Origin: Bdellovibrionales bacterium GWA2_49_15
GTDB taxonomy: Bacteria; Bdellovibrionota; Bacteriovoracia; Bacteriovoracales; Bacteriovoracaceae
DNA: 64,000 nt
Direction: 5' to 3'
NCBI GenBank assembly: GCA_001769855.1
Contig: MEPP01000011.1
Coordinates: 1 to 64,000, forward strand
Part shown: in pieces, positions 1-64,000 of the stretch
How positions within the stretch are numbered: the first letter of the stretch is position 1
Layout: the number at the start of each line of letters is the position of its first letter
The notes under the pieces: model-generated
Database searches by the model: none
The model's input: the letters and a program-made list of their open reading frames with translations, nothing else
What the model was told of the DNA's origin: nothing
Translations under genes and position numbers: made by a program

Positions 1-191
1 CTCTCGCTCATAAAATCAGAAGAGAAGGAATCTAGGCTCTGTTTAAGAGCGTCAAAAGATTTATCAAGAGGTAAAATTAAAACACCATTGCCATGCTTTT
101 GAACAAGTACCTCGTCTCCGCTGAAGCGCATTTCTTTGGGTAGTCTAACGGCCTGGCTCTGACCATTTTTAAAAATTTTAGCTTTCTTCAT
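1..191 (-). CDS. vapB: VapB-type antitoxin, 3' end cut by the window
   Basis: The gene reads leftward off the window, so only the first 63 codons are visible. The N-terminus (MKKAKIFKNGQSQAVRLPKE) matches the AbrB/SpoVT-fold domain of VapB antitoxins almost word for word, with the diagnostic NGxSQAVRLPKE stretch. VapB binds and neutralises the PIN-domain RNase VapC and represses its own operon. The start is the ATG at 191, preceded by a GGTGGGG ribosome-binding site. VapC would be expected immediately downstream, outside the window. An inverted repeat lies 20 bases upstream. The family call is firm; the presence of the toxin is inferred. Confidence 0.85.
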   Translation of the reverse strand, partial: MKKAKIFKNGQSQAVRLPKEMRFSGDEVLVQKHGNGVLILPLDKSFDALKQSLDSFSSDFMSE

Positions 192-211
192 AATCCCCAC
201 CTTGAATGCAG

Positions 212-233
212 GTATATATTCTTTAGTATATAC
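212..233. promoter_or_regulatory. Probable VapB operator (inverted repeat)
   Basis: The repeat GTATATA, an 8-base spacer, then TATATAC is a perfect 7-bp dyad 21 bases upstream of the vapB start. Operators of VapB-family antitoxins are typically short GTATAT/ATATAC palindromes overlapping the promoter, so autoregulatory binding here is a reasonable inference. Confidence 0.5.
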
Positions 234-344
234 TATGTCTATTGACTTTACAACCCAAATTGCTGGCTTTTTGGCATCATTAGGCATGGGCTAAAACACT
301 TGTTCTTGCACAGGTGGTTTTCAGGGAACAAAATAGATAGAGTT

Positions 345-440
345 CTATTCGGGATTTGGAATCAAAGAGAATGTCCCTTTAAACCCACCGACTCCTGGTC
401 GACCATCCTGACCAGAACCATTCATCGGCCCAGGCAGCAT
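345..440 (-). CDS. Very small Gly/Pro-rich ORF, possibly a gene fragment
   Basis: A 31-codon frame starts 5 bases after the ankyrin gene stop. The product (start MLPGPMNGSGQDGRPGVGGF) is Gly/Pro-rich and collagen-like in texture. No good ribosome-binding site is visible other than the end of the upstream gene. It may be the surviving tail of a larger Gly-rich secreted protein or simply chance; I do not assign a function. Bases 192-344 hold only the vapB operator region and nothing else I recognise. Confidence 0.25.
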   Translation of the reverse strand: MLPGPMNGSGQDGRPGVGGFKGTFSLIPNPE

Positions 441-445
441 CCAAG

Positions 446-2128
446 CTAGCGTCCTTTTGAGGCAAGAATTGCTGGGACCTTTCGGCAGACAGGATTCGCC
501 GGGGGATAGAGATATTTTACCATGGTTGGAGCATAATGATGGGCCACAGAGGCCGCAGACAGGAATTGCTTGTTTTCAATTCTTTGATTAGCGCAGGCCT
601 CAATGAGCTGACGAACCATTAATTCATTTTGTCCTCTGATGGCCTTCATCAGGGCCGTTTCACCGGCACTGTCCTGGGCATCTATATTGTTTTCCTTAAT
701 CAGGTAAGCAACCATCAGTTCACGCTTAAACCGGGAGTGGTAGGGAGGAGCGAAGGTTCCCACCACTCGCATCAAAATAGTTTGATTCTTCTGATCCAGA
801 ACATTGAGATCTGCGCCCTTGGCTTTCAAAGATTTTAAAATTCCCAGCTCATAGAATTCGGCGGCCAAGGTGGAAGCTGTACGACTTCCCTTATCCTTGG
901 TTTCAAGGGGAACATTTTTCTGAACCAGATATTTTAAGGTCTCGAAATTACCAAAGCGCGCAGCCAACATCAAGGGGGTATTTCCCTCGCTGTCTTGGGC
1001 CGTGAGATTGCCCCCTTGATCAGCATAATATTTCAGGAGGGTCAGGTATCCTTTCTCGGCCGCGATCATGATCGCTTTTTGGCGGTACTCGGCGCGATCA
1101 GCACGGTTGAGATAGGAATAAAAAATCTTCGATGCCTCCAGCTTGTTGTGGTTTAAGGAAACCAACATTCCCAGCCTGCGATACTCCAGATTCGCCTGTG
1201 GTACAAGTCGCCATAGTGTCCGAAGATCTGACTGCTGCCCGATGATCGCTGGGTGAAGGGCGGTATCATGGCTTGACCTGCCGGTAACATTGACCGTTGC
1301 GCCGCGATTGAGGAGAAGTTGTAGAATGGCAACATTCCCGGAAAAAGCGGCGTGCATTAAGGCCGTCTCTCCGTTTATATTACGGTAATTGGGATCAAGG
1401 CCACGGTTCAGGAGATCCTGAACAATCCAATAATTTCCTCCTTTAACGGCATTGATTAAAAGATTATTGCCATCTCTATCCGCGATACTGCTGACAGCAC
1501 CTTGCGATAGCAAATATTTGTAAACCTGAAATCGGCCACCCTTAGCTGCGTTCAACAAAGCGGTGTCGCCATTTTTGTTTTTAAAGTTGATTATCTCCTT
1601 GAAGTTTGAGAGCAGAATTTTGACATTTCTCAACATGCCTTCGTGAGAGGCATTGAAAAGAGCTGAGTTGCACTTCTGACTGATGGCCCGTGCGCCATTT
1701 TTCACAAGATAGCTGACAATGGCCGAATTTTCGTTTCTGGACGCCGCAGAAAGCGGTGTTTCTCCAAAGTTGTCCTCGGCATTGACGTTGGCCCCCTTTT
1801 CAACCAATAACTTCACCATGGCCAGCTGGCCAAACATTCCCGCGGCGGTAGCCAAAGGGGTGGCACCAAGATTTCCTTTTTGATCCACGACCGCACCACT
1901 GTCCAAGAGCAAGCTGGCGAGCGCAATGTTCCCGTTAAAGACCGCCGTCTCTAAAGGCCAGCGTCCATTTGCCTCTGCATTAACTTCGGCACCTTCGGCA
2001 ATCATCATTTTTACTTTGGCATAATTTGCGCTGGAAATGGCCTGGATAAAGGCCTCATTGTCCGTGGCCCGGACGTCATTCACCGCAAGTATTGATCCTA
2101 AAATCAAGAATATTATTTTCATTTTCAT
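446..2128 (-). CDS. Secreted ankyrin-repeat protein
   Basis: The protein of about 560 residues consists almost entirely of ankyrin repeats. Recurrent units such as GETALMHAAFSGNVAILQLL, GNTPLMLAARFGNFETLKYL and GETPLSAASRNENSAIVSYL follow the TPLxxAxxxGxxxxVxxLL consensus, and I count at least ten. The open frame extends 40 codons further upstream, but those residues do not look like protein N-terminus. From ATG 2128 (or 2122) the sequence gives a signal peptide (MKIIFLILGSILAVNDVRA), so export to the periplasm or surface is likely. Ankyrin proteins bind other proteins; the partner is unknown. The gene is last in a minus-strand run with the small broken ORF at 2136-2325 and the coiled-coil protein at 2335-3282. 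Confidence 0.8.
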   Translation of the reverse strand: MKMKIIFLILGSILAVNDVRATDNEAFIQAISSANYAKVKMMIAEGAEVNAEANGRWPLETAVFNGNIALASLLLDSGAVVDQKGNLGATPLATAAGMFGQLAMVKLLVEKGANVNAEDNFGETPLSAASRNENSAIVSYLVKNGARAISQKCNSALFNASHEGMLRNVKILLSNFKEIINFKNKNGDTALLNAAKGGRFQVYKYLLSQGAVSSIADRDGNNLLINAVKGGNYWIVQDLLNRGLDPNYRNINGETALMHAAFSGNVAILQLLLNRGATVNVTGRSSHDTALHPAIIGQQSDLRTLWRLVPQANLEYRRLGMLVSLNHNKLEASKIFYSYLNRADRAEYRQKAIMIAAEKGYLTLLKYYADQGGNLTAQDSEGNTPLMLAARFGNFETLKYLVQKNVPLETKDKGSRTASTLAAEFYELGILKSLKAKGADLNVLDQKNQTILMRVVGTFAPPYHSRFKRELMVAYLIKENNIDAQDSAGETALMKAIRGQNELMVRQLIEACANQRIENKQFLSAASVAHHYAPTMVKYLYPPANPVCRKVPAILASKGR

Positions 2129-2135
2129 ATCCAAC

Positions 2136-2325
2136 TCAGTTATATAAATCCGAAGGTAGCTCGTCATCCAACAGACGCTCATAGATCTTCTGCACCGTTG
2201 CTGCGACATCGCGGGCGCTGTGCGCTCAAAAAATCGTAAACACCGCATGCCTGCAAAGACCGGGTAATGTTCTCACCCGCCATCATGATTAGCGGTATTC
2301 GAGTTAGTAATCTCATCTTTGACAT
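2136..2325 (-). pseudogene. Possible short frameshifted gene
   Basis: A strong ribosome-binding site (AAGGAGT) precedes ATG 2325, only 10 bases after the stop of the upstream gene. The initial frame encodes 48 residues (MSKMRLLTRIPLIMMAGE...) and stops at 2179. A second frame over the 3' half reads ARDVAATVQKIYERLLDDEL and stops at 2136, which looks far more protein-like than the continuation of the first frame. Joining the two frames near position 2220 would give a protein of about 63 residues. I read it as a frameshifted or mis-sequenced small gene; the function is unknown. Confidence 0.35.
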
Positions 2326-2334
2326 AAATACTCC

Positions 2335-3282
2335 TTATCCAGGAAAGACCATTCCGAATTGGAACATTATTTCATTCGCGGTGCCCGTCCCTTGCGTTCT
2401 GTTTTTGATAAGGTCACGTATCCAGGAGGTTGCAAAACGAATTCCCAATCCTGAATCCATGCCAATAAAGTATTTGCTCTTAATATGCAGCTGAATTTTA
2501 GGCCCCAGAACGGCCATTGATCCTCTACTTATATTTTTTTGACGATCGCCAATCTGATAGCTGATGGCCGGTCCCAGTTTGAGCAGGATGTCCCTGGTGA
2601 GAGGAATTTCTTCCAGGTAGGCCACCTGAGCAATGTAGGCAGTGCCCGGCAAACTCTTGCCTTCCTGATAGGTAATGTGAACTCCATTTTTCACAAGCGT
2701 GGTTCGACTCGTCGCCAGCTCCTTGACGCCCACATTATTAAACTTGAAAACTTTTACGATTTCCTTCCCGTTGAGGAGCACCACATATGCCGACTGATTC
2801 AGGTAATGAAGTGTCGACTCCCTTATCTCCAGCAATTTTTTCTCACCCGCCAGCTTAACCGACGATTGCCATTTCATCTTTTCCACAATTTCTCTTGTGG
2901 ATTTCAGAATCTGTATTGCCTTAGCACTCAAGGGCATATCCGCTTTTTGCGCACACCTGTTGGCAGCGAGAGTTTGCGTGCGCTGATTTTCCTGCTCCCA
3001 CTCCAGTATCTTCCCCTTGTAGTGGACAATTTCCGACTCCAACTGGGCGATTTCAATTTTCTTCTGGTCGATAAAATTCACCAATTGCGGATGAGGATTG
3101 TTCATCAGCATGGCAATTTTGAGCGAAACAAGTTCCCACTTTAGGTCCTGCTCCAAAGTGAGCACTTGCTTTTTTGCCTCAATGTATTGAGCGCGGGAGA
3201 AAGCAGGTGCCGCCAAGGCGGAGCCACTCGCAAGCATCATTGCAAAAAAAAGACTTACCATCCAATTTACCCCTAACTTCAC
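2335..3282 (-). CDS. Secreted coiled-coil protein of unknown function
   Basis: The product has 315 residues. The N-terminus is a clear signal peptide ending in SGSALA, followed by a mature start APAFSRAQY. Residues of about 30-150 are rich in Glu/Lys/Gln with heptad-like spacing (KKQVLTLEQDLKWELVSLK, KKIEIAQLESEIVHYKGKIL) and probably form a coiled coil. The C-terminal half has alternating hydrophobic segments that could form beta strands (GPAISYQIGDRQKNISRGSM, KIQLHIKSKYFIGMDSGLGI), compatible with a periplasmic or outer-membrane-associated domain. It is the first gene of the minus-strand run that includes the ankyrin protein. I recognise no family. Confidence 0.75.
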   Translation of the reverse strand: MKLGVNWMVSLFFAMMLASGSALAAPAFSRAQYIEAKKQVLTLEQDLKWELVSLKIAMLMNNPHPQLVNFIDQKKIEIAQLESEIVHYKGKILEWEQENQRTQTLAANRCAQKADMPLSAKAIQILKSTREIVEKMKWQSSVKLAGEKKLLEIRESTLHYLNQSAYVVLLNGKEIVKVFKFNNVGVKELATSRTTLVKNGVHITYQEGKSLPGTAYIAQVAYLEEIPLTRDILLKLGPAISYQIGDRQKNISRGSMAVLGPKIQLHIKSKYFIGMDSGLGIRFATSWIRDLIKNRTQGTGTANEIMFQFGMVFPG

Positions 3283-3446
3283 GACCCCCTCCCAGCATTA
3301 ACTGGATTATGGCGCATGTCGCCACATAAGCCAATCGACACCTCTGGACAGTATGATTTAACTACATGAATTTATAACATTTTGCCCTATTCACCGGAGT
3401 TGCTTTTGCGCATAAAATAAAGCTTCTGACGAATGACGAGGAATGA

Positions 3447-4844
3447 GTGGATAGACAGCTTGATTATGACAATCTCCAAACAGAAGAGGATTTTCAAAAG
3501 GTCTATAAATTCTTGCTGACTAAACGCCAGAAACTTACCCCTCAAGAGCTGGTTCTCTTTAACTTTGTGATCTTCGAGCTGTGCCTTTGGGACGAAGTCA
3601 AGGCCAGCATGTCTGAGCTTGCCATCCTTGACCAGAAGGGCGTGCTTATGGGCCTTGACCGTGCCAAGTATTTATTCATTCTTGCCACCACCGAACGTTT
3701 TCAGGGCCATATGACAAAGGCGCTGGCCATTGCCAAAGAAGCTGAGACATTAAGTTTAAACGAGAATGGCAATCGCATAAAATATCAGTTGGGCGGATTT
3801 ATCGCTCTGTGCTTGATGGAAACGGGAAAAATTTTTCTGGCCATTGATCGCCTGCATGAGGTTTTGGCCATTCCGGCGCTCAAGGCCTATGACAAAGGAA
3901 TGCTCCTGGCCTATGAGACGACCTTTCTTTCGCATTTGGGACAAAATCAAGCAATAGCTCGCTCGCTGGAACAAATAATTGAAAATGAACGTGATGTTTT
4001 TGAGCTCTATCTTGAGATGGTTGATGGTAATCTCACTCTCACACGCAAGTGGATTAAGCTCGGCTGGCCCCCCGAACTTACCCGCTATATGGGCGTTAAG
4101 TTTCTCACGTTGCTCATGCAATCCGTGATTGTCCTGGGAAACGAGCAAGACCTGATGGATGTGAAACGAAGCTGGATTCCCGAATATCTGGAGCGCCTTA
4201 AAAAGAGCAACCCACAAGTGGAGTACATTGAAAAATTTCAGGCCATCCTAGGACTCATTGCCTATGAAGACCTGCGTGAAAATATTGAACATGAGTCTTG
4301 GAAAATTAATATTGATAATTGTTTCACGGATACTCTCGTCGCCGTCAAGCGAGGTCAGCGGCCCTTGGCGCTTGAGATTATAGAAAACAAAATTAGACCA
4401 ATTTGTCGCAAAAATCACCTCATGAGTTCGCTATACCCCATTTACCAAAATGGCATGTGGCTCCCGGAATCCGGCTGGTCACACGCCTACAATCATTTCA
4501 TTGGACAGCTTGAAGAACGACATCGGGAGCCAAGGCTCTTGGTGTATTACGACAAAATAGTCTATGAAAGCGGCGAGGCACCGGTCGAGATGGATTTCAG
4601 GCGCTCGCCGGGCTCCTTAAAATTGTTGCAAGTTCTTGCCGGCCATGCCGGAAACTCCTTTAGTAAGCAGGAACTTCATGAGCAACTCTCAGACAGTGAA
4701 TATCATCCCTTTATGCATGATCCGCGCCTTTTAAAAGCACTCAAGCGACTTGAGAAAAAAATTGTCGATAAAGGTATTCCTTCTCCCTGGTATCTACCGC
4801 GCGACAATCGAATTGTTCTCTCCCTCAAGATTGAAGTCAGGTAG
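3447..4844 (+). CDS. TPR-like protein with C-terminal winged-helix domain
   Basis: The 465-residue protein starts at GTG 3447 with GAGGAA upstream. Residues of about 1-270 are all-helical with TPR-like helix pairs (for example AIAKEAETLSLNENGNR followed by FIALCLMETGKIFLAIDRL). The C-terminal 100 residues resemble an OmpR/SARP-type winged helix: a short strand (RLLVYYDKIVYES), then helices (SLKLLQVLAGHAGNSFSKQE, HDPRLLKALKRLEKKIVDK) and a terminal hairpin (YLPRDNRIVLSLK). No signal peptide or receiver domain is present, so a cytoplasmic DNA-binding regulator sensing protein or peptide through the TPR part is a plausible inference. It is divergent from the secreted-protein gene at 2335-3282. 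Confidence 0.7.
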   Translation: MDRQLDYDNLQTEEDFQKVYKFLLTKRQKLTPQELVLFNFVIFELCLWDEVKASMSELAILDQKGVLMGLDRAKYLFILATTERFQGHMTKALAIAKEAETLSLNENGNRIKYQLGGFIALCLMETGKIFLAIDRLHEVLAIPALKAYDKGMLLAYETTFLSHLGQNQAIARSLEQIIENERDVFELYLEMVDGNLTLTRKWIKLGWPPELTRYMGVKFLTLLMQSVIVLGNEQDLMDVKRSWIPEYLERLKKSNPQVEYIEKFQAILGLIAYEDLRENIEHESWKINIDNCFTDTLVAVKRGQRPLALEIIENKIRPICRKNHLMSSLYPIYQNGMWLPESGWSHAYNHFIGQLEERHREPRLLVYYDKIVYESGEAPVEMDFRRSPGSLKLLQVLAGHAGNSFSKQELHEQLSDSEYHPFMHDPRLLKALKRLEKKIVDKGIPSPWYLPRDNRIVLSLKIEVR

Positions 4845-4911
4845 GCAGGTCTTGTGTTTTAATTAAATCACCATCCGTTTCTTGACCCTTTTTTGGGGAA
4901 CCTAAACTGCA

Positions 4912-5682
4912 CTAGCGCCCAACGGCTCCACTCGATCGGGTGCGGATACATCCACCATTGGCACCAAACTCGAGACAATTGGCCTTGAGTATTTCAAAGT
5001 CACTCATCCTGCTGGGGGTGGAGAGGGGAGCAGGAGTTGCTGCTCCTCTGACTTTTGAGTTTTTACAAAGACCATCAGATTCTGCAATCTCACACGTGTC
5101 AGCCGCTGGAGGTGGAGTCGCCGGGGTTGCAGCATTCTGACATTGAGACCAGGCCCCATACATTTTTTTCAATGCATCCATGGAAATTTCACAACATTCT
5201 ACCATATTTCCGAAGTTCATCGTTTTTCGTGAAGTTTCGCGTGCGATAGCTTGGGAAGCAGGACATTCATCGCCCGCGAGCGCATCCACGGCATGTGAGA
5301 TAAATTGTTTGGGATCTTCATCGGCGCGAATCCCCATATCCATGTCTTCACTATACATCTTTCTAAATTGCTCGACTGTTTGCATGGTGGTGCATGCCTG
5401 CGATAATCGCTGTATTTTAGCCTTCTCCGCTTCCATACTGCTACTGATGGCGGCACAGTCTGATTTGTTAACATAACTCATTCTCGGATTCGGCTGTGCT
5501 CCTGGTTTGGTTGCGGCCTTCATTCGCTCCGAGTCTTTTAGCGCAATGAGATGTTTAAATTTAAAAAAAACCATGGCCCTCACGCCAGACTGACATGCCT
5601 CACGATCCTGACTGGTTATGTTCGCCGCATAGGCGAGGTTGGTGATCAGTGAGCAGATGAATAACTTTAATATTAAATTCAT
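4912..5682 (-). CDS. Secreted protein of unknown function
   Basis: The product has 256 residues with a signal peptide (MNLILKLFICSLITNLAYA, cleavage before ANITS). The mature part is mostly helical and contains about ten Cys residues, including a CC pair (NMVECCEISMDALKKMYGAW), suggesting periplasmic disulfides. A Pro/Ala-rich linker (ATPATPPPAADTC) and a low-complexity C-terminus follow. It converges on the TPR/winged-helix gene, with no clear terminator between them. I recognise no family. Confidence 0.7.
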   Translation of the reverse strand: MNLILKLFICSLITNLAYAANITSQDREACQSGVRAMVFFKFKHLIALKDSERMKAATKPGAQPNPRMSYVNKSDCAAISSSMEAEKAKIQRLSQACTTMQTVEQFRKMYSEDMDMGIRADEDPKQFISHAVDALAGDECPASQAIARETSRKTMNFGNMVECCEISMDALKKMYGAWSQCQNAATPATPPPAADTCEIAESDGLCKNSKVRGAATPAPLSTPSRMSDFEILKANCLEFGANGGCIRTRSSGAVGR

Positions 5683-6085
5683 TGAGTAGACCGTGTTCCA
5701 AAAGTAAAAATTGATGTGCCTTTTTTGGTCATTGCTTATTTATTTTAGACTATGAGTTAGTTCCGTGCAAAGATTTTTGTGGCGCAGAGTGTCGCCCCTC
5801 AGCCGAAGGGCTGCCGGCGGCTTTGTTGGTAGAAAATATATGCCTAGTTCTTACCTTCGATGAATTAATAAACTGTATGGGAGCGGCGATGTAGATGTGT
5901 TCGTTGATCTTTTGTTGCATTGAAGATTGAACTTTTTGACACTATCAAAGCATTTGAGCATCCTCAAATGTAAGACTTTCCCCTTTTTGATGTAAGAATT
6001 TGGTCTCGCCATATTCTTTTTGAAAGCGTGCTGGCCAAGGCCAAGGTTGCCCCCTACATTCCTGGAAAAAAATCCTGGGGGATTT
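5683..6085. other. 400-base stretch without a convincing gene
   Basis: This gap separates two divergent secreted-protein genes and must contain both promoters. On the minus strand a frame of about 60 codons (MQQKINEHIYIAAPIQFINS..., roughly 5750-5930) is open but lacks a ribosome-binding site, and two stops interrupt its upstream extension. It may be a decayed coding fragment. The last 66 bases form an open extension of the next gene that is probably untranslated. Confidence 0.3.
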
Positions 6086-7099
6086 ATGTTTAAATTGTTC
6101 TTTTTAACTGTTCTTTATATGAACGTGGCCATCGGCATTGCGCAGGCATCGCAAAAAACTATTGAGTACACTGGCCAAAACGAAGACATTGCAGAGCTTT
6201 TTTCAACCCAAACCCATACTGAATATACCTATGAGGATGTCATCACGACTTGTTCTCGCCAAGTACAAGATGGATACGAAACAATTTGCCATAAGGATCT
6301 TATCGAAAAACGACGCATCTGCCAAAGGATTAATGGTCGCACGATCTGTACTGATGATGGAACTGGCAATACCGATTATGGGGACCATGACGACGACGAC
6401 ACTACAACCTGCGATGATCGCCCCACTTATAGAACCGAATATTACTCTTGCATGGAAGTTATTTCCCATCCCTATGAAGTTTTCGATTTTAAGACGGAAG
6501 GCAAAGTAACGGTGGAATTTTACCCATGGCCTTCAGATTTAACTCCACCCAAGGCCAATGTTACAGTCGACTTAAATAGCGCAGGGACTTTGAGTGCCTA
6601 TGCGGAAGCTGGGCCATCTCCTGTCTTCATCTACGGTCGGTGGAGAGAGGAAGTTCGAGCAGGTTCCAGTACTGCCAGAAATGTTTCGGCCACTCTGGAC
6701 GTGGCCTTTCAAAATGCCACAAAAGTTTTGGTCCCTCTTCAATCGAATATAAGTGACATCGTCTTGAATCATGAAGAGCTTAGCTTTGTGGTGGCAGTCG
6801 GCAGTAACGTCAGTGATTATGAGTTGGAGCTTAAGGCAAAAAAAGTTCGCTGGTTTATTCTGAAAGATAAGGAAATCTTAAAAACCACACTGCATGCGTC
6901 ACAGTTTAGAATTTCAGAAGAAGGCGATCGATGGAGAATTCATGTTTCCCTTCTCTCCCTCGCCAAATTTGAAATCAATGCTAAATATCGTTTCGAATTT
7001 GCTTTGAAGCTCGCTGACGACATCAAAGACCGTCTACTTAACAAGCAGCAGTTTCCAATTACAAAGACCGAAGGCAAATTTATGGGACGGTTTCAGTAA
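6086..7099 (+). CDS. Secreted protein with N-terminal Cys-rich, Asp-rich loop
   Basis: The start is chosen at ATG 6086 because it follows GGGGGA and begins a signal peptide (MFKLFFLTVLYMNVAIGIAQA); the frame is open 22 codons further upstream. The 337-residue product has a Cys-rich segment around residues 45-120 (CSRQVQDGYETICHK, CQRINGRTIC, then a DDDD run, and CDDRP...YSC). This pattern resembles a disulfide-stabilised, perhaps metal-binding loop. The C-terminal 200 residues alternate hydrophobic strands typical of a beta-sandwich. It has no close operon partner. The function is unknown. Confidence 0.75.
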   Translation: MFKLFFLTVLYMNVAIGIAQASQKTIEYTGQNEDIAELFSTQTHTEYTYEDVITTCSRQVQDGYETICHKDLIEKRRICQRINGRTICTDDGTGNTDYGDHDDDDTTTCDDRPTYRTEYYSCMEVISHPYEVFDFKTEGKVTVEFYPWPSDLTPPKANVTVDLNSAGTLSAYAEAGPSPVFIYGRWREEVRAGSSTARNVSATLDVAFQNATKVLVPLQSNISDIVLNHEELSFVVAVGSNVSDYELELKAKKVRWFILKDKEILKTTLHASQFRISEEGDRWRIHVSLLSLAKFEINAKYRFEFALKLADDIKDRLLNKQQFPITKTEGKFMGRFQ

Positions 7100-7161
7100 G
7101 ATAAACCACTCAGTATACCAGATCTTCATAGAAGTTTAATTCCCACGGAGAGAGATAGCCG

Positions 7162-7905
7162 TCACGTTGAGCAGGAGATATTTAAGCGAACGCTCTTTAA
7201 TTGGCCGGCCTTCAAGAAAAGGATATTGTTTTCAAGATGCACATGTTTGTGCAGATCATCCTCAAACTCTTTGAGCTTCTGATAGGTGACCACGAAAGTG
7301 TTACAGACGTCATCTGGTATAGCATACTCTTGGGCCAGGTGACGAATGGCATGAGTCGCATCGCCAATTGCTTCGTGTTCGTGACCGAGTTGTTTAAGGG
7401 AGTTTTTGAGTATCTCTATGTCTTTCGAATCAGGTGCTGAGCCTGACTTTTTGGCGGCATAAACACGTTTGATGGCAGGAAAGAAAACTTCTTCCTCCTC
7501 TCGAAGATGGGCCGCCATCTCTGTTGCAATTTTGTCAAAGAGAGCGGAAATCTTAACCACTTCAGGATGGTGAGTGCCATGGACAGAGGCGATTTTGTGA
7601 GCATAGGCGGCAATTTGCTCGGTATTTTCCTTGAGATAAGAGTGATGGGTATTGATGATGTAGTCGGCAAGGAAGGGCAACTCCCACGCGCCATAATTCT
7701 GACTTCGATCTATCGGTGCCGTTTTGACTAGAGCAAGTTCTCTTGTTATCAAGTCGAGATCGATGCCATTGGTTTTACAGGCCACCGCAATCGCAATATT
7801 TCCGCCACAGCAAAAATCAATCTTGTGTTTATCAAAGACCGCAGCGGTACGGTAATCATCGGCGACAATCTCGCCGATAGTCAGTTCTGCTAGTGATTTT
7901 TTCAT
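7162..7905 (-). CDS. RIC-type iron-sulfur cluster repair protein (ScdA/YtfE family)
   Basis: RIC proteins are di-iron hemerythrin-like proteins that help restore iron-sulfur clusters damaged by nitric oxide or oxidants. The N-terminal ScdA_N domain is evident: TIGEIVADDYRTAAVFDKHK, then DFCCGGN with the conserved CCGG. The hemerythrin-like region supplies the expected His/Glu ligands (HHSYL, HGTHHPEV, HLREEEEVFFPAIK, LGHEHEAIG, HVHLENNILF). The start at 7905 is set by AGGAG seven bases upstream; the open frame extends 13 codons further. The gene follows the ygbA-like gene on the same strand with a 26-base gap, and an Rrf2 regulator is divergent, so NO-responsive co-regulation is likely. Confidence 0.92.
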   Translation of the reverse strand: MKKSLAELTIGEIVADDYRTAAVFDKHKIDFCCGGNIAIAVACKTNGIDLDLITRELALVKTAPIDRSQNYGAWELPFLADYIINTHHSYLKENTEQIAAYAHKIASVHGTHHPEVVKISALFDKIATEMAAHLREEEEVFFPAIKRVYAAKKSGSAPDSKDIEILKNSLKQLGHEHEAIGDATHAIRHLAQEYAIPDDVCNTFVVTYQKLKEFEDDLHKHVHLENNILFLKAGQLKSVRLNISCST

Positions 7906-7931
7906 TAAGTTCTCCTCTTTAATAGGTGCTC

Positions 7932-8240
7932 TCACCGATCCCAAAAATGGAAGATCGAGAGTATCGGATGCCGCAAGAGCATTTTATACCCCGAATACCT
8001 CATAATTATCTTTGTCAGCTCTCTTTCTTTCTGTGCATAACAATGAATTGGGCACTTTGAGCATGCCTCTTTTTCCTCACCAAAGGGGCATCTCTTTAGT
8101 CGTGCCTCAGCATACTCTGAAAATGTTTTGCACGAATCACATAACAAGGTGGTGGTCTTGTGATTCCCCTTACAATAAATTCGTATCATTGCGTTTAAGG
8201 TTTTAATCTCTCTTTTATATCGACCAGATTGTACATCCAT
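7932..8240 (-). CDS. YgbA-like protein (nitrous oxide-stimulated promoter family)
   Basis: The 102-residue product keeps the conserved Cys pattern of the YgbA family: YCKGNH, CDSCKTF, RCPFGEEKEACSKCPIHCY. The C-terminal tail (MRYSGYKMLLRHPILSIFHF) is also typical. Members are found in NO-regulated regulons (NsrR in enterobacteria), and the Cys motif suggests a metal or iron-sulfur site, though the biochemical role is not settled. It sits between the RIC gene and a divergent Rrf2 regulator. The start has Met-Asp-Val with family-like alignment. Confidence 0.85.
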   Translation of the reverse strand: MDVQSGRYKREIKTLNAMIRIYCKGNHKTTTLLCDSCKTFSEYAEARLKRCPFGEEKEACSKCPIHCYAQKERELTKIIMRYSGYKMLLRHPILSIFHFWDR

Positions 8241-8266
8241 TTTCGATCCGTTTACGCCATTACATT

Positions 8267-8274
8267 TGCATCTT
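8267..8274 (-). promoter_or_regulatory. NsrR-like half-site candidate
   Basis: The sequence AAGATGCA on the minus strand matches the half-site of enterobacterial NsrR boxes and lies in the divergent promoter region between the ygbA-like gene and the Rrf2 gene. The second half is not well conserved, so this is a weak candidate. Confidence 0.3.
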
Positions 8275-8362
8275 AGCTTAATTAGGGAATAAAAGAAATA
8301 AATATCTTTATATATTGATATGCCAAGTGTTCTGCTGTAGTATGAAGGTGTTGGAGGTTAGA

Positions 8363-8797
8363 ATGTTGGCCTTTAGTAAAGCAATGCGAAACGCCGTTAT
8401 GGTGATGAGTCATTTAACGGAGGCGTATTATGATAGTGAAATGCAGCCAATATCATCTTCTGATATCGCAGCAACAAAAGAGATATCCCGGCCTTTGGCG
8501 GCAAAAACGTTAACAGTACTTGCCCAATTTGATTTGGTTGTTGGTTCGACAGGCCCAGGCGGGGGCTATCGATTGTCACGGCCACCTGAGCAGATATCAC
8601 TTTACGAAGTCATGACCATCTTCAGAAACGATAAGAAATCGCCAGTCTGTCCGTTCGGTTCACTTAAGCGCAATCACACTGATCCATGTCCACTACAAAA
8701 AAGGATAGACCCTATCTTTTCTGAAATATATGCAATCTTAAAAAAAACTAATTTATCCATCTACAAAGGCCATAACAAAATCGCTAAGAAAAAATGA
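8363..8797 (+). CDS. Rrf2-family transcriptional regulator, NsrR-like role
   Basis: The 144-residue protein has the Rrf2 winged helix: AVMVMSHLTEAYYD at the start, a recognition region (SSSDIAATKEISRPLAAKTL), then the wing STGPGGGYRLSRPPEQISLY. Only two Cys follow (VCPFG and PCPLQ), fewer than the three ligands usual for NsrR/IscR, so cluster binding, if any, needs another ligand. The start is ATG 8363, behind GGAGG; 16 upstream codons are in frame but unlikely. Divergent genes for RIC and a YgbA-like protein suggest that it controls the nitrosative-stress response. Confidence 0.85.
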   Translation: MLAFSKAMRNAVMVMSHLTEAYYDSEMQPISSSDIAATKEISRPLAAKTLTVLAQFDLVVGSTGPGGGYRLSRPPEQISLYEVMTIFRNDKKSPVCPFGSLKRNHTDPCPLQKRIDPIFSEIYAILKKTNLSIYKGHNKIAKKK

Positions 8798-8888
8798 TTA
8801 ACTTTCAGTGTAAACCAACCTCATCAATCTCAACGAAAATCTTCAAGCGTGGCCTTGATCGGAGAACCGAGTAGCATCGCAGTATACT

Positions 8889-8923
8889 GTTCCGACTTCT
8901 AAAGCGGAACACATTGTTCCGAC
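8889..8923. repeat. Short inverted and direct repeats of GTTCCGAC
   Basis: GTTCCG at 8889-8894 and CGGAAC at 8905-8910 form a 6-bp dyad, and GTTCCGAC recurs directly at 8916-8923. They lie about 80-110 bases upstream of a small secreted-protein gene and could be an operator or a weak hairpin. No function can be assigned. Confidence 0.3.
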
Positions 8924-9001
8924 ATTGCGTAAAAGTCATTGCCACCCATCGACAAGCTGATTAAGTTCTCCGCATAAAAGCAACATTGATGGAGGTTTCC
9001 C

Positions 9002-9439
9002 ATGAAAACAAAAATCTTACTCGCGCTCACGACACTCGCGATGTCACACACCGTTACCGCCGGGGATATTGGCTCATGCTCAATTGATTGTGAGAATTCG
9101 GCCAACGAGGCTTGCAAGTATGAAAACAATGATATCGTCGACATCCTCTGCTACTCTGCGGCCTTCTGGGGTTGTATGGCCGGCTGTACACAGGAGAGCA
9201 AAAGTCTCGGAAGCGACATCATTCCGCCTCATCGTAATTTATTAAAATACACAAAATGTAGTGATGCCGAAGTGATTCCCGCCTGTAGTGCGATCGGTAC
9301 CAGATCAGAAGGCTGGTACTTAAATGGCCGCCTCATGACGAGAGAAACTGGTGTGCCTGCGTGGGATATGTGCCAAGAAAAGAACATCTACTGCCAATAT
9401 GTGGGAACACCGCTCGAAGGCTGGTATATTTACGAGTAG
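9002..9439 (+). CDS. Small Cys-rich secreted protein
   Basis: The 145-residue product starts at ATG 9002 behind GGAGG and has a signal peptide (MKTKILLALTTLAMSHTVTA). The mature part holds ten Cys in motifs such as CSIDCENSANEACKYE and CMAGCTQ, implying several disulfides after export. Two related turns, SEGWYLNGR and LEGWYIYE, suggest a short internal repeat. It stands alone on the plus strand. I recognise no family. Confidence 0.75.
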   Translation: MKTKILLALTTLAMSHTVTAGDIGSCSIDCENSANEACKYENNDIVDILCYSAAFWGCMAGCTQESKSLGSDIIPPHRNLLKYTKCSDAEVIPACSAIGTRSEGWYLNGRLMTRETGVPAWDMCQEKNIYCQYVGTPLEGWYIYE

Positions 9440-9475
9440 GTGGTATTGAACGGCAAGATTTGGCAGCAGGTTATT

Positions 9476-9502
9476 GGCAATAAGATTTTAAATCCTGGTG
9501 CA
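9476..9502. repeat. 27-bp dyad repeat, copy 1
   Basis: The element has the form (T/G)GCA-N4-GATTT-T-AAATC-N4-TGCA, with a perfectly symmetric core. It shares 26 consecutive bases with a second copy at 13932-13958, while the flanks outside differ. This copy lies just past the small secreted-protein gene. Confidence 0.8.
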
Positions 9503-9785
9503 ATTCAACCCGCGCAGAAATTTTTGGTCGGCCTGCCATTTCAAATCCAAGATATTTTTGGAAAAATCAAAAGCCAAGAAAGCGGCAGCTCTTGAAGCTG
9601 TCCGATCACCGACCAGGCCTATCCGCTCATTGCAAACCATCCTCGGACATTGGCACGATCTCGTGGTTCTGCAAGAGCACTTTTGAAAAAATAAACAGGT
9701 GAATTCAGATCTTATCACACAATTTAAAAAGGTAAGGCCAACGATCAAGCCGGCCCTGCAATTCGCTTTAAGACAATTGTGTTGA
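9498..9785 (+). pseudogene. Decayed fragment resembling a CHAD-domain C-terminus
   Basis: The frame reads PIRSLQTILGHWHDLVVLQE, which resembles the LQxxLGxxHDLxVL core of CHAD domains (helical, polyphosphate-associated, often metal-binding). An in-frame TGA at 9684 follows, and the same frame then continues as QFKKVRPTIKPALQFALRQL to a stop at 9783. No start codon with a ribosome-binding site is visible and the upstream residues do not fit the family. I interpret it as the remnant of a CHAD gene; the similarity is short and could be coincidental. Confidence 0.35.
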
Positions 9786-9803
9786 GGTGCCTGTTGAGGT
9801 GCC
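9780..9803. repeat. Tandem 12-bp duplication
   Basis: TGTTGAGGTGCC is repeated twice head to tail, overlapping the stop of the decayed CHAD-like frame. It is probably a replication-slippage product. Bases 9804-9905 contain nothing else recognisable. Confidence 0.6.
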
Positions 9804-9905
9804 AGGCTTCTTTTCGTTAACTACGTGGGGCAACAATATGGCTTGGCACCGCGAGAAGGCCCGATAGGGACCCAAGAGCGTTTTTCCAGTGATTTTATTT
9901 TTCAA

Positions 9906-12900
9906 CTATTCCGAGGTGAACGAATAGCGGGCCATGTAATCGGAATTACCATTGGAGCAAACCACTCTAACCGCCACGGTATTGCCGGCAACGGCGGAGA
10001 TAGCGCTGAACTTAATGCCCAACTCCACTGTGCTTGAGCCATTTGAACTTATCTGGCGATTGCTATTATCGAGCGCGCTCCAGCTCCAGTCTGCACCAGT
10101 GCCGGTATATTGATAGAGGGTCGTGCCTTGAAGCATGTACTCCGCCCCATAGGTGGATGAATCGTAACCGCTATTCTGATTATTATCTTCATCAATAAAA
10201 ACAAAAAAATCATTATCTATAGTGGCTTTGATACTTCCTTGAACCAGCAGATAAACCCAGGTGCTGTCATTGGTGATGTTCAACGTTTCGAAGTTGCTGG
10301 AGCATAGGGAGTCTGAGGAGGAATCCAGTAAATAACCTTTGGATGTTTTCCAAGATGCTTCCACCGTTCCGTCGACCGTGGGCGTTCGCTGTCCGCCAGT
10401 GTAGCTGGCAAAGCTATAGTCTAACTTAGAGGCGCGTGGAATGGGCTCATGGTACATCTGACTGGTATCCAGTCCGTATTGATCCACGCCGGCCTTGGAA
10501 ATTAAAAGCGATAAAGCGCCGGGGCGCCCGAGCTTGTCTCGATCAAGGGCCAGAATCGTCGTCTTCTTATCGGCCGGTTGCCAGCTTTCAACTGTCCCAA
10601 GACCATTCCAATTCCATCCGGGGGCGGTGTTTTGATAGAGCGAGCCCGACTGGAGCATGAAATCCGCGCCTACTCCCTTGTAGACATAACCATTAGTAAG
10701 ATTGCCGTCCGTATCGATGAAAATAAAAAAGTCATTATTAATGGTGAGGGCATTTTGCGTGGTGAGATGAATAAACAGATACCGGTCGCTGGTGGCAAGT
10801 TTGACATCATTGAAAAGTGCCGCCGTATTGGGAGCGGGGATATCGGCGGCAGGGTTGTAGTGGCCGCTATAATTTGGTACCAGGGTGGCCCAGAGTAGAT
10901 CCTCACCGGGCATTTCAATATTGTGAAAAGCGGCGGTGGGAGGGGGCTGGGGCGTTGCAGGCAGGATGACCAGACCTCCGCTCTGATCGGAGTCGAGTTG
11001 CCCATCGCTGCCCTTGGCCCTCACTGCAAAGTAATAGGTTGAACCATTGCTTAAGCCGGTTATGATATGGGAAAAAGGAAAAGACATAAATCCCTTTTGG
11101 GTATTTCCGCCCAAAACATGGTTATAGGAGTCATTGCCAAGATTGGTGTATCCCAAATTCACCGTGGTGGTTCCACTCGTGAGATTGCTGTCTGTGCCAT
11201 AAATAATCTGATAGGTCACCGGTGCCTTGGGTCCAGTCGCCACATCCCAGTATACTGTCACCAGACCATTTCCCGCCTTGGCATACTGTAATCCGGCACG
11301 ATTCATGTAAGGAGCCTGAGAAGCATTTGACTTATGCCAGTATGCCGTGGTGTTGAAACTGGGAGCGGCCACGGCGGGATAGAGTGCTGCCAGGGCATCT
11401 GTGGTAAAGGAATTTATTGTATCGAGATAAATGGTCGAGACATAGTGTGCATAACCGGCCTTTTTGACTTCGGCAAATTCGAGTTTGAAAACATCCCAAT
11501 CATCTTGCAAACTCGCCGGCCCTGAATTTTCGTACCGATCATAGTTAAAGGGTCCGGATAAAAGTTCATGATTTTTGTAATTGGGGCCGGCGGGAGTGGC
11601 ACTACCACCGTTGACGTATCCTAAGGAGAAAACCTTGAATCCATGGCGCTGGGATTCAGCCATGATAAGCGGCATGCTCTGCCATTTGTTTCCATCGGCG
11701 TAAATTTGGTTGGCCAGAGATGTGTTGGAGTTATCAGTATAAAAAGATTCAAATAGCGCACCGTCTAAATATTGGCCGATCTGCAAACCGAAGTGTCCTG
11801 ATAACTCCGGATAGTGAAAAAAGAGTCCGCGATTGGCAATGACCATGGCCGAGGGATAGGCCCCCCGAATGCCTCCACTGCCAAAGTAATTGAGCATGGT
11901 TCCTTTCGTGCACCATTCAAACTGCACAGGATTTCCGGATGCGGCATTGGACCAGCCATTGGGCGAGAGCGTATCCAACACATCCACATAGAATCCATCG
12001 AGATGAAAGCCATTACCGGTAAAGTAAGAATAGATCTCATCAAAACCTGCCACGCCATAAACATTGTTAGGTGTATCATGTTCCGCCAAAGTGGTTTGCC
12101 TATAATCGGCAAACCAGTTGGGATCTCCAGGATTAACAAAAAATCCCCCCCATTGGGCGTTTCGATCGGGGCGATTGGCAGTGATGGGATAGGCGTGAGG
12201 TGGGTTGGCGGTGGCACCGAGATTGGTGAAATTGTCGTAGAGATAATAAGTTTTATACCCAAATCCTTCCTGGAGCCCATCATAGTCTGAGATTGTCGCC
12301 AGGGTCGTCTGATTGCCTGCCGCCGTCGCACCTCGTGGATCACGGGATGGCCCCGAGGTGGCACCGGCACCGTCTTTAAATTTGTAATGGGCACTTCCAG
12401 GATTGGCGGCCGGAATGGCAAGCGCCTCAACATCCGTAAGTAGCTTGGTGCGCGGGTCTTCGGTGGCCGCTACGTATCCCAAGATCATAATATCATCAGA
12501 GGCATCGGTGGAGTTGGTGCCTTTTTTAATCGCCTGCAAGTTCTCAAAGGTATGAAAGTAGGTTGGGTCGGGATTCAAATCAATGATCAGCATATTGTAG
12601 CCACCTGCCTTGATGGCCGCGATGGCGGCGGAATCCAAGATGCCGTAGAAGACCAGGTACTTGTCCATCCGGTGAATGCGTGTTTTACGATCAAGAAAAT
12701 CATATCTGGTCACATCTGAAATTTGTCCGTGAGTGGTGGCATCAATCACCGCCTCCATTCTCACCGTGACATTTTCGCGATTTGTGCTGCCCAGATCGGC
12801 AAACATGTTCCAGGCAAAATAATGGGTGACTCCAGTCGGAGAACTGGTGAGATTGGCCATTCCGTCGTGACCTGTGATTATTTTTGGTGTTGCCGTGAGG

Positions 12901-13157
12901 AAAGTGGTGCCGTCCAGGGAATATTGTACTGACAGTGCCAAGGCGCGCGACTGGGCATCGATAATCTGATAACGAATCCATCTGACGTCACTCGTACTTT
13001 CAGCCAGCGTCTGCTTGATGGGACTTTGAGTGATAGTGATCTCGACTCGTGAAATAGGTGAAGCAGGAAGAGACAAGGCCGCGATCGCTGCCTGGACAGA
13101 CTTTTTGCTACAAGCTGAGTGCAGCAGCAGGACCATAACTAACAAAAATTCTTTCAC
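9906..13157 (-). CDS. Large multidomain lipoprotein with TIM-barrel glycosidase-like domain
   Basis: The product has 1083 residues. The first 16 residues are a hydrophobic leader ending LLLHSAC, a somewhat atypical lipobox. About residues 35-150 look like an Ig-type sandwich. From about 165 to 600 the sequence resembles GH114-type and related TIM-barrel glycoside hydrolases: a strand with NMLIIDLNPDP, later GYVAATEDPR, and GFHLDGFYVDVLDTL with the Asp pair expected at the barrel mouth. A fibronectin III-like domain follows (about 640-735). Two copies of a sandwich module close the protein (NNDFFIFIDTDGN and DNDFFVFIDEDNN mark equivalent strands), reminiscent of CBM9/DOMON-like carbohydrate-binding domains. 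A surface or periplasmic glycan-degrading role is inferred. Confidence 0.75.
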   Translation of the reverse strand: MKEFLLVMVLLLHSACSKKSVQAAIAALSLPASPISRVEITITQSPIKQTLAESTSDVRWIRYQIIDAQSRALALSVQYSLDGTTFLTATPKIITGHDGMANLTSSPTGVTHYFAWNMFADLGSTNRENVTVRMEAVIDATTHGQISDVTRYDFLDRKTRIHRMDKYLVFYGILDSAAIAAIKAGGYNMLIIDLNPDPTYFHTFENLQAIKKGTNSTDASDDIMILGYVAATEDPRTKLLTDVEALAIPAANPGSAHYKFKDGAGATSGPSRDPRGATAAGNQTTLATISDYDGLQEGFGYKTYYLYDNFTNLGATANPPHAYPITANRPDRNAQWGGFFVNPGDPNWFADYRQTTLAEHDTPNNVYGVAGFDEIYSYFTGNGFHLDGFYVDVLDTLSPNGWSNAASGNPVQFEWCTKGTMLNYFGSGGIRGAYPSAMVIANRGLFFHYPELSGHFGLQIGQYLDGALFESFYTDNSNTSLANQIYADGNKWQSMPLIMAESQRHGFKVFSLGYVNGGSATPAGPNYKNHELLSGPFNYDRYENSGPASLQDDWDVFKLEFAEVKKAGYAHYVSTIYLDTINSFTTDALAALYPAVAAPSFNTTAYWHKSNASQAPYMNRAGLQYAKAGNGLVTVYWDVATGPKAPVTYQIIYGTDSNLTSGTTTVNLGYTNLGNDSYNHVLGGNTQKGFMSFPFSHIITGLSNGSTYYFAVRAKGSDGQLDSDQSGGLVILPATPQPPPTAAFHNIEMPGEDLLWATLVPNYSGHYNPAADIPAPNTAALFNDVKLATSDRYLFIHLTTQNALTINNDFFIFIDTDGNLTNGYVYKGVGADFMLQSGSLYQNTAPGWNWNGLGTVESWQPADKKTTILALDRDKLGRPGALSLLISKAGVDQYGLDTSQMYHEPIPRASKLDYSFASYTGGQRTPTVDGTVEASWKTSKGYLLDSSSDSLCSSNFETLNITNDSTWVYLLVQGSIKATIDNDFFVFIDEDNNQNSGYDSSTYGAEYMLQGTTLYQYTGTGADWSWSALDNSNRQISSNGSSTVELGIKFSAISAVAGNTVAVRVVCSNGNSDYMARYSFTSE

Positions 13158-13312
13158 GTATTTCTTATCGATCTTTTGGGCAGCAATCTTGAGTGATTGT
13201 CTCTTCTTTGCTGTTCCTAACTCATTGGAATCAAAATACCAAAAGAGTTTTACAACTCAAACAAGGAAGGTCGCCAGAGGGGAAATGTGTGCTCAATTTG
13301 TCCTAACTTTAA

Positions 13313-13665
13313 TTAGCGTCCCGGAACAATTCCTTCATCATCTGGCTGAGCAGGAATGTCTTCCGGACATTTCTCATCAACGCTTACCTCACAGGGAACG
13401 TCGTAGATACATGCCGGTGGAACACCAGATGCAATAATCACGCACATCATCTTTTTCTCAACCTGACTTCCGTCAGCACAACGTTTTTTTTCTGTTCGAT
13501 ATTCAATCCCACCGTGACAAACTTCAGGCGTCTTTCCCGAGTCATCACCGGTCGACAGATTTTTTCTTGGCAATGCATGACACCGCCACTCGCCTTGGCA
13601 TAGGTGATCTGGTTTGGGGTTCCCGTTAAGAGGGCCATAACAATAAAGATACAATACGTTTTCAT
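13313..13665 (-). pseudogene. Frameshifted small secreted Cys-rich protein
   Basis: AGGAG precedes ATG 13665, which starts a signal peptide (MKTYCIFIVMALLTGTPNQI) and continues to GGVMHCQEKICRPVMTRE. That frame then loses protein character, while the next frame gives a convincing C-terminus (KTPEVCHGGIEYRTEKKRC, PPACIYDVPCEVSVDEKC) ending at 13313. The switch would lie near 13540-13560, close to short A runs. Either the gene is frameshifted or there is a sequencing error. The joined product would be about 116 residues with roughly nine Cys. The function is unknown. Confidence 0.55.
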
Positions 13666-13886
13666 TTCGTGTCTCCTTTCTTGCGACCTGACTTCAAGGT
13701 AAATGATCGCCGGCCCTCCGTAAACATTCTGCGCAGGCAAAAAAACCGCAATAAAATGGTGGAGCGAAAGGACACCGGCCTTAAGGCACTGTAGGAATGG
13801 GACCTTGGAGTTCTCAATCTTAATTTTTACCGATTGCTTGCACGAAAAACCTGTAAGAAGATTTAAAAAAATAGAGATTTTGAATT

Positions 13887-13904
13887 GTGCCCAAATGCTT
13901 TTTT
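13887..13904 (-). terminator. Weak stem-loop after the gap, possible terminator
   Basis: CCCAAA and TTTGGG bracket a short loop on the minus strand just downstream of the gene ending at 13927. No uridine run follows, so termination is uncertain. Confidence 0.25.
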
Positions 13905-13926
13905 GGGACCAAGTGCGTCCCTGCGG

Positions 13927-15120
13927 TCATCTGCAATAAGATTTTAAATCCTGGTGCAGCTCAAGCAAGGTATTTTGATTTCGCCGCAACTGCTCTTTCA
14001 TAAAATCTAACTGACCTTGGGCAACTCGGGCCTCACTGTCACTTAAGTGCCCGTCTCCCATGGCCACGCCAACTTCAATGGCGGCCTTGGCAGCACGGAA
14101 GGCCAGCCCGCCCAATGGCCCGGCACCGGTTTCAGCCAACTTTTCTCCCACGCTTTCGGCAAGCCCGCTTTCTACCAAGAAGCTATTGGCTTCCCACAGT
14201 CGATCTCCCATAGTTTTGTTGGCGCTTTGGAGTTGAACGCCAAAATTATGTCCCGCCAGGGTCGCTCCCGTGAGCTTGGATAGCTCTTCGATTTTTTCCG
14301 CGGACTCATCCACGAGCTTCATTTTGACTAACCATTTTTTTATATCTTCTGTTGATGTTCCCTGGGCCCGCATTTGAGTGATGCGGGTCTTGAGAATGGA
14401 ACTTTTCTTCAAGGTAGTCTTGGCCATGCTCAGCGATTCACCTAAGGCCGCTTCAAAAAAGGCCGATCTCGCTTGCTGATTGGCCTCTGCACGGGAGGCC
14501 TTGGCGCTGGCAATCTGCTTTTCAGCTCTGACAATAAAATCTTCCTGGGTTTTCAGACCTCTTTTCATTCGATCGTGCTTGGTTTTCAATTCTGAGCAGT
14601 TGATGATCGGTCGACCACTCGGTTCGTCGGTCTTGAGCAGAATCGGTGCTGATGAATCATCTTTCAGTCGAATCTCGTTTCCTGCCGTCATGTCTTTCAT
14701 CTGGCCGGCCATTTCCTCATGACGTACCGCCAACTCTCGTTCTTCGATTTCCTCCCTGGCACGGCGATCTCGCTCTAGCTGCTGCTGAAGTTGCAACCGG
14801 CGGGCGCGTTCTGCCTTGGCCTTCTCGCCATTCATATCAAGACCTTCCATGAGCTGATCGGCACCCATCTTAATAAGTCCCATTTCAAGTTGCTGTTGAG
14901 GTGTCAGTCCAGCTCCGGCACCACCGGCCTTGCCCCAGTCAGAACCAGGTGTACAACTCATGCCATTCGCATTGGAAGGTGTTCCGCCACAGGAACGACA
15001 CCAGCTGGCATAAGCAGAATACCCGGAGGCACTAAAACTGCTGGAGGGAGGATGGGAGCAATCTGCAGCAACGGTTTTGGCAACAAACAAGAGCAAGAGG
15101 AAACACATTCTAAGTAGCAT
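13927..15120 (-). CDS. Secreted coiled-coil protein of unknown function
   Basis: The start is ATG 15120, behind GGAAGGTG; 29 further upstream codons are open but overlap the preceding gene. The 397-residue product has a signal peptide (MLLRMCFLLLLFVAKTVAA). A Ser/Cys region follows, then a charged helix at about residues 90-150 (ARRLQLQQQLERDRRAREEI), a second helical region (FIVRAEKQIASAKASRAEAN), and a glycine-rich hydrophobic hairpin near residues 335-360 (LAETGAGPLGGLAFRAAKAA). It follows the TPR lipoprotein gene by 4 bases, so the two form an operon. I recognise no family. Confidence 0.7.
   Translation of the reverse strand: MLLRMCFLLLLFVAKTVAADCSHPPSSSFSASGYSAYASWCRSCGGTPSNANGMSCTPGSDWGKAGGAGAGLTPQQQLEMGLIKMGADQLMEGLDMNGEKAKAERARRLQLQQQLERDRRAREEIEERELAVRHEEMAGQMKDMTAGNEIRLKDDSSAPILLKTDEPSGRPIINCSELKTKHDRMKRGLKTQEDFIVRAEKQIASAKASRAEANQQARSAFFEAALGESLSMAKTTLKKSSILKTRITQMRAQGTSTEDIKKWLVKMKLVDESAEKIEELSKLTGATLAGHNFGVQLQSANKTMGDRLWEANSFLVESGLAESVGEKLAETGAGPLGGLAFRAAKAAIEVGVAMGDGHLSDSEARVAQGQLDFMKEQLRRNQNTLLELHQDLKSYCR
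13932..13958. repeat. 27-bp dyad repeat, copy 2
   Basis: This is the second copy of the TGCA-N4-GATTT-T-AAATC-N4-TGCA element. Here it overlaps the last codons (LHQDLKSYC) of the gene ending at 13927. With copy 1 it brackets a 4.4 kb segment carrying the large lipoprotein and the frameshifted Cys-rich gene. Confidence 0.8.
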
Positions 15121-15124
15121 GGTT

Positions 15125-15973
15125 TCACCTTCCGTTCTTGAGTATGGCTTCCAGCGCTCCTTCCCAAGCATAGATTTTATCCTGTGAGGCGCGGGCATCC
15201 GGAGCATCAGGCTCCAAGGCGAGATACTTTTTCATTTCAACAATCGCCTCGGCAAAACGCTTCTGGCCTTCCAAGAGCAGGGCCTTGTTGTAATACCCTG
15301 AGGCCCACCAGGGCGCGATGGCCAGGGCCTTGTCAAAAAGCTCTAGCGCATCGTCATATCTTTTTTCCTTAAAGGCATACTCGGCCTGCACTTTATACCT
15401 GCGCATCTCCTCACTGAATTCACGCTTGGTCTTGCCTGAGCGATAGTCACGAACCACCTGCTCAAAGTTCTCATCCTCGGCCTTTTCCGTGGTCATACTA
15501 TTGCGCTGATAATGAGTCACCAAGGCCGCTAAGGCCTCTGCCACCTCCCTGGCCTGGGCCTCAGAAGTCCAGTACACCAGGCACCAACGCCCTTCGCGGA
15601 TATATCCTAAGGCGCTCGGGCCAGAATCGCCGATACCGTGGCCATAGCCACTTCGGGTAACTGTCGGACGGTTGACCTTAAAGTCAAAGATGCACGATTT
15701 AACTTTGGAAAGTTCCGAGCGCCAATCGGTGTGCGGTTCCCAGAAAGTTTCCAGTCTGTCGGGATACAGTTTGAAATCGAGGAGGACTGTAAGCCCCTGG
15801 CTTGCCCATTTCGACAGGGGAAGGGCATTCTGCAGAATCTTTCTGGCCTGATCGACTGACATGGTCTTGAGCTTTTTCTGCGAATCCGCCAAGGGATCGT
15901 AGATCTTTGGGTAGTTGGTTGCGCAGCCTGTGAACAATACTATCAAAAGAAAATAAATGATTTTATTAGTCAT
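15125..15973 (-). CDS. TPR lipoprotein
   Basis: The 282-residue product begins with a lipoprotein signal (LLIVLFTGC, Cys17). The middle domain (about 40-160) contains two Cys and is unassigned. The C-terminal third carries two TPR units: AEYAFKEKRYDDALELFDKA and YYNKALLLEGQKRFAEAIVE. TPR lipoproteins usually act as scaffolds in envelope complexes. It is translated just ahead of the coiled-coil secreted protein at 13927-15120, suggesting that the two work together in the envelope. Confidence 0.75.
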   Translation of the reverse strand: MTNKIIYFLLIVLFTGCATNYPKIYDPLADSQKKLKTMSVDQARKILQNALPLSKWASQGLTVLLDFKLYPDRLETFWEPHTDWRSELSKVKSCIFDFKVNRPTVTRSGYGHGIGDSGPSALGYIREGRWCLVYWTSEAQAREVAEALAALVTHYQRNSMTTEKAEDENFEQVVRDYRSGKTKREFSEEMRRYKVQAEYAFKEKRYDDALELFDKALAIAPWWASGYYNKALLLEGQKRFAEAIVEMKKYLALEPDAPDARASQDKIYAWEGALEAILKNGR

Positions 15974-16116
15974 GTATCCCCACCATTTTTCGTCGGAATG
16001 TTCTGAAAATTTATTTTATCACTTTCAGGCGGGATTTATAAGATCTCGTGAGAATTTCCTGGCAGGCAGCTCTCGCTTTTTTGTATGAGAAAACAGTGCC
16101 TGAAACTCCTTCTGCT

Positions 16117-17484
16117 CTATCCCTTAACACAGATATGAGGCGATAGCTGAGCAACCTTCAGCGCCAGCCGGGCCTTCTCGGCGGCATCGACAACTTCTCT
16201 GAGATCTTTATAGGCGAGGGGGGCCTCTTCCGCGACACCTCGATAGGAGCCGCTTCGGATCAGAATTCCCTGCTCCCGAAGATCTCTAATTATATCCGGA
16301 CCGTTCCACAATTTTTTGGCTTCAGTGCGACTCATGGCCCTGCCGGCACCATGGCAGGCAGAGCTGAATGAAAGCGCCTCAGCTTCATTGGTACCAACGA
16401 GGACAAATGATCCTACCGCCATATTCCCGCCGATAAACACCGGCTGACCTATGGCCTTGAATCTCTCTGGCAACTCTTCATGCCCGGGGCCATAGGCACG
16501 AGTTGCCCCTTTTCGATGAACAAATAATTTTTTTCGCTTTCCATTCACATCGTGCCACTCGCTTTTACAAGTATTGTGGGAGACGTCGTAGACCAATCTC
16601 AATTCAATATTGGGTATAAGTTCAGTGAAGGCCTCACGGACTAGATGAGTAATAATCTGCCGGTTGGCCAAGGCGCAGTTAATAGCGCCTCTCATGGCAC
16701 CCAGATAACTTTCCCCCAACGTCGAATGAAGCGGAACACAGGCTAGCTCTCGGTCGGGCAGATAAATTTGAAATTGCTTGGCCGCTGTGACCATCGAGCG
16801 CAGGTAGTCGGTCCCGATCTGATGACCGAGACCGCGAGAACCGCAGTGAATACTGATGACGACGTCATTTAACTCAAGACCCATCGCCTCGGCTGCCGGA
16901 CGGTGGAAAATTTCTTTGACCTCCTGGACCTCCAGATAATGATTTCCGGAGCCCAGTGTTCCCATTTCCTCTCTCTGACGATCCTTCGCTTTTTGCGAGA
17001 TCATTTCAGGATTGGCACCGGGCATTTGTCCCCGTTCCTCGGTGTGATCAAGATCGGCCGCCGTCCCGTGTCCGTTATCAACGGCCCACCGGGCACCACC
17101 CATCAGCATATCGTTCATCTCGCGGTCGGAAAGCAAAATCTTACCCCGGCTTCCCGTGCCGGAGGGAATTCTTTTATAAAGAAGGTTGGCCAAGGCCTCC
17201 TTGTAGGGAGTGAGTTCGGAGATTTTTAATTTGGCATGAAGCAAGCGTACACCGCACGAGATATCAAAGCCGACACCACCGGCCGAAATGATGCCGCCTT
17301 GGTCGGGATCAAAGGCCGCGACGCCGCCAATGGGAAAACCATATCCCCAGTGCGCGTCTGGCATGGCATACGCCTTATCAACAATGCCCGGTAACATGGC
17401 GACATGGCATAACTGCTCATAAACCTTTTGATCCATTTTTAAGATGAGCGCTTCGGTGGCATAAATTCGCGCCGCGACCTTCAT
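16117..17484 (-). CDS. rtcB: RNA ligase RtcB (GTP-dependent 3'-phosphate RNA ligase)
   Basis: RtcB joins RNA ends bearing 2',3'-cyclic or 3'-phosphate to 5'-OH ends using GTP and manganese. The 455-residue length is normal. Family signatures are present: MPDAHWGYGFPIGGVAAF, GVGFDISCGVRLL (metal-binding DxxCG), NHYLEVQEV, ISIHCGSRGLGHQIG, the YDVSHNTCK stretch, HRKGATRAYGPG (HRKGAT, GMP region), IGGNMAVGSFVL and the late SACHGAGRAMSR whose His is the guanylylation site in characterised RtcB. It is downstream of archease with an 83-base gap holding a stem-loop, and an intron-like RNA precedes archease. Confidence 0.97.
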   Translation of the reverse strand: MKVAARIYATEALILKMDQKVYEQLCHVAMLPGIVDKAYAMPDAHWGYGFPIGGVAAFDPDQGGIISAGGVGFDISCGVRLLHAKLKISELTPYKEALANLLYKRIPSGTGSRGKILLSDREMNDMLMGGARWAVDNGHGTAADLDHTEERGQMPGANPEMISQKAKDRQREEMGTLGSGNHYLEVQEVKEIFHRPAAEAMGLELNDVVISIHCGSRGLGHQIGTDYLRSMVTAAKQFQIYLPDRELACVPLHSTLGESYLGAMRGAINCALANRQIITHLVREAFTELIPNIELRLVYDVSHNTCKSEWHDVNGKRKKLFVHRKGATRAYGPGHEELPERFKAIGQPVFIGGNMAVGSFVLVGTNEAEALSFSSACHGAGRAMSRTEAKKLWNGPDIIRDLREQGILIRSGSYRGVAEEAPLAYKDLREVVDAAEKARLALKVAQLSPHICVKG

Positions 17485-17502
17485 CTTGCCAAAAGCCTTT
17501 AT

Positions 17503-17519
17503 CTCCCAAATCGTGGGAG
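17503..17519. other. Stem-loop between archease and rtcB
   Basis: CTCCCA and TGGGAG form a 6-bp stem with a 5-base loop, 18 bases ahead of the rtcB start. On the minus-strand transcript the GGGAG arm could be paired away from ribosomes, a possible translational control. On the plus strand the stem is followed by TAATTTTTT, so it could also terminate antisense transcripts. Confidence 0.4.
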
Positions 17520-17567
17520 TAATTTTTTCAAAAAGATTTAAGTCCAGAAAAAACCTACTTTATACAT

Positions 17568-17987
17568 CTATACATCAACCACGCACTGAGCGATCCATCC
17601 GCCGTTAATTTTTCCGACCTTCAGCTCAGTCATGGTTGCGCCCTTGATCTCGGTCGCTGGGTCATGTTTCTCGGGCGTTACAATTTCACCCCACAACTCA
17701 CCCTCTAAAACCGAATTTTTGATATGGACTCTGGCATCTGCAAAAACCAGATTTTTAGTATCCATTTCATAGATCACAGTATTGATCCAATCAAAAAATA
17801 AAAGCTCCGCGTCCGCTTCTTCACATTTAAGATTTAATTTTATTTGAGGAGAAACATTGTGTGGATCTGTGACAACCGCGGTTAATGCCAATACTGCCGT
17901 GGCGAAGGCCTCTTCCATGGTTTTGCCAAAACCGCGGATTCCAATATCCGCATCGTGTGAAAAATTTTCCCATTTTAAGGTCTTCAT
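17568..17987 (-). CDS. Archease (RtcB-activating protein)
   Basis: Archease speeds guanylylation of RtcB and lets it turn over many times. The 139-residue product shows the family core: FSHDADIGIRGFGKTMEEAF at the N-terminus (with the metal-binding Asp of HDADIGI), LLFFDWINTVIYEMD in the middle and KGATMTELKV with GWIAQCVVDV at the end. It is the gene directly upstream of rtcB, the usual pairing. No ribosome-binding site precedes ATG 17987; the upstream bases are TCTATCTATTTTAT. The open frame extends a few codons upstream without a stop, into the 3' end of the group II intron-like RNA. Translation may therefore depend on sequence brought close by splicing, which is inference. Confidence 0.95.
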   Translation of the reverse strand: MKTLKWENFSHDADIGIRGFGKTMEEAFATAVLALTAVVTDPHNVSPQIKLNLKCEEADAELLFFDWINTVIYEMDTKNLVFADARVHIKNSVLEGELWGEIVTPEKHDPATEIKGATMTELKVGKINGGWIAQCVVDV

Positions 17988-17992
17988 ATAAA

Positions 17993-18815
17993 ATAGATAG
18001 AGGGCGGACTTTTATCAGAACCCAATCCTCAAAAAGTCCACCACCTTTCTTTTCTTACCGCACGTTGGGTTTTCCCCAGTACGGCGAAGGGCCGGTATTT
18101 CAAATGCGGCATTCGTTTCCAGCTATTGGATTAAGACGATCTTGTCGTACACCAATAGCATCAACTTGACCTGCATCCTTCGCTTCGACACTTGCATGTC
18201 GAAACCACCATTAGAGTTTTTAGATTATAAGCCTAAAAACTCAACCCTAGAGACCCTCGCTTTATTAGAGTTTGTGTTGACTCTAACTTCAAACACTTGT
18301 CGGCCTCTACTGCCCCGCTTGTTGGCGACAAAAAGTTTCCCGTTTGTCGTAATGAGGAAAATGATCTTCCTCAAAGTCCTTCAAGTGGTTCCGAGCTTTC
18401 TCCGATCATCCTTCCCGACATGTCATCCCTAGTACCCCTAGAATTCGCTCACTGCCTCTGTCTTATCTCTTCGTGAACGACTTGGGCCTTAACCTCATTT
18501 GAAAAAGGTTCGGCAAACTATCGCCTGTCACCATGGAAACAGGTCGATTTGAGGTAAAAAAGGTTCACTTGCGCTACAACCTATCGGTTAGCTTCGAGGA
18601 GTATTCAATTCCTCTTTTAACACCAGCATCAAATTAAAAAGTTGCCCCTTTAATTCATGGCGGAAGCTTTGGAAACCATAAGACCCATTTTCCATCAGGA
18701 CTTTCACCTGTGAAGGATCGGATAGCTTCGCTACCTTCAAACAAGATCGAGCTTACTCTTTTTAATTTTTAAAGCAATTTGAGAGATCTCACTTTGGTCA
18801 TGAGTAAATTGTCAC
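17993..18815 (-). ncRNA. ORF-less group II intron or intron-derived RNA, upstream of archease-rtcB
   Basis: About 820 bases with no convincing coding frame fold into many strong hairpins on the minus strand. Perfect stems include 18214-18223/18233-18242 (10 bp), 18122-18129/18152-18159 (8 bp), 18184-18190/18197-18203 (7 bp), 18265-18271/18280-18286 (7 bp) and 18326-18332/18343-18349 (7 bp). Near the 5' end CAGGTGAAAGTCCTG resembles the GGTGAAAGTCC motif of bacterial group II domain I. A domain V match follows at 18088-18055, and a domain VI-like hairpin ends near 17995 with an A:A mismatch at 17998 that could be the branch point. The 5' boundary is uncertain: GTGAC at 18815 or GTGAG at 18792. 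No reverse transcriptase or maturase is encoded, so any splicing would need a protein from elsewhere. Confidence 0.7.
18055..18088 (-). ncRNA. Group II intron domain V
   Basis: The 34-base RNA pairs GCCGTAC with GTGCGGT around a distal TGGG/CCCA stem and a GAAAA loop. The two-base AC bulge sits exactly where it does in known domain V (positions 24-25). The catalytic triad position reads CGC with the expected G:U pair, the variant known from some bacterial introns; the more common form is AGC. One C:A mismatch at the helix base is the only defect. Confidence 0.75.
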
Positions 18816-18903
18816 CTCATTAAATAAGTGGTGGTAGCGATTCTTGCTCTCGAAAGGATTTAAAGTATAACAATGCCGTTCTAATGAAAGAGGAGAGAAA
18901 ATA

Positions 18904-19374
18904 ATGGCCATTAAATCTGTCTGCAAAACTGACGTTGTAACAATAGATAAGAATTCTACACTCTTGAGTGTTTCGACGGTAATGCAAAATTATCATGTTG
19001 GAAGTGTCGTCGTGGTGGAGGGGATGAATGGGAAGCGAATTCCTGCCGGTATTATTACTGACCGTGATATCGCTCTGGCCCTTATCTCATCTACAAAACC
19101 ACAGGAACTGAGAGTGGAACACATTATGCAAAGTGCTCCGATCACGGTGAAAACGAATGAGGGTATTTTTGAAATAATTATTAAGATGCGGGACGGTGGT
19201 ATAAAAAGAATTCCTGTAGTTAATGATGATGGTTCCTTGTACGGGATTGTCTGCGCTGATGATTTGCTGACTCTTATGAGCGAGGAGATTCAGAATTTAT
19301 CTAAAATTAATGAAACCCAGATTAACAAAGAAAAAGGCACCACGCTACCGGCCGAGAAAACAATCACAATGTAA
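18904..19374 (+). CDS. Protein with two CBS domains
   Basis: The 156-residue product is a tandem CBS pair. Each unit has the usual pattern: MQNYHVGSVVVVEG...GIITDRDIALAL for the first, and MRDGGIKRIPVVNDDGSLYG with GIVCADDLLTLM for the second. Such pairs bind adenosine nucleotides (ATP, AMP, SAM) and act as energy or ligand sensors. The start has AGGAGA upstream. The gene is followed after 16 bases by dnaK and then dnaJ, so the three form an operon. The CBS protein may tie chaperone production to cell energy status, which is inference. Upstream bases 18816-18903 must contain the promoter. Confidence 0.9.
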   Translation: MAIKSVCKTDVVTIDKNSTLLSVSTVMQNYHVGSVVVVEGMNGKRIPAGIITDRDIALALISSTKPQELRVEHIMQSAPITVKTNEGIFEIIIKMRDGGIKRIPVVNDDGSLYGIVCADDLLTLMSEEIQNLSKINETQINKEKGTTLPAEKTITM

Positions 19375-19390
19375 GATGTAGGGAGTACAC

Positions 19391-21223
19391 ATGGCAATCA
19401 TAGGTATTGATCTCGGAACTTCAAATTCCGCCGCCGCAGTTCTACGAGGAGGCCGGCCGGTTATCATCCCAAGTGCGGAGGGAATCAGCATCGGCGGCAA
19501 GGCCTTTCCGAGCTATGTCGCCCTTACGGCCGATGGGCAGCTCCTGGTGGGGGAACCTGCCAAGAGACAGGCCTCCGCAAATCCTGAAGGCACCGTGAGT
19601 GGATTTAAGCGCAGCATGGGAACACGGAAAATATTCAAACTTCGAGATAAGGAATTTTCCCCCGAGCAGCTTTCCTCCTTTATTTTGCAAAAAATCAAAC
19701 GTGATGCGGAAGCTTTTCTGGGAGAAAAGGTCGAAAAATGCGTCATTACCGTTCCCGCCTACTTTGACGATAACCAGCGAACCGCCACTAAAGATGCTGG
19801 CAAAATTGCCGGCCTGAATGTCGAGCGGCTGGTTAATGAGCCTACGGCGGCCTCTCTTGCCTACGGACTTGATCGGATGGGCGAAGATTTGAAGATTGCC
19901 GTCATTGATTTGGGAGGTGGTACGCTGGATGTGACTATTATGGAATTTGGCAAAGGTGTTTTTGAAGTCAAGACCACAAGCGGTGATACCCAGCTCGGTG
20001 GCGTCGATATGGATCAAAAGCTCTTCGAATATGTAACCGAGCGGGTGCAGCGAGAGCATGAGTTTTACATAAAGGGTGATCGCAAGGCCGAGGCCCGCGT
20101 AAGAGAGGCGGTGGAGCTGGCCAAGATCGAGCTGACCACCAGCACCATTGCACACGTTGGCCTGCCATTTCTTGGATTGCTAAAAGGGGCGCCCTTCCAT
20201 CTTGAACTGGATCTAACTCGCACGGAACTTGAGCGACAAATTCAATCCGTGGTTGACCGTTGTAAGGCACCATTAGAACAAGCATTAGCGGATTCAAAGC
20301 TCACCTCAGGACAAATTAATCGCATCGTTTTTGTCGGCGGGCCGACTCGTATGCCCATCGTCAGAAATTTCTTCGAGGATTACTTAAAGCGCAAGGCAGA
20401 GGCGGGAGTTGATCCCATGGAGTGCGTGGCCAGTGGAGCGGCGATACAAGCGGGGGTGCTGGCAGGTGAAGTGGGAAATATTGTGTTAGTTGATGTCACT
20501 CCTTTGACTTTAGGAATCGAAACTTTGGGTGGAATAGCCACACCTCTGATTCCGCGAAATACGCCCATCCCCATCAGAAAGAGCGAAGTTTTTACGACCG
20601 CTGCAAATATGCAGACCTCAGTGACCGTTCAGGTTTTCCAAGGTGAAAGGCCGATGGTGAGTGATAACACAAGTTTGGGGTTGTTCAATTTAGATGGCCT
20701 TCCGCCTGCTCCAAGAGGAGTTCCGAAAATTGAGGTAACTTTTGATATCGATGCCAGCGGCATGCTTAACGTAACGGCCAAAGATCTGGCGACCCAAAAA
20801 TCCCAAACCATCAGCATAAGAGGTTCAACTCGACTCGATGAGCTGCAGAAGCAACGAATGATCAAGGATGCTGAAAGGTACGCCGAAGAAGATAAAAAAC
20901 GGCGAACCAGTGCCGATAAAATTAACCTGGCCGACAGCGTCTGTTACGAGGCGGAAAAAACCCTTGCCGATTTTGGCAATACTTTGGATCAAGCTTTAAT
21001 TCTAAAGATTCAAGAAAAGCTCAAAGAAGCTAAGGCCGCGGTTGAGAAGCGCGATCCTGTTGAGGCCGATAAAAAAGCTGAAGAGCTTAAGCTGATCCTC
21101 CAGGAGGTCGGGAAGGCCATCTATGATCGTAACAAAGAAAAAGCGGATTCAGGCCCTAAAGATCAGGGGCGTCACGTGGTCGATGCCGAATATAAAGAGA
21201 CAAAGAAAGAACACACAGCTTAA
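19391..21223 (+). CDS. dnaK: Hsp70 chaperone DnaK
   Basis: Hsp70 chaperone that binds unfolded peptides in an ATP-dependent cycle with DnaJ and GrpE. The 610-residue length is slightly short of the usual 630-640. The ATPase domain is intact: [69 protein letters not shown] and [11 protein letters not shown]. The substrate-binding domain begins after [15 protein letters not shown], and the lid is shorter. It ends in a polar tail ([13 protein letters not shown]) with a hint of the EEVD-like acidic terminus missing. The N-terminal [11 protein letters not shown] style is seen in DnaK paralogs. It is in an operon with a CBS protein and dnaJ; no grpE is present, so it may be a second chaperone system. 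No CIRCE element is seen upstream. Confidence 0.95.
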
Positions 21224-21245
21224 TTTAAAAGTGAGAACTTAAATT

Positions 21246-22373
21246 GTGGCGGCAAAAAGAGATTATTATGAGGTCCTCGGAGTCTCCAGGCAGGCTGATG
21301 CGGCCAAGATTAAGGATGCTTTTCGAGAGCTGGCCATGCGTTTTCATCCTGATCGAAACAAGGTTCCGGGGGCCGAAGAGAGGTTTAAAGAGATAGCCGA
21401 AGCTTATGCCGTTTTATCTGATCCGGATAAGAAACAAAAATATGATACTCAAGGTTTTGAGGGAGTCTCAGATTTTCGGCCCGATGATCTTTTTGGAGGG
21501 ATTAACTTTGATGAAGTTTTTGGAGTTCCGCTTTTTGAAAACTTTTTTGATCGTCATCGATTCCATCGCAAAAAGGGAGATGACCTTGAAGTTGTCATCG
21601 AGGTGCCGTTAGCAAAAATCATGGCGGGCGGCACAGAAAAGATAAAAGTTCAACGAAGAGAACCGTGCGAGAGCTGCCATGGCAGCGGCGCTGCAGCCGG
21701 AACCCAACCCAAAATATGTGACCTATGCCAAGGGAGTGGTCAGATCGTCACTGGCCACACCAAAAAGAACATGATGTTCCAGCAAATCAGCATTTGCTCA
21801 CAATGCCATGGCAGAGGAGAAGTGGTCGAGCGGCCTTGTGTCCAATGTTCCGGCCCGGGTTTTGTTACAAAAGAAAAGGAGCTTGAGGTCACCATTCCCC
21901 CCGGCGTCGAGGATGGAATGGTTTTAAAAATTGCCGGACAAGGTCGCGAAGCTCCGGTCACCGACGGAGGCCCGGGCGATTTATTGGTCATTGTGCAGAC
22001 AAAAAAGGACGAACATTTTCAGCGATCCGGTTCAGATCTTTTTTATTCCGCCAGCATTCCTGTGTGGGATGCGGTCTTGGGATCAAAAATCCAAATCCCA
22101 ACTTTGGACGACGATGTCATCGTGAAAATCCCAAGCGGGACTCAATCACAAACCTCATTAAGGGTAAAAGGGAAGGGGTTACCTCGGTTCCAGCGAACGG
22201 GATTTGGCGACCTCTATGTTATCGTTGAGGTGCGGATACCTGAGCAGTTAAAGGCCCGTGAAAAAGAGCTGTTTGAGGAATTAAGAGCGCTGAATAATGA
22301 ATCAGACAATGTTGCCGCAAAAACATCCTGGTTTTCGCGGCTTAAAAATAATCACAGCAAGGCCAAGTCTTAA
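21246..22373 (+). CDS. dnaJ: Co-chaperone DnaJ
   Basis: DnaJ stimulates the ATPase of DnaK and delivers clients. The 375-residue protein starts at GTG 21246, 22 bases after dnaK. The J domain has the HPD motif (MRFHPDRNKVPGAEERF). A Phe/Gly linker follows (DLFGGINFDEVFG). The four zinc-finger repeats are complete: CESCHGSG, CDLCQGSG, CSQCHGRG and CVQCSGPG. The C-terminal substrate-binding domains carry VTIPPGVEDGM and GDLLVIVQTKKDEHFQRSG. The gene pairs with the upstream dnaK. Its last 4 bases overlap the convergent gene at 22370. Confidence 0.95.
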   Translation: MAAKRDYYEVLGVSRQADAAKIKDAFRELAMRFHPDRNKVPGAEERFKEIAEAYAVLSDPDKKQKYDTQGFEGVSDFRPDDLFGGINFDEVFGVPLFENFFDRHRFHRKKGDDLEVVIEVPLAKIMAGGTEKIKVQRREPCESCHGSGAAAGTQPKICDLCQGSGQIVTGHTKKNMMFQQISICSQCHGRGEVVERPCVQCSGPGFVTKEKELEVTIPPGVEDGMVLKIAGQGREAPVTDGGPGDLLVIVQTKKDEHFQRSGSDLFYSASIPVWDAVLGSKIQIPTLDDDVIVKIPSGTQSQTSLRVKGKGLPRFQRTGFGDLYVIVEVRIPEQLKAREKELFEELRALNNESDNVAAKTSWFSRLKNNHSKAKS

Positions 22374-22765
22374 TGCACGATCTGCTGCTCAACCAAGAGC
22401 GGATTTTTAACCGATAAGGTTGAGTAGGCCGGAAGTTTGGTGGTTGCAAACCGTAAGGCCTGTGTATGGGCGGGACCAAAACAATCAACAAAAGGCTCTT
22501 TTGTTTCAAAAGTTACTTCGAAGGCACGCATGGATTTCTGCACAATCTTGATCTTAAATTGTTCCTCGCTGACATTGCGGCAAAAGGAAACTTCCGTTTC
22601 AAATTCTGTGGTGACGGCCCCAGGTCTCACGGGTGGCATAAGATTTCCACGAACGAGAACATCTTTCACTAAAACCGGCATGAGAAGCTCGGCCTCAGAA
22701 GGTAGCTGATCGGCCATGGCATTTATGCAAAAAAGGACAGTGGCAAGTAAAGCGATCCGTTTCAT
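22370..22765 (-). CDS. Small periplasmic protein of unknown function
   Basis: The 131-residue product has a signal peptide (MKRIALLATVLFCINAMA, mature start DQLPSE). The remaining hydrophobic strands (VLVKDVLVRGNLMPPVRPGA, CRNVSEEQFKIKIVQKSMRA) suggest a small beta-rich domain with two Cys, possibly disulfide-linked. It converges on dnaJ with a 4-base overlap. I recognise no family. Confidence 0.6.
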   Translation of the reverse strand: MKRIALLATVLFCINAMADQLPSEAELLMPVLVKDVLVRGNLMPPVRPGAVTTEFETEVSFCRNVSEEQFKIKIVQKSMRAFEVTFETKEPFVDCFGPAHTQALRFATTKLPAYSTLSVKNPLLVEQQIVH

Positions 22766-22949
22766 AAGAGACTCCTGTTGACTGGTTAAGATGAATACTG
22801 CGTGGGCTATTTATGTGGGCCGCGCTTATCTGGCAAATTAATGTTCTTTATTATGACGCATCAATATATCTAATGATGTCTCGAAAGACTTTGTACAAAT
22901 TAATTTTTCCTGTGTAACTTTAGAGACATACAACTTCAGCGGGGAATGA

Positions 22950-23336
22950 ATGGCATTGCGAATCGTGCAGCTGGGATCTGAAAGAAAAGAGAAAGAGCTA
23001 CGTTTCGGTACCGTGCGGAGACCTCCCCGCGGCGTTCGAAAAGAAGATTACAGCAAACTCAATTATTATGATGTCTGGTTGCCGATTTTATCTCCCAGCA
23101 TGGAATTGATGAAGCTGGGAAAAGAAGGAGCTACCAATGAGAAGGCCTGGAACCAGTTTAAACGCATGTTCAAAGCTGAGATGAATCAATCCGAGGCGGC
23201 ACAGGTGCTCAATGTTCTGGCGGCGTTATCACACCACACCCAGCTTTCCATTGGCTGTTACTGTCTCGATGAAAATCGTTGTCACCGCTCTATTTTAAAT
23301 GAACTTCTTAGAGAACGGGGCGCCGACATTCAATAA
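22950..23336 (+). CDS. DUF488-family protein (YeaO-like)
   Basis: The 128-residue product matches the YeaO-type DUF488 family: RFGTVRRPPRGVRKEDYSKL near the start, NYYDVWLPILSPS, then the late CYCLDENRCHRSILNELL with the conserved Cys/His cluster. The biochemical role is not established for the family. The start ATG 22950 has GCGGGGAATGA upstream. The stop is 12 bases before the start of mutS2, so the two are likely co-transcribed. Confidence 0.85.
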   Translation: MALRIVQLGSERKEKELRFGTVRRPPRGVRKEDYSKLNYYDVWLPILSPSMELMKLGKEGATNEKAWNQFKRMFKAEMNQSEAAQVLNVLAALSHHTQLSIGCYCLDENRCHRSILNELLRERGADIQ

Positions 23337-23350
23337 AAGAGTATGGCATC

Positions 23351-25717
23351 ATGGAAAATATGAATCTTCTTACCTCCCTGGACTGGCAGGCCATCTCCAA
23401 AGATTTGGGGCGTCGGGCATTTTTTGAGGTCAATCAGCTTGAGCTTGAAGGGCCGCCGATTTTTCTTTCTCATGGAGAGATTGAGGGCAAGCTTTGTCAG
23501 CTGGACGAGCTATTCTCCCATCTTCACCTACATTCGGAGTCTGCCGAACATCTTCAGGAAATTCTGAGTTCGATTCCTAATCGAAAAGAGGACTCAAATA
23601 CAGTCCAACGTTTATTGAAGGGGCATTTATTGGAGATGTCTGAAATCAATAAATGCGTGCTCTATTTTGAAGCCTGTTTTCTACTGCTGGCGGAATTTTC
23701 CAAGCTCAATTTTTCTACCGCCGCCCGATCCATTCTTCCCCGTAAGGGTGGCATTGAGCAAAAGTTAATCTCCTCCTGGCGAACATTTGTGCAAAAAGAC
23801 GGCACGATACACTATCATCGGCATGCCATTTTAGGCGCTCTCGATCGTGAGCTTTCCGCCCTCGAAGGCAAGCTTCGCAATCTTGTCCAGACATTTTCAC
23901 GGCAAGAACCCTACGAAAGCGCCATGCAGTTTCAAAGCTACGATGTTGTTAACGATCGCTTTGTGTTGCCCATTCGTGCCGATGCCTATCGCTCGGCGAT
24001 GGGTCCTATCTTGGCAAGAAGCTCCTCCGGCCACACTCTCTTTGTTGAGCCCTTCGCCATGAAAGAAGAGGCGAATAAAAGAATGCGCTTGTTGGCCCAG
24101 ATTGAGGAGGAGATGGCCAAGATCGCCCGGGAATTTCAGGCCAAAGTCGCGCTCTATCAGTCTGAGTTTCTTTTGGCGTTTGAATTTCTTTTGAGTCTTG
24201 ATTCTTTGCAGGCGCGCGCCAGCTACATTCAAGAGAAAGGTCTGAGTCGTCCGATCTTGTCTGATAAGTTTGAAATCAGGCTGAAGGGCCTCTTTCACCC
24301 TCTGATAACGGACCCTGTTCAAAACGATGTTCATCTCACCCCGGACTGCCTGGGCATGGTCATCTCAGGTCCCAATACCGGTGGCAAGACGGTCATGCTT
24401 AAGGCCATTTCACTGACCCTCTTATTTTTGCACAAAGGTCTCTATATTCCTGCGAGAGAAGGTGTTCTTTATCCTGCTCAGAAGATTTTTTTTATTGGAT
24501 ACGATCACCAAAATCTGGTGGCGGGGTTGAGCTCATTTTCCAGTGAGGTCCACCAGTATCTGGAAATTTTAGCAAACTTGCAGGATCACAGTATCTTGGC
24601 CATCGATGAGATTTTTAACTCGACCGGTTCCGAAGAGGCCTCCGCCCTGGCCTTTGCTCTCTTTGAGGAGATGCAAAGTCGGGCCAGCGTCAAGATTCTC
24701 GTGAGTACCCATCATCAACTGCTTAAGACTTTGATCCACGAGGATCGGCGTTTTCTGAGTGCCCATATGGCCTTCGATGTGGAAAATAATTCGCCGACCT
24801 ATAAGTTAATTACCGGTACGCCCGGCCCTTCCTTTGCCTTCAATATTTTTGAGAAAGTTGCGGCCATGTCCAACTGCAAGACGGCCATTCCCGACAATGC
24901 AAAATCCCTCATGCAAACGTCGAAACGACTCTATGAAACCCTACTGGAAAATGTCTCCAGAAAGGAGCATCAGCTGGACACTCAGTTGGCCGAGGTCACC
25001 TCGCTACGCCATGATTTGCACAATCAGAAAATGGCATCGCAGGGGGTGCTGCGTTTAGAGAAGGAAAGGGCCTATCAGGATTACGAGAAAGATTTGAAGA
25101 AAATTCTGAATGAGGCGATCTCTTTAAAAGAAGAGCAAAATGCCAATCCCGACTGGGGTATCAAGGCCATCCGGCGCAAGGCCCAGGAAATTACCACCGA
25201 TTTAACTCTTCTTCTGCCCCGGCCGGAAAAGGTGCCTGCTCCCAAAGAGGTTGGAGACTATGCTTCGGTGAGTGCAATTGAGACCGGCAAGACCTATTTT
25301 TCAAAACTCCTGGGCCGGGAGGTCCTGGTGCTGCAAATCAATCAACGCAAAAGTGAGGCCCAGGTTTCGGCCAATAAATCCCGCTCCGGCCCGCGCATTA
25401 ATCATCCCCTCGATCAGCTCTTTTCCACCAAAGACCCTGTGGTAAAACAGCGCGAGGTCAAAATTCAATTTTCCCGAGAGGAGCTGTCGAATGTGGAGGT
25501 GAATGCCAGGGGACTGCGCCTCCCGGATTTTGAGGTCTTGCTGGAAAATGGCCTGACCGCGCTTCTGCTGGATGAAATTCCCTACCTCTCGGTCATCCAT
25601 GGCCATGGGGAAGGAATTTTGAAAAAGTATCTGCGCGACCGCATGAAGAAAGATGAGCGCTTCGTTTATGAAATCCCCGATGGCAACGATGGCTCAACCA
25701 TCATTCGCAAGGCCTAG
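23351..25717 (+). CDS. mutS2: Endonuclease MutS2
   Basis: MutS2 is a MutS-like ATPase with a C-terminal Smr nuclease domain; it suppresses recombination and, in some bacteria, acts on collided ribosomes. The 788-residue length is usual. The ATPase core has GPNTGGKTVMLKAISLTLL (Walker A), ILAIDEIFNSTGSEEASALA (Walker B and signature) and STHHQLLK. A helical clamp follows, with a coiled-coil segment (KERAYQDYEKDLKKILNEA). The Smr domain is recognisable at the end: VEVNARGLRLPDFEVLLENG and SVIHGHGEGILKKYLRD with the HGxG motif. The stop is 10 bases before the convergent polX gene. Confidence 0.96.
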   Translation: MENMNLLTSLDWQAISKDLGRRAFFEVNQLELEGPPIFLSHGEIEGKLCQLDELFSHLHLHSESAEHLQEILSSIPNRKEDSNTVQRLLKGHLLEMSEINKCVLYFEACFLLLAEFSKLNFSTAARSILPRKGGIEQKLISSWRTFVQKDGTIHYHRHAILGALDRELSALEGKLRNLVQTFSRQEPYESAMQFQSYDVVNDRFVLPIRADAYRSAMGPILARSSSGHTLFVEPFAMKEEANKRMRLLAQIEEEMAKIAREFQAKVALYQSEFLLAFEFLLSLDSLQARASYIQEKGLSRPILSDKFEIRLKGLFHPLITDPVQNDVHLTPDCLGMVISGPNTGGKTVMLKAISLTLLFLHKGLYIPAREGVLYPAQKIFFIGYDHQNLVAGLSSFSSEVHQYLEILANLQDHSILAIDEIFNSTGSEEASALAFALFEEMQSRASVKILVSTHHQLLKTLIHEDRRFLSAHMAFDVENNSPTYKLITGTPGPSFAFNIFEKVAAMSNCKTAIPDNAKSLMQTSKRLYETLLENVSRKEHQLDTQLAEVTSLRHDLHNQKMASQGVLRLEKERAYQDYEKDLKKILNEAISLKEEQNANPDWGIKAIRRKAQEITTDLTLLLPRPEKVPAPKEVGDYASVSAIETGKTYFSKLLGREVLVLQINQRKSEAQVSANKSRSGPRINHPLDQLFSTKDPVVKQREVKIQFSREELSNVEVNARGLRLPDFEVLLENGLTALLLDEIPYLSVIHGHGEGILKKYLRDRMKKDERFVYEIPDGNDGSTIIRKA

Positions 25718-25726
25718 AGTTACGAA

Positions 25727-27451
25727 CTATCTTTTTAAATACCTCAGCAAGGCATTCAAACTCATGGTGTTGATTATGTCACTATTTTCCAACCAGCCCC
25801 GCCTGGCCTGGGCCACTCCCAGTTCCATGTTGTGAAGCTGATTTGTACTATGCGCATCAGTGGAGATGGCCAGCTTGACTCCAATTTCTTTTGCTAATTT
25901 ACAATGCTCTCCCTCCAGGTCCAATCGGTCCGGCTGACAGTTAATTTCCAGAAAGCAACCTCTATCTCTGGCGGCGATCATGATTTTTTCCAAATCGAAG
26001 GCGTAAGGCGCCCTTTTGTTGATTAATCTTCCGGTGGGATGGGCCAGAATATTAAAATACCGATTATCCATGGCGCGGATAATCCTTTCCGTCATTTTCT
26101 CCATCGAGAGGTTCAGATTATAGTGAACGGAGCACACGCGCACATCCAGTAATTCTAAAATACTATCAGGCAGATCCAGCTTCCCATCGACCAAAATATC
26201 CACCTCAATTCCCTTCAACAGAGTCATTCCATTTTGCGCTTTATTAAACTGATCAATCTTTCGAATGTGTTTTTCCAAAAGTTTGGCATCCAGCCCATGG
26301 GCAATGGAAACGCGTTTGGAATGTTCTGTGATGGCCAAGTATTCCAGCCCCAGCCGCTTGGCCTCCGCGGCCATGTCTTCCAATGAGTTTTGCCCGTCGC
26401 TGGCGTCCGTGTGAGCATGGAGATCGCCGCGGATGAACTTTTGCTCAACTAATTTTGGAAGCTTCCCGCGCCTTGCCGCCTCGATTTCTCCCAGATCCTC
26501 ACGCAGCTCAGGTTCAATATATCCCAGGCCAAGTTGTTTGTAGATTCTTGCTTCCTCGCTACCGGCCAGCTTTATTTTCCCTTTGAAAATACCATACTCA
26601 TTAATCTTATATCCCTGTTCGAGGGCGATTTTTCGGAGATGGATATTATGCGCCTTGGAACCGGTGAAATAGAGAAGAGCGGCACCAAAAGATTCCTTAT
26701 CCACAACCCTAAGGTCCACTTGGAAATTGGATTTGAGTACGACACTGGCCTTGGTGTCACCCATGGCCCTTACTTCTTGAACTTGATCATAACTTTTAAA
26801 TTGCTCCATCACTTTCAGCGGGGAGGAGCAGCTTACCAGAAGATCCAAATCGCCCACGGTGGTTTTTTTTCGGCGATAACTGCCGGCGACTTCGATCTGC
26901 TCAATCTCCGGGATCTTTTGCAGATGCTCAATCAGTGAAAGGGCCAGGTCATGGGCCTCAATCCATAAGGTGCGCTTGGCTTGATCTGAATGTTTGAAAG
27001 TATCAATATTCTGCAGCAGTTTTTTTTCGCCCTGAACAGTAAATCCCTTGAGCTTTGAAACCTTTCCCTGTCTGGCGGCGCTGACCAGATCATCCAGCGA
27101 ACCAATGTTCAGTTTTTTGTAAAGATATTTTGCTTTTTTAGGGCCTATCCCCGGGATCTCAACCAACTCACTCAATCCCCGCGGAATTTCCTTTTCCAAT
27201 CTTTTGAGAAACTTCAGCTCGCCGGTTTTGACAATTTCCTCAATCTTGCTTGCCAGATCCTTTCCTATCCCCGGAAGCTCGGTTAAATCGCCGTGCTCAC
27301 TTACAAGCTCTGCCACTGGTTTTGTAAAAGAGAAGATGGTTCTTGCGGCATTTCGGTAGGCACGAATGCGAAAGGGATTGGCATTTTCTATGGCCAAAAT
27401 ATCGGCAATGTGTTCAAAGATATGCGCTACATCGGCATTTTGTACTGTCAT
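25727..27451 (-). CDS. polX: DNA polymerase X (PolX) with PHP domain
   Basis: Family X polymerases fill short gaps in base excision repair; bacterial PolX adds a PHP 3'-5' exonuclease domain. The 574-residue protein starts with helix-hairpin-helix DNA-binding segments (ELPGIGKDLASKIEEIVKTG, EIPGIGPKKAKYLYKKL). The nucleotidyltransferase motif is GSYRRKKTTVGDLDLLVS. The PHP domain has GDLHAHTDASDGQNSLEDMA, with further His/Asp/Glu ligands (ITEHSKRVSIAHGLD, ILAHPTGRLIN, ISTDAHSTNQLHNM). It is convergent with mutS2. The N-terminus is family-like (VAHIFEHIADILAIENANPF). Confidence 0.95.
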   Translation of the reverse strand: MTVQNADVAHIFEHIADILAIENANPFRIRAYRNAARTIFSFTKPVAELVSEHGDLTELPGIGKDLASKIEEIVKTGELKFLKRLEKEIPRGLSELVEIPGIGPKKAKYLYKKLNIGSLDDLVSAARQGKVSKLKGFTVQGEKKLLQNIDTFKHSDQAKRTLWIEAHDLALSLIEHLQKIPEIEQIEVAGSYRRKKTTVGDLDLLVSCSSPLKVMEQFKSYDQVQEVRAMGDTKASVVLKSNFQVDLRVVDKESFGAALLYFTGSKAHNIHLRKIALEQGYKINEYGIFKGKIKLAGSEEARIYKQLGLGYIEPELREDLGEIEAARRGKLPKLVEQKFIRGDLHAHTDASDGQNSLEDMAAEAKRLGLEYLAITEHSKRVSIAHGLDAKLLEKHIRKIDQFNKAQNGMTLLKGIEVDILVDGKLDLPDSILELLDVRVCSVHYNLNLSMEKMTERIIRAMDNRYFNILAHPTGRLINKRAPYAFDLEKIMIAARDRGCFLEINCQPDRLDLEGEHCKLAKEIGVKLAISTDAHSTNQLHNMELGVAQARRGWLENSDIINTMSLNALLRYLKR

Positions 27452-27520
27452 TAAAACATTATAATAACTTTTGGAAACTTGAAGTTGACGTTTGTTTTTT
27501 TGACCGGTGATAAGTATCGC

Positions 27521-28117
27521 TTAAAGAAGATCAAAGTACAGCTGACAGGCCTCGGCGAAATTGCTTCCAAAGGAAATCAAGCCATCGGGGTGTCCTGCCA
27601 TGGCGAAGAGTCTGGTTTTTTTGAGTTCGGTTTCATTAAACAATCGTTTTACCTCCATGGCCATTTCAACTGTACCGTAGGAGATATGCGCCTGGGTGGT
27701 CGGGATTTTGTTCACGAGCGATGTCCAAAGGGCGCGATGATGGACGTGGACCACCACCTTAATCTTGGGATCAAAGGCATACAAGAGGGCATGGGTCAGA
27801 GACTCACTTGAGGCCACGATCGGGCCCACACAGGTAACCGAATTTTTTTCCAGAGAAAAATCGATAACCTTGGTGTAGTGCTGGGTTCCCGTCCAATCAT
27901 CATTGCCGGTGCCGGACCCGGAGATTAGAAACTCAAGACCTTCTCCCACCCGCATGCTGATATTTCCAAAGCCAATATCACCCTCATAGGCCCCAATCAG
28001 CTTGAGATCATAGAGCTTCTTGCGCCAGCTATTCATCTCGCTGGCGAGAGCGAAATCTGCAAGATTGGATTTGATCCAATGGGGTCTGAATTTTATGACA
28101 CCTTCGTCAAATGACAT
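27521..28117 (-). CDS. Class II aldolase/adducin-family protein
   Basis: Members are zinc-dependent aldolases or related lyases acting on phosphorylated sugars. The 198-residue product has the Gly-rich region GDIGFGNISMRV and FLISGSGTGN, and the metal-site motif VVVHVHHRALW. A further GHPDGLISFG near the C-terminus could give the third His. The usual Glu is probably in the SSESLTHALLY segment. The substrate cannot be predicted from this. It follows chaN with a 3-base gap, so the two genes are co-transcribed. Confidence 0.85.
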   Translation of the reverse strand: MSFDEGVIKFRPHWIKSNLADFALASEMNSWRKKLYDLKLIGAYEGDIGFGNISMRVGEGLEFLISGSGTGNDDWTGTQHYTKVIDFSLEKNSVTCVGPIVASSESLTHALLYAFDPKIKVVVHVHHRALWTSLVNKIPTTQAHISYGTVEMAMEVKRLFNETELKKTRLFAMAGHPDGLISFGSNFAEACQLYFDLL

Positions 28118-28120
28118 GGT

Positions 28121-29008
28121 CTACTCTTCAGCTGTCCAAATGTAATCGGCCCTCACCCCGTATTTAGGATGAGGCCGAACCTCTTCTCGGCGTTCCTCAG
28201 GCGTTAAATCTTTCAGATTGACCTGAGAGATGGTGACAATTTTTTCCACCCCGCGCGCCTTCAGACGATCGGGAAGGCCACCACCATATTGGGCATGGAA
28301 GTCTCCCACAATGATCACGAGAATGCTGTCGGGATTTTTTCCCATGTAGTTGGAGGCGACGAAGGCCATGGTTTCATCCCAAACACTTTGCGCCTCGAAG
28401 TATCGCGCCACAACCTGGGGAGGAAGCTCATGACCTCCGCCCGTCATGGTGGCCTTAAAACGCTCAAAGTAGAGGGGATTGCCGAGTTTGAAGTCAGGGG
28501 GAATGAGAGCGCGCTCTTCCTCGCTCAGTGAGCTGAGACCGGTTTTTGAAATCTTCGCCGTCAAGGTTCTGGGAGCATTAAGGCCCAAGGTTTCCCCGCC
28601 GTGGTCTCTCGGAAAAAGCACCAGAGGGCGATAGGTGGGAAAATCTCCCGACCAGTTAACACTTTTCAAAAACTGCTCTTCGGGGAGGCCTTCAAACAAA
28701 TATTGATCAATGTAGGCCTGACCGACAAAAGACAGAAATTCCATTCCTACGCTGATCCTGCCTATGCCATTTTGCGCCATGGCCTCTAAAAACAACTCCT
28801 GGTGCTGGTGATGGGATTTGAGGTTGTGAATCTCGCTAATGATAACGACGGTACCGGCCTCTAACTTTTCAATAATTTTCTCGGCGGTAACGGCTTCGAG
28901 CTGATTACCCCCATAGAGCTTCTCTGGTAGTACCTCACCTTGGGCCAGGACCTGATTAGATTTTCCCATAAAAACCAAGACCAGTAGGGACCCTAAAAGA
29001 TAGCGCAT
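28121..29008 (-). CDS. ChaN-family secreted protein
   Basis: The 295-residue protein has a signal peptide (MRYLLGSLLVLVFMGKSNQVLAQ). The core shows the ChaN/DUF399 motif (VVIISEIHNLKSHHQHQELF) and the late VIIVGDFHAQYGGGLPDRLK. ChaN proteins of enteric and other bacteria bind heme in the periplasm or outer membrane, and the family is related to EreA/erythromycin esterase-like folds. It is translated just ahead of the class II aldolase. Heme binding here is inferred from the family and is consistent with the heme cluster a few kilobases away, though they are not in one operon. Confidence 0.85.
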   Translation of the reverse strand: MRYLLGSLLVLVFMGKSNQVLAQGEVLPEKLYGGNQLEAVTAEKIIEKLEAGTVVIISEIHNLKSHHQHQELFLEAMAQNGIGRISVGMEFLSFVGQAYIDQYLFEGLPEEQFLKSVNWSGDFPTYRPLVLFPRDHGGETLGLNAPRTLTAKISKTGLSSLSEEERALIPPDFKLGNPLYFERFKATMTGGGHELPPQVVARYFEAQSVWDETMAFVASNYMGKNPDSILVIIVGDFHAQYGGGLPDRLKARGVEKIVTISQVNLKDLTPEERREEVRPHPKYGVRADYIWTAEE

Positions 29009-29158
29009 AATGCCCTCACTTTTTCCGATTTACTCGAAGGCCATTCAACCTCTTTTACGCTTTATTGAAAAGTAAAAAGCATGGCGCAATGCGCTTTGGC
29101 TTTATATTCGAGAACGGTAGAATCCTTGAAATTTTTTTACAACACTTTGTGAGGCCCT

Positions 29159-29929
29159 ATGGACAAGATTTTGGCAGGTAAACGTGCATTAATACTTGGA
29201 GTCGCCAACGAGCGTTCCATTGCTTGGGGAATAACCAAGGCCTTTAAGGCCTACGGTGCCAGTGTGGCGCTTACTTATTTAAACGATCAGCTAAAAAAAC
29301 GCGTTGAACCTCTCTCCAAAGAAGTTGGTGCGGATTTTATCCATGAAACCGACGTGACGATCGATGAACACTACGGAAAACTGGCGGATCGGGTAAAAAG
29401 CGAGTGGGGAGATTTTGATATTTTGGTGCACTCCCTGGCCTTCGCCAACAAGGATGACCTCCAAGGACGTTTTGTCGCCACCTCGCGGGAAGGTTTCAAG
29501 CTGGCCTGCGATGTCTCGGCCTTTTCCCTGATCGGCCTCTCAAACTGTCTCAAAGGCATGATTCGGCCCGACGGCTCCGTCATGGCCATGACCTATCACG
29601 GTTCAACCAAAGTACTGGAAGGATACAATGTGATGGGTGTTGCCAAGGCGGCCCTAGAGGCCTCGACGCGCTACCTTGCCAATGATTTAGGCCCGGATAA
29701 AATTCGCGTAAACTGCATTTCGGCCGGCCCTATCCGAACCCTGGCCTCATCCGCTGTAAAAAGTGCCAAGACCACTTCTGAGTTTATCGAGCAAAGGGCC
29801 CCGCTCAGACGCAATGTGAGTATTGATGACGTGGCCGGCACCGCCGTCTACCTGGCATCCTCCCTTTCTTCTGCCGTGACAGGACAAGTGATTTACGTGG
29901 ATAGCGGCGTCTCAATCATGGCCATGTAG
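29159..29929 (+). CDS. fabI: Enoyl-ACP reductase FabI
   Basis: FabI performs the last reductive step of fatty-acid elongation with NADH. The 256-residue length is usual. The Rossmann start is LILGVANERSIAWGI, with the FabI-specific loop. The catalytic tyrosine region is MTYHGSTKVLEGYNVMGVAK (Y-x6-K form), and the NAD-binding end is NCISAGPIRTLASSAVKSAK. The start follows ACTTTGTGAGGCCCT, and the stop codon is immediately followed by the ATG of the adenosine deaminase gene, so these two are co-translated. The 150-base region upstream to 29158 should hold the promoter. Confidence 0.97.
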   Translation: MDKILAGKRALILGVANERSIAWGITKAFKAYGASVALTYLNDQLKKRVEPLSKEVGADFIHETDVTIDEHYGKLADRVKSEWGDFDILVHSLAFANKDDLQGRFVATSREGFKLACDVSAFSLIGLSNCLKGMIRPDGSVMAMTYHGSTKVLEGYNVMGVAKAALEASTRYLANDLGPDKIRVNCISAGPIRTLASSAVKSAKTTSEFIEQRAPLRRNVSIDDVAGTAVYLASSLSSAVTGQVIYVDSGVSIMAM

Positions 29930-31003
29930 ATGAGAGCAATTCCCAAAGTTGAATTGCATCGACATCTCGACGGTTCCTTGCGTTTTGAAACAGTTTTCGA
30001 GCGTGGTCAGCGACTGGGAATTTTCAACCATCTTAAAACGAACGGCATGTCCGCCGAGGATTTTAAAAAGATCGTCTGGAACAAAGTTAAAATTCTCTCT
30101 CCCATGGATAACTTGCAGGCGGTTCTTGACAGCTTCTGGTTAACTCAAAAAGTGATGGCCGATCCCACCATTATTGAGCAGGTCGCCTTTGAAAACGTCG
30201 AGGATTGTTATCAGGAAGGAGTGGTTTTGGCGGAGCTGCGCTTCGCTCCCGTTTTTATGGCGGTAGGCAAACAGCTCACCTACGATTCCATCATTCAGTC
30301 CGTCTGCCGGGGAGTTGAAAAGGCCTTGAGAAAATTCCCCATCGAGATCGGGCTTATTTATATCATTCCCCGCGGTCTGGACTTCTTGGAAAATCAGGCC
30401 AGCACTCGTGCCCTGGCCCAGCTTTTACACTGTGACCCCTTGGTAAAAAAACTGGTGGTGGGTGCCGACCTGGCCGATATTGAAATCAAAGAGGAGATGC
30501 CCCGCTTTGTCCCGATGATTAATGAGCTTCGAGAGCTTGGACTGAAAATCACCATTCATAGCGGTGAAGACAGTGATGCCTCTTTCCTGGAGCGTACCTT
30601 CGCTCTCTTTCGCCCGCAAAGAATCGGCCACGGGATTAAGGTGATGGAAGACCCGAAAGTCCTGGCGCAGGCCTTGGAATTGGGAATTCACTTTGAGGTA
30701 TGCCCCACCTCAAATTATCTCACTCGTTGTGTGCCATCTTTGCAGGATCATCCCATTCGGAAAATGATGGAGTCCGGTCTTTCACTTTCCATTAATTCAG
30801 ATGATCCCCATCTCATGAATATTGACTTGGCCCATGAGTACACGATGTTGAAAGACGTGCATAAATTTACGTCGGAAGAATTTCTTGAGGTTAATAAGAA
30901 GGCCTTGAGTGCTTCCTTTCTGCCTGAAGAGCGCAAAAAATATCTGGCGCAAAAATATTTTACTTTCGCCCCAGAAAGTACGGATCGAAGGCCTGGCAGA
31001 TAG
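29930..31003 (+). CDS. Adenosine deaminase-family protein
   Basis: This family deaminates adenosine or related 6-aminopurines, such as aminodeoxyfutalosine. The 357-residue length fits. The zinc site is seen in PKVELHRHLDGSLR; further ligands are in KITIHSGED (His, Glu), RIGHGIKVMEDP (His) and SINSDDPHLM (Asp-Asp). The substrate cannot be told apart from adenosine versus other purines. It starts at the base after the fabI stop codon. The 3' end overlaps the convergent hemN by 44 bases. Confidence 0.9.
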   Translation: MRAIPKVELHRHLDGSLRFETVFERGQRLGIFNHLKTNGMSAEDFKKIVWNKVKILSPMDNLQAVLDSFWLTQKVMADPTIIEQVAFENVEDCYQEGVVLAELRFAPVFMAVGKQLTYDSIIQSVCRGVEKALRKFPIEIGLIYIIPRGLDFLENQASTRALAQLLHCDPLVKKLVVGADLADIEIKEEMPRFVPMINELRELGLKITIHSGEDSDASFLERTFALFRPQRIGHGIKVMEDPKVLAQALELGIHFEVCPTSNYLTRCVPSLQDHPIRKMMESGLSLSINSDDPHLMNIDLAHEYTMLKDVHKFTSEEFLEVNKKALSASFLPEERKKYLAQKYFTFAPESTDRRPGR

Positions 31004-32342
31004 ACTTCATAAAATAGGTCCCGAGCTCGGTTACCTGTAAATTCTCTGTATCGGCCGTGAGGATCTCATGGGCGTGCAGCTGGGCCAGGAGTTCCAGATG
31101 GAGGTTCTTCTCAGTAAAAGTGTACTTGGCTTCGGCTTCATCAACCAGGTTGTTTGGAATAACTTTTTGGCAGATAACTCTTTCAAAAAAACTTCCAAAA
31201 AAACGATCGACCTCAGTTCTCATGCTGGCCCGCTCGGGATGGCCTTCGCTCCCGCCGATTTGTCTTTTATATTGCTCCAGGATGCGCTGATTTTGCCAGT
31301 AGAGGTTTGGGAATGTGGAGATCGCCCCCACGCCCAGACCCAAGAGATAAGGGGTGAGCCGAGGGGAAAAACCTGAAATATTTCTGGATCCTTTACCCTC
31401 TAAGATAGTTTTGGAATCCTGGTGGTTGGGGCGGAGATAATGGCCAAAGCCGATGGCCTGAAAATCACTCTCTTTTAAGGCCGCATCTCCTCTCAAAAAT
31501 AACTGCACCATGGTCTCAGGGGAGTAGGTGGTAAATTGTCCAAAGGCCACCTGGTGTTGTTTTTGCCAGAAGGCCTGGGCCAAGGGGTACAAGGATAAGG
31601 CATGGAAAGGCATTCGCGCTAATTCACCAACCGTGTAGGTCAGACGATCTTGGGTTTGCAGGGGGAGACCATAAATTAAGTCACAGGAAAGAAAATAATT
31701 CTCAATCCTGGAAATATCCTCAACCGCCCGTTCAAGTAAGGAAATATTTTGGGGACGATTCACATTCGCCATGGTCTGAGTGTCAAGATCTTGAATGCCG
31801 AGGATAAAACGCTTGATATTATATTGAGCGAGAATGGTAAGAAACTCCCGCTTTAAGTGGCGGGGATCAAGTTCGATCGTGCCAAAAAAAGTACTGGTAC
31901 TGGGCACTCTGTTAAAAATTCCTTGCAGGAGAAATTCTAAATTTTCAGCGGATAAAAAGTTTGGTGTACCGCCTCCAAAGTAAATTGAGTTCACCGACAG
32001 AGGGCCGAGGCGTTCGAGATAGTAATCCAGCTCGCGCAGAATTGTTTCGATATACGGTTTCTCAACCTGGTGATCTTTGGTGACGGCAATATTGCAACCA
32101 CAAAAGGTACAAAGCTGTTCGCAAAATGGCAGATGCACGTAAAGGTCAATGGGGAGAGGTGATGAACCTTCTCGATTCTCCGGCAACCTGATCTGTTCTG
32201 AGAGCAGTGGTCCCCATGGGCCTTTGCTCTCCGCTCCCTCAAAGGAGACGGACCAATCATGCTGGGACGGGAAATAAGCATATCTCCCACCCGGGCCATG
32301 AAAATTAAGCAAAAGTTTTTTTAAAGTCTTCTCATCCCACAT
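30960..32342 (-). CDS. hemN: Oxygen-independent coproporphyrinogen III oxidase HemN
   Basis: A radical-SAM enzyme converting coproporphyrinogen III to protoporphyrinogen IX without oxygen. The 460-residue product has the HemN-style cluster motif CEQLCTFCGCN (C-x3-C-x2-C-x-C). SIYFGGGTPNFLSAENLEFL and the ILGIQDLDTQTMANVNRPQN stretch follow as in HemN. This is the full-length HemN type, longer than the HemW-like type. It is last in the minus-strand heme operon (hemA, hemC, hemL, kinase, regulator, hemE, hemN), 6 bases after hemE. Confidence 0.93.
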   Translation of the reverse strand: MWDEKTLKKLLLNFHGPGGRYAYFPSQHDWSVSFEGAESKGPWGPLLSEQIRLPENREGSSPLPIDLYVHLPFCEQLCTFCGCNIAVTKDHQVEKPYIETILRELDYYLERLGPLSVNSIYFGGGTPNFLSAENLEFLLQGIFNRVPSTSTFFGTIELDPRHLKREFLTILAQYNIKRFILGIQDLDTQTMANVNRPQNISLLERAVEDISRIENYFLSCDLIYGLPLQTQDRLTYTVGELARMPFHALSLYPLAQAFWQKQHQVAFGQFTTYSPETMVQLFLRGDAALKESDFQAIGFGHYLRPNHQDSKTILEGKGSRNISGFSPRLTPYLLGLGVGAISTFPNLYWQNQRILEQYKRQIGGSEGHPERASMRTEVDRFFGSFFERVICQKVIPNNLVDEAEAKYTFTEKNLHLELLAQLHAHEILTADTENLQVTELGTYFMKSICQAFDPYFLGRK

Positions 32343-32348
32343 TGCGAA

Positions 32349-33386
32349 TTACCGATAGAGAAAATTTTCGTGAATAAATTTTACAGCGTCCCTGACGTTG
32401 CTTTCAGGAGTTCTCTGCATTACGCCATGGCCCAGCCCCATGATCCACTTGTCCGCTCCGCACTTGCTCTCGACGGCGTACTTGAAGATATCCACCAGCT
32501 TTTCCTGCAAAAGTGGCCAAGGGAGAAAGAGGTAGGCAGGGTCAAGATTTCCCTGGATGTAATAGTCTTTGCCCAGTAATGATAAGGCGTCCCTTAAGTT
32601 AACCCGCCAATCGACTCCCAAAACATCGATGGCCGAGCATTCAATGAGCTGAAGATAGTCGAGATGGGTTTGTTTTGAATAATAGATAATTCGGGTGGCC
32701 GGATGTTTTTTCTTGAGCGCCTGGGCAATCCGGCGGATAGAAGGAATACCAAACCGTTTAAAGTCATCTAAAGTTAATTCGCCGGCCGCGGTGTCGAACA
32801 AGCAAACGGCATCGGCTCCGGCGGTTGCCTGCACTGATAATTGCTCAATAATCTCAGGTTCAATTAACTCCAAAAATCGGTCATAGAGACCGGAATAGAG
32901 TCCCTGTTTGGCATTGATCAAACCTCCCGAGTGGGCACCTTCACAGGCATAAGCATAAAGCGTGAAGGGAGCGCCGGTAAAACCGAGCAAGTCCTTGCTG
33001 GCCGGAAGTGCCTTGCGAATGTTTTTTGTCGCCTGGCCCTGAAAGTCGTAGTTAAAACTTTTTTGGAAATGCAATTTTTCTAAATCTTTCGGTGCATGGA
33101 GATGATGAACCAAAGTCGGAGGACCTGACTCATAACTCAGACCCATGCCCAAACGTTCGAGAGGGAAGAGGAGGTCAGAAAATAGGATGGCGGCATCGAA
33201 GTCAAAATCATTAATAGGCCCCATGGTAATCTCGCAGGCGAGATCGGGGTTCTTACACATCTCCATAAAGTTGGAATGTTGTTTAATACCTTGATAGTGG
33301 GAGTGATAGCGACCTGCCTGACGCATAAACCAAACGGGCACACCTTTTTTCCCTTGAACAGTCGGTCGATTTTGAAATAATCCCAT
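32349..33386 (-). CDS. hemE: Uroporphyrinogen decarboxylase HemE
   Basis: Decarboxylates the four acetate side chains of uroporphyrinogen III. The 345-residue length is usual. The family motifs are PVWFMRQAGRYHSHYQ (PxWxMRQAGR), ILFSDLLFPLERLGM, GFTGAPFTLYAYACEG and CLFDTAAGEL. The C-terminal IMGLGHGVMQRTPESN (GHG) fits. It lies between the response-regulator gene (11 bases) and hemN (6 bases) in the heme operon. Confidence 0.97.
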   Translation of the reverse strand: MGLFQNRPTVQGKKGVPVWFMRQAGRYHSHYQGIKQHSNFMEMCKNPDLACEITMGPINDFDFDAAILFSDLLFPLERLGMGLSYESGPPTLVHHLHAPKDLEKLHFQKSFNYDFQGQATKNIRKALPASKDLLGFTGAPFTLYAYACEGAHSGGLINAKQGLYSGLYDRFLELIEPEIIEQLSVQATAGADAVCLFDTAAGELTLDDFKRFGIPSIRRIAQALKKKHPATRIIYYSKQTHLDYLQLIECSAIDVLGVDWRVNLRDALSLLGKDYYIQGNLDPAYLFLPWPLLQEKLVDIFKYAVESKCGADKWIMGLGHGVMQRTPESNVRDAVKFIHENFLYR

Positions 33387-33397
33387 ATGCTTCCTCT

Positions 33398-34087
33398 TTA
33401 GTTGTTGATGACTAATTTATAACCAATCCCGCGCACACTTAAAATTTCCAAACTTTTATGGGGGTCTGATTCGCACCAGCGTCGCAGCTTAACCATATAA
33501 TTGTCCACCGTGCGAGATGAGGGAAAGGCTTCGGCCCCCCAAACCTCATCAATGATGGCATCCCGTTCGAAGACAATGTTACGATTTTTATAGAGAAGAC
33601 CTAAGATAGCGCATTCTTTTTGGGTTAACGGAATGATATTGCCCTGGGCATCTTGGACCTCGTAGCGATCAAACCAAATCTTAAGAGGGCCATGCTGAAT
33701 GAGCCCTTTGAACTCCTGAAATTTTTGATTTTGCTCAAGGATGCGGGTCAGACGCAAAATTAATTCCTTGAGGGCAAAAGGTTTGGTGATGTAATCCTGA
33801 GCGCCAAGCTCCAGCCCCTCTAGCCTGATTTCCGGTGCATTCTGGGCGGAAAGAAAGAGGAGAACGAAATCTTTTCTCTGGCGTCGAAGCTCCCTCGCCA
33901 AGTCCAGGCCGCTTTGATCAGGTAGTCCAATATCCATAAGAACGACTTCGGGGGGAGTTTGGGAAAAGAGCTTCTTGGCCTCAGTCGCAGTACGTGCCCA
34001 ATTGCAAGGATGTCCGGAACTTTGAAGGAATTCCTTCAACGTTGCTCCCAGATTGTCTTCATCTTCTACTAGTAAAATTTTCCCCAC
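33398..34087 (-). CDS. OmpR-family response regulator in the heme operon
   Basis: The 229-residue protein begins with a receiver domain: LLVEDEDNLGATL for the acidic pair, VVLMDIGLPDQSG with the phospho-acceptor Asp, FLSAQ and ITKPFALKEL with the Lys. The C-terminal domain is a winged helix (LTQKECAILGLLYKNRN, PSSRTVDNYMVKLRRW, VRGIGYKLV). It follows the sensor kinase gene by 20 bases and precedes hemE, so it forms a two-component system inside the heme operon, perhaps controlling heme synthesis or the operon itself. Confidence 0.93.
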   Translation of the reverse strand: MGKILLVEDEDNLGATLKEFLQSSGHPCNWARTATEAKKLFSQTPPEVVLMDIGLPDQSGLDLARELRRQRKDFVLLFLSAQNAPEIRLEGLELGAQDYITKPFALKELILRLTRILEQNQKFQEFKGLIQHGPLKIWFDRYEVQDAQGNIIPLTQKECAILGLLYKNRNIVFERDAIIDEVWGAEAFPSSRTVDNYMVKLRRWCESDPHKSLEILSVRGIGYKLVINN

Positions 34088-34107
34088 CGAGATCTTCCTC
34101 TTTTAAG

Positions 34108-35001
34108 CTATTGGCTGGGTGCTGTGGTCTTTATCAACGCAATTTGAATTGTAAATGGATTTTTGGTGAGCATCTTAAATTCGCCTTGCATATGTTTAAC
34201 CAGTTTTTTTGTTAGATAGAGTCCAATGCCTGAACCTCGCTTGGAATTGTGTCGATAAAAAAGAGTCGCAATCTGATTCGTATCCCCTAGGAAATTCCCC
34301 CGATCCCGATAGGTCAGAAAGGTCCATTTTTCATCCGAGGTAAAAGTGATTACCACATCCTTCTCAGGTGAATGTTGGCGGGTGTTCTCAAAGAGGTTCC
34401 GAAGGATGAGTTCAATCCCGAATTCATCGCCTAAGGCCCAAACCTCATGATCGTGCTGCACTTGAATATTAAGTTCGTAACCCCATTCTTTTTCAATTTT
34501 TTTCAGCAATGATAATAAATTGATGGCCCGACGATCGAGACTGCCGGTGCGCTCCAGCCTTGAGAGTTGGATGATTTTATCCAGCTGATTTTCTAAATTC
34601 TTACTATCCTGCACCAGCCTTTCCAGCGGTCGAATTACGGCTCCCCATTTTTGCGACTCTTCCTTGCTCACTCCCGACAATTTCATTCCCACCACTTCAG
34701 ACTGAAGACGAATAGAGGCCAAGGGAGTTTTTAGCTCATGGGTGATTGAAGAAAAGAAATCCTGCAGGTCCTTTGCCTTTTTGAGACCTCTCAAATAAAA
34801 AACCAAGAGGGCACCGGAGATTGAAAACAGGGTAAGAAAGAAAAAAGTTCCTTCCCAGGTAATCATTCTTACGAAGTTGGCGGGAATCGGGCCACCGGAA
34901 TTAACACTCATGAAGAGATGAATCCACCAGCCGCCGAGGAGTATCAGGATAAAGGCCCAGAAGAGCGAGAGGGCCAAAACAAATCGTGAGTTATCTCTCA
35001 T
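34108..35001 (-). CDS. Sensor histidine kinase in the heme operon
   Basis: From ATG 35001 the protein has about 297 residues (16 further codons are open upstream, but would overlap hemL). Two membrane segments are present (FVLALSLFWAFILILLGGWW and FFFLTLFSISGALLVFYLRG) around a short periplasmic loop of about 30 residues, too small for a usual sensor domain. The DHp box is FFSSITHELKTPLASIRLQS. The ATPase part has RNLFENTRQHSP (N box) and GSGIGLYLTKKLV (G box). It pairs with the downstream regulator at 33398-34087. With so small a loop it may sense membrane state or a partner protein. Confidence 0.92.
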   Translation of the reverse strand: MRDNSRFVLALSLFWAFILILLGGWWIHLFMSVNSGGPIPANFVRMITWEGTFFFLTLFSISGALLVFYLRGLKKAKDLQDFFSSITHELKTPLASIRLQSEVVGMKLSGVSKEESQKWGAVIRPLERLVQDSKNLENQLDKIIQLSRLERTGSLDRRAINLLSLLKKIEKEWGYELNIQVQHDHEVWALGDEFGIELILRNLFENTRQHSPEKDVVITFTSDEKWTFLTYRDRGNFLGDTNQIATLFYRHNSKRGSGIGLYLTKKLVKHMQGEFKMLTKNPFTIQIALIKTTAPSQ

Positions 35002-35005
35002 GATC

Positions 35006-36280
35006 TCAGGACCACAAACGCTTTTTGAGTTCTTGCTGAACATTGGCATCGTGGGCCAAGCTCACAAAGCCGACCTCATAGGCATTGGGAGCGAGATAAA
35101 CACCCTTATTTAAGAGCACTTCAAAGAGTCCTTTAAAGGAGTCGCTGAGATTGCTTGGGATGTCATCTAACTTCCGAATTGTGCCTTTCGTTTGAGGCAT
35201 GATCCAAAATAAGGAGCCGAAATGAATGAAGCTGCATTTGGAAAAACGGCCATTTTCATAACGGGCGAACCAGTCATCAAAGATTACCTTGATGGCCTTG
35301 GTATTCTGCTCCAGGGTTTCGTAAGACGTCGCGGTCAGCTCTTTTAAGGTGGCCAAACCGCCGGCCATGGCGAGTGGGTTGGCGCTTAGTGTTCCGGCCT
35401 GATAGACCGGGCCGATAGGGGCCAGCTTTTCCATAATATGCCTTGGTCCGCACACCGCGCCTACTGGCAGACCGCCGCCAATCACTTTTCCATAAGTCAC
35501 AATGTCAGGGGTAATGCCGGTCAATGCGGCCATGCCACCAAAGGCCACGCGGAAGCCACTGATAACTTCGTCAAAAATAAGAAGGGAATCGTGGGCCTTG
35601 GTTATCTTACGCAGGAGCTGCAGAAATTCTTTTCTTTGAATGAGAAGTCCGTTGTTGGCGGGAAGGGGCTCGACAATCACGGCGGCAATTTGGCGGCCGT
35701 AACGGGCAAAGGCCTGTTCCACCTCTTGCTCGGAATCCAGCTCCAGGACGATCGTATCCTGGGCGATGCCCGCAGGTACCCCGGCCGATGAGGCACTGGG
35801 TTCTGCCGCCAGTCCTGAGCCGGCCTTGATGAGCATGCTGTCGGTGTGACCGTGATAGCAGCCATTAAATTTGATAATTTTATCGCGGCCGGTGAAGCCG
35901 CGGGCCAATCGGAGGGCGGTCATGACCGCTTCCGTGCCGGAATTCATAAAACGAATTTGTTCCACAAAGGGCAGGCGCGAGAGTAAAAAATCCGCCAGCT
36001 CAAGGCTGTAGGGCTCCGCCGCTCCAAAGCTCCAGCCGCGTTTTAAGGCCTCAGTAAGCGTCGCATGAACTTTTTTATTGGCATGCCCTAAGAGTAGGGG
36101 GCCAAAGCTCATACAGAAATCGATATAACTTTTTCCCTCTACATCATAGAGGTAGGCATCCTCGCCCCGCTCAAAAAATATTGGCCCGCGGTGGAGCCCC
36201 TTGAAGCTTCGTACCGGGGAATGGACTCCACCAGGAACGAGTTTTTTTGCTTTTTCAAATAGCTCAAGTGAAGTCGACAT
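35006..36280 (-). CDS. hemL: Glutamate-1-semialdehyde 2,1-aminomutase HemL
   Basis: PLP enzyme converting glutamate-1-semialdehyde to 5-aminolevulinate. From ATG 36280 (behind GGAGG; five codons upstream are open from a TTG) it has 424 residues. Motifs: LVPGGVHSPVRSF at the N-terminus, RFMNSGTEAVMTALRLARG, KFNGCYHGHTDSMLIKAGSG, LIFDEVISGFRVAFGG and VTYGKVIGGGLPVGAVCG with the PLP lysine. The 5' end overlaps the hemC stop by 17 bases and the 3' end is followed by the kinase gene. Together with hemA it shows the C5 route to aminolevulinate. Confidence 0.96.
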   Translation of the reverse strand: MSTSLELFEKAKKLVPGGVHSPVRSFKGLHRGPIFFERGEDAYLYDVEGKSYIDFCMSFGPLLLGHANKKVHATLTEALKRGWSFGAAEPYSLELADFLLSRLPFVEQIRFMNSGTEAVMTALRLARGFTGRDKIIKFNGCYHGHTDSMLIKAGSGLAAEPSASSAGVPAGIAQDTIVLELDSEQEVEQAFARYGRQIAAVIVEPLPANNGLLIQRKEFLQLLRKITKAHDSLLIFDEVISGFRVAFGGMAALTGITPDIVTYGKVIGGGLPVGAVCGPRHIMEKLAPIGPVYQAGTLSANPLAMAGGLATLKELTATSYETLEQNTKAIKVIFDDWFARYENGRFSKCSFIHFGSLFWIMPQTKGTIRKLDDIPSNLSDSFKGLFEVLLNKGVYLAPNAYEVGFVSLAHDANVQQELKKRLWS

Positions 36281-37868
36281 TGCGTGTTCCTCCAATCCAG
36301 TCTTTAAATTCTTGCACTCCTGTGAGGGGAGTTGCGGTTACATGATTATTCTGAAATTCGGCATAGGTTTTACCAAGACCGCAAAAATGTTGGCGATTTT
36401 GTATTTCGGGAAAGTGTTTCAGGTAATGGGCGTACTGGGAATACGATGACCAAAAGAAAGCGGTACATTTGGCGATATTAACTTTCACTTCGGCGTCCGG
36501 CGCCTGAAAGGTGCGGTCGTAGCAAGGGATAATTTTTCCAAAGGAGCTTTTGGACTGTGAGTGCGTGAGGGCAAAACGCGGCCATTCGGTTTTTGGTCCT
36601 GCCAGGAGCGCGAAGATAGAGTTATTAAGCAAGGCCTCGAGTTCCTGTTCACCGCCAAAGTCGGCGGCACCGCAAACCCAATGTCCGAGCGAGGCGAGGG
36701 TCATCATGGTTTTTGCTCCGCTGGCAAAAAGCAGATGCTCCGGCTTGATCTTGCTCTTATCCGGTGCTGCATGGGAGCTGGCCACCAGCAGGATGGCCTT
36801 CTCTGGTAGCTGATATTCACCCGGTCGCACCTGCATGAGGGAGTCATAAATATAGGTGGCTTCAGTATTGTCTTTTTTCTTGGCATGAACCCCGATAAAG
36901 GCATTTTTCCCAGACCATTTAGGCAACGGAGAGTTGCAGTAAAAATCTTCCACGATTTTATTATTATGGGTTCCCCGAACGCTGAGGACATCGTGGCCGG
37001 CCACTTGGCCGCAGAAGATACCGATGGCCAGGTGGCATCCACCGCCAAAGGCCTTAAAAATCTTTCGCTCCGTACGGACACAATGAGCTGTCTCAGCATG
37101 CTCCAGTTGTTTGAGCAAACGACGCAGCTCGCCCCCGTCTTCGGCGTCGATAGTTTTCCTAATTTCGATGGCCAAAGCCCCCTGGGCCGCGGCCCCTGGA
37201 AAATAACTTCGGGGAAGAATCATGAAGTCCAGGCCAACGAGGAGTTCCTTGAGCTGGGCGGCAGAATCAGGGTCCCGCGAAAGACGGGTCAGACCGGCCA
37301 AGGCCAAGGTGATGGCGTCGTATTCGCCTTGCTGAAGCTTTTTGATCCGGGTGTTGACATTGCCGCGCAGAACTTTCGTCGTCACCACATGGACACTGCC
37401 ATCTTTTTTTCTGGGTAAAAAGTTGGGCAAATATTTTTCTAAATTGTGAATTCGTCTGGGAGCACTGGTTCCGACCAGAAGCGCCTCAGTCTGGGCGGCA
37501 TTAAGAATTTTTTGTTTTGTCTCTTGCTTCACCAGAAGGATATCATGGCAGAAGGCGCGCTCGGTGATGGCCCCCATTTCAATGCCGTCCGGTCGGTCGC
37601 TGCCCAGGTCTTTATACGAATGCACCACTAGATCGACCGTTTTTGCCAGCATGGCATCGTCTAATTCTTTGGTAAAAAAATCTTTTCCATCCAGCTGCCA
37701 AAGAGGGAGATTGAGGATCTGGTCTCCTTGGGTTTTGATAATATTAAACTCAAATTTATGGGGGGACATGCTTTCAAGCAATCCCTTGATAAAGCGTGCC
37801 TGGGTAAGTGCCAGCAGACTTCCTCGTGAGCCGATGGTGTAGGTGCGGACTTTGTGGTTAGCATTCAT
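36264..37868 (-). CDS. hemC: Porphobilinogen deaminase fused to uroporphyrinogen-III synthase-like domain
   Basis: The N-terminal 310 residues are porphobilinogen deaminase: RTYTIGSRGSLLALTQARFI, DLVVHSYKDLGSDRP, LLVGTSAPRRIHNLEKYLP and FGGGCHLAIGIFCG with the cofactor Cys near residue 276. The protein continues to 534 residues. The extra 220 look like HemD (uroporphyrinogen-III synthase): a start VRPGEYQLPEKAILLVAS, mid TAFFWSSYSQYAHYLKHFPE and end HFCGLGKTYAEFQNNHVTA. HemC makes hydroxymethylbilane and HemD closes it to uroporphyrinogen III, so one chain would do both steps. The HemD part is divergent. It lies downstream of hemA by 36 bases and overlaps hemL. Confidence 0.9.
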   Translation of the reverse strand: MNANHKVRTYTIGSRGSLLALTQARFIKGLLESMSPHKFEFNIIKTQGDQILNLPLWQLDGKDFFTKELDDAMLAKTVDLVVHSYKDLGSDRPDGIEMGAITERAFCHDILLVKQETKQKILNAAQTEALLVGTSAPRRIHNLEKYLPNFLPRKKDGSVHVVTTKVLRGNVNTRIKKLQQGEYDAITLALAGLTRLSRDPDSAAQLKELLVGLDFMILPRSYFPGAAAQGALAIEIRKTIDAEDGGELRRLLKQLEHAETAHCVRTERKIFKAFGGGCHLAIGIFCGQVAGHDVLSVRGTHNNKIVEDFYCNSPLPKWSGKNAFIGVHAKKKDNTEATYIYDSLMQVRPGEYQLPEKAILLVASSHAAPDKSKIKPEHLLFASGAKTMMTLASLGHWVCGAADFGGEQELEALLNNSIFALLAGPKTEWPRFALTHSQSKSSFGKIIPCYDRTFQAPDAEVKVNIAKCTAFFWSSYSQYAHYLKHFPEIQNRQHFCGLGKTYAEFQNNHVTATPLTGVQEFKDWIGGTRNVDFT

Positions 37869-37904
37869 TTGAAAACCTCAAAAATTATGTGGAGGCATGT
37901 TTTT

Positions 37905-38855
37905 TTAGGCGAATTGTAACTCTTCCCAACCAAAGGGGAAAGCTGCGCAGGCGCCAAAAATACGTTTTTGCGTCAGTTGTTCAATGGCGGTATGCGCTTT
38001 TTGAACTTGGATCAACTTTGCCTCATCGAAGCGCTGACCTAAGGTTAAAAGATCTGCCAATCGATAGACGCCTTCGCTGATGCCTTTGCAGGTTTGTATC
38101 ACTGAAGGCCTGCCTAAATCAATAAACGTCTTGCAGTCGTCCTGTTTGTTCCACTGTTCAAAAAAGGAAGGTCCAAATAAAATCTCGTCGGCTCCCACGG
38201 TATTTATAATGGCCGTAAAGTTTTCGAGACCGGAGGCATTGGTAAAATCCAGAGGCCACGCAACCGCCGTCCCGCTACACTCTTTACAGATTGCGTCTAA
38301 TTTTTCAGGGTTGCGGCCGGTAAAACTTAAATCGTAAAGTTTGCGCAGAAGCTTGGCGGTATCTTGCGCCAGCTGTCCCGTCCCCACAATCAGAATCTGT
38401 CCGGAGACAGAGTGGTTTTGGAGCACCCTTTTGGCCAATCCGGCATAAGAATACTGACCGATTGACTGAAGATGTTTGGTCTTAATTTCCTTACCATCTT
38501 TCATGAGTTTTTCAAGAATTTGACCGCAAACTGAATTGAAAGTGGCTGAAGATTTATAGCTGTCGTAGGCCTTCTTGAATTGCCCGGCCACTTCGCTCTC
38601 ACCGAGCAGGCGACTTTTTAGTCCGGTGATGACTTCTAAAAGGTAGGTATAGGCTTCACTTCCGTGGTAGACGGATAGTCCGTGGATGCCGTTATCATTG
38701 AGGAACGACAGGGCCTTATCGGGCCACACACCAAGTCCTACCAGGAGATGGCGCTGACAGGTGCTCATTTCGAACAATTGTGCCTTCAAATCCGAAGGGA
38801 GATCGACGGAGGTATTGCCGGGTGCTAAGTTAATGGCGGTGAGTGTGTCGTACAT
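37905..38855 (-). CDS. hemA: Glutamyl-tRNA reductase HemA, short form
   Basis: Reduces glutamyl-tRNA to glutamate-1-semialdehyde, the first committed step of the C5 heme pathway. Catalytic Cys33 lies in FEMSTCQRHLLVG (usual STCNR). GESEVAGQFKKAY matches the conserved GExQILGQ region, and the NADPH site is GQILIVGTGQLAQDTAKLLR. The protein has 316 residues, about 100 fewer than most GluTR, and seems to lack the C-terminal dimerisation helices. It heads the minus-strand heme operon, with the promoter in 38856-38998 divergent from guaB. Confidence 0.88.
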   Translation of the reverse strand: MYDTLTAINLAPGNTSVDLPSDLKAQLFEMSTCQRHLLVGLGVWPDKALSFLNDNGIHGLSVYHGSEAYTYLLEVITGLKSRLLGESEVAGQFKKAYDSYKSSATFNSVCGQILEKLMKDGKEIKTKHLQSIGQYSYAGLAKRVLQNHSVSGQILIVGTGQLAQDTAKLLRKLYDLSFTGRNPEKLDAICKECSGTAVAWPLDFTNASGLENFTAIINTVGADEILFGPSFFEQWNKQDDCKTFIDLGRPSVIQTCKGISEGVYRLADLLTLGQRFDEAKLIQVQKAHTAIEQLTQKRIFGACAAFPFGWEELQFA

Positions 38856-38998
38856 ACGTCCTTCCGCGTGGTTGTTATCGTGAGGCCAATTTACTCCTCT
38901 TCTCGGCCTTAAGTGTCATAGAATTGTAGAAAAGTATTTTTTATATTCGTTATCTATGGTATTGATTTTCCTTGTTTAAGTTAGAAATGGGAGTGGTC

Positions 38999-40075
38999 AT
39001 GGGTGATTCTATGGAACTTATTTTTAAACGCGATGGTATTTTAAAGCGAGGAAAGGGGATGACTTTTGATGACCTCCTCTTAGTCCCCCAATATTCTGAA
39101 ATTTCGTCGCGAAAAGGACCTGTTTTGGACGCCTTGGTCACTAAAAATTGGCGACTCCAGATCCCCCTCATTACGGCAAATATGGACACCATCACTGAAG
39201 GGGATATGGCCATTGCCATGGGCCAGCTCGGTGGTCTGGGAATTATTCATCGCTTTATGTCTCCTGAAAGTCAGGTGTTAGAAATAAAAAAAGTAAGGAA
39301 GGTTTTTGATCAACTGAAAATTACTCTGCCTATCGCGGCCTCAATTGGTGTGAAAGAAGAGGGGATGAGCAGGGCCGATTTATTGGTTGAGGCCGGTGTT
39401 GATATTTTAACGGTTGATATTGCCCATGGTGATTCAATTTTAATGATTGAAACCTTGAATTATGTGAAAAGAAAATATCCAAAAATTGATGTCATTGCCG
39501 GGAACGTGGCTTCCGCTGACTCGGTCAATAGATTGGTGGATGGCGGGGCCGATTGCATCAAGGTGGGAATTGGACCAGGCTCCATGTGCACCACCCGAAT
39601 TATTACCGGTCATGGTGTGCCGCAGTTAACCGCGGTGGCCCTGAGTGTGGAAGCTGCCAAGCGCCATAAGGTTCCCGTCATTGCTGATGGGGGACTAAAA
39701 AATTCGGGTGATATCGTCAAGGCCCTTGCAGCGGGGGCCAATACTGTCATGATTGGCTCAATGGTGGCCGGAACTCTTGAAACACCCGGCGAAATGAAAA
39801 GTGGAAAAAAAGTTTACCGCGGAATGGCCTCCAAGGACGCCCAGGTATCCTGGCGTGGCGAGCTGCCTCGCGGAATGGCAGCCGAAGGAGAGGCCACTTT
39901 GGTTCCCTGCAAAGGGCCGGTGGAAAATGTTATTTTAGAGTTAACTGGTGGACTACGATCAGGCATGACCTACATGGGTGTGCACACCATCGAAGAGATG
40001 CATGAGAAGGCGCTCTTTATGGAAATGAGCGCCGCCGGATTGTATGAGTCAAGACCTCACGGAGTGAGAAATTAA
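38999..40075 (+). CDS. IMP dehydrogenase-family protein without CBS domains
   Basis: The start is ATG 38999 behind GGGAG; upstream codons in frame are ignored. The 358-residue barrel has [56 protein letters not shown] and the catalytic loop [20 protein letters not shown] with the reactive Cys. The loop resembles IMP dehydrogenase (CTTRIVTG) more than GMP reductase. The CBS pair usual for IMPDH is absent: after [13 protein letters not shown] the barrel continues directly. It could be IMPDH of the CBS-less type or GMP reductase. It is followed by plsB. Confidence 0.82.
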
Positions 40076-40089
40076 GGAGAGATTCGCTC

Positions 40090-41868
40090 ATGTTGACCAC
40101 CATGCAGAAAAAAGTTTTGTCCTATCCCTGCCTCGCTGATCGTATCAAGGACAATGTCAACGATAAGACCAAAGTTTTAAAAAATGTAAAAGAGATTGCC
40201 GCAACTTTTTCCAAACCAACCATTGATTCCTTTGGCCGCGTTCTCGATTCCATCGTGAGTCATCTCTACGATAATATCAATTTTGATCTTCCGCCTGGTT
40301 TGGATTTAAAGAAACTGCTCAAAGAGAATCATGTGGTCCTGGTGCCGAACCACCAAAGTCATGCCGATTATCTCGCCTTGAACTATATTATTTATAAGCA
40401 TTATAAAGTTCCTGTTTTTATCGCCGGTGGTATCAATCTCGACATCTTTCCGATTGGCACGATTTTCCGTAAATCCGGATGTTTTTTTATTCGTCGTTCT
40501 TTCTCGAGCGATATCCTGTATAAGCTGACCCTCGAGGCCTATCTCTTCTATCTCTTGGGCGAAGGGCATCCAATCGAGTTTTTTTTCGAGGGCGGGCGAT
40601 CGCGTACCGGTAAACTCTTGCCGCCGCGTTTTGGTCTCTTTCATATGCTGCTCGAGGCCCATTCCCATTTACCTGAGCTGGTAAAAAAACCACTGCTGTT
40701 TCTCCCCGTAACCATTGCCCACGAATATGTGCCTGAGCAAAAGTCCCTGGCACGAGAAATGTCAGGGGGGAAAAAGAAAAAAGAAAGTACAGGACAGTTA
40801 CTCAAACTTTATAAAGTTTTTGCCTACCACATGGGTAGCATGCATATCAAAGTAGGGACTCCTATTCAGGGGCAGATCACCGGAGAACCCGGAGAGGACC
40901 TCAAGCAAAAAACGCAAGCTTTGGCGTTTGACTGCTTTCGGGCGGTGGGTAAAAAGATGCTCATTACCCCAAGCTCCTTAATGGGTCTGATTATGCTGGA
41001 TGGCCCCGTTGGTGCCCTAAAATTTGAGGAGATCAGAGAAAGAGCGCTCAAAATTTCCGAACACTGCCATAAATTTAACCTTCCTATTTCGAACTCTTTG
41101 GCCCCTGAAAAGTTGAATGTCACGATTGAGCGGGCGGTTCAAATGTTCATCAAGAACAATAAGATAGAGGTTATTGGAACGGAAAGTAAGGGGCATGTTT
41201 TCTATTCCGTTAAAAAAGACACGCGAATGGAATTGCTTTATTTTAAAAATATGATTCTTCACCATTTTTTGGTTCCATGGATTATCAACTCCGCCTGGCT
41301 GGGACTCTTCACCGGGCGCATCACCACCAAAGCTGATTTAGGGAAGCATTTTTTAAGATTGCGGGCCCAGCTGAAGTATGAGTTTTATCTTCCCACCATC
41401 AAGGAACTTTTCTTGGATGCCCTGGCGATTATTTCGGCCTCAATTGGCCGTGAGGTCAAAGATCTGGAGGATTGTCTCCAGCTTAGTCACAAGGATCTTT
41501 ACCTGCTGGTCAAAGATATTGGTGTCTTTTCTCGATGCGTGAATTACCTTCTTGAGGGGTACTATATTGGCGCGTTGGCGGTGAAGGCCATGTATGTCCA
41601 GGAAAAACAGGGGATCAAAACAGAAGCATATTTGAAGAAGTGTCGCGACGTTTTTGAAACGGAAATGGCCTTAGGGAGAGTTATAAAATTCTCTGAAAGT
41701 TTCTCTCACCCTGTTGCCCGAAACGCCTTGAAATATCTGGAAAACCAAAAAATCCTAACCCAGGCGAGCGGTCCCTACATTGTCACGGACCTGGCAAAAC
41801 TTGATCAGCTTTTGCTCGATCTCGAGCTTCAATTAACCCAGCATATGAAGTTTCAAGTGCCCCTATAA
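40090..41868 (+). CDS. plsB: Glycerol-3-phosphate acyltransferase, PlsB type
   Basis: Acylates the sn-1 position of glycerol-3-phosphate, the first step of phospholipid synthesis. The 592-residue product is shorter than E. coli PlsB (about 800) but has its motifs: VVLVPNHQSHADYLALNYI (NHxSxxD form), FPIGTIFRKSGCFFIRRSFS, EFFFEGGRSRTGKLLPPRFG and LLFLPVTIAHEYVPEQ. The C-terminal 250 residues are helical and unassigned but typical of the extended PlsB C-terminus. The start has AAGGAGA. It lies 14 bases after guaB and 3 bases before the next gene. Confidence 0.92.
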   Translation: MLTTMQKKVLSYPCLADRIKDNVNDKTKVLKNVKEIAATFSKPTIDSFGRVLDSIVSHLYDNINFDLPPGLDLKKLLKENHVVLVPNHQSHADYLALNYIIYKHYKVPVFIAGGINLDIFPIGTIFRKSGCFFIRRSFSSDILYKLTLEAYLFYLLGEGHPIEFFFEGGRSRTGKLLPPRFGLFHMLLEAHSHLPELVKKPLLFLPVTIAHEYVPEQKSLAREMSGGKKKKESTGQLLKLYKVFAYHMGSMHIKVGTPIQGQITGEPGEDLKQKTQALAFDCFRAVGKKMLITPSSLMGLIMLDGPVGALKFEEIRERALKISEHCHKFNLPISNSLAPEKLNVTIERAVQMFIKNNKIEVIGTESKGHVFYSVKKDTRMELLYFKNMILHHFLVPWIINSAWLGLFTGRITTKADLGKHFLRLRAQLKYEFYLPTIKELFLDALAIISASIGREVKDLEDCLQLSHKDLYLLVKDIGVFSRCVNYLLEGYYIGALAVKAMYVQEKQGIKTEAYLKKCRDVFETEMALGRVIKFSESFSHPVARNALKYLENQKILTQASGPYIVTDLAKLDQLLLDLELQLTQHMKFQVPL

Positions 41869-41871
41869 TCA

Positions 41872-42363
41872 ATGACGAAAACTCACCCTGATTCATATCA
41901 AGTTCTAAGCACGCCCCGGTCACGGTTGCTTTATAAAGTCGTTCCTCTGTCGGGCCTGGGCTGGCAGGGAATGTTGGGGGAAATTGACTATTATCTTGCC
42001 TCTCACGGCCGTCTTCGTTGGGCCGGGTCTGAAGCCATGCTCTATTTTCTTCCTCATCGTGGTGAAATCTGGGTGGGAAGAGAGGTTGTTGGAGTTTATG
42101 CGGAGGGTGACTGGCCCTTAATCTTTGACCTGTCACCAGGGGAAGTTTGGTCATTTAAGCTGCCTCCGGAGATTGAATCACCCTTGAAGTGGAAGCAATT
42201 GCACGAATTGAGCGAGCTGTGCAGGACTCGACTGAGGGAACAGAGCGCCCCTGTCTGGCGGGTAAGATTTTCTTATGGCCCTTGGACAGATCATGCCCGT
42301 CGGTGTACCTTCATTGAGTATTTTTCTTGCCGTAGGATTGACGAGAATAAGACTTGGGCATAA
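41872..42363 (+). CDS. Hypothetical protein downstream of plsB
   Basis: The 163-residue product has no signal peptide and is mixed in composition, with many Trp (GLGWQGMLGE, LRWAGSEAMLYF, GEIWVGREVVGV, PAPVWRVRFSYG-like patches). It starts 3 bases after the plsB stop, so it is translated with plsB. I recognise no family. The 37-base gap to infC contains that gene's ribosome-binding site. Confidence 0.65.
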   Translation: MTKTHPDSYQVLSTPRSRLLYKVVPLSGLGWQGMLGEIDYYLASHGRLRWAGSEAMLYFLPHRGEIWVGREVVGVYAEGDWPLIFDLSPGEVWSFKLPPEIESPLKWKQLHELSELCRTRLREQSAPVWRVRFSYGPWTDHARRCTFIEYFSCRRIDENKTWA

Positions 42364-42400
42364 ATTTTTATAAGGGCAAGAATATCACAGGGGGTATTAT

Positions 42401-43105
42401 ATAAGAGATTTTCGTGAAAAAGATGGGCAAACAGGGTTTGGTGCTGGCCCAAGAAAAAAGGAACAAGGCCCAAGAATTAACCATCAAATTCGTGTTCCTG
42501 AGGTGCGTTTAATTGGTGAGGACGGACATCCCTACGGAATAGTTTCCATGGATGAGGCCCGCCGGATCGCTGAAGGTTTGGGTGTGGATCTAATTGAGAT
42601 TTCCCCCAATGCAGTTCCACCCGTTGTGAAGGCCATTGATTACGGTAAATACAAATATACTCTCCAGAAAAAAATCAATGAAGCCAAGAAAAAGCAAGTC
42701 GTAGTTCTACTCAAGGAAATTCAATTTCGTCCCAACATTGATATTCACGATATCGAGACAAAAGTTCGCCATGCCGAAAAGTTTTTGGGAAATGGCGATA
42801 AAATCAAATTGGTTATGCAGTTCAGGGGCCGGGAAATGGCCTACAAAGATCTGGGGATGGAAAAATTTAATAAAATCATCAATATGATCATTGAGTTAGG
42901 TGGTATTTTAGAATCGCCGCCTAAGTTTATGGGAAACCGAGTTTTTGCCATGATGTCGCCTGATAAGAAAGTGGTGGCACCTGTAAAGCCCAAGCATAGC
43001 TCCGATCATGATCAGCCAAAGCATTCCGAGTCTAAGGCCGAAGGGAAGGACAACGGAAGGAAGGAAACCCCTGGGGGCAGCGAGGCGAGTTCCTCTAATT
43101 CTTGA
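42401..43105 (+). CDS. infC: Translation initiation factor IF3, probable AUA start
   Basis: IF3 prevents premature subunit joining and checks the start codon and initiator tRNA. The frame gives the family N-domain (RINHQIRVPEVRLIGEDG, then YGIVSMDEARRIAEGLGVDL), linker and C-domain (VVVLLKEIQFRPNIDIHDIE, LVMQFRGREMAYKDLGMEK). The first ATG/GTG in frame (GTG 42503) is too late, since it would cut conserved residues. In-frame ATA at 42401 sits 6 bases after an AGGGGG ribosome-binding site. Non-AUG starts are typical of infC and let IF3 control its own synthesis. The Lys/Ser/Pro-rich tail (PVKPKHSSDHDQPKHSESKA) is longer than usual. rpmI and rplT follow. Confidence 0.9.
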   Translation: MRDFREKDGQTGFGAGPRKKEQGPRINHQIRVPEVRLIGEDGHPYGIVSMDEARRIAEGLGVDLIEISPNAVPPVVKAIDYGKYKYTLQKKINEAKKKQVVVLLKEIQFRPNIDIHDIETKVRHAEKFLGNGDKIKLVMQFRGREMAYKDLGMEKFNKIINMIIELGGILESPPKFMGNRVFAMMSPDKKVVAPVKPKHSSDHDQPKHSESKAEGKDNGRKETPGGSEASSSNS

Positions 43106-43250
43106 AGTTAATCTGGGAAGACACAGAATAATTAACCTGTTTGCATTTTAAATTCCCAGGGCCATTTACGGCCCATTTCTTGTATTGTATAAGTTCCGGC
43201 TACTTGATTGAAACTGCTCATATTTGCGATCGTGATTAAGGAGATTGGCC

Positions 43251-43448
43251 ATGCCAAAGATGAAAACAAAAAGGGCTGCTACCAAACGTTTTAGTAAAAC
43301 TGGCAGTGGCAAAATTAAGCGAACAAAGGCCTTTGGCGGACACCTTTTAGAAGGTCGTTCCAAGAAGGCAAAGAAACGTGCCCATAAACCGGGTTATGTT
43401 CATAGTGCTAACCTCTATCAAGTCGAGAGAATGCTAATTAACTCATAA
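43251..43448 (+). CDS. rpmI: Ribosomal protein L35
   Basis: The 65-residue product starts at ATG 43251 behind TAAGGAGA. It has the L35 signature: MPKMKTKRAATKRFSKTGSG and KIKRTKAFGGHLLEGRSKKA. It sits in the classic infC-rpmI-rplT order, 145 bases after infC and 90 bases before rplT. Confidence 0.98.
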   Translation: MPKMKTKRAATKRFSKTGSGKIKRTKAFGGHLLEGRSKKAKKRAHKPGYVHSANLYQVERMLINS

Positions 43449-43480
43449 TCTCTCCAGTAAAAGCTGGAAGAGGCGAGATT
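43447..43480 (+). promoter_or_regulatory. Stem-loop between rpmI and rplT
   Basis: AATCTC/GAGATT (43447-43452 and 43475-43480) encloses a TCCAG/CTGGA stem (43453-43457 and 43464-43468). A second pairing, CCGGG with CCCGG, is possible downstream before the rplT ribosome-binding site. Such structure could serve L20 autoregulation or mRNA processing, as seen in the analogous operon of other bacteria. Confidence 0.4.
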
Positions 43481-43538
43481 TATAAACTTACCGGGTCGAA
43501 TAAGTGGTTTATCCCCCCGGCGTTTTTAGGAGCAAGAT

Positions 43539-43883
43539 ATGTCACGTGCCAAGCGAGGCTTTAAGGCCAGAAGAAGAAGAAACAGAGTTTTTAAACGAAC
43601 CAAAGGTTACCACTTCGATCGTGGAGCTAAATGGCGTCATACTATTCAGACAGTCGTAAGAGCACTTCACTACGCATATTTTGGCCGTAAACAACTCAAG
43701 CGTAATATGCGCAAGCTTTGGATCATTCGCATTAACGCAGCTTGCCGCACTTTCGATTTGAGCTACTCTAAATTCATCAATTTGTTGAAGACAAAGGGTG
43801 TAGAACTCAATCGTAAAATGTTGGCAGAATTAGCGGCGACGGATCTGGATGGATTCAAGGCCGTGGTCGATTCTGTAAAATAA
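43539..43883 (+). CDS. rplT: Ribosomal protein L20
   Basis: The 114-residue product has the L20 features: MSRAKRGFKARRRRNRVFKR, RGAKWRHTIQTVVRALHYAY and LRKLWIIRINAACR-like sequence. L20 binds 23S rRNA early in 50S assembly and, in several bacteria, controls its own operon. The start has TTTTTAGGAGC upstream. The last 54 bases overlap the convergent protease gene. Confidence 0.98.
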   Translation: MSRAKRGFKARRRRNRVFKRTKGYHFDRGAKWRHTIQTVVRALHYAYFGRKQLKRNMRKLWIIRINAACRTFDLSYSKFINLLKTKGVELNRKMLAELAATDLDGFKAVVDSVK

Positions 43884-44750
43884 ATCCAATACCATCGTGG
43901 GGTGAGTACCAGTTTGTTGTCCATTTATAAAATGGACGCACTGGCCATTTGCCCTCAATTCAAAACGTCCTTGGACTATTTCTTCTTCGTTAACCGGTGA
44001 GGTTATCGCACTCGCGCGGATGGCCGAGAGTGCTTGGATTTCCGGCACATTATAATTAACTTTGAGATTGTGAACATCGGCCGGATAGAGCTGCCTTTCG
44101 GTTTCATAACTTCCAAGTGACGGTCGCATAATGGATTCGTAGGTTGAGTATTCATGCCTCAGTCCTACAAAATGTCCCATCTCGTGGAGTAAAACAGAAG
44201 GGAGATCGTAGGAGGTAAAATCCTCTGTGTCAGAATTAAAGGTATAGTCGCGATAATTCAAAATAATGTCGGCGTGCTGGAGTTCCAGGTACTGTCCGCT
44301 TGCCGTTGACCGGCGAACGCCGAAAAACTGAGTAATTGCCAAGGCACCGGCCCCAACTTCCTCATACCAATTTAGGGATTTATAAATTCCCATCTCATCA
44401 TCAAAGTAAGATACGAGCTGAGTTTTTTGTCGATTGGCGACGATTGGGAAAGGGAGAGAATACAGGGTCTTGCCGGGGAGTGCGTTATTCCATTCCAAAG
44501 CGGCGTCGGTGTACCCATTTTGACCAGCACCAAAGTCTAAAATGGCTGCCAATTCACTGGCGATTTTAAGCGAAAGGCCATTTGTTAAGTGGGAATCATT
44601 CCATCGTAAAGGTAGCTCTTCTCCACCCCCGTACGGAGAATAGGAGGCGCGGGCCTTCATGACCGTTGTGGGGGGCGAGTCTTGCTGGCAACCCGCCAAG
44701 TTGAGGGTGAGAAATAGTCCGTAAATAGCGGGCAGGATTGCTTTTTTCAT
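43830..44750 (-). CDS. Matrixin-like metalloprotease lipoprotein
   Basis: The 306-residue product is a lipoprotein (LFLTLNLAGC, Cys21). It carries the metzincin zinc site LLHEMGHFVGLRH and a Met-turn (SIMRPSL), so it is a matrixin/M10-like protease. No pro-domain is obvious. The C-terminal 70 residues form an extra segment with one Cys (GQCVHFINGQQTGTHPTM). It is tethered in the envelope and probably acts on periplasmic or external protein. The gene converges on rplT with a 54-base overlap; the extreme C-terminus is thus encoded opposite rplT. Confidence 0.85.
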   Translation of the reverse strand: MKKAILPAIYGLFLTLNLAGCQQDSPPTTVMKARASYSPYGGGEELPLRWNDSHLTNGLSLKIASELAAILDFGAGQNGYTDAALEWNNALPGKTLYSLPFPIVANRQKTQLVSYFDDEMGIYKSLNWYEEVGAGALAITQFFGVRRSTASGQYLELQHADIILNYRDYTFNSDTEDFTSYDLPSVLLHEMGHFVGLRHEYSTYESIMRPSLGSYETERQLYPADVHNLKVNYNVPEIQALSAIRASAITSPVNEEEIVQGRFELRANGQCVHFINGQQTGTHPTMVLDLFYRIDHGLESIQIRRR

Positions 44751-44816
44751 ATCCGACTATACTTGTCGGACATGCGGCAGAGAACTTGACTAGTTTTGCG
44801 TGTAAATAAATATTAG

Positions 44817-45461
44817 TTACTTCTTTGATTTGTTATAATCCTCAAGAAACTGGGCCAAACCCTTATCAGTGAGGGGATGTCTGTAGAGGGCCTTCATCAC
44901 CGAAAATGGCATGGTTCCTACGTCGGCACCGGCCAAGGCACAGTCTCGGACGTGCATGGGGTGTCTGATGGAGGCGGCCAAAATTTGGGTTTCATATCCA
45001 TAGTTATCGAAGATAGTTCGGATTTCACGAATCAGCCCAATCCCGTCCTGGGACACATCATCTAAACGACCAACGAAGGGGGAGATGTAAGTGGCCCCTG
45101 CCTTGGCCGCCAGGAGGGCCTGAACAGGAGAAAAACAGAGAGTGACGTTAGTTTTGATTTTCTGTCCGGATAAAATTTTACAGGCGCTAATTCCCTGCTC
45201 AGTCAGTGGGAGTTTGATAACCACGTTGGGGTGAATGGCGGCCAGCTCTTCCGCCTCGTGAAGCATTCCCTTCACATCCATGGAAAGAACTTCAGCTGAA
45301 ATAGGGCCGTTGATAATGGAGGTGATTTCTTTAATGACATCTTTTTGCGTGCGCCCTGTCTTGGCGATGAGCGAGGGGTTGGTGGTGACCCCGTCGACGA
45401 TGCCCCACTCGGAAGCTGTTCTAATTTCCTCAACAATTCCTGTATCCAGAAAAAAAATCAT
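44817..45461 (-). CDS. tal: Transaldolase / fructose-6-phosphate aldolase family
   Basis: The protein of about 214 residues starts at ATG 45461 behind GAGGTG. It has the short (TalC-like) form: [54 protein letters not shown] with the Schiff-base Lys, and [20 protein letters not shown]. TalC-type proteins are transaldolases in most bacteria and fructose-6-phosphate aldolases in a few; the sequence does not fully separate these. It stands alone on the minus strand. Confidence 0.93.
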
Positions 45462-45565
45462 TGGGCACCTCATTTGTAGATTTGGATGCCCACAATTTAA
45501 CGAACTCGATGGAGTCCGTCTAGATGTTATAAAATTCTGTTATACTAGGAAGGTAGGTGCATACG

Positions 45566-46366
45566 ATGAAAATATATTTGTTTTCCATGATCTTGCTAGT
45601 GCTCCTTGTGAGAATCTTCTGTGGTGAGGCATTGGCCGTCGAGCGCGGTGGCTCACTGGCATCAGATGAAGAGTTTTATAAGAATGTTGATTCTTTTTAC
45701 GATTATAAGACGGATTACTCGCGCTTCCCCGGGCGCGTGAGCGATCGTGATGCCTCCGGCAATGTGGTTAAGGTTTCGACTGAAAATCGCAATGTAAAAT
45801 TTTTCAGGGCCGGCGATGCGGTTGAGTTTGAGGTGGCAAGTCTGGCGGGCAGTAAAACGCCTTGCGTGGGCAACCTGCGTGATATTGAGCCGGGCTATTT
45901 CGTCATGTTTGTAAAAGATTTTTACCCGTGCTGGGGAAAAGATGATTATTTTCGCCGAGGGGCCCAGCTGGATTTTCATGCCCCTATTCTGGCCGCCAGG
46001 GTCAAGGATGCCAGCATCTACCGGGTTTTGCTCCTCAAGAGGAAAAGAGATTTTTTACGGCAGATGAACGAGATTAATCATTTTGTGTGGTCTTACGATC
46101 AAAAAAGAGTGCAGCTTGCGGCCGAATTTGATCAGGAAATTGCCGAGCTGGAGAGAAAAAAGCAGAAGGCCATGGAATTTATGACCGCCAAAAAACGCGA
46201 TAGTATTATCAGTCAAAAAGAACTCGCCATGCGCATGGATCGCCTAGATAAAGATATTGAGTATTATCGAATTGAACGTCATGAGCTTCTCACCGATCGT
46301 TGGAATCTTGATCACGACCTTGGTATTCCGGTTGGAAAACGTCCCCAGGCCATGAAGGCCGAATAA
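45566..46366 (+). CDS. Secreted protein with C-terminal coiled coil
   Basis: From ATG 45566 the product has 266 residues. The signal peptide is MKIYLFSMILLVLLVRIFCG with mature start near VERGG. The middle region (VKFFRAGDAVEFEVASLAGS, EPGYFVMFVKDFYPCWGKDD) looks beta-rich with two Cys that could pair. The C-terminal 90 residues are charged helix (FDQEIAELERKKQKAMEFMT, AMRMDRLDKDIEYYRIERHE), probably a coiled coil. It converges on the phospholipase D gene with a one-base gap. I recognise no family. Confidence 0.7.
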   Translation: MKIYLFSMILLVLLVRIFCGEALAVERGGSLASDEEFYKNVDSFYDYKTDYSRFPGRVSDRDASGNVVKVSTENRNVKFFRAGDAVEFEVASLAGSKTPCVGNLRDIEPGYFVMFVKDFYPCWGKDDYFRRGAQLDFHAPILAARVKDASIYRVLLLKRKRDFLRQMNEINHFVWSYDQKRVQLAAEFDQEIAELERKKQKAMEFMTAKKRDSIISQKELAMRMDRLDKDIEYYRIERHELLTDRWNLDHDLGIPVGKRPQAMKAE

Positions 46367-46367
46367 C

Positions 46368-47582
46368 TTATTGAAGCGGCCTTGTCTTGGAGTGTGCGGT
46401 ATAAAAAGCATACAGAATCAAGCCAAATTGATAGGCCAAAAAATTTCGAATCCTTGAAAAATAATTTCCCTGCTGATTGAAGGATACCGCATCCATGGGG
46501 GTGGATTTATTGATAATAGTGTCAAAAAAATTCATGCGGAAATTTTCGACGACGGTTTCATCTGTAGTTTCTATATTGGCTTCGACATTGAAGAACTGGG
46601 AGGTGAAGTGAAAATTGTAAGAGCCAAGAGTCAGCCATTTTTGATCCACCATGAGGGCCTTGCCATGCAAAATATTCTTATGAATGGTATAAACATTACT
46701 ACCATTTTTTAAAATTCTTTCCAGAAAATGGAAGGAGGCCCACCTGACCCAGGAGACATCACTTTGCTCACTGACAACAAGGGTGACCTTGACCCCTCGC
46801 TTACAGGCCCTTGATAGAAGATGGAGAAAGTACTGATCGGGAAAAAAGTAGGCACTGACGATGAGAATTTCCTCCTTGGCATTTTTAAGTGCATGAGTGA
46901 TGCGTTTTGAGATATCACGCAGACCTCTTTGCCCATCTTGGAAAAGAATCCTGAAAGGCATCTGCGGTTTCAACCATGGTTTTGCGAATTTATAAAAGGG
47001 CGTAATCATATTTGAATGCTGGAGTTCCTTGATGGCCGTTTCAATCTCATAGAGTTGGTCGGACTCCAGATAGATGCCGTAGTCGTGCCACACATTGTTG
47101 GGACTACCCAGGTAGTGACTCCCCAGGTTGAACCCCCCAATAATGATTTTGGTATGATCGAAAAGAAATAATTTATGATGGGCCCGGCGTCCTGCTTCTA
47201 CAAAAGAATGATCAAAGGGAGGGTTGAACTGCACCCACTCAATCCCACTCTGCGCGCATAAGGCCTGACGATCGGGCGACAACATGTTTGTGCCGATGGC
47301 ATCAGTCATCAAGGTGACGGAAACACCATTTTGGGCCTGGCGTGCCAGAGCATGAATGACGGTGTTTCCAACATCGTCTTCCTTTAGACTATAAATGTGG
47401 ATGATGATTGAGCTTTTTGCCTGCTCGATCAGAGTTAGGAGCTTGGACAGTAACTGAGCACCGGCGACAAAAAACTCTATCGAATCGGCTTCGAGGTATT
47501 GCCCGTCATAGGGAAATTGGCGGAGGTCTTTTTTTTTGAAATAGGCCTGTAAACGCTCTTTGAACAATTGCGTAGTGGTCAT
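46368..47582 (-). CDS. Phospholipase D-superfamily protein, cardiolipin synthase-like
   Basis: From ATG 47582 the protein has about 404 residues (32 earlier codons are open but overlap the recombinase gene). Two HKD motifs are present: AHHKLFLFDHTKIIIGGFN and LHGKALMVDQKWLTLGSYN. Each has H-x-K-x4-D. Bacterial members make cardiolipin or cleave phospholipids or nucleic acid. No N-terminal membrane segments are seen, although a C-terminal stretch (FLAYQFGLILYAFYTAH) may associate with membrane. It follows the recombinase-like gene by 4 bases, which suggests co-translation. Confidence 0.88.
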   Translation of the reverse strand: MTTTQLFKERLQAYFKKKDLRQFPYDGQYLEADSIEFFVAGAQLLSKLLTLIEQAKSSIIIHIYSLKEDDVGNTVIHALARQAQNGVSVTLMTDAIGTNMLSPDRQALCAQSGIEWVQFNPPFDHSFVEAGRRAHHKLFLFDHTKIIIGGFNLGSHYLGSPNNVWHDYGIYLESDQLYEIETAIKELQHSNMITPFYKFAKPWLKPQMPFRILFQDGQRGLRDISKRITHALKNAKEEILIVSAYFFPDQYFLHLLSRACKRGVKVTLVVSEQSDVSWVRWASFHFLERILKNGSNVYTIHKNILHGKALMVDQKWLTLGSYNFHFTSQFFNVEANIETTDETVVENFRMNFFDTIINKSTPMDAVSFNQQGNYFSRIRNFLAYQFGLILYAFYTAHSKTRPLQ

Positions 47583-47586
47583 GGGG

Positions 47587-48642
47587 TCATTGTGAAATGT
47601 ACTCGGAATAGATGTCAAACAGAGTATTATCATCATAGCAAAATTGAGATGCCCGCATCTTATATTGAGCAAGATCATAGGAAGGTGCCACGCCCAACCA
47701 TTCCTTAATCAGTGAGTCGGAGTGTCCTTGATTGATCCATTTCATAACGGTGGCCTGGCGCAACGATTTGGGGGTCATCTGAATAAGGAGCCGGGAACGA
47801 TATTCTTCCATGACAATTTCAAGCCCACGGGGAGAAAGACCGCCACGCAGGATCTTATAGGGATTGGCATTAAAGAGCAGACAAGTAAATTCAACCTGAG
47901 AGAGGGCCTTCATGGGTGTCAGGGCCTTCAGATAATTTTCGTAAACGGGTTTAAAACTTATTGGGAGCGGCACTGAATAGGGGTCCCGTCGCCATGGTCT
48001 GACTAAAACGCGGATCTCATGACCGGTGAGAATCAAATCCTCCTGCTGCATTTCTGACAGATCGCTCACTTTGAGGCCAGCGCCATAGATGAGAAGAAAG
48101 ATGACTTGGTTACGCTTGGCCATGAGGGCCGACATCGGGTTTGGGTCAGAAGCTTCCTCCATGAGACAATGCCACAGTGTCTTAATCTCACTGAAAGATG
48201 CAGGCCGAGGAATATCCAGAAATTTGGGCGAGGTTGGAATCTTTCGGACGGGATTGTCGGGAAACAGACCTTTAGTCACCAGCGAGTCAAAAAAGATTCG
48301 CAGGGTTTGCACGCGACGCCGGCGAGAATTATCTGAGGTATATTTCTTCTGTAAAAATTTTCCGTACTCTAAAACAGCGTCGAGGCCAAAACCTAAAAAA
48401 CCGGCATGGCCGCACTGGTTTTCCAGGTACTCGCTGAAACAATCTAGGTCGGTCCGGTAGTTCTTTAGGGTGTTTTTGCTACGATCCTTACGTCCGAGTT
48501 CGTTTAAAAATTCTTCTTTGAACTGGTTAAAATTGAGCGCGTTTATGCCTCGATGTTGACCAGCTTGAGGGATTTGGGATGGAGCTTCTCCCTCAATAAT
48601 TTTGCTGTGATCGCTGTCAGAGATGACCATATTTATAACCAC
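47587..48642 (-). CDS. Tyrosine recombinase-like protein with altered catalytic residues
   Basis: The 351-residue protein has XerC/D architecture: a SAM-like N-domain (FLNELGRKDRSKNTLKNYRT) and a catalytic domain (VIFLLIYGAGLKVSDLSEMQ). Active-site residues differ from the consensus: the first Arg (GLRxSEL) is Lys, the HxLRH motif reads KSLRQ, and the later His/Trp is Val, while Tyr remains in APSYDLAQYKM. It may be a degenerate or inactive Xer relative. XerC and XerD proper would be elsewhere. A start at 48630 is also possible. The phospholipase D gene follows 4 bases downstream. Confidence 0.75.
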   Translation of the reverse strand: MVINMVISDSDHSKIIEGEAPSQIPQAGQHRGINALNFNQFKEEFLNELGRKDRSKNTLKNYRTDLDCFSEYLENQCGHAGFLGFGLDAVLEYGKFLQKKYTSDNSRRRRVQTLRIFFDSLVTKGLFPDNPVRKIPTSPKFLDIPRPASFSEIKTLWHCLMEEASDPNPMSALMAKRNQVIFLLIYGAGLKVSDLSEMQQEDLILTGHEIRVLVRPWRRDPYSVPLPISFKPVYENYLKALTPMKALSQVEFTCLLFNANPYKILRGGLSPRGLEIVMEEYRSRLLIQMTPKSLRQATVMKWINQGHSDSLIKEWLGVAPSYDLAQYKMRASQFCYDDNTLFDIYSEYISQ

Positions 48643-48657
48643 TTAGTGACTAAAGTG
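48640..48657. promoter_or_regulatory. Dyad upstream of the recombinase-like gene
   Basis: CACTTAGTGACTAAAGTG is an imperfect palindrome directly at the 5' end of the recombinase-like gene. It could bind a dimeric regulator or be a self-recognition site. A small hairpin (CAAATC/GATTTG) lies 20 bases further. Confidence 0.35.
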
Positions 48658-48840
48658 CTCGGATGATTGCAAATCTTCAGGATTTGTAAGTACAGAAGAG
48701 AGAGTACCTAAGCTTGTCTATTTTAACAATCGCTTCAGCTTAGGCAAATGAGGGAAAAGCGCTGTTGCTATTTGAAAAAAGCGATGATATGGTGCGTGAA
48801 ATTTGAATAGAAGTTTGATTACTAGTAGACGACCTTTAAT

Positions 48841-48860
48841 GCCCCTCCATAGGGTGGGGC
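48841..48860 (+). promoter_or_regulatory. Hairpin masking the rnc ribosome-binding site
   Basis: GCCCC at 48841-48845 pairs with GGGGC at 48856-48860 and the stem may extend past a mismatch. The 3' arm contains the GGGTGGGG sequence used as the ribosome-binding site. In E. coli, rnc mRNA is destabilised when RNase III cuts a leader hairpin; a similar autoregulation is plausible. Confidence 0.45.
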
Positions 48861-49691
48861 GTGGAAATTAAAATGCAGAAATTGCATGACCTTTTCCATT
48901 ATCATTTTTCGGGCCAGATGGCCGAAAAAATTTGCAACGGTTCATCTCTTGATGACGTTGTGAAATTCGTTATCTCTCTCCCCAAAATTGCCGCTCTAGA
49001 GACAAACCTAGGCCACGTTTTTCACGATAAGCGCCTGCTCGTGACCGCCTTGATTCATCCCTCCTTAGGTAATGAGGCAGGAGTTTTACAAAAGGTGAAT
49101 TACCAACGCTTGGAGTTCTTGGGCGATAGTGTCTTGAGTCTTCTTTTGGCCGAAAAACTTTTTCTTGAGTATCCCGAAAATTCCGAAGGCGAGTTATCGA
49201 AAATGCGCGCCCACTTGGCCGGGCAGGCCATGGTTGCCCAGCTCGGTTTTGGAATGCAGCTCGCGGACTTTCTCATTTTTGGGAAGGGCACCTCTCTCCA
49301 ATTGGAAACGACCCAGAATCCGCCGAAGGGGCTGGTGAGGGCCGTTGCTGATGGGGTGGAAGCTATCTTAGGGGCGGCCTTTATCGATGCTGGGCTGCTC
49401 GTGGCCAAGGCGGTCTTTGAAAAATTTACCGAGGCGTATGCATTGACCTATCAGAAAGATTATTTAGATATGGCGACCTTTAATGAGTTCGACCCAAAAT
49501 CGCGATTACAAGAAAAATGTCTGACTGCCTATAAGGTATTGCCTATTTATGATTGCCGGACGAGTGATGATGTTCTGGTGTGCGATCTCATCATCAACGG
49601 CCAATTGGCAGGACAGGGGCAAGGACTGAGTAAGAAGGAAGCTGAGCAAAATGCGGCCCGTGAGGCGCTGGCAAATATGTTTAAAAGTTAA
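48861..49691 (+). CDS. rnc: Ribonuclease III
   Basis: RNase III cuts double-stranded RNA in rRNA precursors and mRNAs. The product has 276 residues from GTG 48861 (ATG at 48873 is an alternative). The nuclease motif is YQRLEFLGDSVLSLLLAEKL with the metal-binding Glu/Asp; a second acidic site is VADGVEAILGAAFID. The C-terminal double-stranded RNA-binding domain has FDPKSRLQEKCLTAY and GQGLSKKEAEQNAAREAL. An N-terminal 45-residue extension precedes the nuclease fold. era follows after 24 bases, the usual pairing. Confidence 0.96.
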   Translation: MEIKMQKLHDLFHYHFSGQMAEKICNGSSLDDVVKFVISLPKIAALETNLGHVFHDKRLLVTALIHPSLGNEAGVLQKVNYQRLEFLGDSVLSLLLAEKLFLEYPENSEGELSKMRAHLAGQAMVAQLGFGMQLADFLIFGKGTSLQLETTQNPPKGLVRAVADGVEAILGAAFIDAGLLVAKAVFEKFTEAYALTYQKDYLDMATFNEFDPKSRLQEKCLTAYKVLPIYDCRTSDDVLVCDLIINGQLAGQGQGLSKKEAEQNAAREALANMFKS

Positions 49692-49715
49692 CGATAAAAA
49701 CGAAGAGGGAACGTT

Positions 49716-50720
49716 ATGTTAATTGAACACCAACATCCGAAGAATAAGTCCATTACGGTCGCCGTTGTCGGCGCTCCCAATGTCGGGAAAAGTACTCTCA
49801 TTAACTCCTTAATGGGTACAGATTTGAGCATCGTCTCAGATCGGCCACAGACGACGCGTAATAACTTTCATTGCGTGGTCAACGTGGATCGGACAGAAAT
49901 TATTTTTGTGGATACGCCGGGGCTGCATCGCTCGGGGCATGAGATAAACAAGCGCATGAATCAGCAGGCACGGGAAGGTGCCGAGAGTGTTGATCTGAAC
50001 TTATTACTGATTGATTTAACCGGGGAAGTTTTGAAGCAAATTGTGGAATTTGCCGATCTTTTTCAGGGCGAGCTGGGGAAAACATGGCTGGTTTTTACCA
50101 AGTCCGATCTGCTTCCGAGGGCGGATGAATTGCCCTTGACCATGGTTTTTGAAAAGGCCAAAACCATTATTCCGGCACTTGAGCGCTTTTTCTATATCAG
50201 TGCGACTGACGGTACAAATGTCAATGAGGTTGTGGGCGCTCTTTGTGATGAGGCACCCAGCGCTCCCCATCGATACGAAGAGGGGGAAATCTCCAATAAA
50301 AGTGAACGCTTTTTTGTCACAGAATTTATTCGCGAGCAGGCCTTCCAGCTTTTGAAAGAGGAACTCCCCTACGAAGTTGCCGTGACCATCGACGAGTATA
50401 AGGACTTACGCGGCCAGGATGAGAGTGGGAGAAAAAGTAAAATGTCGTCCATGATTTCGGCCTCTATCCACGTGAATCGTCCCAGTCAGCGTGCCATCGT
50501 CATCGGCTCTGGCGGCAGCATGATCAAAACTATTGGCACTCGTGCCCGGCAAAAGATTGAAGCAATGGTGGGCGGACAGGTGCATTTGAATCTTCACGTG
50601 AAAGTCACGCCGAAATGGTTTAAAAATAACTTTATCTTGGAAGAAATTGGTTTACCACGCGCCCAGGACAGCGCCCGCGTTTGGAGACAGCCGAGTCAAA
50701 ACAGCGAGGCCAGGTCATGA
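49716..50720 (+). CDS. era: GTPase Era
   Basis: Era binds the 3' end of 16S rRNA and assists 30S maturation. The 334-residue product has the G1 motif [17 protein letters not shown]2 [12 protein letters not shown]3 VDTPGLH and G4 FTKSDLL. The C-terminal KH domain includes [20 protein letters not shown] with the GxxG loop. The end is extended ([20 protein letters not shown]). It overlaps der by ATGA, so translation is coupled. It follows rnc. Confidence 0.96.
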
Positions 50721-52525
50721 TTATCGACACACCAAAAAATACCGCGAACCGGGCCTATGTGGTTTCCCTCATTGGGCGCCCCAATGTGGGCAAGAGTTCT
50801 ATTTTTAATAGTCTCTTGGGAAAAGGACAAAAGGCCATCACCTACGATATGCCGGGAGTGACCCGCGATCGCCATTATGATTTTTTGTCCTTGGATGAGC
50901 TGGGCGGCCAGACAAAAATTGACTGTATTTTAGTCGATACCGGTGGCTTTTATCCTGCCATGAAGCGTGAGATTGTCGATCACGCCGATAAGGCGCAAGT
51001 GTTTTTTAAGGCCATGGTGGAGCAAGGTGAGGAGGCCATTCGCGAGTCGGACATGGTTTTGCTGGTGGTGGATATCCGCGAAGGACTCTTGCCCTATGAT
51101 GAGATGATTGTGCGTTATCTGCGGGAACAGCAAAAAAAGTTCTGGCTGGTGGTGAACAAGTACGACCACGACAATCTCGAAGCTAGTATCTATGATTTCT
51201 ACACGCTCGGTGTGGAGGAAGAAAATTTATTTAAGGTCTCCGCCGCCCATGGGCGCGGGATTCAGACCCTGCGCGAGGAGCTTCAGCGCCAGGGCCTCAA
51301 ATTTTTTGAGAGTCGGGACAAGTCGACTGAACTTGAGAAAGGAATTACCCCTCGTGAACAGGTAGTTGGCCGCGCGGCCATCGTCGGATTGCCGAATGCC
51401 GGAAAGTCGACACTGCTGAACGCACTCGTCGGAATGAAGCGCGCCCTGGTAAGTGACATTGCAGGGACAACCGTTGATCCGATTGAGGCCTATTTTGATT
51501 TGTTTTTCGGCGAGAAGGCGGCCTTGCTGGAAGTGGAAAAGCAAACCTATGGCATGAATCTTCTTTTTCAAGAGTACGAGATGTTTCGTCAGAATAACCC
51601 TGAGGTCTATCGGAAGCTGGAGGCCCTGGACAGCGACGATCCGTTTCAAGCGCCCTCCGAGATGATGGAAGAAAGCGACGACATTGACTGCACCGAGGAA
51701 AGCCCGGAGATCTCACCGGCCCGAACTCAGGAACTCTACAAAACTCTCTTTGATGAACCTATTATGGATGAGTCCAGCGTGGCAGAGAGTGAGGACCCGA
51801 CAGGGGAAACTTACTGGCGCTCTGTTCATCTCGTGGACACGGCCGGGATTCGGCAGAAGGCCAATATTGACGAGGAAGTGGAAGAGCAGAGCGTCTTTCG
51901 CGCCCTACGCTGTATTACGGAAAGTGATGTGGTGATTTATTTGATTGATACGTCCAAAGGCTTTTCCCACCAGGATCGTCATTTGATCGCTCTGGCACTG
52001 GAAAAAGGGAAATCGGTCATTTTGGGGCTCAATAAATTTGATCTCGTGCTCAAGAAATATCGAGATGCCAAGGAGAGGAGAGAATATTTAGAAACCCTCA
52101 CTTGTACCATTCCATGGATTAGTTATTGCGATGTAATTCCTCTCACGGCCATTCACAGTCGCGGCCTTGGTCGTTTGAGACAGTCCCTGGTGAGAACCTT
52201 TTTGAGTCGTAAGGTAAAAATCCCGACAGGGGAGTTGAATCGCGCTTTCCTGGAATTGTGCGATCGCCATCCCGCTCGTCTGAAGGGCAAGTCGGAACTG
52301 AAAATTAAATACGCAACCATGGTCAAAGGCAATCCGCCAACCATTCTCCTTTTCGTTAATCGTTCGAAGGGAATTCCCGAGCAGTACAAGCGCTATTTAA
52401 AGAATGGTCTGCGTGAAATTTTTCGCTTAAGAAACACGCCGGTTCATCTTGTGTTCCGTTGCAGTAGCGACCTGTCGAAGAGAATGCGCGAGGTGGCCCC
52501 GACGGTTCATGCTACCAACTCATGA
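50717..52525 (+). CDS. der: GTPase Der with large insertion in the second G domain
   Basis: Der (EngA) has tandem GTPase domains and a KH-like end, and acts in 50S assembly. From ATG 50717 the product has 602 residues, against about 440-490 for most Der. The first domain has [16 protein letters not shown] and VVNKYDHD. The second has [22 protein letters not shown], then an insertion of about 100 residues (roughly 262-366) rich in Glu/Asp (for example [13 protein letters not shown]) before [24 protein letters not shown] is the second G4. The C-terminal domain is normal ([20 protein letters not shown]). It overlaps era. Confidence 0.94.
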
Positions 52526-53318
52526 CATAGCTGACCATGGTGGAATAGACATTTCCGGTTAGGTCCTCATAACCATAGCCGTTGTCATTTATCGGGGCGA
52601 ATTTCTGAGTGTACTTATCGAAGAAGTTTACCGTGTGATAAAGAAGCTCGACTCCGATGTAGGATTCTCTGAGTTTAATGGGGAATTCCAGGCCAAAGCC
52701 AGCGGAAAATCCCAATCCACCGCCAGTATCGTCTGCTAGCTGACTTTGATCGACGTATTTATTGGTTAAATACCAGTACTCTAAACGGCCGGCGAAGTAG
52801 GGATTGGAGTAGGTGATCGCGGTCCCAAGATTCGCTGTATCCATATAATAACGATAGGCCATGTACACTCGCATAGCACTGATGCTGATGAAGCCAGGGG
52901 GATTGGTTCTGAAGTTGTTAACTGGTTCTCCGATAAACATAGAGTGCTTGCTATATTCCAGTCCGAGTCCAAAGGAAGTTTGAAAGTCATTAAACCAATA
53001 GACGCCGATTCCGTAGGTGGGGGGATCATTTTCGTAGGCGGCACCGCGATTGCCATCAAAAGAGGTGAGTCCAAGAGCGAGGGCAAAGGAGAAAAAACGG
53101 CCATAGCGATAAAATCGCTCATCCTCGGCCATATGGGCACCCAAGATATCTTCGTTGAAATCGCTAAAGATATCACTGCCACCATCGAGATCGTCATCTT
53201 GAATATCAGAACTTAACCCACCGGACTGGGAATACCCAACGCCAGGATGCGCAAGGACGAGACCCAGAAGAAGGAATTGGAAGAAGATATGTCTAAAAAA
53301 ATAACGCATTTTTTTCAT
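52512..53318 (-). CDS. Outer-membrane beta-barrel candidate
   Basis: The 268-residue product has a signal peptide ([20 protein letters not shown] region) and an acidic N-terminal patch ([20 protein letters not shown]). The rest alternates hydrophobic and polar residues with Gly/Tyr/Phe ([52 protein letters not shown]), typical of outer-membrane beta-barrels. It ends SMVSYVMSW-like with a terminal aromatic residue. It overlaps the der stop by 14 bases and is co-oriented with the barrel-like gene at 53320, one base downstream of that gene. Specific function is unknown. Confidence 0.7.
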
Positions 53319-53319
53319 G

Positions 53320-53847
53320 CTATAAGTAAAAGTGTATGGCCGCAGTCACAAAATGATATCCCACTGTTTCAATGACGAGCTCATCTATCTTATTCATACT
53401 CGCGCCAAACTCAAAGCTAAAACCCAGACTTTCTAGGCCCTGAAAGGTAAATTCTGAGCCAAGGGTAAAGTCGAGTTGGAAGCCACTGCCATCATTGCCG
53501 GGAGACTTTCGTTTCAAAAGGGCGCCCATACTCGATACATAAAAGGAAAGTTGTGGCTCATCGTAGATAATTTTATAAATCTTGAGACCTGCGGCATATC
53601 CTCCACCCGTATTGCTGGTTGAAACTCCAAAGAGGCCGCCGATGGCAAAGGTCGGGTCATTTAATATTTTAAAGGATATGGCGGGAAGGTCTGTGGCAAT
53701 TTGATTGCTTGTCCCAATTCCCATTCGACCTACGTTATCCCTTGCCTCACTCACTGGGCCGAAGAGAAAGGTGCTGAGGAACAAGGAGCTAATCATTGCA
53801 AAACTTTGCCATTGTGGGATAGAATTTGACGTTTTCTTTGTGACCAT
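53320..53847 (-). CDS. Small outer-membrane beta-barrel candidate
   Basis: The 175-residue product has a signal-like N-terminus (MISSLFLSTFLFGPVSEARD; the actual start may be Met18 of the open frame). Amphipathic strands follow (GGLFGVSTSNTGGGYAAGLK, GSEFTFQGLESLGFSFEFGA), with a C-terminal HFVTAAIHFYL ending in an aromatic and Leu. This fits a small barrel. It is paired with the larger barrel gene at 52512, which starts one base after its stop. The function is unknown. Confidence 0.65.
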   Translation of the reverse strand: MVTKKTSNSIPQWQSFAMISSLFLSTFLFGPVSEARDNVGRMGIGTSNQIATDLPAISFKILNDPTFAIGGLFGVSTSNTGGGYAAGLKIYKIIYDEPQLSFYVSSMGALLKRKSPGNDGSGFQLDFTLGSEFTFQGLESLGFSFEFGASMNKIDELVIETVGYHFVTAAIHFYL

Positions 53848-53969
53848 AGGAGGCTAACCTTTTGTTAAGGAGATAGTGTTTGTCTTTTTGACGAGTGTTA
53901 GGTGAATTTTTAAATTCATTTTTGTTTTCTTCGTATATCTTAGTACATCTTAACGAAAAAGGATGATTT

Positions 53970-54677
53970 ATGACAACCCGGTCAATGACCAATTCGACCC
54001 CAACCCCAACTTCGAAGGTTCAATCTACCCCCATTAACCAAGTTTTATCACAAACAGATGTTCCGTCCCTTATCTCGAAGTACAAGGTTCAGATTATCCT
54101 CGGAATCGTTGCGCTGCTTGCTATTCTGATCGGAGTGGGAAGCTACCTGCATTACCAGGGTGAGAAGACCAAGGAGTATGCCAGTATCGTCTTTCAGTTT
54201 GAGGAAAATAGTCTAAAAAATTTTAAAGATGGCAAAATGAATCCTGAGGACTTTATCAAAAGTTTGAGTGAGCTACAGAAAAAGGTCACTTTTTTTACCG
54301 GCGCGGTGCCCGTTCTGATCACCTCGGCCGATTTATTGGCCTCTAAATCCATGAAAGCGGAAGCTATTAGCTTGCTGAGTGCGCTCAGACTGAACATTTC
54401 CCGAGATGCTTTTTTTCAGCGCTACTTTTTACTCGCTCGTCTCGGAGCACTTTACGAAGATCAAGGGGAGATGCAAGCGGCCGTGAGTGTTTTGGAAGAG
54501 CTGCAAGGGTTGCCCTACAAGATTTATGAGGCCAGAGTTTATCTCGATTTGGGCCGGTTATATCTCAAAGTTAATAATGCAGAAAAGGCCAAGTCGAGCT
54601 TCCAGTACGTTATTGATAATGGAAATGACCCAGATCTGGCGCAAGTGGCGCGTTTATATCTCGCCAATATTAAATGA
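53970..54677 (+). CDS. YfgM-like TPR protein
   Basis: The 235-residue product has a polar N-terminus, one transmembrane helix (VQIILGIVALLAILIGVGSY, about 44-63) and a TPR-like periplasmic domain (AISLLSALRLNISRDAFFQR, LARLGALYEDQGEMQAAVSV, LDLGRLYLKVNNAEKAKSSF). This resembles YfgM, which joins the SecYEG translocon and periplasmic chaperones. In gammaproteobacteria yfgM is adjacent to bamB and der, and here bamB follows 18 bases downstream and der lies nearby, which supports the assignment. Confidence 0.75.
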   Translation: MTTRSMTNSTPTPTSKVQSTPINQVLSQTDVPSLISKYKVQIILGIVALLAILIGVGSYLHYQGEKTKEYASIVFQFEENSLKNFKDGKMNPEDFIKSLSELQKKVTFFTGAVPVLITSADLLASKSMKAEAISLLSALRLNISRDAFFQRYFLLARLGALYEDQGEMQAAVSVLEELQGLPYKIYEARVYLDLGRLYLKVNNAEKAKSSFQYVIDNGNDPDLAQVARLYLANIK

Positions 54678-54695
54678 GTTTAGGTGGTGGAAAAA

Positions 54696-55826
54696 ATGAT
54701 TCGTTTTTCAGCTCTTTATCTGCCTTTTTTGCTCTTTTGTTCATGCGCCTATTTCGCCCCTCGCGGGAAAATGGTGATTAGTGATCCTTTTTCAAAAATT
54801 GCCTGGATTAAGAATCAAGATCCGAACTACGAGTCAGGGAATTTGCCCATTGCCTTGAATTCTCCTTTGATCCACCAAGACATGGTTTTTGTAGGAAAGA
54901 ATACAGGAGTCATGGAGGCCCTTGAGTTAAAAAATGGGCGTTCGGTCTGGCACACGCAGAATGAAGGTTCCTTTCATGGCGGACCTCAAGTGATGGATGA
55001 CCTCCTGATTTATGGAACCACTGAAGGCCGAGTTTTCGCTCGCCGTTGGGCCACGGGAGAGCTGCGCTACGAAGTTGATTTGGGGGCCACGGTAGAATCC
55101 CCTGCAAGCATTTACGAGGGGCGGGCTTTGTTTCATCTGCGAAACCATAAGATTGTGTGCCTGGATGCCAAGACTGGAAAAATCCTGTGGGCCTATCAAC
55201 GATCCGTCCCTTATCTGAATACGCTTCAAGGTGTTTCAAGGCCCGTGGTGTACAAGAAGCGGGTCTACGTCGGTATGGCCGATGGGAATATCGTGGCCTT
55301 AGGTCTCAACGACGGGACGGTGATTTGGGAGCGCAAGCTGACTACCGCCTCCAAATTTGTCGATGTTGATTCGGAAGCATTGATCGTCAATGATTCAGTG
55401 GTTATTGGCCCGAAATCCGGGCTTCTGTATGTCATTAACCCAACTGCGGGCCAGATAATCAGAACTTTTGAATATGGACTGGCCCATGTCCCCTTTGATG
55501 ATAAGGGAATGATTTTTGTTCCTACCACTGATGGTCAGGTGGTAAAATTCGATTCTTCCTGGAAGGAGCTTCAGAAGATCAAACTTTCTGAAGCCTCTTT
55601 GAGTTCTATCAAAATATGGAAGGATCATGTGGTGGTCAGTGATGTGAAAGGAAAAATATATCTGCTGGATAAGGATTTAAAGAAGGTTCTTCGCACTCAT
55701 CAGTTCGGCCATGCATACTCCGCAGTTTTTGGAGATTTGCAGGTAAAAGATGACTACCTTTTGATTTTATCCTCGCGCAATCGTCTCTACGCCTTCAATT
55801 GGCCCGGAGCTGGGAAGGATCAATAA
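54696..55826 (+). CDS. bamB: BamB-like outer-membrane assembly lipoprotein
   Basis: BamB is a beta-propeller subunit of the BAM complex that inserts outer-membrane proteins. From ATG 54696 (GTG at 54684 is less likely) it has about 376 residues. The lipoprotein leader ends LLFCSC. PQQ-like blades recur: VFVGKNTGVMEALELKNGRS, LIYGTTEGRVFARRWATGEL, IVCLDAKTGKILWAYQRSVP and VYVGMADGNIVALGLNDGTV. It follows the yfgM-like gene and overlaps the convergent lipoprotein gene by 32 bases. The identity is by propeller plus context. Confidence 0.85.
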   Translation: MIRFSALYLPFLLFCSCAYFAPRGKMVISDPFSKIAWIKNQDPNYESGNLPIALNSPLIHQDMVFVGKNTGVMEALELKNGRSVWHTQNEGSFHGGPQVMDDLLIYGTTEGRVFARRWATGELRYEVDLGATVESPASIYEGRALFHLRNHKIVCLDAKTGKILWAYQRSVPYLNTLQGVSRPVVYKKRVYVGMADGNIVALGLNDGTVIWERKLTTASKFVDVDSEALIVNDSVVIGPKSGLLYVINPTAGQIIRTFEYGLAHVPFDDKGMIFVPTTDGQVVKFDSSWKELQKIKLSEASLSSIKIWKDHVVVSDVKGKIYLLDKDLKKVLRTHQFGHAYSAVFGDLQVKDDYLLILSSRNRLYAFNWPGAGKDQ

Positions 55827-56658
55827 AATTGACCGCCCATCCGACGTTCAATCTTCTGACCACGCCGTCAAAGTAGTACCTGTTCAATTCCCCGTTGGCG
55901 GGTTGTCGTCCTTTTTCGCTTAGGCCTTCAAAGGTATTGGTTAAAACCTGATTCGTGAACAAGGTGGTGCGCATGAGGATCTTAAAATTTTCGTTGTTCT
56001 GGGTAAGTTTTTTTGTCTCAATATAGGTCGTGAGATTTTCAAAGATGTAATAGTTATCACTCGTGCCGTATTGGCATAGCTCCTCCAGCTCGTCGTACAT
56101 TTTGCTGAGGTGGACATCCAGTGCCTTTATTTGCAGGTCATAAAGATTTTGCCCCTTTGCGGAAGCAAAAAACTCACTCACCGTCGGGTGAAAATCATTC
56201 TTTTGCATGGGAAGTTGCATGCCTACGTGGGTGGTCGTTTCGGCCTGATAGTCTTCACTTCGCAGAGGTGATTTGAAGTTGTTTGGGTTCGGGTAGTCGC
56301 CAAGAATTTCAATTATTCCGGAGTGGAAATTGGGACAACTTTTGATCATGGCGGTGGTTGAAGGGGTATAACGGCTCAGGCGATTGTATTGATCAAAGAG
56401 GGCCATAAAATATAGTTTTTTATTGCTGAAGTGGAGCAGCTCCGCTGACTCATTCGGTGCGCTCTTGTTTTTGCCTTCAGTCAGAGCGAGGGAAGACGGA
56501 GCACGACTCTTTGTCACATCAAAGTTGATGGACAGAATGGGGACTTGATTGGTCTTCTGTTCTTCTGAGTTATAGTGTGACATTTTGGATTCCATACTCT
56601 CTGGTCGGTAGGATCCACAGCCTGCAAGGATCAAAAGTAAAGTCATGATTTTGAACAT
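55795..56658 (-). CDS. Lipoprotein of unknown function
   Basis: The 287-residue product has a clear lipobox (LLLILAGC, Cys14). The mature part is mixed alpha/beta with no repeat. Segments such as LDVHLSKMYDELEELCQYGT and FENLTTYIETKKLTQNNENF suggest helical C-terminal architecture. It converges on bamB with a 32-base overlap. I recognise no family. Confidence 0.7.
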   Translation of the reverse strand: MFKIMTLLLILAGCGSYRPESMESKMSHYNSEEQKTNQVPILSINFDVTKSRAPSSLALTEGKNKSAPNESAELLHFSNKKLYFMALFDQYNRLSRYTPSTTAMIKSCPNFHSGIIEILGDYPNPNNFKSPLRSEDYQAETTTHVGMQLPMQKNDFHPTVSEFFASAKGQNLYDLQIKALDVHLSKMYDELEELCQYGTSDNYYIFENLTTYIETKKLTQNNENFKILMRTTLFTNQVLTNTFEGLSEKGRQPANGELNRYYFDGVVRRLNVGWAVNFIDPSQLRAN

Positions 56659-56777
56659 ATTAAGCCCCTTATGTGCACGATAGCGCAGGATATATGGTGG
56701 TATCCTGTTACCAGCCTATCGGTTCACAATTTGGGGGCCATGAGTTCGAAAATGCTTTTTGCCGGGAGGGGAAATTA

Positions 56778-58109
56778 CTACCGCACAGTGAGGTAGTTGC
56801 CTTTTGAGAGCCTGCTGTAACTGATGGCAACTTCGATAGGCTCGACAGTTCGTCCTGGGACAGTGAGATTTAATAGATATTTTCCGTCGGGTAAAATTTT
56901 ATAGAATTCTCCTCGATCAAATGGGAATGGGCCAAAAACCTTACCGTCGGCAAGATTTTGAAAAGTATATTGCCCCTTTACTGATGCTTGGGCAAAAGAC
57001 ACTCCGACCCCTTGGTGGACTCTTTGAATCAGGTTGAGTAATGAGGCCTTGTTATCTCGGTAATAACTATCAACTTGTTCATAGACCGGCCATTTGTCAT
57101 TGGAAAGTTCAATGGTGGATTGCAAATCGCCATGCCAGTAATAGCTCCAATCCTGCATCCCCCCGTCAACTTCATACCAGGCGTAACCATTCGTGATTCC
57201 ACCGGCAAACTCGCTGGAGTCGCGCATTTCCGGAACCAATCCGGCATACTCCAAACCCACCTCTTGAATAAGCGTATCTAAAGGATGCTGTTCTGGGGTG
57301 GTGTCCCAGGCGTAGTTATAAACTACCGCTCCCCCGTGAAAATTGGCCGAGAGGGCAAAAAAACGTTCGGCCTCCAAGCGCATAAGCGCCTGGGTTTCCG
57401 GCTGTCTTCCGGCCTGGGAATTGGTTCGATCATCTGTGGTGAAGTCGGGAAAATTGCGATTTAAATCCACATAAAGGGAGTTCCCTCTTTGGTGCTTGTC
57501 GGCACCATCGGGATTCATGGATGGCATAATATAAATTTCCGCATCATCAACCAGATGGCGAATAAAGGCATCCTGTTGTTTGTAACCCTGACCGAGATCT
57601 CGGAGCAGTCGTACCATGAGTTCGCGGCCGACAATCTCATTGCCATGCATGTTGGCGACGTATTTGAATTCAGGTTCCTTTTCATCCACGGCCGGATTGT
57701 CAGAAACTTTTACGAGCCAAAGGTCCTTGCCTTCATGGGATTTGCCGACGCTGATCAGCTTCATGATAGATGAATTGGCTTGAACGATCTCCTTGAGCTG
57801 CTGTCCAATTTCCGCTGACGTCGGATACCCGGAGAGTTCCGCATCTTTGTCGGCCGGAATGTCCTGGAGGGCACTGAAAGGGATTTTGCGCTGCTGGAGG
57901 TATTCTCCCAGCCCTTGTGGGCCATATAACTCGTATCCTAAGGATGTGCGGTGATCAATGGTAAACTCGGGATTCGCGCGAAATTCCTTTAAATAGACGC
58001 CTTCGGAATCATGAATAAAATATCCTTCGAAGGTGTACACGGCATGAGATTTTTCAGGCACCACCAAGCACAGAAAAAGTGCACAGGTCACGAAAAGTAT
58101 TTTAAACAT
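56778..58109 (-). CDS. M14-family zinc carboxypeptidase
   Basis: From ATG 58109 (behind AAGGA; the frame is open 51 codons further upstream but that part is not protein-like) the product has about 443 residues with a signal peptide (MFKILFVTCALFLCLVVPEK). The zinc motif is YVANMHGNEIVGRELMVRLL (HxxE), followed by DLNRNFPDF (substrate Arg), ALSANFHGGAVVYNYAW (third zinc His) and STIELSNDKW with the catalytic Glu. A C-terminal transthyretin-like domain follows (VKGQYTFQNLADGKVFGPFP, KYLLNLTVPGRTVEP). It probably cleaves peptides or murein peptides outside the cytoplasm. Confidence 0.92.
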   Translation of the reverse strand: MFKILFVTCALFLCLVVPEKSHAVYTFEGYFIHDSEGVYLKEFRANPEFTIDHRTSLGYELYGPQGLGEYLQQRKIPFSALQDIPADKDAELSGYPTSAEIGQQLKEIVQANSSIMKLISVGKSHEGKDLWLVKVSDNPAVDEKEPEFKYVANMHGNEIVGRELMVRLLRDLGQGYKQQDAFIRHLVDDAEIYIMPSMNPDGADKHQRGNSLYVDLNRNFPDFTTDDRTNSQAGRQPETQALMRLEAERFFALSANFHGGAVVYNYAWDTTPEQHPLDTLIQEVGLEYAGLVPEMRDSSEFAGGITNGYAWYEVDGGMQDWSYYWHGDLQSTIELSNDKWPVYEQVDSYYRDNKASLLNLIQRVHQGVGVSFAQASVKGQYTFQNLADGKVFGPFPFDRGEFYKILPDGKYLLNLTVPGRTVEPIEVAISYSRLSKGNYLTVR

Positions 58110-58198
58110 AACCATCCTTGGGCAAAGTAAAACAGTCGAAATATTGTTTCGGGCCGGCTGATGCATGTCAAGAAAAGAAATCTTACCAAGGGTTTCTT

Positions 58199-59071
58199 TT
58201 AGAAACAGCCACTGGGAATAAGCAGAATATATTGATGGGCCTGATACGTATACTGGCGACACTGAGGCACTTGGTAGATTGTTTTATCAGGGCCAGATAG
58301 CTGGGCCAAGGGTCGAAGAGCGTAATCTGGGCACGTTAGACTTTCGGCCGTGGGATTGGAATTTTTTGTCGCAGGTTCCGCAATATTAATGTTGCCCGAA
58401 TGATCAATCCCTAAATGATAAAAAAGACCTTCCTCCTCCAAAACAAACACCAGCTTTTGCGGTGTAAGATAGAGAGGAAACTCATCTCGCGGAATTACAA
58501 ATTCGCTTGGTGCCTTCTCGATATTCGGACCAAAGAGATAGGCCTTCTGAAGCTGAACCGTCCCTTGAAAATTTCGCGCTATTTGCTCTTTGCTTTTTCT
58601 GCTCAAATCTTTTAAGAAAATTTGGGCGGTATGGATCGGTTGTTCCTGTTTTCGATGATACTCGCAGGGGGAATCCCAGTAGGCGATGGGACCTTTGTCC
58701 GTAACCTTTAATTTACCTAAGTCTGCCGGCGGTGTTGTCACCTCATCCTTGGGTTGCATGTCGCCTTTAAGCCAGACGTTAAAAGGAAACCCTTGGTTTT
58801 TTCGGAACTCTTCTAGGGCCATCAGGTTCAGCTTTTTATCACGCACCTGTTTCACAAGACTTAACCAGGCCTGCCTGCGCTTACCCATTTCCTCATTACA
58901 GATGCTATTGGCAGGGCAGCCTTGGATAGTGTGTAAGAGCATATGGGGTTGGAAAGGAGAATCATCGCCGCGGGCCGGGCCGGAGTCGATCCAGGCCAAG
59001 ATATAAAATGTCAGAAGAAACTTGCTGGACAAAAAAAACATTTTCAAAGTACTCTGGGCCATACGTAACAT
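58199..59071 (-). CDS. Secreted protein of unknown function
   Basis: The 290-residue product (possibly starting at Met4 or Met11) has a signal sequence (MFFLSSKFLLTFYILAWIDS) and a Cys-containing mature part (QGCPANSICNEEM, DSPCEYHRK, CPDYALRPL, PQCRQYTYQ). It contains a block of about 150 residues with alternating strands (VQLQKAYLFGPNIEK, PLYLTPQKLVFVLEEEGLFY). It precedes the carboxypeptidase gene by 90 bases on the same strand and may be co-transcribed. I recognise no family. Confidence 0.65.
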   Translation of the reverse strand: MLRMAQSTLKMFFLSSKFLLTFYILAWIDSGPARGDDSPFQPHMLLHTIQGCPANSICNEEMGKRRQAWLSLVKQVRDKKLNLMALEEFRKNQGFPFNVWLKGDMQPKDEVTTPPADLGKLKVTDKGPIAYWDSPCEYHRKQEQPIHTAQIFLKDLSRKSKEQIARNFQGTVQLQKAYLFGPNIEKAPSEFVIPRDEFPLYLTPQKLVFVLEEEGLFYHLGIDHSGNINIAEPATKNSNPTAESLTCPDYALRPLAQLSGPDKTIYQVPQCRQYTYQAHQYILLIPSGCF

Positions 59072-59183
59072 CCATTATTGATGAATAATTAAGACATAAT
59101 TTCAAGTTTTGAAGTACCCGTCAAAACATCCCTGCCAGCTTTTTTTTAGTTGCACTTGAAAGCATGTTGTGTAGTGCTGTGCA

Positions 59184-59199
59184 AACCTAGATATTGTGT
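59184..59199 (+). promoter_or_regulatory. NrdR box 1 upstream of nrdJ
   Basis: AACCTAGATATTGTGT resembles the NrdR consensus ACACWATATATWGTGT on the reverse strand. NrdR is the ATP/dATP-sensing repressor of ribonucleotide reductase genes. It is paired with a second box 42 bases on. Confidence 0.6.
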
Positions 59200-59225
59200 C
59201 AAAAAAATGAACTACAGCCAGGAAT

Positions 59226-59241
59226 ATACAATATGTTGTGT
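59226..59241 (+). promoter_or_regulatory. NrdR box 2 upstream of nrdJ
   Basis: ATACAATATGTTGTGT matches the NrdR consensus better than box 1. The 42-base spacing between box starts equals four helical turns, as expected for cooperative NrdR binding, 80 bases upstream of the nrdJ start. Other parts of 59072-59321 show no cobalamin riboswitch. Confidence 0.65.
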
Positions 59242-59321
59242 TTTCCTTTTGACAAGAATACCCATATCCGCTTTTAATGAAAGAATCACACATCATTCAT
59301 CGCTTTGGAGAAGGAGGGCCG

Positions 59322-62300
59322 ATGAGAATCAAACGTATATTCACCAAGAAGGGTGTTTCGCCGTACCACGGAATGGAGTTCGAAAAACGTGTCAGTCAGA
59401 TTAAACACGTTGACGGAAAGGGCGCCAATGCGATGGAAGCCAACGTTCCCAAGGCCTGGTCAGATGTCGCCTCTGATATTTTGGCCCAGAAATATTTTCG
59501 CAAATCCGGTGTTCCTCAAAAGGACAGCAAGGGACATGTGATTACCGGTCCGGGTGGCAAACCTCTTTTAGGTTCTGAGACTGATGCTCGCCAGGTCTTT
59601 GAGAGACTTGCCCATTGTTGGAGATCTTGGGGAGAGGAGTATAAATATTTTTCCAGTAAGGTCGACGCCGACGCCTTTCAAGCAGAAATTGAATATATGC
59701 TGGCCAATCAGATGGCCGCACCCAATTCCCCCCAGTGGTTTAATACGGGACTTTTTTCCAGCTATGGAATTTCCGGAAAACCCCAGGGGCATTATTTTGT
59801 TGATCCCAAAACACGCAAGTTGAGCAAATCTTCCTCGGCCTATGAACGGCCTCAGCCACATGCCTGCTTCATCCAATCTGTTCATGATGATCTGGTGAAC
59901 GACGGTGGCATCATGGATCTGTGGTCAAGGGAAGCTCGATTATTTAAATATGGATCTGGCACCGGGACCAATTTTTCCAGTATTCGCGGCAAAGATGAAA
60001 AGTTATCAGGAGGAGGGGCCTCATCCGGCCTTATGTCTTTCCTTAAGATAGGCGATCGTGCCGCGGGCGCGATTAAATCCGGTGGCACCACTCGCCGTGC
60101 CGCCAAGATGGCCTGTCTCGATCTCGATCACCCGGACGTCGAAGAGTTCATTAACTGGAAAGTCAAAGAGGAACGCAAGGTTGCCGCTATGGTGGCCGGC
60201 TCTAAAATTTGCCGCAAGCATCTTCAGGCCGTCCTAGACGCCATTCAAACCGGGCAAGGTGAGGATCGTTTTTCACCTAAGAAGAATCTGGTCTTGCGCG
60301 AGGCCATCTCCAAGGCCAACCGTGACTCCGTTCCCATAAATTATGTGGTTCGAGTGATTGAGCTGGCCCGACAGGGACATTGCAGATTGGATTTTGAGGA
60401 ATATAACGTTGATTGGAATAGCGAAGCTTATGAGACTGTCTCCGGGCAAAATTCCAATAATTCCCTGCGCATTCCCAATTCTTTTTTTAAGGCCTTAGAA
60501 AAGGATGGCAACTGGGAACTCAAAGGGCGGATCGAAGGGCGTGTCATTAAAAAGTTAAAGGCACGAGATTTGTGGGAGCAAATAACGGCAGCGGCATGGA
60601 ACTGCGCCGATCCGGGTGTTCAGTTTGATACCACCATTAATGAGTGGCACACGTGTCCCGAGGATGGGCGCATCAACGCCAGTAATCCCTGCTCGGAATA
60701 TATGTTTTTGGACAACACCGCCTGCAATCTGGCGTCATTGAATTTGGTCAAATTCCTCGATCCCGTCACCGGCCTGTTTGATGTGGAAAAATATATCCAC
60801 GCCTGTAGCCTATGGACCGTGGTTTTGGAAATTTCAGTTTTGATGGCGCAATTTCCATCAAAAGAGATTGCCGAACTTTCTTACAAGTTCAGGACGCTGG
60901 GGTTAGGCAATGCCAATATTGGTGCCATGCTCATGATCATGGGGATTCCCTATGATTCGGAGAAGGGACGCAATATCGCCGCCGCCCTTGCTGCCATAAT
61001 GGGGGGCACGGCCTATAAGATGTCGGCCCTCATGGCCCAGGAGCATGGCCCTTTTGAAGGGTATGAGAAAAACAGCGCGGCCATGCTAAAAGTTATTCGC
61101 AATCATCGTCGTGCCGCCCTTGGCGAGACTGAAGGTTATGAGGGATTGACGGTGTATCCCGTTCCTCTCAATCGAGAGCTGACGGACAAATATTTTCAAG
61201 ATGCGGCCAAGGAAGCTTGGGATCAGGCTTTGGCCCTTGGAGAAAAACACGGTTTTAGAAATGCCCAGGTTACCTGTATTGCTCCCACCGGTACCATCGG
61301 TTTGGTCATGGATTGTGATACAACCGGGATCGAGCCCGATTTTGCCTTGGTCAAGTTTAAAAAATTGGCCGGTGGCGGATACTTTAAAATTATAAACCAG
61401 TCAGTGCCACGTGCACTGAAGGCCTTGGGTTACACTGATGAAGCTGTCAAGACCATGGAGCACTATGCTGTCGGACGTGCAACCTTTAAGGGCTGCCCTC
61501 ACATCAACCCCGAGGTGCTGAAGAAAAAAGGCATCGATCAGAAAACGCTGGCGGCGCTTGAAAGTTCTCTGCACTCGGCCTTTGACATTAATTTTGCCTT
61601 CTCCCGCTATCACTTCGGTGACGACTTTTTGAAAAATAAGTTAGGTCTGACCGAAGAGCAGATCAATGCCCCGGATTTATCCATCTTGAAGGTCCTGGGT
61701 TTTCAGGAGGTCGAGATCGCCGCTGCCAATGACTACATCTGTGGAACCATGTCGCTGGAAGGGGCCCCTGGCCTGAAGGCCGAGCATCTTCCGGTTTTTG
61801 ATTGCGCCAGCAAGTGCGGTCGTTACGGCACAAGGAGTATCGGGGTCGAGGGCCATATTCGCATGATGGCCGCGGTTCAACCTTATATTTCCGGAGCCAT
61901 TTCAAAAACTATTAACATGCCCAACAATGCAACCTTGAAGGATGTGGGCGATGCTTACATGCTGTCCTGGAAGCTGATGACCAAGGCCAATGCCCTTTAT
62001 CGCGACGGCAGCAAGCTATCCCAACCTCTGAACGCCTCGGCCTTCGAAGATTTGGCGCTGATGGATTTTGATGAGCTGCCTACGGCTCAGAAAATTGAAA
62101 AGGTGGCCGAAAAGATTGTTGAGAAGATCATCTATCGCGAGGTTTCCAAGCGCAAGACTCTTCCCAATCGTCGTACGGGCTATACCCAGAAAGCTTCCAT
62201 CGGTGGTCACAAAGTCTATCTGCGCACCGGAGATTATGCCGACAATACCCTTGGGGAAATTTTCATCGATATGCATAAGGAAGGCGCCGCCTTCCGATCT

Positions 62301-62807
62301 TTGATGAACTGCTTTTCCATTGCCATCTCTCTGGGATTGCAATACGGCGTCCCTCTGGAAGAATTTGTGGATGCCTTCACCTTTACGCGCTTTGAGCCCA
62401 ATGGAGTTGTCCAGGGCCATGACAATATCAAGATGTCCACCTCGGTTATCGACTACATCTTCCGCGATCTGGCCCTCAAGTATTTAGGGCGAAGAGACCT
62501 AGTGCATGTGGCACCTGAAGACTTAAATCCCGGTTCCATTCATGACGAAAACAAGGAAGACAGTCCTCTGTTGGAGATCATGGAAGAGGTCGAGCATCAT
62601 GCCGATGGCGCGACGACCGTGAGTCCTCATAAGGTTTTCACCCGCGAGTCCAACTCCAAGATGATGGCCGAGCAGAAAAAACGGCAAAGTGCCAAGCTCA
62701 AAGGTTACGAGGGCGATCCTTGTAATGACTGTGGCGCCTGGACGCTTTTGCGTAATGGCTCATGCCTGAAGTGTGATTCTTGTGGTGGCACTACCGGCTG
62801 TTCCTAA
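59322..62807 (+). CDS. nrdJ: Adenosylcobalamin-dependent ribonucleotide reductase (class II)
   Basis: Reduces ribonucleotides to deoxyribonucleotides using B12. From ATG 59322 (behind AAGGAGG) the product has 1161 residues, the length of the NrdJ zinc-tail type. Motifs: [56 protein letters not shown] with the active-site cysteines, [20 protein letters not shown] and a C-terminal Cys-rich tail ([26 protein letters not shown]) that reduces the active site. [11 protein letters not shown]-like block is present. It is preceded by two NrdR boxes and overlaps the convergent gene at 62804 by 4 bases. Confidence 0.97.
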
Positions 62808-64000
62808 GGCGGTCCGCAGTACAGGTGATGATTCCAGCGGTAACCGCTTAGGAACTTACCGTAGCCTGTTTCAGATTGGCCGGTGGCCGTATCGCGATCC
62901 CGCGTGCTGTCGATGATGGAAAAACGGTTGTTTTGGGAAGTGGGGTTGGCATTCGCGTCCGGCGGATTTACCGATTGCATGAGATTAGGTTCGCCCTGGA
63001 AATTCCCGAAGGCCGCGCCTGGGCGAACGGTCATGTCCGAGCAGTACGCCACTCCGAGAGCGGCGATTTTGTCATAGCTCTTTTCGTCCCAGGCAATTTC
63101 ACCGGTTTCTGCAATAAAGTCGTCGTCCGTGAGTCCTCCGCCGGGCTCACCACTACCCACGCCTTCGGTACTGACATAGCGATTGAAATACACGTTCAGA
63201 TTTGTTCCTCGTGGAAGCCGACATACCAGCTGCCCCGCAGGAGTGGCCGGGGCACCCGGTGGGGCAACCGGAGTCAGAGCATAGCCTGAGCAGCACTGTC
63301 CTTGATCGGTGACAATTTCGCCGAGTTTTTTACAGCACAGGAACTGTTCGCCGGAAAAGATGGCGGGAAATTTGACCTTATCTTGAAAGACAATCCTATT
63401 ATTGGTTCCCAAGGCGTCCGCAGCGGTGGCGGCAATCGCATCCTTATCATAAATTTTTACGGTACTGTCGGCATAGGGGAGTGCCACGGCCGCAGCGATG
63501 AAGGCCTTGATACTATCAACCGGAATATTAAACATCTTGGGAACGATCTTTTTTGAGTGAGCATTGCATATCAGGGGTTCATAAAAGATCTGAGGAATTC
63601 CAAGCAGCTCAAGGCGACCAAGTTTGGAGAGATAGTAGTTGCTGTTGCCACCTTGGAGACCAACACCCAGGGCAGACCCGCTCCCCGGGTCGGAGTAATT
63701 GGCCGGAAGCTCATACCAGTCAGCCATGTGCCCGAGGTTATCTACAAAGGAAGGACCGCCGGCGACATTGTATTCAATCTGAACGCCGGCCAAATGTTGT
63801 CTTGGGTTGTCCCAGCTGACATCGACTCCTGTACCATGTTGGGTGTGAATGGCCACGATCTCCCGACCATTTTGGGTATAGATCCTTATTCCATCCACTG
63901 CTTGCACAGTTGGAGCTGGAGGGGGGTCGTATATAGTCCGGGGGGCAGCATTATGAGGATTACCTCCTGCTATTGTGGAGATATCGCCCGATGAGACAAA
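62804..64000 (-). CDS. Hypothetical protein, 5' end beyond the window
   Basis: The frame is open from the right edge to the stop at 62804, giving at least 398 residues; the true start is outside. A Gly/Pro-rich opening ([20 protein letters not shown]) precedes a beta-rich domain ([20 protein letters not shown]). The C-terminal half has several Cys ([27 protein letters not shown]). An envelope or secreted protein is plausible, perhaps pilus- or adhesin-related, but I recognise no family. It converges on nrdJ. Confidence 0.6.

Follow-up and report, generated by a model that had tools for sequence, protein, structure and literature searches.

Group II introns that lack an open reading frame (ORF) are rare and short-lived in bacteria and nearly always share their genome with a related maturase, and it has been noted that ORF-less introns with a domain V unlike known ones could have been overlooked (PMC4424553). 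Circularly permuted group II RNAs have been described (PMC8637638) and are the nearest precedent for a group II RNA that is not an intron. The RNA considered here lies in a 64,000-nucleotide stretch of DNA (the window) from Bdellovibrionales bacterium GWA2_49_15 and is a real, ORF-less group II intron-like RNA on the minus strand, running from about 18742 to 17995. It belongs to a family that is inherited within its phylum, usually without a maturase, and found mostly upstream of co-directional stress genes. Comparison of the copies suggests that a group II intron RNA has been domesticated by its host here and serves as a leader or non-coding RNA (ncRNA) induced by stress.

Comparison of the window with Rfam produced a match to group-II-D1D4-4 (RF02003) in the 5′ part of the RNA, which scored 51.1 bits where the cut-off is 49 (E=2.3e-8 for the window), and the minus strand between archease and the divergent CBS-domain gene has no ORF that reaches 80 aa, in keeping with the first-pass annotation, which had described a group II intron-like RNA with no coding frame. 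The GGTGAAAGTCC motif assigned there to domain I (DI) is present in the RNA, the domain VI (DVI)-like hairpin placed just before archease stops 12 nt short of that gene's ATG (17987), and the identities given to archease and RtcB were confirmed by Pfam. The 5′ limit of 18815 did not hold, since the conserved RNA starts near 18742, with +1 predicted at 18742 to within about 2 nt, and positions 18743–18815 are promoter and not intron; a 5′ end at GTGAC (18815) was excluded because the paralogues cease to resemble one another at the promoter block. The last base shared between copies is 17995, and the archease ATG follows 8 nt further on. Where at least five long perfect hairpins had been reported, only two perfect inverted repeats of at least 10 nt were found, one of them with arms 116 nt apart. 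The domain V (DV) that had been described could be retained in part: its CGC triad and AC bulge are present, but it is atypical in having an upper hairpin of 13 nt instead of 14. Despite this triad and 2-nt bulge there was no match to the Rfam DV/DVI model RF00029 even at E≤10, and the family may be absent from DV-based surveys because that model does not match its atypical DV. In the DVI-like hairpin of the window copy a G (18005) faces a U (18040) where the other copies of the genus have A. Coordinates are collected in the table below. Across the loci of the genus, RNA copies sit among genes for Hsp20, USP, S30AE, Lon and DnaK. A weak SAM-III riboswitch-like match on the plus strand before the CBS-domain gene (18835–18906, 19.4 bits) scored far under its cut-off of 45 and is probably due to chance.

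Table. Features of the RNA locus in the window
Feature	Position	Strand	Basis or remarks
Group II intron-derived RNA, ORF-less	17995..18742	−	Shared ends of paralogues, family, covariation, between-species identity
Domain I	18392..18730	−	Closing helix 18730-18724/18397-18392; contains RF02003 match 18713-18569
Domain II	18312..18391	−	Helix 18391-18381/18322-18312; name assigned by order
Domain III	18250..18307	−	Helix 18307-18302/18255-18250; name assigned by order
Domain IV region	18088..18248	−	Helix 18248-18244/18092-18088; no ORF
Domain V	18056..18088	−	CGC triad 18086-18084, AC bulge 18065-18064, 13-nt upper hairpin
Domain VI-like terminal hairpin	17999..18046	−	Sequence, alignment, fold
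Crp/Fnr-type palindrome TGA-GATCTC-TCA	18780..18791	−	Centred 43 nt upstream of the predicted RNA start
archease	17568..17987	−	Pfam PF01951
rtcB	16117..17484	−	Pfam PF01139
Divergent CBS-domain gene	18904..19374	+	Pfam PF00571; followed by dnaK (HSP70)

The source genome carries three copies of the RNA, at 69–81% identity, and further copies are present in both other genomes of the genus. When 84,980 genomes were scanned with a DV pattern, 20 stretches were obtained, 16 of which are Bdellovibrio-lineage records or the same RNA type, and the corresponding scan of viral contigs gave 0 matches. A covariance model built from the 3′ part of the RNA (R1) was used to search 369 genomes of the phylum Bdellovibrionota, as assigned by record titles, and matched in 41 of them. 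Two of these matches (G211, locus L139, and G265, at G265:C7:36011-36424) correspond to ordinary maturase-encoding group II introns beside maturase genes and were left out of the count, giving 39 RNA-bearing genomes; blastn matches in G026 and G028 were short, that in G028 lying in an apparent coding region, and both were treated as chance. The RNA is about 750–830 nt long across the family, and RF02003 matches above the cut-off were also obtained in several relatives. Forty full-length copies share one consensus fold of 125 pairs, in which 93% of cells are paired compared with 71% in column shuffles and 36–44% in slid controls, and 1227 double-change cells were observed against a shuffle mean of 346 and a maximum of 403. 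These covariation counts are approximate, as the alignment is rough in domain IV and was itself used to derive the structure, but the excess of double changes is too large for either to matter. For individual helices of the family alignment, 92% of cells are paired in domain II, with double changes in seven pairs, and 99.6% in domain III. The copies have a six-domain group II architecture with covarying helices, domain I being identified by RF02003 and domains II–IV by order only. Conserved pairing in homologues, which had been proposed as a check, was found in these 40 copies as one covarying fold from DI to DV, and the earlier suggestion that an intron-derived RNA heads the operon is borne out by the covarying family found across the phylum.

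The two species that have the archease locus share 86.6% identity in the RNA, and the corresponding DNA-level values are about 75% for archease, rtcB and the CBS-domain gene and 75.5% for the 100 nt upstream; the RNA is more conserved than the flanking genes. A tree of the copies groups them by host family and, within the window's genus, by locus across species, with the three loci of the genus predating its species, and this pattern fits vertical descent with old duplications. In a second genome of the genus (G002) RNA copies lie at the ends of contigs C22, C43 and C45 (L045, L043 and L042) and are identical where they overlap. The assembly was probably broken there by recently converted or duplicated copies, and the identity of two of these copies where comparable is probably due to gene conversion. 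The genes neighbouring these contig-end loci differ between species.

Transcript start sites in this family were predicted from promoter motifs. Outside family f1 a sigma54 −24/−12 box (TGGCAY-N5-HYGCW; TGGCAC/T, 5 nt, xTGCA/T) is found at a fixed distance in 21 of 23 copies, distributed over five families (f3, f6, f11, f12 and f15), where 0.12 would be expected from the background rate. The box lies at −41 to −43 from the anchor GCGA, or at −62 in an f12 subgroup with an extra 5′ hairpin, and a count of 11–12 nt from the −12 element places the predicted start 0–4 nt from the conserved first bases of the RNA (GUGUG, GUGUUC or GUGCC). The rpoN gene is present in 40 of the 41 R1-matching genomes. 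The scan found no sigma54 box in the window's genus, where the RNA is preceded by a Crp/Fnr-type palindrome at a position (−43) close to the class II position of −41.5. An exact TGA-N6-TCA is found at −43 in four of nine genus copies (the two that precede archease and a pair from another locus) and at −61 or −65 in four others, the right half (T/C)TCA is kept in all nine, and a gene for a Crp-family regulator adjoins one RNA locus of the genus. Part of family f1 has a −35/−10-like pair (TTGGA, about 17 nt, GATACT), as judged by eye. The other promoter types of f1 members, which were partly judged by eye, count against the reading proposed below. The three promoter types all end at one nucleotide, the predicted nucleotide 1 of the RNA, leaving no room for a 5′ exon, and the RNA would therefore not be an ordinary inserted intron.

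At the other end of the RNA, the terminal hairpin is followed by a run of at least five T in 18 of 49 copies, compared with 9.8% of random windows; the window copy has no U-run at this position. The hairpin is followed by 5–9 T in L105, L106 and L112 of family f12 and in L048 and L107 of family f1, and in these copies domain VI has apparently turned into an intrinsic terminator. The first downstream ORF has the same direction as the RNA in 37 copies and the opposite direction in 11. Genes for CBS-domain proteins (at least nine copies, three families) and Hsp20 (four copies, two families) are the commonest downstream, with FtsH, a sigma54 response regulator, PEP carboxylase and others each found at single loci.

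We propose that the RNA is switched on with its own promoter, by sigma54 in five families and by a Crp/Fnr-type activator in the window's genus, and that this transcription would take place under stress. On balance, a role in cis as a leader, exerted through the terminal hairpin or through 3′ cleavage, is somewhat probable. Working mainly in this way, it would form a large structured leader at the 5′ end of the transcript and control the amount of transcription, or of usable mRNA, that arrives at the next gene. A likely lever is the terminal DVI hairpin, which together with a U-run resembles an intrinsic terminator in many copies; a possible second one is cleavage at the former 3′ splice site. 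In the window the RNA would lead the archease–rtcB mRNA, and ordinary splicing would not be expected. A next gene on the opposite strand (11 of 48 copies, e.g. in G185, G083, G317_C243 and G319_C14) and the U-runs at the 3′ ends count against a cis leader and would better fit a free ncRNA. Together with a promoter of its own at nucleotide 1, they make it possible, if on the unlikely side, that the RNA is a stand-alone ncRNA acting in trans as a sponge, a scaffold or a guide via former exon-binding loops, with downstream genes that are merely co-regulated neighbours. Against this stand the strong tendency of the downstream genes to be co-directional and to encode CBS-domain or Hsp20 proteins, and the window locus, where no terminator separates the RNA from archease.

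The family retains domain V, the DI motifs and 5′ ends of GUGYG-like sequence, and given these some catalytic activity may remain. That the RNA is, phylum-wide, a stress-induced riboregulator starting at intron nucleotide 1 whose active site is still used seems doubtful; such an active site, if kept, might cut the old 3′ splice site to free the downstream mRNA or, alternatively, act on RNAs in trans like a spliceosomal snRNA.

Splicing itself is improbable. The group II fold with its triad and bulge, the RF02003 match and the existence of ORF-less introns that splice (PMC4424553) would be consistent with a splicing-competent ORF-less intron in a 5′ UTR, either self-splicing or served by a maturase in trans. 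The predicted starts, however, leave only 0–4 nt of 5′ exon, and no 5′ exon carrying an IBS is predicted from promoters that end at nucleotide 1; it is chiefly this apparent lack of a 5′ exon that speaks against an inserted splicing intron, and the splicing competence put forward in the first-pass annotation is not supported. Two G002 copies agree throughout the 85 nt of intron that they share, but the sequence just upstream of them is unrelated, and one intron sequence therefore cannot pair with both as 5′ exons. A bulged branch-point adenosine in DVI is not conserved, the window copy having a G–U pair; an automatic count of bulged A, which reached 18 of 40 copies and took in 1x1 mismatches as well, was left out of this assessment. 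Group II maturases are absent from 35 of the 39 RNA-bearing genomes, including the source genome, and no GIIM domain was found in either the source genome or G002. A search of the rest of the source genome for a maturase, as had been advised, yielded as its sole RVT_1 protein a Drt8-like defence reverse transcriptase (PADLOC E=1e-130), which lies next to an Avs2-like gene in a defence island (L009, G000:C1; 1993–3534 and 4453–8628).

An intron that is still mobile and inserts by preference in or beside promoters, the promoter association then reflecting a choice of target site, would account for several copies per genome and for the near-identical sequence at the G002 contig ends. This is very improbable given the lack of a maturase in most of the genomes, the three different promoter types ending at the same nucleotide and the tree, in which copies group by host family and the genus's three loci are older than its species. 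In addition, the stretch that separates the −12 element from the RNA, with which exon-binding sites would pair, shows no conservation. Least probable of all is the dedicated RNA-repair circuit suggested at the outset, in which the RNA would serve RtcB/archease specifically, as substrate or as regulator. Two species of the genus do keep the RNA at their archease locus, but only these two of about 49 copies, at one locus, precede archease, archease is present in just four of 39 relatives, and group II hydrolysis leaves 3′-OH and 5′-phosphate ends, which are not RtcB substrates.

Among described RNAs, the likeness to RF02003, a model of domains I–IV, consists in the 5′ part of DI, which matches above the cut-off; RF02003 describes introns, whereas in the family copies a promoter adjoins nucleotide 1, and there is neither an ORF nor an apparent 5′ exon. 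The ORF-less bacterial introns, such as C.te.I1 of Clostridium tetani and those that use a maturase in trans (PMC4424553), likewise have no intron-encoded protein, and the C. tetani genome, like most genomes of the family, is without a maturase. These introns splice and lie inside genes, in contrast to the Bdellovibrionota family with its promoter at nucleotide 1. ORF-less introns of Scalindua (L063) and of Firmicutes (L056), Thermoplasmatota (L061) and deltaproteobacterial (L068) metagenome-assembled genomes share the same DV core (CCGUAYUGGGGAAAACYCAACGUACGG) and an RF02003 match, but their 3′ ends (..GUACUCUACUC..) resemble an ordinary branched DVI, unlike the family, and no sigma54 box was noticed at these four loci. 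L056 has attC-like flanking sequence, as judged by eye, and L068 has further group II matches (RF02005 and RF00029). Within the same phylum, the merRNA of Bdellovibrio bacteriovorus, a c-di-GMP riboswitch ncRNA, is a leader-type RNA that acts as an ncRNA (PMC3627812); it is unrelated to the group II-like RNA, and the paper describing it makes no mention of introns. No description of the Bdellovibrionota RNA family was found in the literature searched, a set outside which most subscription papers lie. Standard DV searches miss the family, so similar families may be hidden elsewhere.

The circularly permuted group II RNAs (PMC8637638) are, like this family, no longer ordinary retroelements and are kept without a reverse transcriptase of their own. 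They differ in that the domain order of the family is the normal one from DI to DVI, DV–DVI not being placed before DI, and its transcript is predicted to begin at intron nucleotide 1. If the interpretation is correct, this family, inherited vertically without a maturase and equipped with promoters of its own, would represent a bacterial group II ribozyme turned host RNA, a transition that has otherwise been suggested for how spliceosomal snRNAs arose. The family has a DV of the unlike-known kind foreseen in PMC4424553 and is spread over a phylum, and would contrast with the reviewed picture of immobile group II derivatives as rare and not lasting in bacteria (PMC4424553).
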